Shown here one piece after another: positions 1 through 37,915 of a stretch of 37,915 bases of DNA; within the stretch, counting starts at the first letter, position 1; every line of letters starts with the position of its first letter. Source of the DNA: Chlorobiota bacterium (GTDB lineage Bacteria; Bacteroidota; Bacteroidia; Bacteroidales; JAADGE01); the NCBI GenBank assembly GCA_013152535.1, contig JAADGE010000027.1, forward strand, positions 1 to 37,915, given 5' to 3'. Both the position numbers and the translations under genes were made by a program. The notes below the pieces were generated by a model. That model had not been told where the DNA came from and did not search any database. It saw nothing but the letters and a program-made list of their open reading frames with translations.

Positions 1-228
1 CTACACAAGTTCCGGTCGTTCAAACAGCTTTTATTTTTACGTTATTCTGCATTTGAAAACTACGAAATTTCTTTGAGGTCGAAAATTGCAATTTGCAAAA
101 TAACCGAATATTTCAAAAGCTGCATTTCCTGAAAGTCCCTAGTTCGTACATTTTTCTTTTGAAAATACTCCGATTTTACAATCATTTTCGTTATATTGGG
201 GTAAGCGGCAGTACCAGATTTTTAATAA

Positions 229-1542
229 TTACTCGTCATTATGCGGCGGATTATTTCCGATTAAAATTGTATCTGTAATTGTTGTATCCGGCTCAACTAT
301 TGTAAAATTAATTTTATCTAACCAATCTTTATAAACTTTTTTTGTTTTATTAAAACTCTCTTTAAATTCCGGTTTAATCGGTTCAACAGGCGGTGCATCT
401 ACATGGAGCGGGTTTATATTTTTACCGTTTTTCCAAACTCTGAAATCGAGATGAGGTCCTGTCGCTAAACCCGTCATTCCCACATATCCGATAACTTGCC
501 CTTGATGAACCCTAACACCGGAATGAATGCCTTTGGCAAAACCTCTGAGGTGCATATATCCTGTTGAATACACGCTGTTATGCTTAATTTTTATATAATT
601 ACCGCCGCCGTGTGTGTAATATGCTTTAAGCACAACACCGTCGCCGAGTGCATGAACCGGTGTGCCGGAAGGAGCTGCATAATCAACACCCAAATGCGGA
701 CGAACAATTTTTAAAATAGGGTGTTTCCGGGCGTAAGAAAAACCGCTGCTTATTCTCGAAAATTTTAAAGGTGCTTTAAGGAAAGCTTTCCTTAAACTGT
801 TGCCGCTAAGATCGTAAAAATTTACAACACTGTCTTGTTTAAAAGGAATGGCATAAATAGTGTCTCCGTAATGTTCAAAATAAGCTGCTAAAATTTTTCC
901 GTAACCTATTGATGTATCGTTTACAAATTTTTCTTCATAAATCATTTTAAACTTATCATTTTTCTGTAATCCGAAGAAATCGACAGTCCAAGCAAAAATT
1001 TCTGATAAATCATTCGCTAAAATCGGATTTACACCGGCATCTTCCATTGCATACCATAAATTTGAAGTAATAACACCGGCAGCCTCTTTAATTTTTACAT
1101 CCACATTTTTTGTTCTTTCACAGACATTCATACTGTCTTTTAGATTGAAAACAAGATAATTGGTTTTATTTTTTTCATAAATAAAATAATCCGGTGTTTT
1201 AGAAGTGTCTTTATCCGGAAAAAAAACAGCGTATTTTTGCCCGCTTTTTATTTTTCTGACATCAAAAATATCTTTTGCTTTTTCTAATATTGTGTGAAGT
1301 TTCGAGCTTATATGATACTTTTGAAAAATGGTACTTAAAAATTCATCGGGTTGGATGTGTCCTGTTTCTATTTTATAGTTATCGGTTTTAATACCGTATA
1401 ATTTATGCTCTTCGGGTTTTATTTTTACAATTTCTTTATTTTGTTCAGCAGTATTTGTTTCAGCATATTTTTTATATGTAAAATATGCAGCAATACTTAT
1501 TCCGATAAGGGCAATAATAATAAGGGCAATTTTTTTATTCAT
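229..1542 (-). CDS. M23 (LytM-type) peptidase-like protein, membrane anchored
   Basis: This protein of 437 aa probably acts on cell-wall peptides in the periplasm. I start it at the ATG at 1542, because the next codons give a charged start and a hydrophobic anchor (about residues 4-22); a longer frame begins with atypical sequence. The central part (30-230) is family-typical but not recognisable by motif. The C-terminal M23 domain has an intact first metal motif HLGVD near residue 279. The expected HxH motif reads GPHLDFR near 363, so the second His is Asp. I recall such changes in Bacteroidota M23 proteins; activity is therefore uncertain. It is transcribed divergently from the cobalamin adenosyltransferase gene. 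Confidence 0.85.
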   Translation of the reverse strand: MNKKIALIIIALIGISIAAYFTYKKYAETNTAEQNKEIVKIKPEEHKLYGIKTDNYKIETGHIQPDEFLSTIFQKYHISSKLHTILEKAKDIFDVRKIKSGQKYAVFFPDKDTSKTPDYFIYEKNKTNYLVFNLKDSMNVCERTKNVDVKIKEAAGVITSNLWYAMEDAGVNPILANDLSEIFAWTVDFFGLQKNDKFKMIYEEKFVNDTSIGYGKILAAYFEHYGDTIYAIPFKQDSVVNFYDLSGNSLRKAFLKAPLKFSRISSGFSYARKHPILKIVRPHLGVDYAAPSGTPVHALGDGVVLKAYYTHGGGNYIKIKHNSVYSTGYMHLRGFAKGIHSGVRVHQGQVIGYVGMTGLATGPHLDFRVWKNGKNINPLHVDAPPVEPIKPEFKESFNKTKKVYKDWLDKINFTIVEPDTTITDTILIGNNPPHNDE

Positions 1543-1560
1543 TTTTGTTTTATTTTTGTA

Positions 1561-1568
1561 CAAAAGTA
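1561..1568 (-). promoter_or_regulatory. -7 element for the M23 gene
   Basis: On the minus strand the bases read TACTTTTG, a full match to the Bacteroidota -7 consensus TAnnTTTG. It lies 18 bases upstream of the ATG at 1542. I see no good -33 TTTG at the usual spacing, so this is a prediction from one box only. Confidence 0.4.
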
Positions 1569-1653
1569 TAATATTTAGAGAAAAGATATAATAAATCCGG
1601 GTTTTTATATGTTTAAATTTAGCTAATTGATTATATTGCAAAAAACAGTTACA

Positions 1654-2193
1654 ATGAAAATTTATACAAAAACCGGCGATGCCGGAAAAACTTCACTTTT
1701 GAGCGGCGAAAGAGTTGAAAAATTTGATATTCGCATCAATGCATACGGAACGGTTGATGAATTGAATTCGTTTATAGGATTTTTAATTGCACTTGATTTG
1801 GAGAAGGAACATAAAACATTTTTGGTGATAATTCAAAACAAATTATTTAATTTGGGTTCTGTTTTGGCTGTAAGAAATGATGTTTCTTTTAATATTCCGG
1901 AAATTACAGAAGAAGATATTTTATTGATTGAGAAAGAGATTGATAAAATGAATAAAGATATTCCGCCTGTAAAAGAGTTTATTTTGCCCGGCGGAGATAT
2001 TGTTTCGGCACAATGTCATGTGTGCAGGAGTGTTTGCAGAAGAGCAGAACGTTTGGTTGTTGAATTAAGTGAGAAGGAAACTGTTGATGTTTTGTCTGTT
2101 AAATTCTTAAATCGACTGTCGGATTACTTTTTTGTGCTTTCAAGAAAGAATATTTTTGAGAAAAATTTGAATGAAAGTGTTTGGAGATCTTGA
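1654..2193 (+). CDS. PduO-type ATP:cob(I)alamin adenosyltransferase
   Basis: The protein (179 aa) transfers the adenosyl group of ATP to cob(I)alamin to make coenzyme B12. It opens with the family signature KIYTKTGDAGKTSLL (ATP-binding N-terminus), followed by AYGTVDELNSFIG, and carries the conserved C-terminal helix motif CRRAERLVVEL. Length matches the family. I choose the ATG at 1654 instead of the upstream TTG at 1627, because the family starts with MKIYTKTGD. It stands alone, divergent from the M23 gene; no B12-dependent enzyme is in the window. Confidence 0.95.
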   Translation: MKIYTKTGDAGKTSLLSGERVEKFDIRINAYGTVDELNSFIGFLIALDLEKEHKTFLVIIQNKLFNLGSVLAVRNDVSFNIPEITEEDILLIEKEIDKMNKDIPPVKEFILPGGDIVSAQCHVCRSVCRRAERLVVELSEKETVDVLSVKFLNRLSDYFFVLSRKNIFEKNLNESVWRS

Positions 2194-2247
2194 TAATCAA
2201 CCGATTATAAGTTTTATAAAAAAAATTTTTCAGGTTGTTTTTTTTTA

Positions 2248-2255
2248 TATATTTG
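2248..2255 (+). promoter_or_regulatory. -7 element for the DUF2795 gene
   Basis: TATATTTG matches TAnnTTTG exactly and is followed by GCA, 46 bases before the ATG at 2302. No convincing -33 TTTG is found 19-21 bases upstream. Confidence 0.45.
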
Positions 2256-2301
2256 CAATCCCAAAAAAGCAGATACATTAACCTAAATTAATATTAATAA
2301 T

Positions 2302-2523
2302 ATGTATTGGACATTAGAATTAGCATCGAAATTAGAAGATGCACCGTGGCCGGCAACTAAAGAAGACCTTATTGATTATGCCATTCGCTCAGGAGCACCT
2401 TTGGAGGTCATTGAGAACCTGCAGGAAATTGAAGACGAAGGAGAGTCATACGACAGTATTGAAGACATTTGGCCTGACTATCCGAGCAAAGATGATTTCT
2501 TTTTTAATGAAGATGAGTACTAA
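2302..2523 (+). CDS. DUF2795 family small acidic protein
   Basis: A 73-aa acidic protein that matches the DUF2795 pattern: a short alpha-helical unit with PATKEDLIDYAIRSGAP and then an acidic tail rich in Glu, Asp and aromatic residues. Function is not established for the family; small soluble proteins of this type are widespread and near-invariant in Bacteroidota. A promoter box precedes it and a strong hairpin terminator follows directly, so it is most likely a single-gene unit. Confidence 0.85.
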   Translation: MYWTLELASKLEDAPWPATKEDLIDYAIRSGAPLEVIENLQEIEDEGESYDSIEDIWPDYPSKDDFFFNEDEY

Positions 2524-2536
2524 AGGAAAAATAATA

Positions 2537-2566
2537 AAGAGCGGTTTTTATACCGCTCTTATTTTT
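2537..2566. terminator. Bidirectional intrinsic terminator between DUF2795 and OstA genes
   Basis: A perfect 9-bp stem AAGAGCGGT / ACCGCTCTT (2537-2545 with 2552-2560) and a 6-base loop is followed by ATTTTT on the plus strand; the minus strand also runs into a T-rich tract. It overlaps the stop codon of the convergent OstA-like gene, so it can serve both genes. Confidence 0.85.
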
Positions 2567-4172
2567 CACCACCGATATTTTCCGGTTTATTATTTTCAGA
2601 AGTTTCAGTTTGTGAATCGGAAACAGGATTATTTTTTACAACATTCTTTTTCCAAATAAATATATCTTCTTTTTTATACGGTCTTTGATATTCTTCCCAT
2701 TTAAAACCGTCTAATAATGTTTCTGACTGACTTAATGTTAACGGCGGATTAATTTTACCTTTCGGTTTTGCATAAAACCATATTTTATCCAATTTATTAT
2801 TTTTCAGGTAAATATCCATACTGTCACATTCAATAAAATTTACGCCTATGAGTTTATCGTTATCATCTCTGATAAAATAAACCGATTTTCCGTTACCGTT
2901 AACTTCTACTTCCGAAACTTTTTTGTCATCAATATAAGCAAACATTTTATCTCCGAAAATTTGATTAAATCGAACAGAGTCAGATTGTGAAATAATAAAG
3001 GCATTGTTAATCATATCAATTTCATCAACATGATTGTTGTAAGTTTGAATTTCAATATAATCGGCAGACAATTGATTGGAGTCGGACCACATTACAGGGT
3101 TATGGTGCATTTCTATTACGGAATCTCTTAAATTGTAAACCAGTGAATCACATTTTGACTGAAAATCGGTTTTATATGTTTTAACATGATGAAAAGCTAT
3201 AATTATTCTGTAAACTTGAGCCGTATCATTTACAATAACGGAATCTTTGTAGGATTGCAGAGTATCGGCGTGCATAAATAATGAATCGCTATTATCTGCT
3301 GCTTGTATAAATTGTGCACTGTCCGTCATTAGTGCATATCCTGTTTTTTCATTATAGAAACCGTAATTCCCTTTTAACATAACATTTTGAATACTGTCTG
3401 TGAAAGTTACATTTTTAAAAGCTTTGCCTATTCCGGCATTTCTGTTGTAATACAAACTGTCGCCTTGTAATTTTTGTTCTTTATTTTTTAAATAGGCATT
3501 CTTATTAAACTGAGAAATATTATTATTATGGTTGTACCAACCATTTTCGCAATAAATAAAATTTGAATCACTTATTATATCCGTAGGACCGATAAAATAG
3601 GTTATTTTTGTTTCTGTATTATGCATTAATGTGTCGGAAATTATTTTAAATCGGGGATTTATAACTTTTACATTTTTTTTAAAGAAAAATTCATTATCGT
3701 CTGCATAATAATATCCGAAAACACTTTTTAAAGTATCTTCACCGTTTACGGTAACTCCGTTATCAAAATAGTATCCGATGTTATTTCCTAAATCGTAATC
3801 TAAGCTGTCAGTTTTTAATAACAGACTGTCTTTTTTTAAAATTACATGATTTCTGATTTTTGCATATTTGTCTCTTCCGGAATAATGTAGTGTGTCGCCG
3901 TACAAAAAAACGGTATCTTTGAGATTTTTACCCGGTTTAATAATTCTAACATTTCCGAATGCATCGAAATAGTTTGTTTTATAATCAAATAAAGCACTGT
4001 CGCAGAACATAGTTGAGTTTCCATGTTTAAAAACGACACTGTCGGTAAGAATTTTAATTTCGGGTCCTAATTTTTCGGTAGTAAAAAGATATTTTGAGTC
4101 AAAATCTATTTTTGTTTGAGAAAAACCGATAAGTGAAAAAAAAAGAAATAATATACCTGAGAAATATTTCAT
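2559..4172 (-). CDS. OstA/LptA-like outer-membrane biogenesis protein
   Basis: A protein of 537 aa with a signal peptide (about residues 1-19, ending GFSQ). The rest is a long run of beta-strand repeats of the OstA_2 type, with recurrent D(S/T)L and DSxxF/Y units such as CDSALFDY, GDTLHY and KTDSLDYD. Families of this type are tied to lipopolysaccharide transport across the periplasm (LptA/LptD N-terminal fold). The long C-terminal barrel of LptD is absent, so it would be a periplasmic or membrane-associated bridge, not the pore. It is the last gene of the run that begins at guaB and lies 27 bases after the MoxR gene. Confidence 0.85.
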   Translation of the reverse strand: MKYFSGILFLFFSLIGFSQTKIDFDSKYLFTTEKLGPEIKILTDSVVFKHGNSTMFCDSALFDYKTNYFDAFGNVRIIKPGKNLKDTVFLYGDTLHYSGRDKYAKIRNHVILKKDSLLLKTDSLDYDLGNNIGYYFDNGVTVNGEDTLKSVFGYYYADDNEFFFKKNVKVINPRFKIISDTLMHNTETKITYFIGPTDIISDSNFIYCENGWYNHNNNISQFNKNAYLKNKEQKLQGDSLYYNRNAGIGKAFKNVTFTDSIQNVMLKGNYGFYNEKTGYALMTDSAQFIQAADNSDSLFMHADTLQSYKDSVIVNDTAQVYRIIIAFHHVKTYKTDFQSKCDSLVYNLRDSVIEMHHNPVMWSDSNQLSADYIEIQTYNNHVDEIDMINNAFIISQSDSVRFNQIFGDKMFAYIDDKKVSEVEVNGNGKSVYFIRDDNDKLIGVNFIECDSMDIYLKNNKLDKIWFYAKPKGKINPPLTLSQSETLLDGFKWEEYQRPYKKEDIFIWKKNVVKNNPVSDSQTETSENNKPENIGGEK

Positions 4173-4199
4173 TAAAATTTTTAAAACGGATGAATTCTT

Positions 4200-5165
4200 T
4201 TATAAGAGTTTATCAATAATTGCATCTGTGGTAATTCCTTCGGCGTCGGCTTTATAATTTTTCACAATACGATGTCTTAAAACGGAGTGTGCAACTGCTT
4301 TTACATCTTCAATATCGGGAGAATATTTTCCTTCAATTGCGGAATGGGCTTTTGCACCTATTACTAAATATTGTGATGCTCTGGGACCGGCACCCCATTC
4401 TAAATAATTATTTGCCCAGTCGTGTGCTTTTTGTGTTCCGGGTCTTGTTATTGCAGATAAATTTACTGCATACTTTAAAACATTTTCATTAATCGGAATA
4501 CGACGTATTAAATTTTGAAAGTAAATAATTTCTTCTGCTGATAATATTGCATTTAAATTAACCGAAATGTTTGAAGTAGTTTTTTCTACAATTGTAATTT
4601 CATCTTCAAATTTCGGATAATCTAACCAAATATTGAACATAAACCTGTCAAGTTGAGCTTCCGGAAGAGGGTAGGTTCCTTCTTGTTCAATGGGATTTTG
4701 TGTTGCTAAAACAAAGAATGGTTTTTCAAGTTCGTATTTTGTTCCGCCTGTTGTAACAGCTTTTTCCTGCATAGCTTCCAATAAAGCCGCTTGTGTTTTA
4801 GGCGGAGTTCTGTTAATTTCGTCAGCCAAAATAACATTAGCGAATAAAGGACCTTTAATAAATTTAAATTTTCGTGTTTCATCTAAAATTTCTGTCCCGA
4901 TTATATCGGAAGGCATTAAATCGGGCGTAAATTGTATGCGTTTATATTTTAAACCTAAAACTTGGGCTAAAGTATTAACTAATAAAGTTTTAGCAAGTCC
5001 GGGTACTCCGACTAACAGGCAGTGTCCGTCACTGAAAATTGATAATAAAACTTCTTTTATAATATTATCCTGTCCGAAAATTACTTTTTTAATTTCGGAA
5101 GAAAAATTTTCATATATATTTTTTAAAGCATCTGCCGCTTCAACATCATCTTTGTAGGTATTCAT
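4200..5165 (-). CDS. MoxR-family AAA+ ATPase
   Basis: A cytoplasmic ATPase of 321 aa, the usual MoxR length. The Walker A motif reads GVPGLAKT, Walker B reads VILADEINR, and the family block TQNPIEQEGTYPLPEAQLDRF follows. MoxR proteins act as chaperone-like ATPases, usually with a DUF58 or von Willebrand partner; no such partner is next to this gene. I use the ATG at 5165, as a longer frame adds 13 atypical residues and runs into the preceding gene. It sits 23 bases after the SurA-like gene and 27 bases before the OstA-like gene, which suggests one transcript with envelope biogenesis genes. Confidence 0.92.
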   Translation of the reverse strand: MNTYKDDVEAADALKNIYENFSSEIKKVIFGQDNIIKEVLLSIFSDGHCLLVGVPGLAKTLLVNTLAQVLGLKYKRIQFTPDLMPSDIIGTEILDETRKFKFIKGPLFANVILADEINRTPPKTQAALLEAMQEKAVTTGGTKYELEKPFFVLATQNPIEQEGTYPLPEAQLDRFMFNIWLDYPKFEDEITIVEKTTSNISVNLNAILSAEEIIYFQNLIRRIPINENVLKYAVNLSAITRPGTQKAHDWANNYLEWGAGPRASQYLVIGAKAHSAIEGKYSPDIEDVKAVAHSVLRHRIVKNYKADAEGITTDAIIDKLL

Positions 5166-5188
5166 AAAATTAAATTTAACGAACCGAA

Positions 5189-6547
5189 TTATTTCGATAA
5201 CCAACCTTTATATTTAAAATCACAATTATAAAATGAATCATCAATTTTAATGTAGGTTGTTTTTTGGGTTTTGCTTATCCAATCACTGATTAATTTTGTT
5301 TTTTTGTGTGCTTTTGCCAAATCACTTATTTCTTGATAGTCAGTATTTATGTCGGCAATATGCGGTTTGGTTTTATTTAAAAGTTTGATAATTTTAATTT
5401 CCGGTTTTCCTTTCATACTTGTGCTTTCGTAAGGTTCGGAAATTTCACCAACTTTCATTTGTTTCAGAATATAGTTGGTAGCCGGGTCTAACTGACTGCT
5501 TGAGAATTCGGATGTTCCTGTATAAGGATTCACAACAATTCCTCCGCTCTTGCTTGATTCTTTATCGTCAGAATATAATATTGCAGCTTTTTCAAAGCTT
5601 ATTTTGCCGCTTCTGATGTTTGCTGCAATGCTGTCTAATTTAGCTTTTGCTTTTATTTTTTCAGATATCAGAGGTTTCGGGATTTTTAAAATATGCTTTA
5701 TGTGAATTCGTTCACCTTTTCTTCCGAGGAATTGAATGATATGATAACCGTATTCTGTTTTTACAATATCTGAAACTTCATTTGGTTTTGTCATCTCAAA
5801 TGCAGCGGCAGCAAATTCGGGCACTAAATCGCCTCTTCTTACCCATCCGAGATCTCCGTCTTTTTGAGCTGAAGCAATATCATCAGAATACATACCGGCT
5901 AAGAAACCGAAATCTTCACCTTTTTGAACACGGTCTTTATATTCCTGAAGTGATTTTTTTATTTGTTTAATTTGGCTGTCTTTGATTTTCGGATGTATGA
6001 CAATTTGAGCAAGTTCAATTTTTATGTCAATTAAAGGCAAACTGTCTTTAGGAATAGTTTTAAAATATTTTTTTACTTCCTGGGGTGTTACGGAAATTTT
6101 TCCGGTAATTGTCCCTTCCATTTGTTGTGCTGTTAACTGATCTTTAATGATGCTTCGGAAATGATTTTCTATGTCGGAATAAGGTTTATTGAAATATTTT
6201 TCCATTGCCTCTCTTCCGCCCATTTGTTCTTCAAACTTGTTCATTCGTCTTGTAAGTTCTCCATTGACCTGTGTGTCAGATACTTCTATGCTGTCTATTC
6301 CTGCTTGGTTTACTAAAAGAGCTTGGTACAGAAGTTCTTCAAAAGCAAAGCATTTTAAATTTTCTCCGTTATTTTCTCCTCTTGATTTGTATTGTAAAGC
6401 CATTGATTCAACATCGGATTTAAGAATTATTTTTTGTCCGACAACTCCTACAATTTCGTCAATCATTTTGTCTTGTGCGTATCCTGTTAATCCGGTTAAT
6501 AAAACCGTAAGTGACAGCAGTATTATTTTTTTCAGTATCATTTTCAT
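5189..6547 (-). CDS. SurA-like periplasmic peptidyl-prolyl isomerase
   Basis: A 452-aa periplasmic foldase with a signal peptide (about 1-24, ending GYAQ). The N-terminal chaperone region begins DEIVGVVGQKIILKSDVE, typical of SurA. Two parvulin modules follow: the first (about 175-275) is well kept, with GDLGWVRRGDLVPEF and TEYGYHIIQF; the second (about 280-390) is more diverged. The role expected from the family is escorting unfolded outer-membrane proteins. The ATG at 6547 overlaps the stop of the preceding gene as ATGA, which supports this start and translational coupling. Confidence 0.9.
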   Translation of the reverse strand: MKMILKKIILLSLTVLLTGLTGYAQDKMIDEIVGVVGQKIILKSDVESMALQYKSRGENNGENLKCFAFEELLYQALLVNQAGIDSIEVSDTQVNGELTRRMNKFEEQMGGREAMEKYFNKPYSDIENHFRSIIKDQLTAQQMEGTITGKISVTPQEVKKYFKTIPKDSLPLIDIKIELAQIVIHPKIKDSQIKQIKKSLQEYKDRVQKGEDFGFLAGMYSDDIASAQKDGDLGWVRRGDLVPEFAAAAFEMTKPNEVSDIVKTEYGYHIIQFLGRKGERIHIKHILKIPKPLISEKIKAKAKLDSIAANIRSGKISFEKAAILYSDDKESSKSGGIVVNPYTGTSEFSSSQLDPATNYILKQMKVGEISEPYESTSMKGKPEIKIIKLLNKTKPHIADINTDYQEISDLAKAHKKTKLISDWISKTQKTTYIKIDDSFYNCDFKYKGWLSK

Positions 6548-7389
6548 TTAATATAAACTTTAATTCTGCCGTTTTTTACGGCATTTTTATAAATTTTAAC
6601 TTCTAATTGATTAATTAAATTTGTTTTGCGTTTGTTTAATAAAATTGTTTTAATTTGTTCTTCTGCAAAGTCAAAAGGCATTTTTTGTCCTTTCAGTTTA
6701 TAATCGGTAAAGTAAACAAAATAAATATAATTTTTATCTCTGGTTTGAATTCTTTTACTTTGGTTTACAACTGATTCTGCATTATTCAAAGAAATCGGCA
6801 GAATGTTTGAAATAATTGATAAGTCAATCCAATTTTGTGAAAAGTCAATATAATCGGCAGCTTTATTATTAGCAAAATCAAGCATTTTTGTAATTGCATC
6901 TTTATTATCAGATAAAAAATATTGTCTGAATAAATTTACATTTTCATTGCTGTTAAATTTAAAATAATATGCTTTGACGATATCATTATTTAAAATAAAA
7001 CTTTCAGGATATTCATTGTAATATGATTCGATTTGAACAAGTGTAATACCGGTATCCAAATATTGTTTAATATACTCTTGTTTATATTTTTCAATCAGCA
7101 ACGATTCTCTGTATTCTTCCACTATATAATTAATATCTTTTTGTTCTGCGGATAAATTAATTTCAGCACGATTTAACAATGTTTGTTTTCTTGTCCATAA
7201 ATCAACTTTGCTCCGGAGAATCATTAAACTGTCTTCTTTAGTACTTCCTTTAGGTATTATGTCTTGAATATCTTCAAGATACAATTTTTTGCCGAAAACT
7301 GATGCCAATTCCGTTTTTGTTGTTTCTTTTTTACAAGAAAATACAGAAAAAAAGATTAACAGTAAAAATATATAACGGAATTTTTGCAT
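6544..7389 (-). CDS. Foldase-like lipoprotein without an obvious PPIase domain
   Basis: A 281-aa lipoprotein: hydrophobic signal and lipobox FSVFSC, so Cys near residue 19 would be lipidated. What follows, with LASVFGKKLYLEDIQDIIP and long helices, resembles the N-terminal chaperone domain of SurA/PrsA-type proteins. I do not see a parvulin signature (no GxLGW or GYHII-like stretch). It lies between two proteins that do carry parvulin domains and overlaps the second by 4 bases, so the three probably work on the same substrates. Function by context only. Confidence 0.75.
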   Translation of the reverse strand: MQKFRYIFLLLIFFSVFSCKKETTKTELASVFGKKLYLEDIQDIIPKGSTKEDSLMILRSKVDLWTRKQTLLNRAEINLSAEQKDINYIVEEYRESLLIEKYKQEYIKQYLDTGITLVQIESYYNEYPESFILNNDIVKAYYFKFNSNENVNLFRQYFLSDNKDAITKMLDFANNKAADYIDFSQNWIDLSIISNILPISLNNAESVVNQSKRIQTRDKNYIYFVYFTDYKLKGQKMPFDFAEEQIKTILLNKRKTNLINQLEVKIYKNAVKNGRIKVYIK

Positions 7390-7409
7390 AATAGTTACAA
7401 TATTAACAG

Positions 7410-9371
7410 TTATTTTAGTGATGATTTTATTTTGACAAGAACTGATTGGTTAACTATAACAGGATATTTTTTTCTTAATTCTTTTAACCATTCTTGCTCT
7501 AAAAAATTTTGATAATCTGAAATTACTACTCCTCGTATTTCGTCAAAAGGTTTGCCTTTAAGGATTTTTTTGCCGTTAATGATAATTATTAATTTATCTT
7601 CTGGAAAATTAAATATTTTTTGAGTGTCTGTATTTTTTTTGCTGAATATCTTATCGGCATAAATATTTTCTCCTTTTGAATATTCTCCGGCATCAACTTT
7701 CGTAAATCTTAATGTATCTCCTTTGCTGATTTTCTTTACCAACAGACTGTCATTATATTTATTTCGGGATTTTGCCAGAAGTTTTAATGCTTTTTTTGCA
7801 TCTTTAGCTGTTTTATATTTAAAGACAGAAATATCGTATTTTATTTGTTTGCTGTATAATTTATTGTAATTATTCTCATAATATTTTTTGAGTCCGATGG
7901 TATCTTCCGATGCTTTGTCCCAAATTTTTTCTTTCATTAAATCAAATAATAACATTCCGTCATGGTATTCTTTTAAAAGAAAAGCAAATTCCGGTTTTGT
8001 TTTTTCCAAATTACTTATTTCTGTTTGGGATAATATTTCGTAAACAAAGTCATTATAATATTTGTTAATAAGTGTTTTAAAATCTGATTTTTTAATTCGT
8101 TTTTGATTTTTTTCAATAAAATGTGCAAAATTTCTGTCTGAATAATTTTTATTATTAACAGTAAATAAAGTATAATCAGGTTTTTTTGTAACAGGCATTT
8201 TCCATTTTCCTTCGTAAATAGTTGAATCTAAAAGCCCAAGAATGATATCAGGAGATTTTACTTGTTTAAAATTGTAATCTTTTTTTAATTTTTTAATTGC
8301 GAAATTTCTTACAATTTCTTTTCTTTCTTCATCATTTTTAACTATTTTACTGATTTTATCTCGTTGTTTTTCAATATTATCAGGCGGTCGTGTTGAAATG
8401 AGTTTAATAATATGCCAACCGAAACGTGTTTTTATCGGTTTACTGTAATCTCCGGGTTTTTGTAAAGCAAATGCTGCTTTTTCAAATTCCGGAACCATTC
8501 TTCCCGTAGAAAATTCAGGTAATTCACCGCCCTTTTTTGCAGATGCTTTATCGTCTGACAATTTTGCTAAATCTTCAAATTTGTCACCGGCTTGCAGGCG
8601 AGAATAAATACTGTCAATTTTATTCTTTTTTTCTGCTTTTACGGAATCGGGAAGTCGGTCATTTTCTGCTATCATAATGTGGGCAACTTTAACAAAACCT
8701 TTTGCCGGTCTTATATCTGCAAGTCTGATTAAATAATATCCGAAATCAGTTCTGACAGGCATAGATAATTCTCCTTTTTTTGCATTAAAAGCAAAGTTTT
8801 GGATACTGTACGGAATTCTTAACGGTTTCAAATACGACAGATGTCCTTTATTCTTTTTTACGGCTCGGTCATCGGAAGTCGCAACAGCAACTGAGTCAAA
8901 ATTCTCACCGTTCATTAAACGTTCGCGAATTTTTAATGATTTGTTATAAGCTTTAAGGGTATCTTCCGGTGTAGCATCTCGCGGAAGTTTGGTAAAAATA
9001 ATATCTAATTTAATTTCTTTTTTATTTCTTTCTAATGCTTCATTCGTCAGTTCTTTCCATTTTATATTTTCTGTAAGATAGGGTTTGGCAAGTTGTGATG
9101 TATATCCGGAAAGTTCTTTTTTAAAAGCTTCAGATGTGTCCATTTTTAATTTTTCGGCTTCTGTTACTTTTAATTTAAAATTCGTAAATAAGTTTAAATA
9201 GTCCTCAACGGATTCTTTATTGATGTTATCAGAATTATTTTTTTTATAAATATACAAAAACTCATCTCCGGATATTTTTTTATCTCCTATTGTTAATAAT
9301 GTCTCATTTTTTTGTGAAAAAAGAGCTAATGATAAAAAAACAAAAACTGATGTTAAACTTAAAATTCTCAT
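7410..9371 (-). CDS. PpiC/parvulin-type peptidyl-prolyl isomerase with two rotamase modules
   Basis: A 653-aa secreted or membrane-attached foldase. A signal peptide (about 1-19, ending LFSQ) is followed by a SurA-like N-terminal region (TIGDKKISGDEFLYIYKK). Two parvulin modules follow: about 117-218 (GHLSYLKPLRIPYSIQNFAF, DFGYYLIRL) and about 225-326 (GGELPEFSTGRMVPEFEKAAF, RFGWHIIKL). The last 300 residues are helical and lysine-rich, probably a chaperone domain special to the phylum. It lies 29 bases after guaB and 20 bases before the lipoprotein gene, in one minus-strand run. Confidence 0.88.
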   Translation of the reverse strand: MRILSLTSVFVFLSLALFSQKNETLLTIGDKKISGDEFLYIYKKNNSDNINKESVEDYLNLFTNFKLKVTEAEKLKMDTSEAFKKELSGYTSQLAKPYLTENIKWKELTNEALERNKKEIKLDIIFTKLPRDATPEDTLKAYNKSLKIRERLMNGENFDSVAVATSDDRAVKKNKGHLSYLKPLRIPYSIQNFAFNAKKGELSMPVRTDFGYYLIRLADIRPAKGFVKVAHIMIAENDRLPDSVKAEKKNKIDSIYSRLQAGDKFEDLAKLSDDKASAKKGGELPEFSTGRMVPEFEKAAFALQKPGDYSKPIKTRFGWHIIKLISTRPPDNIEKQRDKISKIVKNDEERKEIVRNFAIKKLKKDYNFKQVKSPDIILGLLDSTIYEGKWKMPVTKKPDYTLFTVNNKNYSDRNFAHFIEKNQKRIKKSDFKTLINKYYNDFVYEILSQTEISNLEKTKPEFAFLLKEYHDGMLLFDLMKEKIWDKASEDTIGLKKYYENNYNKLYSKQIKYDISVFKYKTAKDAKKALKLLAKSRNKYNDSLLVKKISKGDTLRFTKVDAGEYSKGENIYADKIFSKKNTDTQKIFNFPEDKLIIIINGKKILKGKPFDEIRGVVISDYQNFLEQEWLKELRKKYPVIVNQSVLVKIKSSLK

Positions 9372-9400
9372 TTTTAAATAGATTTTAATTATTAATATTG

Positions 9401-10873
9401 TTATCTCCTGCTGTAATTCGGAGCTTCTCTTGTTATAGTTATATCGTGGGGATGATTTTCAGTAACACCGGCAGATGTTATTTTAACGAATTTTGCTTTA
9501 TGCAAAGCCTTAATATCTTTAGCTCCGCAATATCCCATTCCGGCTCTTAATCCGCCTGTTAACTGAACCATAACTTCGTGCAAGGTTCCTTTATACGGCA
9601 CTCTTCCCGCAATTCCTTCCGGAACTAATTTTTTTGCATCATCTTCAGTATCTTGAAAATATCTGTCTTTTGATCCGTCCTGCATAGCTTCTAATGATCC
9701 CATTCCGCGATAGGTCTTAAACTTACGTCCTTGGTAAATTATTGTGTCACCGGGTGATTCATCAACTCCGGCAATTAAGGAACCAATCATAACCGATGAA
9801 GCACCTCCTGCTATGGCTTTTACTATATCTCCGGAATAGCGAATGCCTCCGTCGGCAATAACCGGAACATCCGTTGATTTCAGAGCATTTGTAACATCGT
9901 AAATTGCTGATAATTGCGGTACACCTACTCCGGCAATAATTCGTGTCGTACAAATAGAACCCGGTCCTATTCCTACTTTTACAGCATCAGCTCCGGCTTT
10001 TGCTAAATCTTTTGCTGCTTCCGCTGTTGCTATATTTCCTACAATAAAATCAATTGATTTATATCTTCTTTTTGCTTCTTTAAGAGTGTCAATAACACCC
10101 TTTGAGTGCCCGTGTGCAGTATCAATGACAATGGCATCTGTTCCTGAACGGACTAATGCATCAATACGGTCAAAAACATCTGCTGTTACACCTACGCCGG
10201 CTGCCACCCTTAATCTGCCTTTATCATCTTTACAAGAATTCGGTCGGTCTTTTGCTTTTGTAATATCTTTATATGTAATTAATCCCTCAAGTTTGTAATT
10301 ATTATCAACAACAGGTAATTTTTCAATTTTGTATTTTTGCAGAATTTCAGATGCTTTTTCTAAATCGGTAGATTGAGATGTTGTAATTAAATTATCAGAT
10401 GTCATTACATCTTTAATTTTCCGTTTTAATCGTTTTTCAAAACGTAAATCTCTGTTTGTAACTATTCCGATTAATTTTTGATTGCTTTCAACAACAGGAA
10501 TACCTCCGATTTTATATTTTGTCATTAATGCCAATGCATCTTCAACGTTTTCCTCGGGAGAAATAGTAATCGGGTCTATTATCATTCCGTTTTCGGCACG
10601 TTTGACCTGTTTAACTTGTTGAGCCTGTCTTTCAATACTCATATTTTTATGAATGACACCGATTCCGCCTTCACGTGCAATTGCAATAGCGAGCCATGCT
10701 TCTGTTACGGTATCCATTGCAGCCGAAACAATCGGTGTTTTTAAATAAATATTTCTGCTGAATTTGCTTTGTATGTCAGTTTCTCGCGGCAAAACTTCTG
10801 AATATGCCGGTATAAGCAAAACATCATCAAAAGTAAATGCTTCTGAACTTATTTTTTCTGACAGAAAAGACAT
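9401..10873 (-). CDS. guaB: Inosine-5'-monophosphate dehydrogenase
   Basis: This 490-aa enzyme oxidises IMP to XMP with NAD, the committed step to GMP. The start [17 protein letters not shown] is the family N-terminus. Two CBS modules lie at about 95-205. The catalytic loop [15 protein letters not shown] has its active Cys near residue 306, and the flap [18 protein letters not shown] is intact. Length is typical. It heads the minus-strand run of envelope foldases and OstA; this pairing is probably historical and not functional. A -7 box lies upstream of it. Confidence 0.98.
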
Positions 10874-10916
10874 AATGGTTTTTTTAGAAAGAGTATAAAT
10901 TACAAATATTAACTGA

Positions 10917-10924
10917 CAAAAATA
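10917..10924 (-). promoter_or_regulatory. -7 element for guaB
   Basis: The minus strand reads TATTTTTG here, a match to TAnnTTTG, 43 bases upstream of the guaB ATG. It lies in the divergent interval to the cytochrome-like gene. No clear -33 box is seen. Confidence 0.35.
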
Positions 10925-11017
10925 TAAATATTTGTTTTATAATGTATAATTTTAGGAATTAATAAACATTTACGGTTCATAAACTTTTATAAATGTTATT
11001 AAAATAATTTGATTCCT

Positions 11018-11530
11018 ATGGGAAAACTCTTTTTATATTCTGTTTTATTAGTTTTTGTCGCAAGTATAATTTTTGCATTTTCTTCAAATTCAACGAAAAT
11101 GTACCTGTTTTCGGGACGGATACTTATAAAGATTATATGCACAAACTTAGCTGAAAAATATCCCGGAAATTTTCCTGACAGCTTGATTCAACTTCCGGAA
11201 GCCGATATTAATACAATAAAGGAGCATCCCGAGCAGGGTGTTTTAACCTATTTACGTTCTGAATGTTTGCGATTCCATGTCGGTGTTCGCGGAAAACAAA
11301 GAAGAGGGGATTACAGGGGAACAGGATGTTCTTCTTGTCATATTCCGTATAGTGATAACGGTTTTTATGAAGGTAACGATCCTACGATTCCGAAAGATGT
11401 GCACGGGCATCTATTGGTTCATTCTATTCAATCATCACGAAAAACAAAAGTGAAAGTTTTTGTACCGATTTTTGTATTTTTGATTGCTCTTTTTTGGTTT
11501 TTCAGAAGAAGAAAAAAGATGAAAAAATAA
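11018..11530 (+). CDS. Truncated multihaem cytochrome fragment with C-terminal membrane anchor
   Basis: A 170-aa protein with an N-terminal membrane segment (about 4-21) and a C-terminal one (about 146-162) followed by RRRKKMKK. One haem motif, CSSCH, lies at 104-108 inside GDYRGTGCSSCHIPYSDNGFYEG. A second site reads CLRFH at 83-87, a CxxCH whose second Cys has become Phe (TTC at 11273-11275). From memory, larger secreted multihaem cytochromes share this stretch and continue past the point where this protein changes into a membrane tail. It looks like a cut-down and partly decayed relative, either a pseudogene remnant or a repurposed monohaem anchor. I start at the ATG at 11018, not the TTG at 11009. 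Confidence 0.6.
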   Translation: MGKLFLYSVLLVFVASIIFAFSSNSTKMYLFSGRILIKIICTNLAEKYPGNFPDSLIQLPEADINTIKEHPEQGVLTYLRSECLRFHVGVRGKQRRGDYRGTGCSSCHIPYSDNGFYEGNDPTIPKDVHGHLLVHSIQSSRKTKVKVFVPIFVFLIALFWFFRRRKKMKK

Positions 11531-11553
11531 AAGTTTATAAAGTTGAAAGTAAA

Positions 11554-12798
11554 ATGAAAAAAAATCTGTTAATATTATTTATATTGTCTTTAATTACAAG
11601 TTGCGGCAATACGGCTGAAAATTCAAAAGTAAGCAACAAAAAAGAAAAAGAAACCGAAAAATACGAAACAGGGAATTTCGAGTTTTTACAAAGTAAGAAT
11701 TCAAAAAAAGCGAAAGAAACTCTGATTGTTATTATTGATCCGCACGGAGACGGTAAACTTGCCGTGTCAGAATTTAAGGAAATTGTTAAAAATTTTGACT
11801 GCACAATTATCGGACTTAATAATGTTGAAAATAATCTGCCGGATTACAGTGAAAAAATAAAATCTGATATAAACGATGCTGCCGGAATTTTGGATTTGAA
11901 CATACAACATCTTTTCATTACAGGTTTTTCCGGCGGAGCACGTATGGCTTTTCAATACGGAATATCGCACAATGTAAGCGGTGTTTTAATGTGCGGTGCG
12001 GGTATTAATTTACAAAAAGTCGGAAACTTAAAATTTCCTTTGGCAATGATAATCGGAACAAAAGATTTTAACTTTATTGAACAGTATTATTCGCCTTATT
12101 CGCCGATTGTGAAAAACAAAAATATTTTAACGCTTGTTTTTGAAGGTATTCACGAATGGCCTCCGGAAGATGATATTAACACGGCAGTTTCTTTTTTATT
12201 TTTAAAAAATAAACTTTCTTCCGTTAAAGAAAATGAATTAAAAAAAGAAGCAAAAACCTTTTTGAACCGAAAAGAATATTTAAAAGCATTTAAAATGTAT
12301 GAAGCATCTTACAAAATGAATAACGAAAATTCGGAAACAGAATTGAATAATCTTCTGAATGATAGTAAGTTCAAGACTTTTATTAAAGAATATGAAGTAT
12401 CTTTACAAAAAGAAATCGACAGAAATCAAACATATATCGAATATTTATCCGGTAAAAATTTGAATTGGTGGCACGATGAAATTTTCAGAATAAACAAAAA
12501 GATGAAATTGAAAGATAAATTTAAAGCGGCAAGTTTTGCAAGAAGTAAAGCATATCTCGGTATAGCAATGTATTCTTTTGTAAACAAAGAAATTACAAAC
12601 CCTTGGAGTAAAAATATCGATAAGTATTTAAAAATTTATGAGTATCTTGAACCTGAAAATCCGGATATGTGGTTTTATAATTCCGTAAGAGAAAAACAAA
12701 AAAATAATTCCGCTTTAAGCGAAAAATATTTGAAACGTGCCTTTGCATTCGGTTTTAAAGACAGTATAAAAGCGAAAAAATACGATTTAATTCAATAA
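11554..12798 (+). CDS. Alpha/beta-hydrolase lipoprotein with helical C-terminal region
   Basis: A 414-aa lipoprotein: short signal and lipobox LITSC (Cys at 17). Residues about 45-225 form an alpha/beta-hydrolase domain. The nucleophile elbow is GFSGGARMAF, the likely acid is the Asp in IIGTKDF, and the likely base is the His in GIHEWPP. The C-terminal half (about 230-414) is lysine-rich and helical, with a TPR-like look (EAKTFLNRKEYLKAFKMYEAS). The substrate is unknown. It starts 23 bases after the cytochrome-like gene and ends 7 bases before mscS. The ATG at 11554 is chosen because the lipoprotein signal begins there. Confidence 0.75.
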   Translation: MKKNLLILFILSLITSCGNTAENSKVSNKKEKETEKYETGNFEFLQSKNSKKAKETLIVIIDPHGDGKLAVSEFKEIVKNFDCTIIGLNNVENNLPDYSEKIKSDINDAAGILDLNIQHLFITGFSGGARMAFQYGISHNVSGVLMCGAGINLQKVGNLKFPLAMIIGTKDFNFIEQYYSPYSPIVKNKNILTLVFEGIHEWPPEDDINTAVSFLFLKNKLSSVKENELKKEAKTFLNRKEYLKAFKMYEASYKMNNENSETELNNLLNDSKFKTFIKEYEVSLQKEIDRNQTYIEYLSGKNLNWWHDEIFRINKKMKLKDKFKAASFARSKAYLGIAMYSFVNKEITNPWSKNIDKYLKIYEYLEPENPDMWFYNSVREKQKNNSALSEKYLKRAFAFGFKDSIKAKKYDLIQ

Positions 12799-12805
12799 CA
12801 TAAAT

Positions 12806-13642
12806 ATGCTCGAAAAAATATTATCATACGACCTTATTAAGTATCACAGCATTCATATTACGACAGAAAGTGTTCTGAAATTACTGATTGTGTGGCTTGT
12901 AACTAAAATCCTTTTACTGTTAATTAAAAAAGGGTTTAGAATTTCGGGTAAAAAACGATCAATGCAACCGGAAGAATGGATGACATTTTATATAATTATA
13001 AAATATTTTGTGTGGCTTATAGGTTTTACGGTAATGCTTAATATTATAGGCGTGAATGTAACAATGTTGATTGCCGGTTCTTCGGCTTTGTTAATTGGTC
13101 TCGGTCTCGGAATTCAGCAGTATTTATATGATATGTTTGCGGGTTTAATTATTCTTTTTGAGAAAAAAATAACCATCGGAACCGTTATAGAATTAGAGGA
13201 TAAGCGTGTTTTAAAAATTACCGATGTTAAAATGCGTTTTTCCGAAGCAACAGACAGGAATGATATTCGAGTGATTATACCGAATTCAAAATTTCTCAGC
13301 AATCAAATTAATTTTTGGGAACAGAACCGTTCAAAATCCCGTTTTTTGCTTGATGTAAGTGTTGCATACGGAAGTAATCCCGATTTGGTAAGTGAATTAA
13401 TACTCAAAGCTGCAGCCGAACATAAAGATTGCAATGATAAACCAAAACCATTTGTTCGTTTGGTAAGTTTCGGCGATTCGTCATTAAATTTTCAATTGTT
13501 TTTTTGGAGCCGAAATAAGTTCAGAATAAAACAAGTAAAAAGTGATTTGAACAAAGGTATTTTACAATTATTTACGGAAAATAATATTCAAATTCCGTTT
13601 CCGCAAAGAGATGTGCATATTATTCAAAAATCTAAGAAATAA
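12806..13642 (+). CDS. MscS-family mechanosensitive ion channel
   Basis: A 278-aa inner-membrane channel with three membrane segments (about 22-40, 60-80, 87-110). The pore-lining TM3 shows the glycine/alanine pattern IAGSSALLIGLGLGIQQ, followed by the FAGLIILFEKKITIGTVIE linker into the beta domain and a typical MscS C-terminal alpha-beta domain. Such channels open on membrane tension and protect against hypo-osmotic shock. It follows the hydrolase lipoprotein by 7 bases. Its 3' end overlaps the convergent antiporter gene by 11 bases. Confidence 0.93.
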   Translation: MLEKILSYDLIKYHSIHITTESVLKLLIVWLVTKILLLLIKKGFRISGKKRSMQPEEWMTFYIIIKYFVWLIGFTVMLNIIGVNVTMLIAGSSALLIGLGLGIQQYLYDMFAGLIILFEKKITIGTVIELEDKRVLKITDVKMRFSEATDRNDIRVIIPNSKFLSNQINFWEQNRSKSRFLLDVSVAYGSNPDLVSELILKAAAEHKDCNDKPKPFVRLVSFGDSSLNFQLFFWSRNKFRIKQVKSDLNKGILQLFTENNIQIPFPQRDVHIIQKSKK

Positions 13643-14591
13643 TAGAATAAGTAATGTATGAAATGTAAATAAGAAGAAAAATAATCCCTTCTGTTCTGAC
13701 AATAATTTTGCGACCTAAAGTAAGGGTTGTAATAAAAAGTAAAACGCTCGCAAACATTGCAATTATGAGGTCAAAATTAATTTGTGCATTAAAAGGCAAC
13801 GGACTTATGGTTGCGGTAGTTCCGAGAATAAAAAAGACATTAAAAATATTTGAGCCGATAACATTTCCGATTATAATATCCGGTTTTTTCTTCCGTGCCG
13901 CAACAATTGATGTTGCCAACTCCGGTAAGGATGTTCCTACGGCAATAATTGTTAGCCCGATAACACGTTCCGACATACCGAGTATTTTTGCAATATTTAC
14001 GGCACCTTCCACCAAATATTTCCCGCCGAAATATAAACCGACTAAACCGAGAAGAATAAAAAAAATCGATTTCGGCATCGGCAGTTGCTTTATGTGTTCT
14101 TCCGTATCAACCGGAATACTTCCTTTTTTTGCCATTCCGAAGGTGTAAATCAGAAAAATAATCAAAAAACTCAGAAGAATTAATCCGTCACTGCGAGAAA
14201 TAAAATTAGCATTTGCTTTATCTATAAGTACATCATTCGCCAAAATACCCAAAATTACAATTGCCAATAAACTGAAAGGAATTTCTTTCCATTTTGTATT
14301 ATTTTGGATATGAATAGGATAAATAACGGCGGCAACACCGACTATAAGAAAAATATTGCTTATGTTGCTTCCGAGAACATTTCCTATTGCAATATCTGTA
14401 GAACCTTTTATTGCCGAAAATATATTAACAGTTAATTCCGGTGCCGAAGTTCCGAATGCAACAATAGTCAAACCTATTACCAAATCATTAATACCGAATT
14501 TCTTAGCTATTGCAGAAGCACCGTTAACCAACCATCCGGCACTGTAGATAATTAATACTATTCCGCCGGCTAAAAAAATAAAGTTTAACAT
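13632..14591 (-). CDS. CaCA-family cation (Na+/Ca2+ type) antiporter, YrbG-like
   Basis: A 319-aa inner-membrane protein with about ten segments in two homologous halves. Each half carries an alpha-repeat with ion-binding Glu and Asn: AFGTSAPELTVN with GNVLGSNISN in the first, AVGTSLPELATS with GNVIGSNIFN in the second. This is the hallmark of the CaCA superfamily; the transported cation cannot be told from sequence (Ca2+ or K+ against Na+ or H+). It lies 5 bases after the EEP-family gene and is probably cotranscribed with it. Confidence 0.94.
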   Translation of the reverse strand: MLNFIFLAGGIVLIIYSAGWLVNGASAIAKKFGINDLVIGLTIVAFGTSAPELTVNIFSAIKGSTDIAIGNVLGSNISNIFLIVGVAAVIYPIHIQNNTKWKEIPFSLLAIVILGILANDVLIDKANANFISRSDGLILLSFLIIFLIYTFGMAKKGSIPVDTEEHIKQLPMPKSIFFILLGLVGLYFGGKYLVEGAVNIAKILGMSERVIGLTIIAVGTSLPELATSIVAARKKKPDIIIGNVIGSNIFNVFFILGTTATISPLPFNAQINFDLIIAMFASVLLFITTLTLGRKIIVRTEGIIFLLIYISYITYSIIS

Positions 14592-14596
14592 AATTT

Positions 14597-15664
14597 TTAT
14601 AATTCAATTTCACAGCTTATCGGATAATGATCCGAAAATTTCTTACGATTACGCTTATATGATTTCGATGTCATTTTTTTATCGTGTAAAATATAATCTA
14701 TTCTGAATAAAGGAAGTCCTTTTGCATAAGTATGTCCTATTCCGATACCGCTTTCAAGAAAAGCATCCTTCAAATCGCCTTTAATATTTCGGTAAGTATA
14801 AGAAACCGGAGTATCGTTAAAATCTCCGCAAACAATAACAGGGTAGGGGGAAGATGCAATGTTCGGTACTAATTTTTCAACTTCACCGGCTCTTATTTTA
14901 TATGCTTCCAGTAATTTATTGCTTATCCCTTTTACACCTTCTATATTATCATCTTTACTGTTTTCGTTTATTTTTTCAATAAAGTCATAATCATTATCAT
15001 CTAAATGAATTGAAGCTAAGTGAATACTGTAAATTCTTACGGTATCTCGTTTTTTTACAATATCGGCATAAATACACTTTTGTTTTGTGTTTCCCAAATC
15101 AACAAAACCGCTTGAAATAATAGGATACATACTGAAAATTGCATTTCCGGAATATCCGGTTTTATTTTTTGACGAAATGACGTAACCTTTTGTTTGTTGA
15201 AATTTAATTATCTCATCCTGATAATTAAGTTTATCGGAAGAATAAAATTCTTGCAAACAAATAATATCAGCATTTTCATTTTTTATAACTTCTAAAATAT
15301 TTTTTCCCGCATTTTCTCCTGTCCAATTATATAAATCAAACATTCTTACGTTGTAGGACATAACTTTTAAGGAATTTACCGGTGTACTTATAACTTCTTT
15401 ATTTTTAAAAGAATAGAAATCTGAAATTCGATAGAAACTTAATAATAAAGCTAAAAGGGAGATAAAAAAATGTGGTTTTTTATAAAATATTCTGAAAATA
15501 AGAAACAGACAATTTATTATAATCAAAAAAGGAAATAATAAACCCAAAAGTGCCAGATAAGGAATTCTGTCTGGACTTATAAAAACAGAAAAATCAGAAA
15601 ATAAAAGAAGAACGGCAAAAAGCCAATTTAAAAAGATACCGATTTTAAAAAGAATTCTTTTCAA
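14597..15664 (-). CDS. Endonuclease/exonuclease/phosphatase (EEP) family membrane protein
   Basis: A 355-aa protein with two to three N-terminal membrane segments (about residues 5-85), then an EEP domain (about 98-355). Motifs in order: MSYNVRMFD (metal-site Asn), ICLQEF (metal-ligand Glu), CGDFNDTP (catalytic Asp/Asn), DYILHD and SDHYPISCEI (catalytic His). The substrate may be a phosphodiester in lipid or nucleic acid; membrane attachment favours a lipid or extracytoplasmic substrate. The start is a TTG at 15664: an in-frame stop lies four codons upstream and no ATG fits the N-terminus. Confidence 0.85.
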   Translation of the reverse strand: MKRILFKIGIFLNWLFAVLLLFSDFSVFISPDRIPYLALLGLLFPFLIIINCLFLIFRIFYKKPHFFISLLALLLSFYRISDFYSFKNKEVISTPVNSLKVMSYNVRMFDLYNWTGENAGKNILEVIKNENADIICLQEFYSSDKLNYQDEIIKFQQTKGYVISSKNKTGYSGNAIFSMYPIISSGFVDLGNTKQKCIYADIVKKRDTVRIYSIHLASIHLDDNDYDFIEKINENSKDDNIEGVKGISNKLLEAYKIRAGEVEKLVPNIASSPYPVIVCGDFNDTPVSYTYRNIKGDLKDAFLESGIGIGHTYAKGLPLFRIDYILHDKKMTSKSYKRNRKKFSDHYPISCEIEL

Positions 15665-15795
15665 TATTAAATTTCAGTCAGATAATACTGCAATTCTAAA
15701 ATAAACATACCGAAAATACAAATTTTTTTACATAAAATATTTAAAACTTATTTAGAAAAATTATAAATGACTATAAAACATATTTCGAAAATATG

Positions 15796-15834
15796 CTGTA
15801 TTATCCAGATATACAGTTGTTTGTCGAAATACAG
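15796..15834. promoter_or_regulatory. Triple ATACAG/CTGTAT half-sites upstream of hoxF
   Basis: CTGTAT (15796-15801), ATACAG (15811-15816) and ATACAG (15829-15834) form one inverted pair and one direct repeat in the 259-base interval between the EEP gene and hoxF. This could be a regulator-binding array. Short repeats in AT-rich DNA can also arise by chance. Confidence 0.3.
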
Positions 15835-15858
15835 TATTGCTTTCATTCCAATATGATA

Positions 15859-15873
15859 AATATCATTGATATT
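15859..15873. promoter_or_regulatory. 15-base palindrome upstream of hoxF, candidate operator
   Basis: AATATCATTGATATT is a perfect inverted repeat of 7-base arms around one central base, 50 bases upstream of the hoxF ATG. It overlaps a second near-palindrome, ATGATAAATATCAT (15853-15866). The arms contain TGAT/ATCA, reminiscent of Crp/Fnr-type sites though not the strict TTGAT-N4-ATCAA. It is the best candidate for control of the hydrogenase operon. Confidence 0.4.
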
Positions 15874-15923
15874 GCTGTCGGTTTTTCGGAATTTTACATC
15901 AGAAAAATTAAAACTGATTTTAT

Positions 15924-17645
15924 ATGGAATACACGACAATAAGAAACGAAAGAACACAATTATTAAATTATTTGTGGGAATTTCAAGATAAAAATGGTTA
16001 CATAAGCACTTCCGATATCAGAAAACTATCTAAAGAATTAGGAATATCTTGGATTGAGATTGAAGGTGTAATTTCTTTTTATCACTTTTTTAAAAGAAAA
16101 CCTACCGGAAAATATACGATTTACCTGAATAACAGTATGGTCTCCGAAATAAAAGGATTTCATAAAATTAAAGAGGCATTCGAAAAAGAAACAGGTGCTT
16201 TTTTCGGCGGAACCGACCCTACCGGAACTTTTAGTTTATTTGAAACTTCTTGTGTAGGATTAAGCGACCAAGAACCTGCCGCATTAATAAATTTTATGCC
16301 GGTTGTAAATTTAACTCCGAAAAAAGTTAAAGAAATTATTTCGCATCTTAAATCAGGCGGTAAAATTGATGATATTCAAGATGAAATTGAAGATCTTATC
16401 CGATACAAAAATGATAAAGGTGAGCCTGTTCTTTTTCGTGAATATAAGTTAGGAGACAGTATTTTAAATTTAGTAAAAAAACGACCGGATGAGGTTATTG
16501 AGGAAGTAAAGGACAGCGGACTTTCCGGGAGGGGCGGTGCATTTTTTCCGACAGGAATGAAATGGGAATTTGCCCGACGTTCACCGAGTATGCAAAAATA
16601 TGTTATTTGTAATGCCGATGAAGGAGAACCCGGGACATTTAAAGACAGAGTTTTGTTAAATCAAATGCCGGGTTTAGTGCTGGAAGGAATGATAACCGGC
16701 GGATATGCAATCGGTGCAACAAAAGGAATTATTTATTTGCGTGCCGAATATCGTTTCTTAAAAAAGAAAATAGAAAGTACAATTAAACATTTCTATAAAA
16801 TAGGGCTGCTCGGACAAAATATTCTCGGAAAAAATTTCGATTTTGATATAAGTTTAATGTCAGGTGCCGGAGCCTATGTTTGCGGAGAAGAGACCTCACT
16901 TATAGAATCTCTTGAAGGCAAAAGAGGCGGACCCAGAACAAAAGTTTATTTTCCGATTGAGAAAGGATATTTAGAACATCCGACGATTGTAAATAATGTT
17001 GAAACATTCTGTGTCGCTGCCAGAATTATGGAATTCCGAAGCGAAATTTTCAGCAGTAAAGGGACTTCTAAAACCAAAGGAACAAAATTACTTTCAATTT
17101 CAGGCGATTGCAAAAAACCCGGTATCTACGAAATTGAATGGGGTATTACAATTCAAGAAATGCTTAATCTTTGCGAAGCAAAAGATACTAACTACATTCA
17201 ATTCAGCGGTCCTTCAGGAACGGTTCTTACAAAAAAAGATTTTAACAGAACAATCTCGGGTGAAGATTTAATCTGCGGAGGTTCCGTAATGATTTTTAAC
17301 TCGAAAAGAGATGTTTTTGATATTTTAACCAATTTTTCAAATTTCTTTATTGCAGAATCTTGCGGACTTTGCACTCCTTGCAGAGCCGGTAATTATTTGA
17401 TAGGAAAAAGATTAGAAAAAATAAGAAAAGGAGAAGCAACATACGAAGAAATTGAAGAAATCAAAAGTTGGGGAAAAGTTTTAAGAGATACAAGTCGTTG
17501 CGGATTAGGTAAAACATCATCAAATTTTATTGTTGAGGCTATCGATAAATTTCCCGAAGTATTTAAAAAAGTAGGATTAAAAGATAAAGAATTTAATCTT
17601 TCGGCTGCTTTAAATGATTATTATGACACAGTAAAAAATAATTAA
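15924..17645 (+). CDS. hoxF: NAD(P)-reducing hydrogenase diaphorase subunit HoxF (NuoE-NuoF type)
   Basis: A 573-aa flavoprotein that passes electrons between NAD(P)H and the hydrogenase. Residues 1-150 form a NuoE/HoxE-like domain (VISFYHFFKRKPTGKYTIYL). It has only one Cys (C110), so a normal four-Cys [2Fe-2S] site is missing. Residues 165-573 are the NuoF-like domain: FMN loop LSGRGGAFFPTGMKW near 200, NADH-binding GAGAYVCGEETSLIESLEG near 313, and the [4Fe-4S] ligands SCGLCTPC near 480 with SRCGLG near 525. The arrangement matches HoxF of group 3d hydrogenases with a fused N-terminus. It is first in the operon, 1 base before the hoxU-hoxY fusion gene. Confidence 0.93.
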   Translation: MEYTTIRNERTQLLNYLWEFQDKNGYISTSDIRKLSKELGISWIEIEGVISFYHFFKRKPTGKYTIYLNNSMVSEIKGFHKIKEAFEKETGAFFGGTDPTGTFSLFETSCVGLSDQEPAALINFMPVVNLTPKKVKEIISHLKSGGKIDDIQDEIEDLIRYKNDKGEPVLFREYKLGDSILNLVKKRPDEVIEEVKDSGLSGRGGAFFPTGMKWEFARRSPSMQKYVICNADEGEPGTFKDRVLLNQMPGLVLEGMITGGYAIGATKGIIYLRAEYRFLKKKIESTIKHFYKIGLLGQNILGKNFDFDISLMSGAGAYVCGEETSLIESLEGKRGGPRTKVYFPIEKGYLEHPTIVNNVETFCVAARIMEFRSEIFSSKGTSKTKGTKLLSISGDCKKPGIYEIEWGITIQEMLNLCEAKDTNYIQFSGPSGTVLTKKDFNRTISGEDLICGGSVMIFNSKRDVFDILTNFSNFFIAESCGLCTPCRAGNYLIGKRLEKIRKGEATYEEIEEIKSWGKVLRDTSRCGLGKTSSNFIVEAIDKFPEVFKKVGLKDKEFNLSAALNDYYDTVKNN

Positions 17646-17646
17646 T

Positions 17647-18921
17647 ATGGATTTAAGAATAGTAAACATAAAAATAGACGGCAAAAAATTTGAAGCCATT
17701 GAAGGACAATCTTTAATTGAAGCCGCAAAAAATAATGGTTTTTATATACCCACACTTTGTCATTTTAAAGAAATATATCCGCCGCTCGGAACTTGCAGAG
17801 TTTGTACCGTGAACATTAACGGAAAACCGGACACAGCTTGTACCCGAAAAGTTTTTGACGGAATGGAAGTTGAAGTTAATACTCCCGAAGTTCTTGATAA
17901 CAGAAAAGCGATAGTTGAAATGCTGTTTGCAGAAGGTAATCACTTTTGTCCGGCTTGTGCAAAAAGCGGTGATTGCGAACTGCAACGTAAAGGTTATGAA
18001 ATGGGAATTTCTTCTTCACGTTTTCCGCATCTTTTCGAAGAACGACCGAGAGATTTTAAAGATGACAGAATTTTTTTAGAACATAACAGATGTATTTTAT
18101 GTAAACGCTGCGTTCACGAAGTGAAAACAAATAAAGGCGAAAATGTTTTCTATTTTCAAAACAGAGGACATAAAATGTTGGTGGGAATGGATTATGAAAA
18201 AGCAAAAGAACTTACCTTCGAACAGGTCCTTGATGCTGCAAAACTTTGCCCCGTAGGTGCAATTATAGCAAAAGGAAAATGTTCGGTTAAACCTTTCGGT
18301 GATCGTAAATTCGATGTTGATAAAAACATTAAATGGATACAATCTGAAGAGTTAGAATTAGATATTCCTAAAGACGGTAAGAAAAAAGTTGTTGCAACAA
18401 CCTCACTTGCAGGATGTTTCGGCTGTCATATGTCTTTGCTCGATATTGATTTAGGTTTGTTGGATGTACTTGAACTTATTGAATTTAACAAATCTCCTTT
18501 AACAGATATAAAAAAGTTTACAAAACAATGCGATATCGGAATTATTGAAGGCGGAGTTGCCAATTCCGAGAATTTTGAAGTACTGAAAGAGTTCCGAAAG
18601 AATTGCAAAATTATTGTTGCACTCGGCGAATGCTCTATTTGGGGAGGGATACCGGCAATGCGTAATACTCTGCCTCTAAAAGACTGCTTGGAAGAAGCCT
18701 ATTTAAATTCAATATCAAGTGAAAATAATGAAAATATAATTCCGTATCATGAAGATATACCGAACTTATTGGATAAAGTTTATGCCGTAAGCGATATTAT
18801 TAAAATCGATTATTATATTCCGGGATGTCCGCCTAATGCAGACCATATTTGGAAAGCTGTTAAAAATATACTTTTCGGTGTCGGAGAAAAAGTTGCTTAC
18901 GAAGAATTTAAATACGATTAA
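17647..18921 (+). CDS. Fused HoxU-HoxY: electron-transfer subunit joined to [NiFe] hydrogenase small subunit
   Basis: A single 424-aa frame that carries two normally separate subunits. Residues 1-215 are HoxU: [2Fe-2S] ligands C38, C50, C53, C65; the His-Cys cluster H99, C101, C104, C110 in GNHFCPACAKSGDCELQ; and a ferredoxin-type [4Fe-4S] site C149, C152, C155, C201. A linker (about 216-247) leads into HoxY: proximal [4Fe-4S] ligands C257 and C260 (GCFGCHMS), C329 (GECSIWGG) and C394 (PGCPPNADHIW). All ligands expected for both modules are present, so the fusion is likely functional. Usual lengths are about 235 and 180-200 aa, close to the sum. It follows hoxF by 1 base and precedes hoxH by 79 bases. 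Confidence 0.92.
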   Translation: MDLRIVNIKIDGKKFEAIEGQSLIEAAKNNGFYIPTLCHFKEIYPPLGTCRVCTVNINGKPDTACTRKVFDGMEVEVNTPEVLDNRKAIVEMLFAEGNHFCPACAKSGDCELQRKGYEMGISSSRFPHLFEERPRDFKDDRIFLEHNRCILCKRCVHEVKTNKGENVFYFQNRGHKMLVGMDYEKAKELTFEQVLDAAKLCPVGAIIAKGKCSVKPFGDRKFDVDKNIKWIQSEELELDIPKDGKKKVVATTSLAGCFGCHMSLLDIDLGLLDVLELIEFNKSPLTDIKKFTKQCDIGIIEGGVANSENFEVLKEFRKNCKIIVALGECSIWGGIPAMRNTLPLKDCLEEAYLNSISSENNENIIPYHEDIPNLLDKVYAVSDIIKIDYYIPGCPPNADHIWKAVKNILFGVGEKVAYEEFKYD

Positions 18922-19000
18922 TTTGATAAAGGTTATTTGAAGTTAAAGCAATTACAAACTTTTTACTTTCTAAACTTTTTTACTTTTAACTAAAGAAATA

Positions 19001-20458
19001 ATGAGCAGAAAAATAGTAATAGACCCGGTTACGAGAGTCGAAGGACACGGAAAAGTAACCATTCAATTAGATGATAAGGGAAACGTAAAAGATTCCAAAT
19101 TTCATATTGTAGAATTCAGAGGTTTTGAAAAATTTATTCAAGGACATCCTTATTGGCAAGCACCATTGGTAGTTCAGAGGTTATGCGGAATTTGTCCGGT
19201 CAGTCATCACTTGGCAGCTGCAAAGGCAATTGACCAAATTGTCGGTATCGACCCCGAAGATTTATCACCTGTCGCAACAAAAATTCGGAAACTTCTGCAT
19301 TACGGACAAGTTTTCCAATCGCATGCTTTGCATTTTTTCTATCTTGCAGCACCCGATTTGTTGTTTGGCGTTGATGCCGATCCTGCAATCAGAAATGTTG
19401 TAGGTGTTGCACAAGAACATCCCGAACTTGCAAAAAAAGGTATTTTAATGCGAAAATTCGGACAGGAAATAATTAAAGCAACTGCCGGAAAGAAAATTCA
19501 TGGTATTGCTGCAGTTCCCGGCGGTGTACATAAAAATTTACATCGAAGTGAAATTGATTATTTTCTTGACGGAGAAGACATTCCGAATGTTGATACAATG
19601 ATACAATGGTGTTTGGAAGTCATTGATTTTATGAAAAATTATCACAAAGAACATGCTGCTTGGTTGGATACTTTTGCAGCTTTCCCTTCGGGACATCTCG
19701 GATTGGTCTCAAAAGACGGAAGCGGTGCTTTAGAACTTTATGACGGTAGGTTAAGAGCTGTTGACAGTGAAGGAAAAATTACGCTTAATGATATTCCCGA
19801 TTTCCAATATCACAAGTATTTTAATGAAGATGTCGAACGTTGGTCATATCTTAAATTTCCGTACATAAAACATCTCGGAAGAGAAAAAGGCTGGAACAGA
19901 GTAGGACCTCTCGGCAGACTAAATGTTTGTAATTCAATAACAACACCGCTTGCCGAAAAAGAACGTAAAGAATTTATGGCATATACCGGCGGTAAACCTA
20001 ATAATATGACCATGCACACGCATTTGGCTCGGTTAATCGAAACCTTGCATGTTGCCGAACTTATGAAAGAATTACTTCATGATGAGGATATTACGGGAGA
20101 TGAGTTGGTACGTGAAGGTGTCAGAAGAAATGAAGGAATTGGTGTAATAGAAGCTCCGAGAGGCACTTTAATTCACCATTATAAAGTTGATGATGCCGGG
20201 AAAATCGAAAAATGTAACTTAATTGTATCCACAACGCATAATAATGATCCTATGAATAAAGCAGTCGGCTGGGTTGCTCAAAATGTAATTGATAAAAAAG
20301 AAGAAATCACCGAAGGTATGCTGAACCAAGTGGAAGTTGCAATACGTGCTTATGATCCATGCCTGAGTTGTGCGACACATGCTATGGGTAAGATGCCTTT
20401 GCAATTATCAATATTAAATAACGAAGGAGAATTAATTGATGAAAAATTCAAATCTTAA
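19001..20458 (+). CDS. hoxH: [NiFe] hydrogenase large subunit HoxH
   Basis: A 485-aa catalytic subunit that splits or forms H2 at a NiFe(CN)2CO centre. The N-terminal motif is RLCGICPVSHH with Ni ligands C62 and C65. The C-terminal motif is DPCLSCATH with C454 and C457. After H460 comes a 25-residue tail that the endoprotease would remove once nickel is inserted. The conserved opening DPVTRVEGHGKVTI is also present. With the HoxF and HoxU/Y partners, this fits group 3d bidirectional NAD(P)-linked enzymes. Its 3' end overlaps the protease gene by 20 bases. Confidence 0.95.
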   Translation: MSRKIVIDPVTRVEGHGKVTIQLDDKGNVKDSKFHIVEFRGFEKFIQGHPYWQAPLVVQRLCGICPVSHHLAAAKAIDQIVGIDPEDLSPVATKIRKLLHYGQVFQSHALHFFYLAAPDLLFGVDADPAIRNVVGVAQEHPELAKKGILMRKFGQEIIKATAGKKIHGIAAVPGGVHKNLHRSEIDYFLDGEDIPNVDTMIQWCLEVIDFMKNYHKEHAAWLDTFAAFPSGHLGLVSKDGSGALELYDGRLRAVDSEGKITLNDIPDFQYHKYFNEDVERWSYLKFPYIKHLGREKGWNRVGPLGRLNVCNSITTPLAEKERKEFMAYTGGKPNNMTMHTHLARLIETLHVAELMKELLHDEDITGDELVREGVRRNEGIGVIEAPRGTLIHHYKVDDAGKIEKCNLIVSTTHNNDPMNKAVGWVAQNVIDKKEEITEGMLNQVEVAIRAYDPCLSCATHAMGKMPLQLSILNNEGELIDEKFKS

Positions 20459-20885
20459 AAACACTGTTATTTTCGGTATAGGAAACTCGGCTCGACAAGA
20501 TGACGGATTGGGTTGGGCTTTCCTTGACGAAATTCAGAAAAAGGAAATTTTTAAAGGTGAACTGCATTATTGTTATCAATTAAACATTGAAGATGCCGAA
20601 ATTATTTCTAATGCACAAAAAGTAATTTTTGTAGATGCCTTTGCAGGAGAACAAAATGAAAGTTGTTTGTTTGAAAAATGTTTATCGAACGGTGAAATTA
20701 CTTATACAACACATGCACTTGAACCTCAGGCAATTTTAGCTTTGTCGGAGAATGTTTACGGGAAAAAACCGGATGCTTATGTGTTGAAAATTAAAGGTTA
20801 TAAATGGGAATTTGAAGAAGGACTCAGCAAATCGGCAAAAGAAAATTTAAAGGATGCCGTAAACCTGATTTCCGAAATTCTGTAA
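20439..20885 (+). CDS. Hydrogenase maturation endoprotease (HoxW/HyaD family)
   Basis: A 148-aa cytoplasmic protease that would clip the C-terminal tail of HoxH. The N-terminus reads VIFGIGNSARQDDGLGW, in which the Gly-x-Gly-Asn loop and the Asp after QD are the Ni-sensing positions of the family. A second metal-site Asp lies in VIFVDAF, and the His in TTHALEP fits the third ligand. I choose the ATG at 20439 (GAAGGAG lies 9 bases upstream, inside hoxH) over the TTG at 20436. It overlaps the hoxH stop and is followed by a terminator, so it ends the hox operon. Confidence 0.9.
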   Translation: MKNSNLKNTVIFGIGNSARQDDGLGWAFLDEIQKKEIFKGELHYCYQLNIEDAEIISNAQKVIFVDAFAGEQNESCLFEKCLSNGEITYTTHALEPQAILALSENVYGKKPDAYVLKIKGYKWEFEEGLSKSAKENLKDAVNLISEIL

Positions 20886-20912
20886 AAATTATTTATTAGT
20901 CTGTTTTTTAAG

Positions 20913-20936
20913 CCCGTATATTTTATGCGGGTTTTT
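20913..20936 (+). terminator. Intrinsic terminator of the hox operon
   Basis: CCCGTATA (20913-20920) pairs with TATGCGGG (20924-20931), 8 bp with one G-U, a 3-base loop and a TTTTT tail. It lies 28 bases after the protease stop codon. Confidence 0.85.
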
Positions 20937-20963
20937 GTATTTTGAAAAATAGTTATAATTTTG
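20934..20963 (+). promoter_or_regulatory. Bacteroidota promoter of the STAS-like pair
   Basis: TTTG at 20934-20937 and TAATTTTG at 20956-20963 match the -33 TTTG and -7 TAnnTTTG boxes with an 18-base spacer (19-21 is usual). The -33 box sits in the U-tract of the hox terminator, so one unit ends where the next starts. The predicted 5' leader to the ATG at 21023 is about 55 bases. Confidence 0.6.
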
Positions 20964-21022
20964 AGTGTTTATTGAGTGTTTATGAAAAATATTCTGTAAA
21001 TTATCTTCTTCTGATTAAAAAG

Positions 21023-21403
21023 ATGGAAATACTGTTTAAAATTAATATTAAAGATAAGATTATTTATGAAACGTGGCCTGAGTCGGTGTCTTTTGAAGAT
21101 TATTCTAAAATGAAAAATAAACAATTTTCTCATCCTGATTTTGATGCGGAATTTAATGTGATTACTGATTTAAGGAAAGTTGATATGAAATTTGACGAAT
21201 CTTTTATATTGAATATTATTTCATTTATTAAAGAAAATTCTGATTTTATGATGCACAGAAAAAGTGCTCTTGTTGCAGATTCTCCGCAATTAGTTGCAAG
21301 CTCATTATTTTTCGGACAAAGAATGCGTGATTTACCGGTAAAAGTCAGTATTTTTTCTACTCTTGAAGCTGCAATAAAATGGGTAAAAGAAAAATGGCGG
21401 TAA
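21023..21403 (+). CDS. STAS/SpoIIAA-like protein, first of a tandem pair
   Basis: A 126-aa soluble protein with a short alpha/beta fold: two opening strands, a DFDAEFNVITDLRKVD block and the closing helix AAIKWVKEKW. It is a clear paralogue of the next gene: both share YxKxKxxxF, NxIxDxR, FD, a KEN stretch, R-x-KSAL and a C-terminal A-x-x-W-V. The fold resembles SpoIIAA/STAS-like proteins, but I cannot assign a function. A longer frame starts at a TTG at 20942 inside the promoter; the ATG at 21023 is the sensible start. Confidence 0.65.
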   Translation: MEILFKINIKDKIIYETWPESVSFEDYSKMKNKQFSHPDFDAEFNVITDLRKVDMKFDESFILNIISFIKENSDFMMHRKSALVADSPQLVASSLFFGQRMRDLPVKVSIFSTLEAAIKWVKEKWR

Positions 21404-21426
21404 ATACATAAAGAAAATACTAATAT

Positions 21427-21795
21427 ATGAAGAGCTCATACAAAATTATATCAAAAAAAAATCTCATAATTGAAATTTTATCGTCTGATATTACTACGGA
21501 TGAATATACAAAATTAAAATATGATGAATTTCATGATAAAGAGTTTAACAGGCATTATAATTTAATTTCTGATTTTCGTTTATGTGAAAATAATTTTGAT
21601 CAGAAAGAATTACAAAATATGATTGATACTTTTAAAGAAAATAAAGGTAAGATTAATCGAAATAAGAGTGCGTTAATTTTTTCTGATACCGGTTTGTTGA
21701 GAAAACTTGATTTAACAGGCGGAAATAAAAACACTTCACACAAAATCAGTTATTTTACTGATATTGATGATGCTGAAAATTGGGTGTTGAAATAA
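21427..21795 (+). CDS. STAS/SpoIIAA-like protein, second of a tandem pair
   Basis: A 122-aa paralogue of the preceding protein, 23 bases downstream. It has the same order of blocks: strand, DEYTKLKYDEF, NLISDFRLCEN, a KENKGKINRNKSALIF stretch and a final AENWVLK. It lacks the GQRMRDLP segment of its neighbour and has TGGNKNTSHK there. Function is unknown. Its end converges on hypE with 11 bases between the stop codons, so the pair is framed by hydrogenase genes on both sides. Confidence 0.7.
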   Translation: MKSSYKIISKKNLIIEILSSDITTDEYTKLKYDEFHDKEFNRHYNLISDFRLCENNFDQKELQNMIDTFKENKGKINRNKSALIFSDTGLLRKLDLTGGNKNTSHKISYFTDIDDAENWVLK

Positions 21796-21806
21796 TGCAG
21801 CAGGAG

Positions 21807-22865
21807 TCAGCAAATTCTCGGCAGTTGTTCGCCTGAAATCATATCAACAATACGCGTGGTTCCGATTGATGTTTTGAGTTTTACGATTTTATCATTCGTA
21901 TCTTCAACTTCTCCGATAACTGCTGCATTTTTGCCGTATTCGTTTTGTCGTATCGTTTTAAGAACTCTTTCGGTATCTTCTTCGGCAACAAAAACAAGCA
22001 TTTTGCCTTCATTGGCAACATAAAGAGGGTCAAGTCCGAGTATTTCGCATACCCCTTTTACATCTTCTCTTACCGGGATTTTATCTTCGTAAAGCATAAT
22101 TCCTTTTCCCGATGATGATGCAATTTCGTTTAAAGTGCTTGCCAAGCCGCCTCGCGTGGGGTCTCTTAAAACATTTATTTTGTCTGAAACTTCCAAAATT
22201 TCCCTGATCATATGGTTTAAGGGAGCTGTATCACTTTTTATACTCGTTTCAAACTCTAATCCGGCTCTTAATGACATAATGCTGATTCCGTGATCGGCAA
22301 TAGTGCCGCTGACAATTATTTTATCTCCGACTTTGCATTTTTTCGGAGAAATTGTAACGCCTTCTTTTACAATTCCGACACCTGTTGTGTTTATAAAAAT
22401 TTTGTCGCCTTTTCCTTTTTCTACAACTTTTGTGTCGCCGGTTACAATTAGTACTCCGGCTTTATCGGCAGCATGTTTTATTGACTGCACAATTTTCCAT
22501 AAATCGTCCATAGGCAAGCCTTCTTCCAAAATAAAACCGAGAGAAAGATATTGAGGAACGGCACCGCAACAGGCTAAATCGTTTACGGTTCCGTAAACAG
22601 CTAATTCTCCGATGTTTCCGCCGGGAAAAAAAATAGGTTGAATAACGAAAGAATCGGTTGAAAATGCCATTTTACCTTTTTGTGTTTGAAAAACGGCACC
22701 GTCGTGCATTTTGTTCAGATATTTGTTGTCAAATTCCGAAAAGAACATTTTTTCGATTAATTTATTTGACAACGAACCGCCTCCGCCGTGTGCAAGCATT
22801 ACTTTATCATATTCCGTAATCGGAATCGGACAATTTGCATCAAACTTTAATTCTTTTTTATTCAT
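21807..22865 (-). CDS. hypE: Hydrogenase maturation protein HypE
   Basis: A 352-aa enzyme that dehydrates a carbamoyl group on its C-terminal Cys to the thiocyanate that becomes the CN ligand of the NiFe centre. The family end is present, with the protein finishing LPRIC. Motifs include AHGGGGSLSNKLI at the start, GTVNDLACCGAVP, the ATP-site TGDTKVVEKG and RDPTRGGLASTLNEIA. Length is typical (330-355 aa). It faces the hox operon convergently; hypA, hypB, hypC, hypD and hypF are not in this window. Confidence 0.97.
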   Translation of the reverse strand: MNKKELKFDANCPIPITEYDKVMLAHGGGGSLSNKLIEKMFFSEFDNKYLNKMHDGAVFQTQKGKMAFSTDSFVIQPIFFPGGNIGELAVYGTVNDLACCGAVPQYLSLGFILEEGLPMDDLWKIVQSIKHAADKAGVLIVTGDTKVVEKGKGDKIFINTTGVGIVKEGVTISPKKCKVGDKIIVSGTIADHGISIMSLRAGLEFETSIKSDTAPLNHMIREILEVSDKINVLRDPTRGGLASTLNEIASSSGKGIMLYEDKIPVREDVKGVCEILGLDPLYVANEGKMLVFVAEEDTERVLKTIRQNEYGKNAAVIGEVEDTNDKIVKLKTSIGTTRIVDMISGEQLPRIC

Positions 22866-22912
22866 GAAGGTTAATTATTTGTTATCAATTAATCTTAAAA
22901 TGAGAGCAACTT

Positions 22913-22939
22913 AATTGTCGCATCACTGATGCGACAATT
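22913..22939. promoter_or_regulatory. 27-base perfect palindrome between aminotransferase gene and hypE
   Basis: AATTGTCGCATC (22913-22924) and GATGCGACAATT (22928-22939) are perfect 12-base arms around ACT. It is 47 bases upstream of hypE and 74 bases after the aminotransferase stop, on the same strand as both. No T-run follows on the minus strand, so a regulator-binding site or RNA hairpin is as likely as a terminator. Confidence 0.55.
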
Positions 22940-23013
22940 TCAAAGTCTTGAAATACAACATTAAACCGTCTTATATCTGAAAAAAATTTTGTATTAAGAT
23001 TATTTATACTCAT

Positions 23014-24204
23014 TTACTTTTTATAAACCTTCAATGCCTCTTCCAAAATTTTAACGGAATGTTTTAAGTCTTCAACTTTTAAAACATAAGCCAATCGAAC
23101 TTGATTTTTTCCGGCTCCGGGTGTAGAATAAAATCCTTGTGCCGGTGCTAACATCACGGTTTCGCCGTTATAATTAAAATCTTGTAATAACCATATGCAA
23201 AAATCTTCGGCATCTTCAACAGGTAAGCTGATTACTGCATAGAATGAACCTTTTGGCATGGGTGCAACAACACCGTCTATTTTATTTAAAGCATTAATTA
23301 CGTAATTTCTGCGTTCGATGTATTCGTTATATACTTCTGTAAAATATTCATCGCCTACGGTTAAAGATGCTTCAGCAGCAATTTGTCCGAACAAAGGCGG
23401 ACTTAATCGTGCTTGTCCGTATTTTAAAGCAGAAGCCGTTAAATCTTTATTTCTGCTTATTAAAGCTCCTATTCTCACACCGCATTCGCTATATCGTTTT
23501 GATACAGAATCAAATAACACGGCGTTTTTTTCTAAGCCTTCCATTTCCATTACCGAAAAATGTGTTTCTCCGTCATAACAAAATTCACGATATACTTCAT
23601 CGGCAAAAAGATACAAATCGTGTTTTAAAACCAAATCTCTAAGTTGTAATAACTCTTCTTTTGAGTAAAGATAACCTGTCGGATTATTCGGATTACATAT
23701 TAAAACGGCTTTTGTTCTCGGTGTTATGAGTTTTTCAAATTCGGAAATCGGCGGAAGAGCAAAACTGTCTTCAATATAAGAAGTTACGGGAACAATTTTT
23801 ACGCCTGCTTCAACCGCAAATCCGTTGTAATTTGTGTAAAAGGGTTCCGGAATAATTACTTCATCGCCCGGATTCATAGTCGCCATAAAAGCAAAAATGA
23901 TAGCCTCCGAACCGCCGGTTGTAATCAGAATATCTTCATATGAAAGATTTATCCCGACTTTTTTGTAATATCCGGCAAGACCTTTTCTGTAACTTTCATT
24001 TCCGGCAGAATGAGAATATTCAGCTGTTTTTTTATCAAAATTTTTCAGAGCTTCAAAAGCAACTTCCGGAGTTTTGATATCCGGTTGTCCGATGTTGAGA
24101 TGATATACTTTTATCCCTCTTTTTTTTGCTTCTTCGGCATAAGGAACTAATTTTCTGATAGGTGAAGCGGGCATAATATTTCCGCGTTCTGATAATTGAG
24201 GCAT
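23014..24204 (-). CDS. PLP-dependent class I/II aminotransferase (aspartate-aminotransferase family)
   Basis: A 396-aa cytoplasmic fold-type I aminotransferase. It opens with ASPIRKLVPYAEEAKKRGI and the substrate-loop LNIGQPDI. The cofactor-binding region shows TTGGSEAI, the NPNNPTGYLYS block and the Asp in ADEVYREF. The Schiff-base Lys lies in SVSKRYSECGVRIG. The amino-acid substrate cannot be told from sequence; the family includes aspartate and aromatic enzymes. It lies 22 bases after the DUF1573 gene and may be cotranscribed with it. Confidence 0.94.
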   Translation of the reverse strand: MPQLSERGNIMPASPIRKLVPYAEEAKKRGIKVYHLNIGQPDIKTPEVAFEALKNFDKKTAEYSHSAGNESYRKGLAGYYKKVGINLSYEDILITTGGSEAIIFAFMATMNPGDEVIIPEPFYTNYNGFAVEAGVKIVPVTSYIEDSFALPPISEFEKLITPRTKAVLICNPNNPTGYLYSKEELLQLRDLVLKHDLYLFADEVYREFCYDGETHFSVMEMEGLEKNAVLFDSVSKRYSECGVRIGALISRNKDLTASALKYGQARLSPPLFGQIAAEASLTVGDEYFTEVYNEYIERRNYVINALNKIDGVVAPMPKGSFYAVISLPVEDAEDFCIWLLQDFNYNGETVMLAPAQGFYSTPGAGKNQVRLAYVLKVEDLKHSVKILEEALKVYKK

Positions 24205-24226
24205 AATGTCTGCTTTTTTTAATTAT

Positions 24227-24628
24227 TTAGTCTTCAATTTTTGTAACTTCACCTTTAATATGAAGAATCACAGGCGAATTTTTTGCATTAGAATATACGG
24301 ATATTGTTTTTCTGAATGCTCCGATTCTTTTTGTGTCATATTTTACATGAATTTTAGCTGTTTCTCCTTTTTTAAGAGGTTTTTCGGGGAAAGTCGGAAC
24401 TGTACATCCGCAAGATGATTTTACATTAGTAATAATTAAAGGATCTTTTCCCGTATTTTTAAATGTAAATTCATGGACACCTTCGCTGTTTTGTTTAATT
24501 TTTCCGAAATCATAAGTTAAATCTTCTTTAAAAGTCATTTCGGTATTATTTTTAGTGTCTTCATTTTGCGAACATGCTGCCGTAAATAAAATCATAACGG
24601 CAAATGTGAGGTTGATTAGTTTTCTCAT
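24227..24628 (-). CDS. DUF1573 lipoprotein
   Basis: A 133-aa lipoprotein with signal and lipobox LFTAAC (Cys near residue 19). The DUF1573 domain covers about 35-130: DFGKIKQNSEGVHEFTFKN, then ITNVKSSCGCTVPTFP, then the closing strands. This is an immunoglobulin-like (ASPM-SPD-2-Hydin-like) fold common and usually multicopy in Bacteroidota; its cellular role is not known. The pair of Cys in SSCGCT is a family hallmark. It lies directly before the aminotransferase gene. Confidence 0.9.
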   Translation of the reverse strand: MRKLINLTFAVMILFTAACSQNEDTKNNTEMTFKEDLTYDFGKIKQNSEGVHEFTFKNTGKDPLIITNVKSSCGCTVPTFPEKPLKKGETAKIHVKYDTKRIGAFRKTISVYSNAKNSPVILHIKGEVTKIED

Positions 24629-24772
24629 TTTTATTTAGTTAAAAGTTTATATATTTAAAATGTTTATTTTGTTTTTCTGCTTATTTCGTAATGTAAATTA
24701 TTATGTATCAGTTTGATAAAAAATATTTAAAACTTCATTAATTGTCATTAATCTTTTTCAATATCTGTCAAT

Positions 24773-25333
24773 TTAAACTTCATTATATCTGAAACACGTG
24801 ATTTCGTGGTCGTTTACCATTCCGGCTGCCTGCATAAATGCGTAGCAAATGGTTGAACCGACAAATTTAAATCCTCTCTTTTTCAGGTCTTTACTCATTG
24901 TATCAGATTCTTTACTTGTTGCAGGAATCTCTTCCCGAGTTTTGAACGTATTTTTTATTGTTTTATGATTTACAAACTGCCAAATATAATTATTGAAAGT
25001 CCCGAATTCTTTTTGAATTTTGATAAATGCTTTGGCATTACCGATACTTGCTTTTATTTTTAAACGATTTCTGATAATGCCGGTATTATTCATTAATTCT
25101 TCAATTTTATCGTTGTTATATTTTTCAATTTTTGTATAATCAAAATTATCAAATGCTTTCCTGAAATTATCTCTTTTTTTAAGAATTGTTAACCAGCTTA
25201 ATCCGGCTTGAAATGCATCAAGTAATAAAAATTCAAACAGTTTTTTTTCATCGTGCACCGGAATGCCCCATTCTTCATCATGGTATTTGATGTTGTACGG
25301 ATTATTGTTTGTCCAAGTGCAACGCTGTTTCAT
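24773..25333 (-). CDS. tag: DNA-3-methyladenine glycosylase I
   Basis: A 186-aa base-excision repair enzyme that removes 3-methyladenine. The Zn-site residues are all there: Cys in KQRCTW near the N-terminus, His in KYHDEEWG, and His/Cys in NDHEITC at the end. The core LLLDAFQAGLSWLTILKKR and KFVGSTICYAFMQAAGMVND is typical. The ATG at 25333 gives the family N-terminus; a longer frame adds 11 foreign residues. It lies downstream of the two small-RNA copies on the same strand, separated from them by their U-tract. Confidence 0.95.
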   Translation of the reverse strand: MKQRCTWTNNNPYNIKYHDEEWGIPVHDEKKLFEFLLLDAFQAGLSWLTILKKRDNFRKAFDNFDYTKIEKYNNDKIEELMNNTGIIRNRLKIKASIGNAKAFIKIQKEFGTFNNYIWQFVNHKTIKNTFKTREEIPATSKESDTMSKDLKKRGFKFVGSTICYAFMQAAGMVNDHEITCFRYNEV

Positions 25334-25423
25334 TCGGTTAAAAGTTAAAATCTTTTTAAGCGACAAACTTACGAAAAAAAGAGAGAAACAAATATGATAA
25401 AAAACACTTATGAAAAAGGAATT

Positions 25424-25530
25424 AAAAAAAAGAGGGGCAAGCTACTCATATCGCATCGCTGCAACCTCCGTACCCTTGCTTCCGTCAAGAACCCGGGGGA
25501 TTAGAAGGGAGCTGACCGTATGAGACTTAC
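25424..25530 (-). ncRNA. Structured small RNA, copy A (probably not transcribed on its own)
   Basis: A near-copy of the element at 25592-25699: over about 97 bases (25434-25530) there are two substitutions and one indel. It keeps the U-tract (eight A on the plus strand at 25424-25431) and the inner helices (CTCATA with TATGAG). At its 5' end the GGGG that would pair with the terminal CCCC is gone, and no TAnnTTTG is found upstream. This points to a decayed or read-through-dependent copy. It lies just upstream of tag. Confidence 0.6.
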
Positions 25531-25591
25531 AAGTCTTGTATCGTTTTTAATAAAATTTTGGAGAATTTTGAAAGACAAGGTATAAAAAAAC

Positions 25592-25699
25592 AAAAAAAGA
25601 GGGGCAAGCTACTCATATCGCATCGCTACAACCTCCGTACCCTTGCTTCCGTCAAGACCTGGGGGATTAGAAGGGAGCTGACCGTATGAGACTTACCCC
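25592..25699 (-). ncRNA. Structured small RNA, copy B, intact, of unknown family (4.5S-like layout)
   Basis: On the minus strand an RNA of about 100 nt would start GGGGUAAG and end CUUGCCCC (8 bp, one G-U), followed at once by UCUUUUUUU. Inside, CUCAUA pairs with UAUGAG, and an apical stem CUUG/CAAG carries a 7-base loop ACGGAAG. The long hairpin with closed ends and terminal U-tract is the layout of bacterial SRP (4.5S) RNA. The apex differs from the strict GGAA-tetraloop and AGCAG motif of SRP RNA, so I do not assert that identity. A promoter box TATATTTG lies 5 bases upstream. Confidence 0.6.
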
Positions 25700-25703
25700 G
25701 CCG

Positions 25704-25711
25704 CAAATATA
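25704..25711 (-). promoter_or_regulatory. -7 element of small RNA copy B
   Basis: The minus strand reads TATATTTG, a full TAnnTTTG match, and predicts a start at about the GGGG at 25696-25699. A -33 box is weak. Copy A has no match at the same place. Confidence 0.55.
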
Positions 25712-25766
25712 TAAACTTTCTTTTTATAGAGAAACGTTTATAAAATTAAAAGTTGAAAATTTTCTT

Positions 25767-25774
25767 TACATTTG
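25767..25774 (+). promoter_or_regulatory. -7 element of arfB
   Basis: TACATTTG matches TAnnTTTG. It ends only 6 bases before the arfB ATG, so the transcript could begin at or within a base or two of the start codon. Confidence 0.45.
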
Positions 25775-25780
25775 TAAATT

Positions 25781-26155
25781 ATGAACTTACGAGAAAGAGG
25801 TTTTGAAAAAGAATTTGAATTTATAACATCGCGAAGCAGCGGTGCCGGAGGACAACATGTTAATAAAACGAATTCAAAAGTTGAATTGCGATTTGATATT
25901 AACAGTTCGAAAACCCTTTTAAATGACGAAAAAATTCTTCTTAAAGGTAAACTTGCTCATAGAATAAATAAGGAAGGTATTTTACAAATTGTAACACAAG
26001 AGGAGCGAAGTCAAGTAAGAAATAAAAAAATTTGTATTGATAAATTTTATCTTCTTATTGAAAAAGCATTAACAAAACAGAAAAAAAGGAAAAAGACAAA
26101 ACCGAGTTTCAGTTCAATTTTTAAACGATTTGGAAAGAAAGAAAAAACAGTCTGA
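25781..26155 (+). CDS. arfB: Alternative ribosome-rescue factor, aminoacyl-tRNA hydrolase
   Basis: A 124-aa protein of the RF-1 GGQ family without stop-codon recognition domains. The motif SSGAGGQHVNKTNSKVEL has GGQ at 23-25. The C-terminal tail is basic (KKRKKTK and KRFGKKEK), as needed to enter the empty mRNA channel of stalled ribosomes. It releases the nascent chain without a stop codon. Length is slightly below the usual 135-145 aa. It stands alone between the small RNA and the convergent comB gene. Confidence 0.93.
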   Translation: MNLRERGFEKEFEFITSRSSGAGGQHVNKTNSKVELRFDINSSKTLLNDEKILLKGKLAHRINKEGILQIVTQEERSQVRNKKICIDKFYLLIEKALTKQKKRKKTKPSFSSIFKRFGKKEKTV

Positions 26156-26188
26156 GAAAAAAGAAAGACGAAAAAAGGATTTCTCAGA
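26151..26188. terminator. Possible bidirectional hairpin between arfB and comB
   Basis: TCTGAGAAA (26151-26159) and TTTCTCAGA (26180-26188) are 9-base arms around a 20-base purine-rich loop. The arms cover both convergent stop codons. The long loop and lack of a clear T-run make this a weak terminator call. Confidence 0.35.
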
Positions 26189-26900
26189 TATGTAGTTTGT
26201 TGTTTTTCAGAAAAGGGACAACATCGGTCAGGTCCTCCGTAAGGCAATATTTGATGTCATTCTCAAGAAATTCGAGTTTCGATTTTAATCGCGGAGAATT
26301 ATGTATAATAAAATCAAACCGGGAATTTCCGGCATTTTTATAAATATGTAATGCTAAATTTGTTGCTTCGGGTATTTCAAATTCGTTTTTCTGCAAAAGT
26401 AAATGTGCCAATTTTCCGGCAAATAAAGTATCTTCAATATTTACGGTATTTTTCCAACCGGAGCATAATATTAAAATATCTTTTTTTTGCTTAACGAGGT
26501 ATTCTGACAAAGCCGAAATATTTATAAATGAACCGATAACTAAATCAACATTTTTATGTTTGTCGTTTTTTACGAGATTAACGGCTTGTGTTCCGTTAGT
26601 TGTGGTAAAAGCAAGTTTTTCACCTTTAATATTTTCTTCCGTAAAGTTAAAAGGTGAATTTCCGAAGTCGAAACCGTCAAGTTTTTTTCCGTTACGTTCG
26701 CCGGCAGTTTTATAACCTTGTAATTTTAAATTTCGGGCTTCTTCGACTTCGGCAACCGGCAAAATAAACTGAACATCGTTCATAAATGCCGTGCATATTG
26801 ATGCACTTGCTCTTATTGCATCAATCATAACAACTACAGTGCTGTTATCGGCATAATACTCGTAAAGTGCAGGAGAAAAGCAGACGTTTATTTTATTCAT
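26184..26900 (-). CDS. comB: ComB family 2-phosphosulfolactate phosphatase
   Basis: A 238-aa Mg-dependent phosphatase. Family blocks are VVVMIDAIRASASICTAF near 22-39, AGERNGKKLDGFDFGNSP and TTTNGTQAV. In coenzyme M makers it hydrolyses 2-phosphosulfolactate; many non-methanogenic bacteria carry it with no known coenzyme M, and the true substrate is then open. No other coenzyme M or sulfolactate gene is in view. It ends the minus-strand run that starts at the DUF2520 gene, 15 bases after a membrane protein of unknown function. Confidence 0.85.
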   Translation of the reverse strand: MNKINVCFSPALYEYYADNSTVVVMIDAIRASASICTAFMNDVQFILPVAEVEEARNLKLQGYKTAGERNGKKLDGFDFGNSPFNFTEENIKGEKLAFTTTNGTQAVNLVKNDKHKNVDLVIGSFINISALSEYLVKQKKDILILCSGWKNTVNIEDTLFAGKLAHLLLQKNEFEIPEATNLALHIYKNAGNSRFDFIIHNSPRLKSKLEFLENDIKYCLTEDLTDVVPFLKNNKLHI

Positions 26901-26915
26901 TCAGATTATTGTTTG

Positions 26916-27551
26916 TTACTTTTTTAAAGTTATATCAATTTGTTCTGCCAGTTGAATTAACTCTTTTACAAGAGGTTCAAGTTTTGAAACCGGGATGAAC
27001 GGAAAAAAATTGAACCCGTATTTTAAACTGCAAAAAATATCATCATTACTGAAAGAAAGTGTTTCAAGTTTAAATATGTATTTTGTATAAAAAGAAACTG
27101 TAAGATGAATAAATTTGCAGTTTTCTTTGAGTTTTTCTGCCTGATTATTTTGTGCTCTGATGGTTTTAAATATTTTATTAAATTTCCGGTCGGAAGTTTT
27201 AAAATCAATAATATTTTTTTTGAGTCTGATTGTCGGTTTACCAAATGCTATTTCTAAACCGTCGAATCTGTTCCTGTAATTTACTCTGATTACAGGATTC
27301 ATTGAATTGAACGGAAGAACAGATATTGTATGTCCGTTAATATTCCCTTTAAGCTCTCCGAATTCTTTAATGTATTCAGATTTAATATGTTTTAAACCAA
27401 TTTCTGAAGCAATTTTCGGCAATTTTTTATAAGACAATTTGCCGGCAATCCAATCAATCAGAAAAGCTTTTAAAATCCACAGCACTGCCAAAGGTGAAAA
27501 AACAGAAATAATAAGTAACTGTTTAAAAAAATATTTTATTGAAAATATCAT
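26916..27551 (-). CDS. Unknown membrane-anchored protein
   Basis: A 211-aa protein I do not recognise. One hydrophobic stretch (about 9-34, LLIISVFSPLAVLWIL) anchors it, and the rest is basic, with a beta-rich middle (GELKGNINGHTISVLPF) and lysine-rich helices. The start could also be a GTG at 27593, which would overlap the phosphatase gene by 16 bases; the ATG at 27551 leaves 26 bases and places the membrane segment near the N-terminus. It is in a run with a kdsC-like gene and comB. Confidence 0.6.
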   Translation of the reverse strand: MIFSIKYFFKQLLIISVFSPLAVLWILKAFLIDWIAGKLSYKKLPKIASEIGLKHIKSEYIKEFGELKGNINGHTISVLPFNSMNPVIRVNYRNRFDGLEIAFGKPTIRLKKNIIDFKTSDRKFNKIFKTIRAQNNQAEKLKENCKFIHLTVSFYTKYIFKLETLSFSNDDIFCSLKYGFNFFPFIPVSKLEPLVKELIQLAEQIDITLKK

Positions 27552-27577
27552 ATATTTAGTTTCTCCGAATTTTTTGC

Positions 27578-28081
27578 TCAAAATGAAAACCACATTTTTT
27601 GAGCTCTTAAAACTTGCTCAATAATATCTCTTATACAACCTTTTCCGCCGTTTTTATCCGAAATGTAATGTGCTATGCCCTGAATTTCTTCTACGGCATC
27701 GGCGGGGCAAGTTGCCAAACCGGAAATTTTCATTACTTCGTAATCCGGAATATCATCGCCCATATACAGAATTTGTTCCGGCTTTAAGTCGTATTTCATG
27801 TAAAAATCTTCGTAATCGTCAAGTTTGTTATGCGACCCGAGATAAATGTCGGTAACTCCTAAGCCCTGAAATCTTTTTCTGACACTTTCGGAAGTTCCTC
27901 CCGAAATAATGCCGATAACAAAACCTTTATCCGCAGCCGTTTTTACGGCAAAACCGTCTTTAACGTTCATGTGTCTCGTTAATTCGCCGTCGGTATGCAA
28001 TACCATATCTTGCGAAAATACGCCGTCAACATCAAATACAAATGCTTTAATATCTTTTAATCGTTCTTTAAAATTATCCAT
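27578..28081 (-). CDS. kdsC: KdsC-like HAD phosphatase (KDO-8-phosphate phosphatase family)
   Basis: A 167-aa capless HAD hydrolase. Motif I is VFDVDGVFSQ, motif II lies at GIISGGTS, and motif IV is YMGDDIPDYEVM, with Lys in the SHNKLDDYEDF region as motif III. The size and the C-terminal NGGKGCIRDIIEQVL segment match the tetrameric KdsC type, which makes KDO for lipopolysaccharide; close relatives act on N-acylneuraminate-9-phosphate. No KDO synthase is nearby. It follows the GH26 gene by 18 bases. Confidence 0.88.
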   Translation of the reverse strand: MDNFKERLKDIKAFVFDVDGVFSQDMVLHTDGELTRHMNVKDGFAVKTAADKGFVIGIISGGTSESVRKRFQGLGVTDIYLGSHNKLDDYEDFYMKYDLKPEQILYMGDDIPDYEVMKISGLATCPADAVEEIQGIAHYISDKNGGKGCIRDIIEQVLRAQKMWFSF

Positions 28082-28099
28082 TATTTTTTTAAAATTTTG

Positions 28100-29149
28100 T
28101 TACAGTTCGGTAACTCCGAACTCTAAAATTGTGTAAGGTTTGTTTTTCGATATTTCGATAAATTTTTTATGTGCTTTTTCGAGTAAATCTTCGGGTCTTA
28201 AATCATTGTATCTGTCGCCTCTTTGAAACGGTCCGTATGTACTCACGCCGAGCCAATCTATGTAATTGTCTCCGGGATAATAGAATACGGGGTCGTTCCA
28301 ATCTTCATCAGGGTCGCTGTTTACGTCAAAATGAAAAAACCAAGTTATGTTTTCGACACCGACTTCATTACAAATATCAATAATATGTCGGTATGCATCT
28401 CTGAAAATCTCGGGACCGTCGGGATAGTCAGGATCTCCGTATTCGTTTTTTGTTCCTGCTCCGTAATATTTTCCGTTCCACGAAAACCAATAACCGTTCA
28501 TTTCCGTTCCGAATTCAACAAGTAAGTTTTCTTTCGTGTTTTTTGCTTCTTCAAACCAAGCAGTTAAAGCAGTATCATGCTTGCCATTTATAATTTCTTT
28601 TAAGTTCCAAATCGGGTCGATGCGGTATTCTTCAAATTCGCTTCTTGCCATCATTCTTATAAAAGGTGTTTTTCCAACATTAATAATTGTTTGAACTTCT
28701 TCGGAAGGAAATTTTATCGTATCGTTCCAATTATCTGAAAAATATGCCCAAGTAATTTGTTTTCCGATTAATGTTTCATAGTTTGTAATTCGGTCTTTTG
28801 TAACGCAATCTTCTTCTCCGCAAAAATCGGGAAAAGCGGCAAAGTATTTTTTTCCGTTAAGCTGAATAAGTTTATTGTTTTCAAAGGAACATTCGGAAAC
28901 AAAATTCTCTGAGTTTATTAAATTTTTAAATGTTTCAAGCGATTTTTCAGAAGAATTAACTTTTAAATAAGTGTTGTCAAAATCTTCATTCCAATACGAA
29001 ACGGCATAAATATCGTCGTAATTTTTCAGTGCATCGAAATAGCCGGTAAGCCATTCTGATTTTGAATGAAAAATACTGAATTTTTTTTTACAAGAATTGC
29101 TTGTGAAAGAAATAATAAGCAAAACAATAAGTAATTTGAAAGATTTCAT
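28100..29149 (-). CDS. GH26-like lipoprotein with circularly permuted barrel
   Basis: A 349-aa lipoprotein (lipobox TSNSC, Cys 20), probably facing the periplasm or cell surface. GH26 enzymes are mostly beta-mannanases. The acid/base Glu is E216 in FGTEMNGYWFSW; the nucleophile Glu is E343 in ILEFGVTEL, only 6 residues from the end. Ordinary GH26 proteins continue after this Glu with a helix, strand 8 and helix 8. Those pieces appear at the N-terminus (31-79): SEWLTGYFDALKNY, then IYAVSYWNEDFDN, then SSEKSLETFKNLIN. The usual first strand follows only at about 102-109 (YFAAFPDF). The order is therefore permuted, not truncated. It lies between the DUF2520 and kdsC genes. Confidence 0.75.
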   Translation of the reverse strand: MKSFKLLIVLLIISFTSNSCKKKFSIFHSKSEWLTGYFDALKNYDDIYAVSYWNEDFDNTYLKVNSSEKSLETFKNLINSENFVSECSFENNKLIQLNGKKYFAAFPDFCGEEDCVTKDRITNYETLIGKQITWAYFSDNWNDTIKFPSEEVQTIINVGKTPFIRMMARSEFEEYRIDPIWNLKEIINGKHDTALTAWFEEAKNTKENLLVEFGTEMNGYWFSWNGKYYGAGTKNEYGDPDYPDGPEIFRDAYRHIIDICNEVGVENITWFFHFDVNSDPDEDWNDPVFYYPGDNYIDWLGVSTYGPFQRGDRYNDLRPEDLLEKAHKKFIEISKNKPYTILEFGVTEL

Positions 29150-29166
29150 AGGTTTAGGTTGAAAAA

Positions 29167-29952
29167 TCAATGTGCTTTTTCTGAAATATTTTTGCTGACA
29201 AAGCTATAAATCTTTTGTAAATCGGGCTTGTTTTCCAGTAAATTTAAGTGTATTTCAAGAACTTTCGTATCGTTTCGTACGGCAGGACCCGTTTGTATTT
29301 TATTCGGATTTTCTTTTTTTATTTTATCAAAAGTTTCTTGAAGAAGGGGCAGCAAAATATCAAAATCAATATTTTGTTCTTTTAAAATTTCTTCGGCAAT
29401 TCCGGTCATTCTGTTGGTAAAATTATTGGCAAAAACGGCAGCAAGATGTATGTATTTTCGTTGTTCGGAATTTATATTTCTTACATCATTGCTGATTTGC
29501 GAGGCATATTTTAAGAGTTTGCCGAAATTAAATCCCGAACTTGCTTCAATGCAAATCGGGATATTTTTGAAATCAAGAATTTTGTTTTTTGAAAATGTTT
29601 GCAGGGGATAAAAAACGCCGAAATTTTCAGAAAGCGGTTTCAGAATGTTTGCAGGCATGCTGCCGGCGGTATGCACGACAAGATTATTGTCTATTTTTTC
29701 TTTTAATACTTTGCTTTCAGACATTTTCCGGATTGCATCATCACGTATTGAAATAATATATAAATCAGCTTCTTCCGGAATATTTTCAATCTTAAAAGAG
29801 TGGGGGCAATGTAATTTTTCGGCAAGTTGTTTTGCTGATTTTTCGGTGCGACTGTGTATGTGAATATTATCTGTTAAATGCTTTTTTAAAGCAAATGCAA
29901 GGTTTGTTGCTACATTTCCGGCTCCTATTATAACAATTTGATTTTCGGGCAT
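29167..29952 (-). CDS. Rossmann/DUF2520 family oxidoreductase-like protein
   Basis: A 261-aa protein. The N-terminal Rossmann domain has the dinucleotide loop IVIIGAGNVATNLA near 7-20 and a conserved HTAGSMP turn. The DUF2520 C-terminal domain (about 120-255) carries FYPLQTFS, the helix block YIHLAAVFANNFTNRM and TGPAVRNDTKVLE. The fold is that of 6-phosphogluconate-dehydrogenase-like reductases; the substrate is unknown. In Bacteroidota this gene is often next to the kdsC-like gene; here a GH26 gene sits in between. It starts the minus-strand run down to comB. Confidence 0.9.
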   Translation of the reverse strand: MPENQIVIIGAGNVATNLAFALKKHLTDNIHIHSRTEKSAKQLAEKLHCPHSFKIENIPEEADLYIISIRDDAIRKMSESKVLKEKIDNNLVVHTAGSMPANILKPLSENFGVFYPLQTFSKNKILDFKNIPICIEASSGFNFGKLLKYASQISNDVRNINSEQRKYIHLAAVFANNFTNRMTGIAEEILKEQNIDFDILLPLLQETFDKIKKENPNKIQTGPAVRNDTKVLEIHLNLLENKPDLQKIYSFVSKNISEKAH

Positions 29953-29968
29953 ATAAAGAATCTTTTTG

Positions 29969-29976
29969 CAAAGATA
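29969..29976 (-). promoter_or_regulatory. -7 element of the DUF2520-to-comB run
   Basis: The minus strand reads TATCTTTG (TAnnTTTG match), 16 bases upstream of the ATG at 29952. No -33 TTTG is seen. The remaining interval to 30221 holds no gene I can support. Confidence 0.4.
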
Positions 29977-30221
29977 CGAATTAAACCCATCGTTAAAAAC
30001 GAAAATGAGACAATTGCCTGAAATAGGTTTTTATCAGCAGCTGTTTACAGATTATTTTGAATTTTTGGGGGTTGTGAAACGGTTCCCGGTGTCGGTATCC
30101 GGTTTTTTACTCACTTTTAATCCGAAATTTAAAATTATCCGATTCTTTTTATCCGTTATTTTAATATGGAAGTTTTCCAATGAGTAAAAAAATACAATAT
30201 TTTACAGTCTTTCAATGCAGT

Positions 30222-30605
30222 TTAATACATTGTGTTTTCATGAGCTGATACTTTTGGTATCTCTTGCATTGAATCCCAATGCTCTACTATTTTTCCGTTA
30301 TTATCAAATCTGAAAAAATCCATTGTTACATATTCAACGTTGTCAGGCCAAATCTGATGTGTGTGAAGAGCAACTAATTCCCCTTCTGAAATTACTCGTG
30401 CAAACTCAATAGATTTGTTCGGAAATTCTTTAGCCATTCTGTCAAAGTAATCAATAAATGGTTGAACTCCGTCTCCAACCAACGGATTATGTTGAATGTA
30501 TTCAGCCCCAACATATAAATCAACAGCTTTTTGGGGATTTCCTTCGTAAGACATTTTATAAAAGGCTATTGCATTTTGTTTATTCTGTTTCAATATTTCA
30601 TTCAT
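30222..30605 (-). CDS. NTF2-like / SnoaL-type protein
   Basis: A 127-aa cone-shaped alpha+beta protein of the NTF2-like superfamily, close to the SnoaL type. It reads NKQNAIAFYKMSYEGNP, EYIQHNPLVGDG, LVALHTHQIWP and FFRFDNNGKIVEHWDSMQ. These proteins are small-molecule binders or enzymes; the substrate is unknown. Three ATG codons compete at 30635, 30626 and 30605. I use 30605 as the family begins near there; the one at 30626 would overlap the end of the Fic gene by 8 bases. It follows the Bro-N-Fic gene on the same strand. Confidence 0.75.
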   Translation of the reverse strand: MNEILKQNKQNAIAFYKMSYEGNPQKAVDLYVGAEYIQHNPLVGDGVQPFIDYFDRMAKEFPNKSIEFARVISEGELVALHTHQIWPDNVEYVTMDFFRFDNNGKIVEHWDSMQEIPKVSAHENTMY

Positions 30606-30618
30606 CTGATTTGTTTTT

Positions 30619-31500
30619 TTAGTCATTTTCTTCATAGTAATACGAATAGTCAATCCCTTTCATAAACATTTCGCGGTCGTTGATTTTATCGGTTAAAGCA
30701 TTTTTCAGCAAGCTTTTCAGAACATTGCTGTTTGTCGGGCTTTGCATCATTGCACTCATATAATCTCTTTTGCTTATTTTACTCCAATCAACGCATTTTT
30801 CCAAGCGTTTTTTTAATATCAAATCCAACCATATTCGGGTGCTTCTGCCGTTTCCTTCCATAAACGGGTGTGCAATGTTCATTTCTGCATATTTGTTCAC
30901 GATTTTGTCAAATGTAGTTTCGGGCATTGCTTCTATTTGCTTTAATGTTTCGCCCAAAAAATGTGATACGGCAAATTGAAAACCGCCTTTTGAAATATTT
31001 TTTTGTCTGATTTGCCCTGCAAAATCATACAAGCCGCCGAACAAATAAGCATGAATTTGTTGTAAGCCTTTAGTTGTGCCAATTTCAATACTATTGATAA
31101 ATGAACTTTCAAACAAGGCATATGCTTTTGTTTTACTTTTTCCGTCTATGCTTTCATCACTATAAGTAAACCATTCAATAAATCGGTTTGCTTTTTTGCC
31201 GGGAAATTCTTTACCTAATGCAATAATTCCGGTGTAATCCAACATATCTGCTAAACGCTTTTTTCCGTCAGGTGCAATGATTTTCAACCGGGTAGTGGCA
31301 CTAACCACTTGACTGTTTTCCTTCTTCAACTTGGCTTTAAGGTATTTCCAATAGTTGCGAGTTTTAGTATAATCGTTTTGGTCGGTAAGCACAGCAACTA
31401 TATCCAACACCGAGAACCACCACTTGGAGTTCGTTTCGTCCCAAACAGCACGTACTTCCCGGTCGTTAAAAAAACGTACGGATATTTTTTCCTTACTCAT
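30619..31500 (-). CDS. Bro-N domain fused to Fic adenylyltransferase-like domain
   Basis: A 293-aa protein with two domains. Residues about 8-110 match the BRO-N/antirepressor type: [34 protein letters not shown] and a [13 protein letters not shown] turn. Residues about 130-293 are a Fic domain with the full active motif [12 protein letters not shown] (about 211-222), so nucleotide transfer to a target protein is possible. I see no clear inhibitory (S/T)xxxE(G/N) helix inside it and no antitoxin-like gene next to it. The ATG at 31500 gives MSKEKISV; an upstream in-frame extension has no support. It sits in an accessory block with a HigBA pair. Confidence 0.88.
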
Positions 31501-31919
31501 ATTTTTATTTTCAAATTTGCATTGTAATGTTGATTTGTCTTTTTTTATTATTCCTTTTGCGAATTTACAAATAAATATCAATGAAAAGTGATGTTTAAAG
31601 CCTGAATTTTAGTTTTCGAACTTATGTATCAGTAAAACGGTTTTTCTTTTCATTTCCTAATTTCTGCTGTGGTTTTCTCATTCTAACTAACGTCAAAGTT
31701 AGTTGTTGATTATCGGTTGTTTATGGTTTTCTTAATTCTTTTCCATTATTTTGCTTTTTCCTCTCCTTGTCAGCTAAAATATTCAACGGAATTTTTCAGT
31801 ATGTCTTGTATGGTTAGTGGCATGTTAAAATTACTACATTTTCAGTTATACATTAATGAAACTAACTTTGAGGTTAGCAATTAGTAGCTATTAACTATAC
31901 AAATTGTTGTACATATGTA
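31501..31919. other. 419-base interval with an inverted repeat pair, no gene seen
   Basis: Nothing codes convincingly here. Two copies of an 18-base sequence lie in opposite orientation at 31687-31704 and 31860-31877, with one mismatch (AACTAACTTTGACGTTAG against AACTAACTTTGAGGTTAG). Each copy is itself a small hairpin (CTAAC with GTTAG). The enclosed 155 bases are AT-rich and featureless. Confidence 0.5.
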
Positions 31920-32240
31920 TTATATCAATTCAATATTTTGATTTTGAAGTTCCACATTAAAATGAATTTTAGCATTTAAAGCTCTAAATACTTTCAGTAT
32001 TGTTTCAAATCTTGCATCTGTTAAATTATTTTCAATTTTTGATATTTGAGCTTTTTTCACACCAACAAGTTTGCCTAATTGTTCTTGTGTTAGTTTTCTT
32101 TCTTTACGTGCTTGTTTTATGGTTTCTCCAATTATGTCAAGTCGTAATTCATTCTCAAATTTATCTCTTTTATCAGTTCCTGCTTTACCGATATGCTTGT
32201 CTATTAATGTGTCTAAACTTGTTGTTTTCATTTTTTTCAT
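31920..32240 (-). CDS. higA: HigA-type antitoxin, XRE-family DNA-binding protein
   Basis: A 106-aa protein with a helix-turn-helix at about 40-92: ETIKQARKERKLTQEQLGKLVGVKKAQISKIE. It would bind and neutralise the toxin encoded just before it and repress the shared promoter. The ATG at 32240 overlaps the toxin stop as ATGA; a second ATG at 32231 is possible. Toxin-first order is the HigBA arrangement. A palindrome in the promoter is a candidate binding site. Confidence 0.88.
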   Translation of the reverse strand: MKKMKTTSLDTLIDKHIGKAGTDKRDKFENELRLDIIGETIKQARKERKLTQEQLGKLVGVKKAQISKIENNLTDARFETILKVFRALNAKIHFNVELQNQNIELI

Positions 32241-32578
32241 TTTTTGAGTTCGTTAAAGTATTGTTTCCTTAAATTTTCTGCTTTTTCAATTTCTTTTTTT
32301 GGTGTTTTTTGGGTTTTCTTTTCAATTCCGTGTGTTGAAATTACTAACGTATCTTTTTTGTCCGTTTTATCCCAAAAAGCAAACAATCTATATTGGGTTC
32401 GTTTATATAAAATCCTAAATTCCCATATTTCACCTTTTAGTTTTTTGAATAATGTGTTATCATTTTTTATTTGTGATTTTTTTAGATTATAGTATATCTT
32501 TTCTCTGGCTTTTTCATTTAATCCGTTCAAGAATTCAACTGCTTCGTCTAAAAATTCAATTCTATATTTCGGTTTCAT
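32237..32578 (-). CDS. higB: HigB/Gp49-type RelE-ParE superfamily toxin
   Basis: A 113-aa toxin of the Gp49/HigB type: KYRIEFLDEAVEFLNGLN, then LFKKLKGEIWEFRILYKRTQYRLFAFWDK, then ISTHGIEKKTQKTPKKEIEKAE. The pattern of basic residues and the ending helix match ribosome-dependent mRNA interferases of this family. I use the ATG at 32578 (MKPKYRIEF), not the upstream in-frame TTG or other non-ATG codons. It is the first gene of the pair and couples to higA by a 4-base overlap. Confidence 0.9.
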   Translation of the reverse strand: MKPKYRIEFLDEAVEFLNGLNEKAREKIYYNLKKSQIKNDNTLFKKLKGEIWEFRILYKRTQYRLFAFWDKTDKKDTLVISTHGIEKKTQKTPKKEIEKAENLRKQYFNELKK

Positions 32579-32596
32579 TATATTCGTTTCTTTTTG

Positions 32597-32630
32597 CAAA
32601 TATACAAAAGTTTCCTAAGTAAGAAACAAA
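32597..32630 (-). promoter_or_regulatory. higBA promoter with embedded operator palindrome
   Basis: On the minus strand TTTG (32627-32630) and TATATTTG (32597-32604) form -33 and -7 boxes with a 22-base spacer. Between them lies an 18-base near-palindrome, GTTTCTTACTTAGGAAAC (32610-32627), whose 8-base arms match at 7 of 8 positions. A repressor bound there would block RNA polymerase. HigA is the obvious candidate. Confidence 0.6.
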
Positions 32631-32862
32631 AATCGTTCCGAATTTTAGGTTTTATTCAGTTTTTGGGTAAGGTTTTTCCGTCAGGCTTATGCTTGGTCAC
32701 GGTTACGTCCGGGCAGTTGGGCAATAGCTCAAAGTCCGATAATGAAAACTACCGTAACAATAAAACGATTACAACAAAAAGGTTATATTTCTTTTATAAC
32801 ACAACTTTCAAAATCTTGCAGAACTATGCCTGAGCATCAGTTCAAATTAACTTTTATCTTAT

Positions 32863-32946
32863 GAACCGCCGAATACGAGGCCCGTACGTTCAGTGGTGTG
32901 AGAGGTGTACCGGCCTGCCATATGGTAGTCAGCCATCTACTCGATT
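32863..32946 (+). mobile_element. Group II intron 3'-end remnant (domains V and VI)
   Basis: GAACCGCCGAATACG...CGTACGTTCAGTGGTGTGAGAGG folds as domain V: ACCGCCGAA with TTCAGTGGT (one C-A mismatch), a CG bulge, TACG with CGTA and a short loop. The sequence after it, with CTGCC-ATAT-GGTAG and the end CTACTCGATTAT, fits domain VI and the intron 3' end. I see no reverse transcriptase frame and no 5' end GTGYG upstream, so this is a remnant, not a mobile intron. The rest of the interval (32631-32862) has no gene I can support. Confidence 0.65.
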
Positions 32947-32958
32947 ATGTAGTGATTA

Positions 32959-33471
32959 TTATAATTTATATTTTATATTAAAATCCTCAATTTTATCTTC
33001 AATTACAAGTTGCTTATCATACATTATTGAAAGTTTTTTCCTAACAGCATTAAATATCCGGTCTTCTTCGTGCATATTTACGTTACCATTTTTTTCAATA
33101 TAATTTAGCCAAGATTCTAATGCTAAAAATACATTTTTTTCTGCATATAAATATGAAATATAACTATCTCTGTAATTAATCTCATCATCTATTTCCTTAA
33201 TTTCTTTAAGTTTTAAAATTGCAGTATTATTACTTTTTTTTGCTTTTGCTAATAAACCAAAAATATAATCACATTTTATCTTATGAACTTTATATTTTTT
33301 CGAATCAGCAATAATTATTGATGCATTATCAATAAAGGTTTGGCAAGGTTCTATGTTCTTGTCTGTAATTTCAACTATAGCTTCTTTATACAAAATTGCA
33401 TCTTCTCTGCTTACTTTTGAACTACATGAGATAAAAAACGGAATAATTAAAAAAATGATAGAGTTTTTCAT
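32959..33471 (-). CDS. Small lipoprotein of unknown function
   Basis: A 170-aa lipoprotein with a short signal and lipobox FFISC (Cys near 16). The mature part is helical and charged, with pairs of Cys (Cys in IEPCQTF and IKCDYIF) that could form a disulfide. I do not recognise a family. The ATG at 33471 lies 2 bases after the stop of the membrane M23 gene, so the two genes are translated together, and the two products may work as a pair at the envelope. Confidence 0.65.
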   Translation of the reverse strand: MKNSIIFLIIPFFISCSSKVSREDAILYKEAIVEITDKNIEPCQTFIDNASIIIADSKKYKVHKIKCDYIFGLLAKAKKSNNTAILKLKEIKEIDDEINYRDSYISYLYAEKNVFLALESWLNYIEKNGNVNMHEEDRIFNAVRKKLSIMYDKQLVIEDKIEDFNIKYKL

Positions 33472-33473
33472 AA

Positions 33474-34373
33474 TCAATTATTAAAAATGTCATTTATTAT
33501 CGGAAATCGTCCGTTGAATTTAAACGGCATATAAATATCTAATCTCTTATGAACTAAGTGTATATGTAAATGCGGGTCATTTGATTGTCCGGAGTTTCCT
33601 ATTAAAGCAATTGGTTGACCACTAATTACACTTTCATTTAACTTAACCATCATTGAGTTTTTCTTTAAATGTGCCAACATAATTACATATTTCTCTTTAT
33701 ATTCAATTCTAATATAATTGGATATTTTGCCTTCAATCCCAATCGGTTGATCCTCTTTATTGTCAGATATTTCAATTATTTTACCGTTACAAGGTGCAAA
33801 TACTGTATCGTTAAAAGACGGATAATCAAAAAGTTTTTCAGACTTCAAGAATGATTTATCCCACATTCTTCCGTAGGAATTTAATTTAATAATATCAACC
33901 GCATAACAATATGGTTCTTTCTCAAAATGGGCATTGACCATATTGGAACTACCGCCGGAGGTAATTACAAATGTTCCGTGTTTTAAAGGAAAGTCTATAG
34001 AAATTGTATTGTCCGGAGCTTTCAAACCAACATAGACCCAATAACTTTCAAAAGCAAAAAATAAAATAAGTAATATTTTAAGAATAAATACAACTTTAAA
34101 CAACCATGTTCTTTCAATTCTAAATAATACTTTCGAAAAATGCCTTAAATTCTTATAGATGGTAAATAAAAAGAAAATAAAAAATAAATATCTTAAATAT
34201 ATACTTGTCAAGTACCATTGTATATGATAAAATAAAGTGAAAAATATTAATGTTGCTAAAACAATATTTATTAAAAGGTTTAATTTGGATTTTGGATTAG
34301 CAAATGCAAATAATCCAATAGCAATAAATGGAGCAAATAATAATAAAATAAATATTAGCAAATCTTTAATCAT
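33474..34373 (-). CDS. Membrane-bound M23-like protein with four N-terminal helices
   Basis: A 299-aa protein. Four predicted membrane segments (about 4-24, 31-51, 57-73, 94-114) precede a C-terminal M23 domain (about 130-295). The GNSGQSNDPHLHIHLV motif keeps the HxH zinc pair and the upstream LAHLKKNS is family-like. At the place of the first HxxxD motif, the sequence reads CYAVD, with Cys instead of His. Whether it binds zinc is open. The combination with a polytopic membrane anchor is unusual for M23. The gene is followed at 2 bases by a lipoprotein gene. Confidence 0.8.
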   Translation of the reverse strand: MIKDLLIFILLLFAPFIAIGLFAFANPKSKLNLLINIVLATLIFFTLFYHIQWYLTSIYLRYLFFIFFLFTIYKNLRHFSKVLFRIERTWLFKVVFILKILLILFFAFESYWVYVGLKAPDNTISIDFPLKHGTFVITSGGSSNMVNAHFEKEPYCYAVDIIKLNSYGRMWDKSFLKSEKLFDYPSFNDTVFAPCNGKIIEISDNKEDQPIGIEGKISNYIRIEYKEKYVIMLAHLKKNSMMVKLNESVISGQPIALIGNSGQSNDPHLHIHLVHKRLDIYMPFKFNGRFPIINDIFNN

Positions 34374-34494
34374 ATTGACGGTGTTTCATTTTTTGTCTAT
34401 TACCATATAACAGTTGTATATATACAATTCAATTAGTCCTAATTATTTTGTTCCGTTAAACTTTTTAAGTATTCAAATTTAAGAATATAATATT

Positions 34495-34533
34495 ATAAAA
34501 CAAACCGTGCCGCATTAGTTTAATACGGCACGG
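34495..34533 (-). terminator. Terminator of the etfBA operon
   Basis: CCGTGCCG (34505-34512) pairs with CGGCACGG (34526-34533), and ATTA with TAAT inside, a C-A mismatch and GTT loop. On the minus strand the tail is TTTGTTTTATAA. It lies 27 bases after the etfA stop. Confidence 0.8.
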
Positions 34534-34560
34534 CTAAAGAAATAAAAAGTATGATTTGGT

Positions 34561-35535
34561 TTAATTTTCCTCTTTAAATTTTTTAAATGCTTCATTTAAT
34601 TTCGGAACTACTTCAAACGCATCTCCTATGATACCGTAATCTGCAGCTTCGAAGAAAGGAGCATCGGGGTCGGTATTTATTACAACCATTATTTTAGAGC
34701 CGTTTACTCCGGCAAGATGCTGGATAGCTCCGGAAATACCGATTGCTATATATAAGTTTGGTGCTACAACTTTACCGGTTTGTCCTACGTGTTCTTCATG
34801 GGGTCTCCAATCCAAATCTGAAACCGGTCGAGAGCAACTTGTTCCGGCACCGAGAATTTCTGCCATTTCTTCCAGCATTCCCCAATTTTCCGGTCCTTTC
34901 AATCCTCTTCCGCCCGAAACAAGAATTTCGGCATCGGTAACAGATAATTTTCCGCTGCTTTTTATAACTTCAATCGGTTTTACGGTGTATGCACCGTCGG
35001 GAATTTCTGCCGAAAATTCTTCCGTTGTAATGTCAACAGGATTTTCTTTGACTTTATACGAATTTTGATTTAAACTTACAATTTTAATATCCGATTTAAT
35101 AATAACATCAGCAAAGGCTTTTCCGGAATAGGCTCTTTTTTTCACTGTAAAGGGAGAAGTTGAGGCAGGTAAGGCTACAACTCCTGCTGCTAATCCTGCA
35201 TTTAATTTAACCGAAAGACGGGGAGCAACAGCTCTTCCGTACGGGTTGTTACCGAAAACGATTAAATCTGCATTTACATTTTTTGCAACTTGCTCAATTG
35301 CTGAGGCATATGCTTGAGCCGAAAAGTCATTCAGTTCTGCATTTGTAATGCTGATAACTTTTGATGCTCCGTATTTTCCGAGTTCTTTTAAAACTGTGTC
35401 ATCAAGTTTTCCGGTTGTAACGGCAACAGTTTCAGTTCCGAGTTCTTTAGCTGCGGCTGCTCCGTATGTAACCAATTCGAATGTTGATTTTTTAAATTTG
35501 CCGTCGTAATTTTGTGTATATATTAGTACTGCCAT
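34561..35535 (-). CDS. etfA: Electron transfer flavoprotein subunit alpha
   Basis: A 324-aa FAD-binding subunit. The N-terminal half is an alpha/beta domain; the FAD domain starts near 200 with SGGRGLKGPENW, then GTSCSRPVSDLDWRPHEEHVGQTG, ending in APNLYIAIGISGAIQHLAG and the DAPFFEAADYGIIGD block. It passes electrons from dehydrogenases such as acyl-CoA dehydrogenase to the membrane, or in reverse, in bifurcating forms. Whether this pair bifurcates cannot be told. It follows etfB by 24 bases. Confidence 0.97.
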   Translation of the reverse strand: MAVLIYTQNYDGKFKKSTFELVTYGAAAAKELGTETVAVTTGKLDDTVLKELGKYGASKVISITNAELNDFSAQAYASAIEQVAKNVNADLIVFGNNPYGRAVAPRLSVKLNAGLAAGVVALPASTSPFTVKKRAYSGKAFADVIIKSDIKIVSLNQNSYKVKENPVDITTEEFSAEIPDGAYTVKPIEVIKSSGKLSVTDAEILVSGGRGLKGPENWGMLEEMAEILGAGTSCSRPVSDLDWRPHEEHVGQTGKVVAPNLYIAIGISGAIQHLAGVNGSKIMVVINTDPDAPFFEAADYGIIGDAFEVVPKLNEAFKKFKEEN

Positions 35536-35559
35536 TTTTTTTGAATTTGAGATTTGAAA

Positions 35560-36309
35560 TTAAATAACTTTTGCTTCTTCGTGAAGTAATCTTACGAGTT
35601 CTTCTACATTATCCGGATTAACTATTTTACAAGCCGGTTTTGCTTCCGGAAGATAAAATTGAGTGACTTCGGTAACTGCATCTTGGGCAACAGGTTCTGT
35701 AACTTGCAACGGTTTTTTACGAGCCATCATAATTCCTCTCATATTCGGAATTCTGGGTTCCGGTTCGGGGCAAAAACCTTTTCCTGCACTTACAACAAAA
35801 GGAAAAGATGTTTCAAGAACCAAGTTTCCACCTTCGATTTCTTGTTCTAATTTTGCTTTGTCTCCTTCAATTTCAAATTTTGAAGCACCGGATATCGAAG
35901 GTAAACCTAAAAATTCGGCAATCATACCTTCCATTTGGCTTCCGTTGTAATCAATTGATTCTTTGCCGGTTATTATAACATCAAAATCGCCGTTTTTATA
36001 AACTTCAGCAATTTGTTTTGCTGTAAAAAGATCGTCAGTAGGTTCTGCATTTATTCTGATTGCATTGTCGGCTCCCATTGCAAGAGCTTTTCTTATTGTC
36101 GGTTCGGTATCAACAGGTCCGACTGTTACAGCAGTAATGTGCATTTCGATTCCGGCATCTTTTAAATCCAACAATCTTGTTAAAGCTAATTCTTCATAAG
36201 GACCGATTACGTATTTGATATCTGTTGTGTCAAATTTCGTATTGCTGTCGGTAAATTTAATTTTTGACGTTGTGTCAGGAACATGTCCTATACAAATAAG
36301 TGCTTTCAT
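35560..36309 (-). CDS. etfB: Electron transfer flavoprotein subunit beta
   Basis: A 249-aa partner of EtfA. It opens with KALICIGHVPDTTSKIKF, followed by IGPYEELALTRLLDLKDA, the DVIITGKESIDYNGSQM loop and the C-terminal PRIPNMRGIMMARKKPL segment, all family hallmarks. The two subunits make the heterodimer that binds FAD. No acyl-CoA dehydrogenase follows within the window. A -7 box lies 45 bases upstream. Confidence 0.97.
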   Translation of the reverse strand: MKALICIGHVPDTTSKIKFTDSNTKFDTTDIKYVIGPYEELALTRLLDLKDAGIEMHITAVTVGPVDTEPTIRKALAMGADNAIRINAEPTDDLFTAKQIAEVYKNGDFDVIITGKESIDYNGSQMEGMIAEFLGLPSISGASKFEIEGDKAKLEQEIEGGNLVLETSFPFVVSAGKGFCPEPEPRIPNMRGIMMARKKPLQVTEPVAQDAVTEVTQFYLPEAKPACKIVNPDNVEELVRLLHEEAKVI

Positions 36310-36354
36310 CTTATTATTTTTTAAAGTTTAACCATTTTTTCAAGAACTGAAAAT

Positions 36355-36362
36355 CAAAAATA
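36355..36362 (-). promoter_or_regulatory. -7 element for etfBA
   Basis: The minus strand reads TATTTTTG (TAnnTTTG match), 46 bases before the etfB ATG. No -33 box at the right distance is visible. Confidence 0.4.
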
Positions 36363-36564
36363 TAGTATATGCGGTATTCTGAATATACAGATAATTTATT
36401 ATGCAAACATAACAATTTTTGCTTTAAATTCAAATTATTTTTGAATAAATTTATGCCGGAACTCATTAAAATTCACAGCAAAAATATTTTTTTATTTTAT
36501 TTTAAAGTTTTGTCGAATTTTGAAGTATTTTCTTAAAAAAGTAGTTTATTTGATAAAAAAACAC

Positions 36565-36590
36565 TAAATTTGTGTTTTATAACACGTGTT
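36565..36590 (+). promoter_or_regulatory. Promoter box and palindromic operator of the Crp/Fnr gene
   Basis: TAAATTTG (36565-36572) is a -7 match. Directly downstream, GTGTT-TTAT-AACAC (36572-36585) overlaps a perfect 10-base palindrome AACACGTGTT (36581-36590). The start codon is at 36600. A regulator bound over the transcript start would block the gene; autoregulation is the natural guess. Confidence 0.5.
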
Positions 36591-36599
36591 TCTGAAATT

Positions 36600-37298
36600 A
36601 TGACAGACAAAGATACTTGCAAAAGCTGTACTGAATCTAAAGATTCTATTTTTAATTTATTAACGAAAGAAGAGAAAAAAGTTTTTGAAGAAAACAGGCA
36701 ATGTACTTCGTATAAAAAAGGAGAAATAATTTTTAAAGAAGGGGATCTTCCCGTGGGAATGATTTGTTTGTGTTCCGGAAAAGTTAAGTTGTTTAAAGAA
36801 GGTGTAGGCGGAAGAGACCAAATTATAAGAATGGAAAAGCAGGGTGATTTTGTGGGTTTCAGAGCACTTTTTGCAGGAGAGCATTATAGTGCAACGGCTA
36901 CTGCAATTGAAGATTCTGTTATTTGCTATCTTGAAAAAAATATTCTTGAGAAAGTGATTAAAGCAAACGGAAATTTTGCTTTAAGAGTTATTAATATTTT
37001 AGCAAAAGAATTAGGATTCTCGAATGAAAGAACTGTTTCCCTGACACAAAAGCATATCAGGGGGAGATTGGCCGAATCGCTTCTTGTTTTAATTAACACT
37101 TTCGGGTTTGAGGAAAATAATAAAACGATAAAAGTGTATTTATCGAGAGAAGATATTGCAAGTTTGTCGAATATGACAACTTCTAATGCTATTCGAACGC
37201 TTTCAACTTTTGCTCAGGAAAATGTTATTTCATTGTACGGAAGAAGTATTACGGTTGAAAATATGGAACAGTTGAAACGTATCAGCCGATTAGGATAG
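36600..37298 (+). CDS. Crp/Fnr family transcriptional regulator
   Basis: A 232-aa two-domain regulator. An N-terminal Cys pair CKSC (7-10) is followed by the cyclic-nucleotide-like beta-roll (about 20-140: YKKGEIIFKEGD, GMICLCSGKVKLFK, GDFVGFRALF). The C-terminal winged helix (about 150-232) has LSREDIASLSNMTTSNAIRTL as recognition region. It lacks the four-Cys [4Fe-4S] set of true Fnr, though a redox role for C7, C10 and C35 is possible. The ATG at 36600 is the first plausible start, as the longer frame begins upstream of the transcription box. A terminator follows at 37319. Confidence 0.92.
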   Translation: MTDKDTCKSCTESKDSIFNLLTKEEKKVFEENRQCTSYKKGEIIFKEGDLPVGMICLCSGKVKLFKEGVGGRDQIIRMEKQGDFVGFRALFAGEHYSATATAIEDSVICYLEKNILEKVIKANGNFALRVINILAKELGFSNERTVSLTQKHIRGRLAESLLVLINTFGFEENNKTIKVYLSREDIASLSNMTTSNAIRTLSTFAQENVISLYGRSITVENMEQLKRISRLG

Positions 37299-37318
37299 CA
37301 AAATATAAATAAATAAGG

Positions 37319-37348
37319 AACTCAGTAAGATATTTACTGAGTTTTTTT
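37319..37348 (+). terminator. Terminator of the Crp/Fnr gene
   Basis: AACTCAGTAA (37319-37328) pairs perfectly with TTACTGAGTT (37334-37343) over a 5-base loop, and a run of T follows (to 37348). It is 20 bases past the stop codon. Confidence 0.88.
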
Positions 37349-37373
37349 ATTTTAGCCTTTTACAATTGATTCA

Positions 37374-37915
37374 ATGTTAAAAAATGCAATTAATATATTT
37401 CGATTAAATTATAAGTATATTTATTCGGGAATGTTGATGATTATAGTTGCTGTATTGCCTCATTCCCGATATTTACTGAGTATGTCGGAAATAGGGTTGG
37501 TATTTTTTTGGATTTTGGAAGGTAATTTTAAAATAAAAGTAAAAATATTAAAAACTCAACCTGAAATATTAGTTTTTGCTTCAATCTTTATAATTCATTT
37601 AATAGGATTAATATATACACAAAACTTTGCTTATGCTTTTAAAGATTTAAAAATTAAACTTCCTTTATTAATTTTTCCGATTGTTTTGGGAACTTCACTG
37701 AAACTTTCTTCAAAAGAAATAAAACAAATATTAATTGTTTTTACAATTTCAATACTCATTAAAACATTTTACGGAACATTTTTATTATCAGGACTTTTTG
37801 GAACAACTGTTTTAAATCCTCAACATCTTGCAGGAAAGTATTCTCATATAAGATATGCTTTGATGTTGAATATTGTTGCATTTACAATGGTTTATTTTCT
37901 TATTTTTAATAAGGA
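37374..37915 (+). CDS. O-antigen-ligase-like membrane protein, 3' end outside the window
   Basis: The ATG at 37374 opens a frame that runs to the window edge (180 codons). It is strongly hydrophobic, with several membrane segments. The stretch HLIGLIYTQNFAYAFKDLKI and the following PLLIFPIVLGTS match the N-terminal part of Bacteroidota O-antigen ligase (WaaL/Wzy_C) family proteins; HIRYALM near 160 fits too. The catalytic periplasmic loop lies beyond the window. The role would be joining glycan to lipid A core or polymerising exopolysaccharide. Incomplete, so the call is moderate. Confidence 0.65.
   Translation, partial: MLKNAINIFRLNYKYIYSGMLMIIVAVLPHSRYLLSMSEIGLVFFWILEGNFKIKVKILKTQPEILVFASIFIIHLIGLIYTQNFAYAFKDLKIKLPLLIFPIVLGTSLKLSSKEIKQILIVFTISILIKTFYGTFLLSGLFGTTVLNPQHLAGKYSHIRYALMLNIVAFTMVYFLIFNK

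Follow-up and report, generated by a model that had tools for sequence, protein, structure and literature searches.

We analyzed a window of 37,915 nucleotides, the whole stretch of contig JAADGE010000027.1, and focused on one of its open reading frames (ORFs), which codes for a GH26-type lipoprotein with its parts in permuted order. The ORF (28100..29149) lies on the minus strand, a point absent from the preliminary description, and runs from an ATG at 29149 to a stop codon at 28102-28100, yielding a protein of 349 amino acids (aa) whose closest homologues are 82% identical across almost the full length. Residues 1 to 20 (29090..29149) form a signal peptide with a lipobox, the Cys20 of which is invariant in 42/42 aligned permutants. 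Residues 28 to 91 (28877..29068) correspond to the transposed C-terminal segment of GH26, i.e., helix 7, strand 8, helix 8, and the C-terminal tail; they were delimited by phmmer and profile matches, and the structural model places a helix at 30 to 41, a strand at 47 to 53, and a helix at 68 to 78. A seam (residues 92 to 104, 28838..28876) follows, in which a comparison of 49 permutants with 40 conventional proteins showed a conventional N-terminal lead-in of the KLxxPxxG type fused onto a conventional C-terminal tail. The GH26 core (residues 98 to 349, 28103..28858) comprises strands 1 to 7 and helices 1 to 6, as defined by Pfam, the predicted structure, and the structure alignment. It carries the predicted acid/base E216 (28502..28504) and the predicted nucleophile E343 (28121..28123), and the chain stops exactly six residues after the latter, in agreement with the preliminary description, whose quoted peptides (SEWLTGYFDALKNY, IYAVSYWNEDFDN, SSEKSLETFKNLIN, YFAAFPDF, and ILEFGVTEL) all occur in the translation. 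The last sixth of the barrel is thus now at the front of the protein. All these features are on the minus strand, as are the two genes that lie outside the permutation and mark the insertion site: upstream, a gene for a DUF2520/Rossmann protein (29167..29952) and, downstream, one for a HAD hydrolase (27578..28081) that we presume to be KdsC-like.

Sequence evidence for a swapped order

The Pfam GH26 family (PF02156) matched residues 194 to 309 with 36.9 bits, against a curated cutoff of 20.2. In a phmmer search of the PDB, CtLic26A, the GH26 lichenase of Clostridium thermocellum, was matched by two stretches in swapped order, with residues 181 to 348 of the query aligned to 74 to 227 of the chain and residues 28 to 79 aligned to 230 to 281. 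The second stretch is weak by itself: its i-Evalues in the three displayed alignments are 0.61, 15, and 20. We therefore rely on a profile of the N-terminal segment, built from 32 of the 42 permutants in our alignment. Against 177,635 distinct PDB sequences, it gave 10 matches at E<=1, every one of them CtLic26A or a fusion with CtLic26A, at the C-terminal segment and with E values from 2.6e-12 to 9.6e-11. Rotating the window protein back in silico produced a single continuous alignment with CtLic26A (chain residues 74 to 281) and raised the score to PDB entry 2bv9 from 42.3 to 58.7 bits. The segment profile and the rotation both align residues 28 to 91 to the GH26 C terminus, which bears out the identification of the N-terminal segment in the preliminary description.

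A Pfam search with residues 20 to 90, which the preliminary description had recommended, found no match to GH26. Pfam left the transposed segment unmatched in either order, the match in the rotated sequence also stopping short of the end, and NCBIfam gave no match to the whole protein. Since the Pfam match of a conventional relative likewise ends early, at profile position 251 of 311, the negative result on the segment is uninformative. Some phmmer rows pointed to designed armadillo proteins (residues 149 to 192 and nearby); they were short, had no independently passing stretch, and were taken as chance.

Predicted structure of the permutant

An AlphaFold model computed with 42 permutants reached a pLDDT of 92.1 and a pTM of 0.88. 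Its strands are predicted at residues 47 to 53, 101 to 106, 134 to 140, 161 to 167, 209 to 213, 268 to 275, 299 to 306, and 339 to 346, the first being the transposed one. The model reaches eight strands only with this N-terminal strand, in line with the earlier statement that the protein is complete rather than truncated; residues 100 to 349 hold seven of the eight, so that no complete ordinary barrel is predicted within them.

We compared this model with that of a conventional relative (L047:4295-5404; pLDDT 87.1, pTM 0.85). With the sequential aligner VIA, only residues 97..349 of the permutant were aligned with residues 7..228 of CtLic26A (2cip; 217 residues with a Z of 22.2 and an rmsd of 2.0), and its other residues were left outside the sequential alignment, whereas the conventional model aligned over 49..360 on 7..282 (Z 33.9, 271 residues). 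Similarly, Foldseek TMt values versus seven CtLic26A chains were 0.62 to 0.66 for the permutant and 0.85 to 0.89 for the conventional relative. The structures nearest to the permutant model, in rows 1 to 35, are GH26 chains, a few of which, such as 2ddx, we assume to belong to this family; together with row 36 (the engineered 3tp4), they span Z scores of 14.4 to 22.2. The next matches are β-xylosidases from Z 13.2 on, two of them GH39 by title. Matches outside GH26 (GH5, GH39, GH53, and others) were attributed to other barrels in the clan and rejected as the identity of the protein. The transposed part thus escapes linear family models and sequential structure searches, which recognize the core alone.

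These data confirm that the ORF is homologous to GH26 in two segments of one parent whose order is swapped, i.e., that it is a natural circular permutant, and the predicted fold is the same (β/α)8 barrel. The chain would start and end in the loop between strand 7 and helix 7 and would run from the lipid-bearing Cys through α7, β8, and α8 to β1 to β7, the pieces closing into one ordinary barrel. A monomer prediction would also be compatible with a domain-swapped dimer, in which the N-terminal segment completes the barrel of a neighboring molecule, and lipid anchors could bring such molecules together in the membrane. We find this arrangement very improbable, as the monomer model is confident and the linker from helix 8 to strand 1 (residues 79 to 100) is short, about the length that would close one barrel.

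Occurrence of the permuted and conventional orders

We then looked for homologues by scanning genome contigs, took the best 80 of 81 loci, and classified 90 proteins: that of the window, those of the best 80 of 81 loci (two of which have two genes each), and those of seven further loci. Although the profiles used for classification were trained on permutants only, the segment profile found a C-terminal copy in 40/90 proteins, with 8 to 91 bits (about 50 bits or more in 33/40); the one with 8 bits (L110), counted as conventional, is doubtful. The segment was N-terminal of the core in 49 proteins and at both ends in none, and the remaining protein (L074) is a contig-edge fragment without the segment. 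Homologues that share the permuted order, a search for which had been proposed earlier, therefore exist. Within the best 80 of 81 loci, 48 were permuted, 31 conventional, and 1 undecided. Searches in the order and the class gave 11 additional loci, all 11 permuted and three identical to loci among the best 80 of 81.

Several loci were left out of the 90: L001 and L111, which repeat the window; L003 and L004, weak matches from other parts of its genome; and L085-L103. The last group is mostly identical to loci among the best 80 of 81, but includes a partial core followed by the segment (L094) and three distant cores with no detectable segment (L093, L095, L096). It also includes a single permutant whose segment is split across two frames (L089/L099, genome G029), a copy that looks frameshifted or misassembled.

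Both orders occur in the genus of the window. Four of its genomes have permutants that are 82% (G007), 82% (G003), 70% (G011), and 67% (G012) identical to ours and a fifth has a fragment (G010), while the conventional genes of two others (G004 and G005) show a core identity of 47 to 55%. The protein family is rare: it was found in 8/395 sampled genomes of the phylum (threshold 1e-10), 12/393 of the order (1e-20), and 2/395 of the class (1e-20), the genome of the window being counted in each.

The records of the permutants are mostly titled Bacteroidota or Chlorobi, with a few Campylobacterota, Gammaproteobacteria, and Hyphomicrobiales; contigs with the latter three titles may be misbinned. Six records (L005, L006, L008, L010, L047, and L048) have a permuted or conventional GH26 gene identical to that of a genome from the window's genus and are titled Bacteroidales, Bacteroidetes, Chlorobiota, or Chlorobi. 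As records matching one genus carry differing titles, we regard the titles of these metagenome-assembled genomes as unreliable for taxonomy.

The homologues come mostly from metagenome-assembled genomes, which could suggest that the permuted order is an artifact of assembly or annotation. This order recurs, however, in 48 of the best 80 of 81 loci under many different record titles, one permutant (L026) lies on a single 3.5-Mb chromosome, and both parts of the gene are under purifying selection (see below), so that we consider an artifact refuted in practice, with a negligible residual probability.

Seam and origin of the permutation

We next examined the junction between the two parts. Most conventional proteins have a KLxxPxxG-type lead-in at the mature N terminus, ahead of strand 1, and an FxTxxxF-type tail after helix 8, which is near the C terminus in proteins with no further domain behind it. 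The tail of the permutants passes directly into the lead-in, with 7 to 11 residues between the two profile matches in 49/49 proteins. Their seam pattern, FxTxxxFxx-KLxxPxxG-IYHxAFPDF, equals a conventional tail plus a conventional lead-in and reads FVSECSFENN-KLIQLNGK-KYFAAFPDF in the window. The old C terminus is thus joined onto the old N terminus, the scar expected from the fusion of two head-to-tail copies.

Conventional genes are direct neighbors in two records, L047 and L048 (L047:2669-5404 and L048:2591-5330, from the genus mates G004 and G005), with only a few bases from stop to start; the first gene of the L047 pair has a GH114-associated domain at its N terminus. In the core tree, these tandem genes are diverged paralogues within a conventional clade and not the direct parents of the permutant. 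The preliminary description had proposed tandem duplication followed by loss of the outer halves. The seam and the tandem conventional genes of the genus speak for this proposal, but none of the 90 classified proteins was an intermediate carrying the segment on either side of the core, and none came from a fused double gene.

We propose permutation by duplication as the most likely origin. The fusion of two head-to-tail conventional genes would have made the C-terminal tail of copy 1 run into the mature N terminus of copy 2. The core of copy 1 would later have been lost, the signal peptide now preceding the helix 7 of copy 1, and the last segment of copy 2 would also have been lost later. Alternatively, two split genes may have been rejoined in reverse order by fission and fusion, with no tandem duplication. 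The lack of a duplicated intermediate (0/90) would fit this scenario, since the duplication model allows half-way proteins with duplicated ends, as described in the accessible part of PMC3320104. Nevertheless, the seam retains both the conventional tail and the mature N-terminal lead-in with hardly any additional residues, and tandem conventional genes a few bases apart do exist, which makes fission and fusion unlikely.

Whether the permutation happened once was addressed with two trees. The core tree had 81 rows (47 permuted, 34 conventional), after removal of two very divergent rows (L077, L080), identical rows, and rows in which fewer than about 200 core positions were aligned; L074, missing both ends, was included as permuted. 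The tree of concatenated core and segment had 82 rows with both parts (44 permuted, 38 conventional), retained the long rows L077 and L080, and had a bootstrap that had not settled. The two trees require three and five changes of order, respectively, and in the former, the permutant L045 clusters with the conventional L075 (90/82), as if the permuted order had arisen repeatedly or reverted in places and the permutants were not one clade. On the other hand, the branches of L045 and of several conventional rows are long, the starred branches demand one change only, and a single permutant clade was not rejected by the AU test (p 0.49 for the core, p 0.383 for the concatenation). Moreover, the cut is identical in 49/49 permutants and their seams are much alike. 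We thus consider several events rather unlikely and a single origin possible.

Predicted catalytic residues and selection

In the phmmer alignment, E216 and E343 correspond to residues 109 and 222 of CtLic26A, which we take to be its catalytic residues. Both Glu are invariant in 42/42 aligned permutants, as is the counterpart pair (E169, E295) in 20 aligned conventional relatives, and they lie where the two catalytic Glu of GH26 are expected, one at the end of strand 4 and the other at that of strand 7. E216, at the end of β4, would act as the acid/base and E343, on β7, as the nucleophile. An EFGTE motif is also present in the consensus of the conventional relatives, although not in every row, and is therefore characteristic of the subfamily rather than of the permutation.

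We compared the surrounding residues with those of GH26 mannanases, placing them by their offset from the acid/base and using the accessible part of PMC6556568. G219, W221, and F222 match conserved residues of the +1 and −1 subsites. R197 and H200 of BoMan26B, conserved in GH26 mannanases at the −1 subsite (PMC6556568, same part), are replaced by E212 and T215; consequently, activity and substrate are uncertain and we do not claim a mannanase. Positions 52 and 53 are both candidates for the counterpart of BoMan26B W314, a strand 8 Trp in the −1 subsite.

Selection was estimated with the NG86 method. Versus L005 and L006, the segment gave dN of 0.144 and 0.087 and dS of 0.99 and 1.09, and the core gave dN of 0.082 and 0.085 and dS of 1.39 and 0.75; dS versus L008 and L007 was high or not computable. 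The resulting dN/dS of about 0.06 to 0.15 indicates purifying selection on both parts.

Judging from its conserved residues, the permutant is likely a retaining glycanase. The replacement of the mannanase Arg and His, together with the lack of a general sugar utilization neighborhood (see below), could instead point to a noncatalytic lipoprotein with a glycan-binding or structural role. We judge this quite improbable given the invariant Glu pair of the 42 aligned permutants, the conventional relatives that share the EFGTE consensus and both Glu, and the fact that further glycosidase domains are found in or next to some of those relatives. Taken together, it is highly probable that the ORF codes for a lipid-anchored, putatively retaining GH26-type β-glycanase, a natural circular permutant that most likely arose by duplication and is predicted to fold as a single barrel.

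Predicted lipid anchor and orientation of the barrel

A sequence rule for the lipobox was passed by 46/49 permutants and by 16/40 conventional proteins. The three permutants that fail it begin at a contig edge (L017, L042) or have a Cys that the rule rejects (L023). Permutants are thus predicted from their sequences to be bacterial lipoproteins, with a lipobox Cys after a hydrophobic signal, and this Cys is separated from the segment profile match by 7 to 21 residues.

The catalytic face of a (β/α)8 barrel carries the loops that follow the strands, and the conventional N terminus, before strand 1, is on the other face. Because the cut falls between strand 7 and helix 7, both termini of the permutant are on the catalytic face. 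From this topology, we predict that the lipid anchor sits on the active-site side, with 7 to 21 residues between it and helix 7, and that it is on the opposite face in the conventional lipoprotein relatives. We may speculate, with low confidence, that the permutation was kept because it moves the anchor from the barrel bottom to the active-site side, such that the cleft faces the membrane that tethers the enzyme and acts on glycans located at the envelope or leaving it. If true, circular permutation would be a way of re-aiming a tethered enzyme while leaving its active site unchanged.

Genomic context

The permutant gene is a single insertion between the DUF2520 gene and the KdsC-like gene. 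These two genes flank the permutant in the window and in three further genomes, G007 (L005), G003 (L006), and G011 (L008). A KdsC-like match was found in 16 family genomes, of which 4 are occupied by the permutant and 10 have the two neighbors together with no room for a gene (L114-L117, L119-L123, and L126); in L124 and L125, DUF2520 is absent from the stretch fetched. One of the ten unoccupied genomes, G012, has its permutant on another contig, and the conventional pair of G004/G005 is elsewhere in the genome. In the window's genus, the permutant sits in a row of housekeeping genes, outside a sugar utilization cluster. Elsewhere in the window (30619-31581), a gene for a Fic-domain protein, the N terminus of which matches BRO-N weakly, adjoins a SnoaL-like gene.

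When we searched for protein families common to at least three loci, no neighborhood was generally conserved across permutants, and no general sugar utilization neighborhood emerged. Shared families were limited to small groups of loci; for example, a GH3-type protein was found near five permutants (L029, L032, L036, L038, and L043). In L043, the protein directly upstream of the permutant (L043:954-4007) combines GH3 and β-lactamase-like domains and has relatives near the other four. A TonB-receptor-type protein occurs near the permutants L028 and L039 and also in L047 and L048, and a 445-aa protein of no named family is common to L030, L033, and L035.

As for conventional relatives, L063 has a GH2-type neighbor whose family recurs in L047 and L048, and GH114 and GH114-associated domains are found in L049 and L047, respectively. 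Three records titled Caldisericales or Caldisericaceae (L049, L050, and L053) have a conventional GH26 part followed by long C-terminal extensions; the one checked, L049, is a GH26-GH114 fusion. A protein with DUF2334 and a family 2 glycosyltransferase domain (L067:6183-8834, the domains being checked in this locus only) has relatives in L037, L052, L071, and L080, and the recurrence of such proteins near the GH26 subfamily hints at exopolysaccharide processing.

Comparison with known systems

Our literature searches, in which coverage of subscription papers was thin, texts were available in part, and preprints were outside the scope, revealed no precedent for a permuted GH26 or mannanase among the matches examined. 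These matches, which combined permutation with GH26 or mannanase, used the word otherwise (random permutation methods, a carbohydrate-binding module reference, statistics, shuffled cellulosomes, and NlpC/P60). The accessible parts of two TIM-barrel reviews (PMC8250049 and PMC13105402) deal with designed permutants and with permutation as one general evolutionary force.

The closest solved relative of both segments is CtLic26A (PDB 2bv9, 2cip, and 2cit), which has the same fold and is 23% identical over the aligned core but has the conventional order and, before the acid/base, an Arg and a His in place of the E212 and T215 of the permutants. According to the accessible part of PMC6556568, GH26 β-mannanases such as BoMan26B resemble the permutant in their clan GH-A barrel, their two catalytic Glu, and the Gly, Trp, and Phe after the acid/base; they differ by their conventional order and by R197 and H200, which the permutant lacks. 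The GH26 subfamily of the permutant also has conventional members (L047/L048, L054, L062, L063, and others), those named being about 46 to 55% identical, with both catalytic Glu and similar lead-in and tail peptides but with the segment at the C terminus instead.

To our knowledge, natural TIM-barrel permutants are few, and in the textbook case, GH70, the barrel is embedded in large proteins. Glycosidase barrels with a natural permutation are already known: in the part of PMC4919382 available to us, GH70 glucansucrases are described as a natural circular permutation of the GH13-type (β/α)8 barrel, permutation by duplication is proposed for them, and nonpermuted, GTFC-like members are reported. 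Like the permuted GH26, GH70 begins with a helix and ends with the preceding strand (α3 ... β3) (PMC4919382, same part). GH70 is nevertheless another family, multidomain and acting on α-glucans, with its cut in the 3/3 loop, whereas that of the permuted GH26 is in the 7/7 loop. In the GH26 subfamily, a small enzyme exists in both permuted and unpermuted form within one genus, at about 50% identity and with the joining scar still legible, which makes the duplication model, the tolerance of the fold, and the effect of relocating the membrane anchor directly testable.
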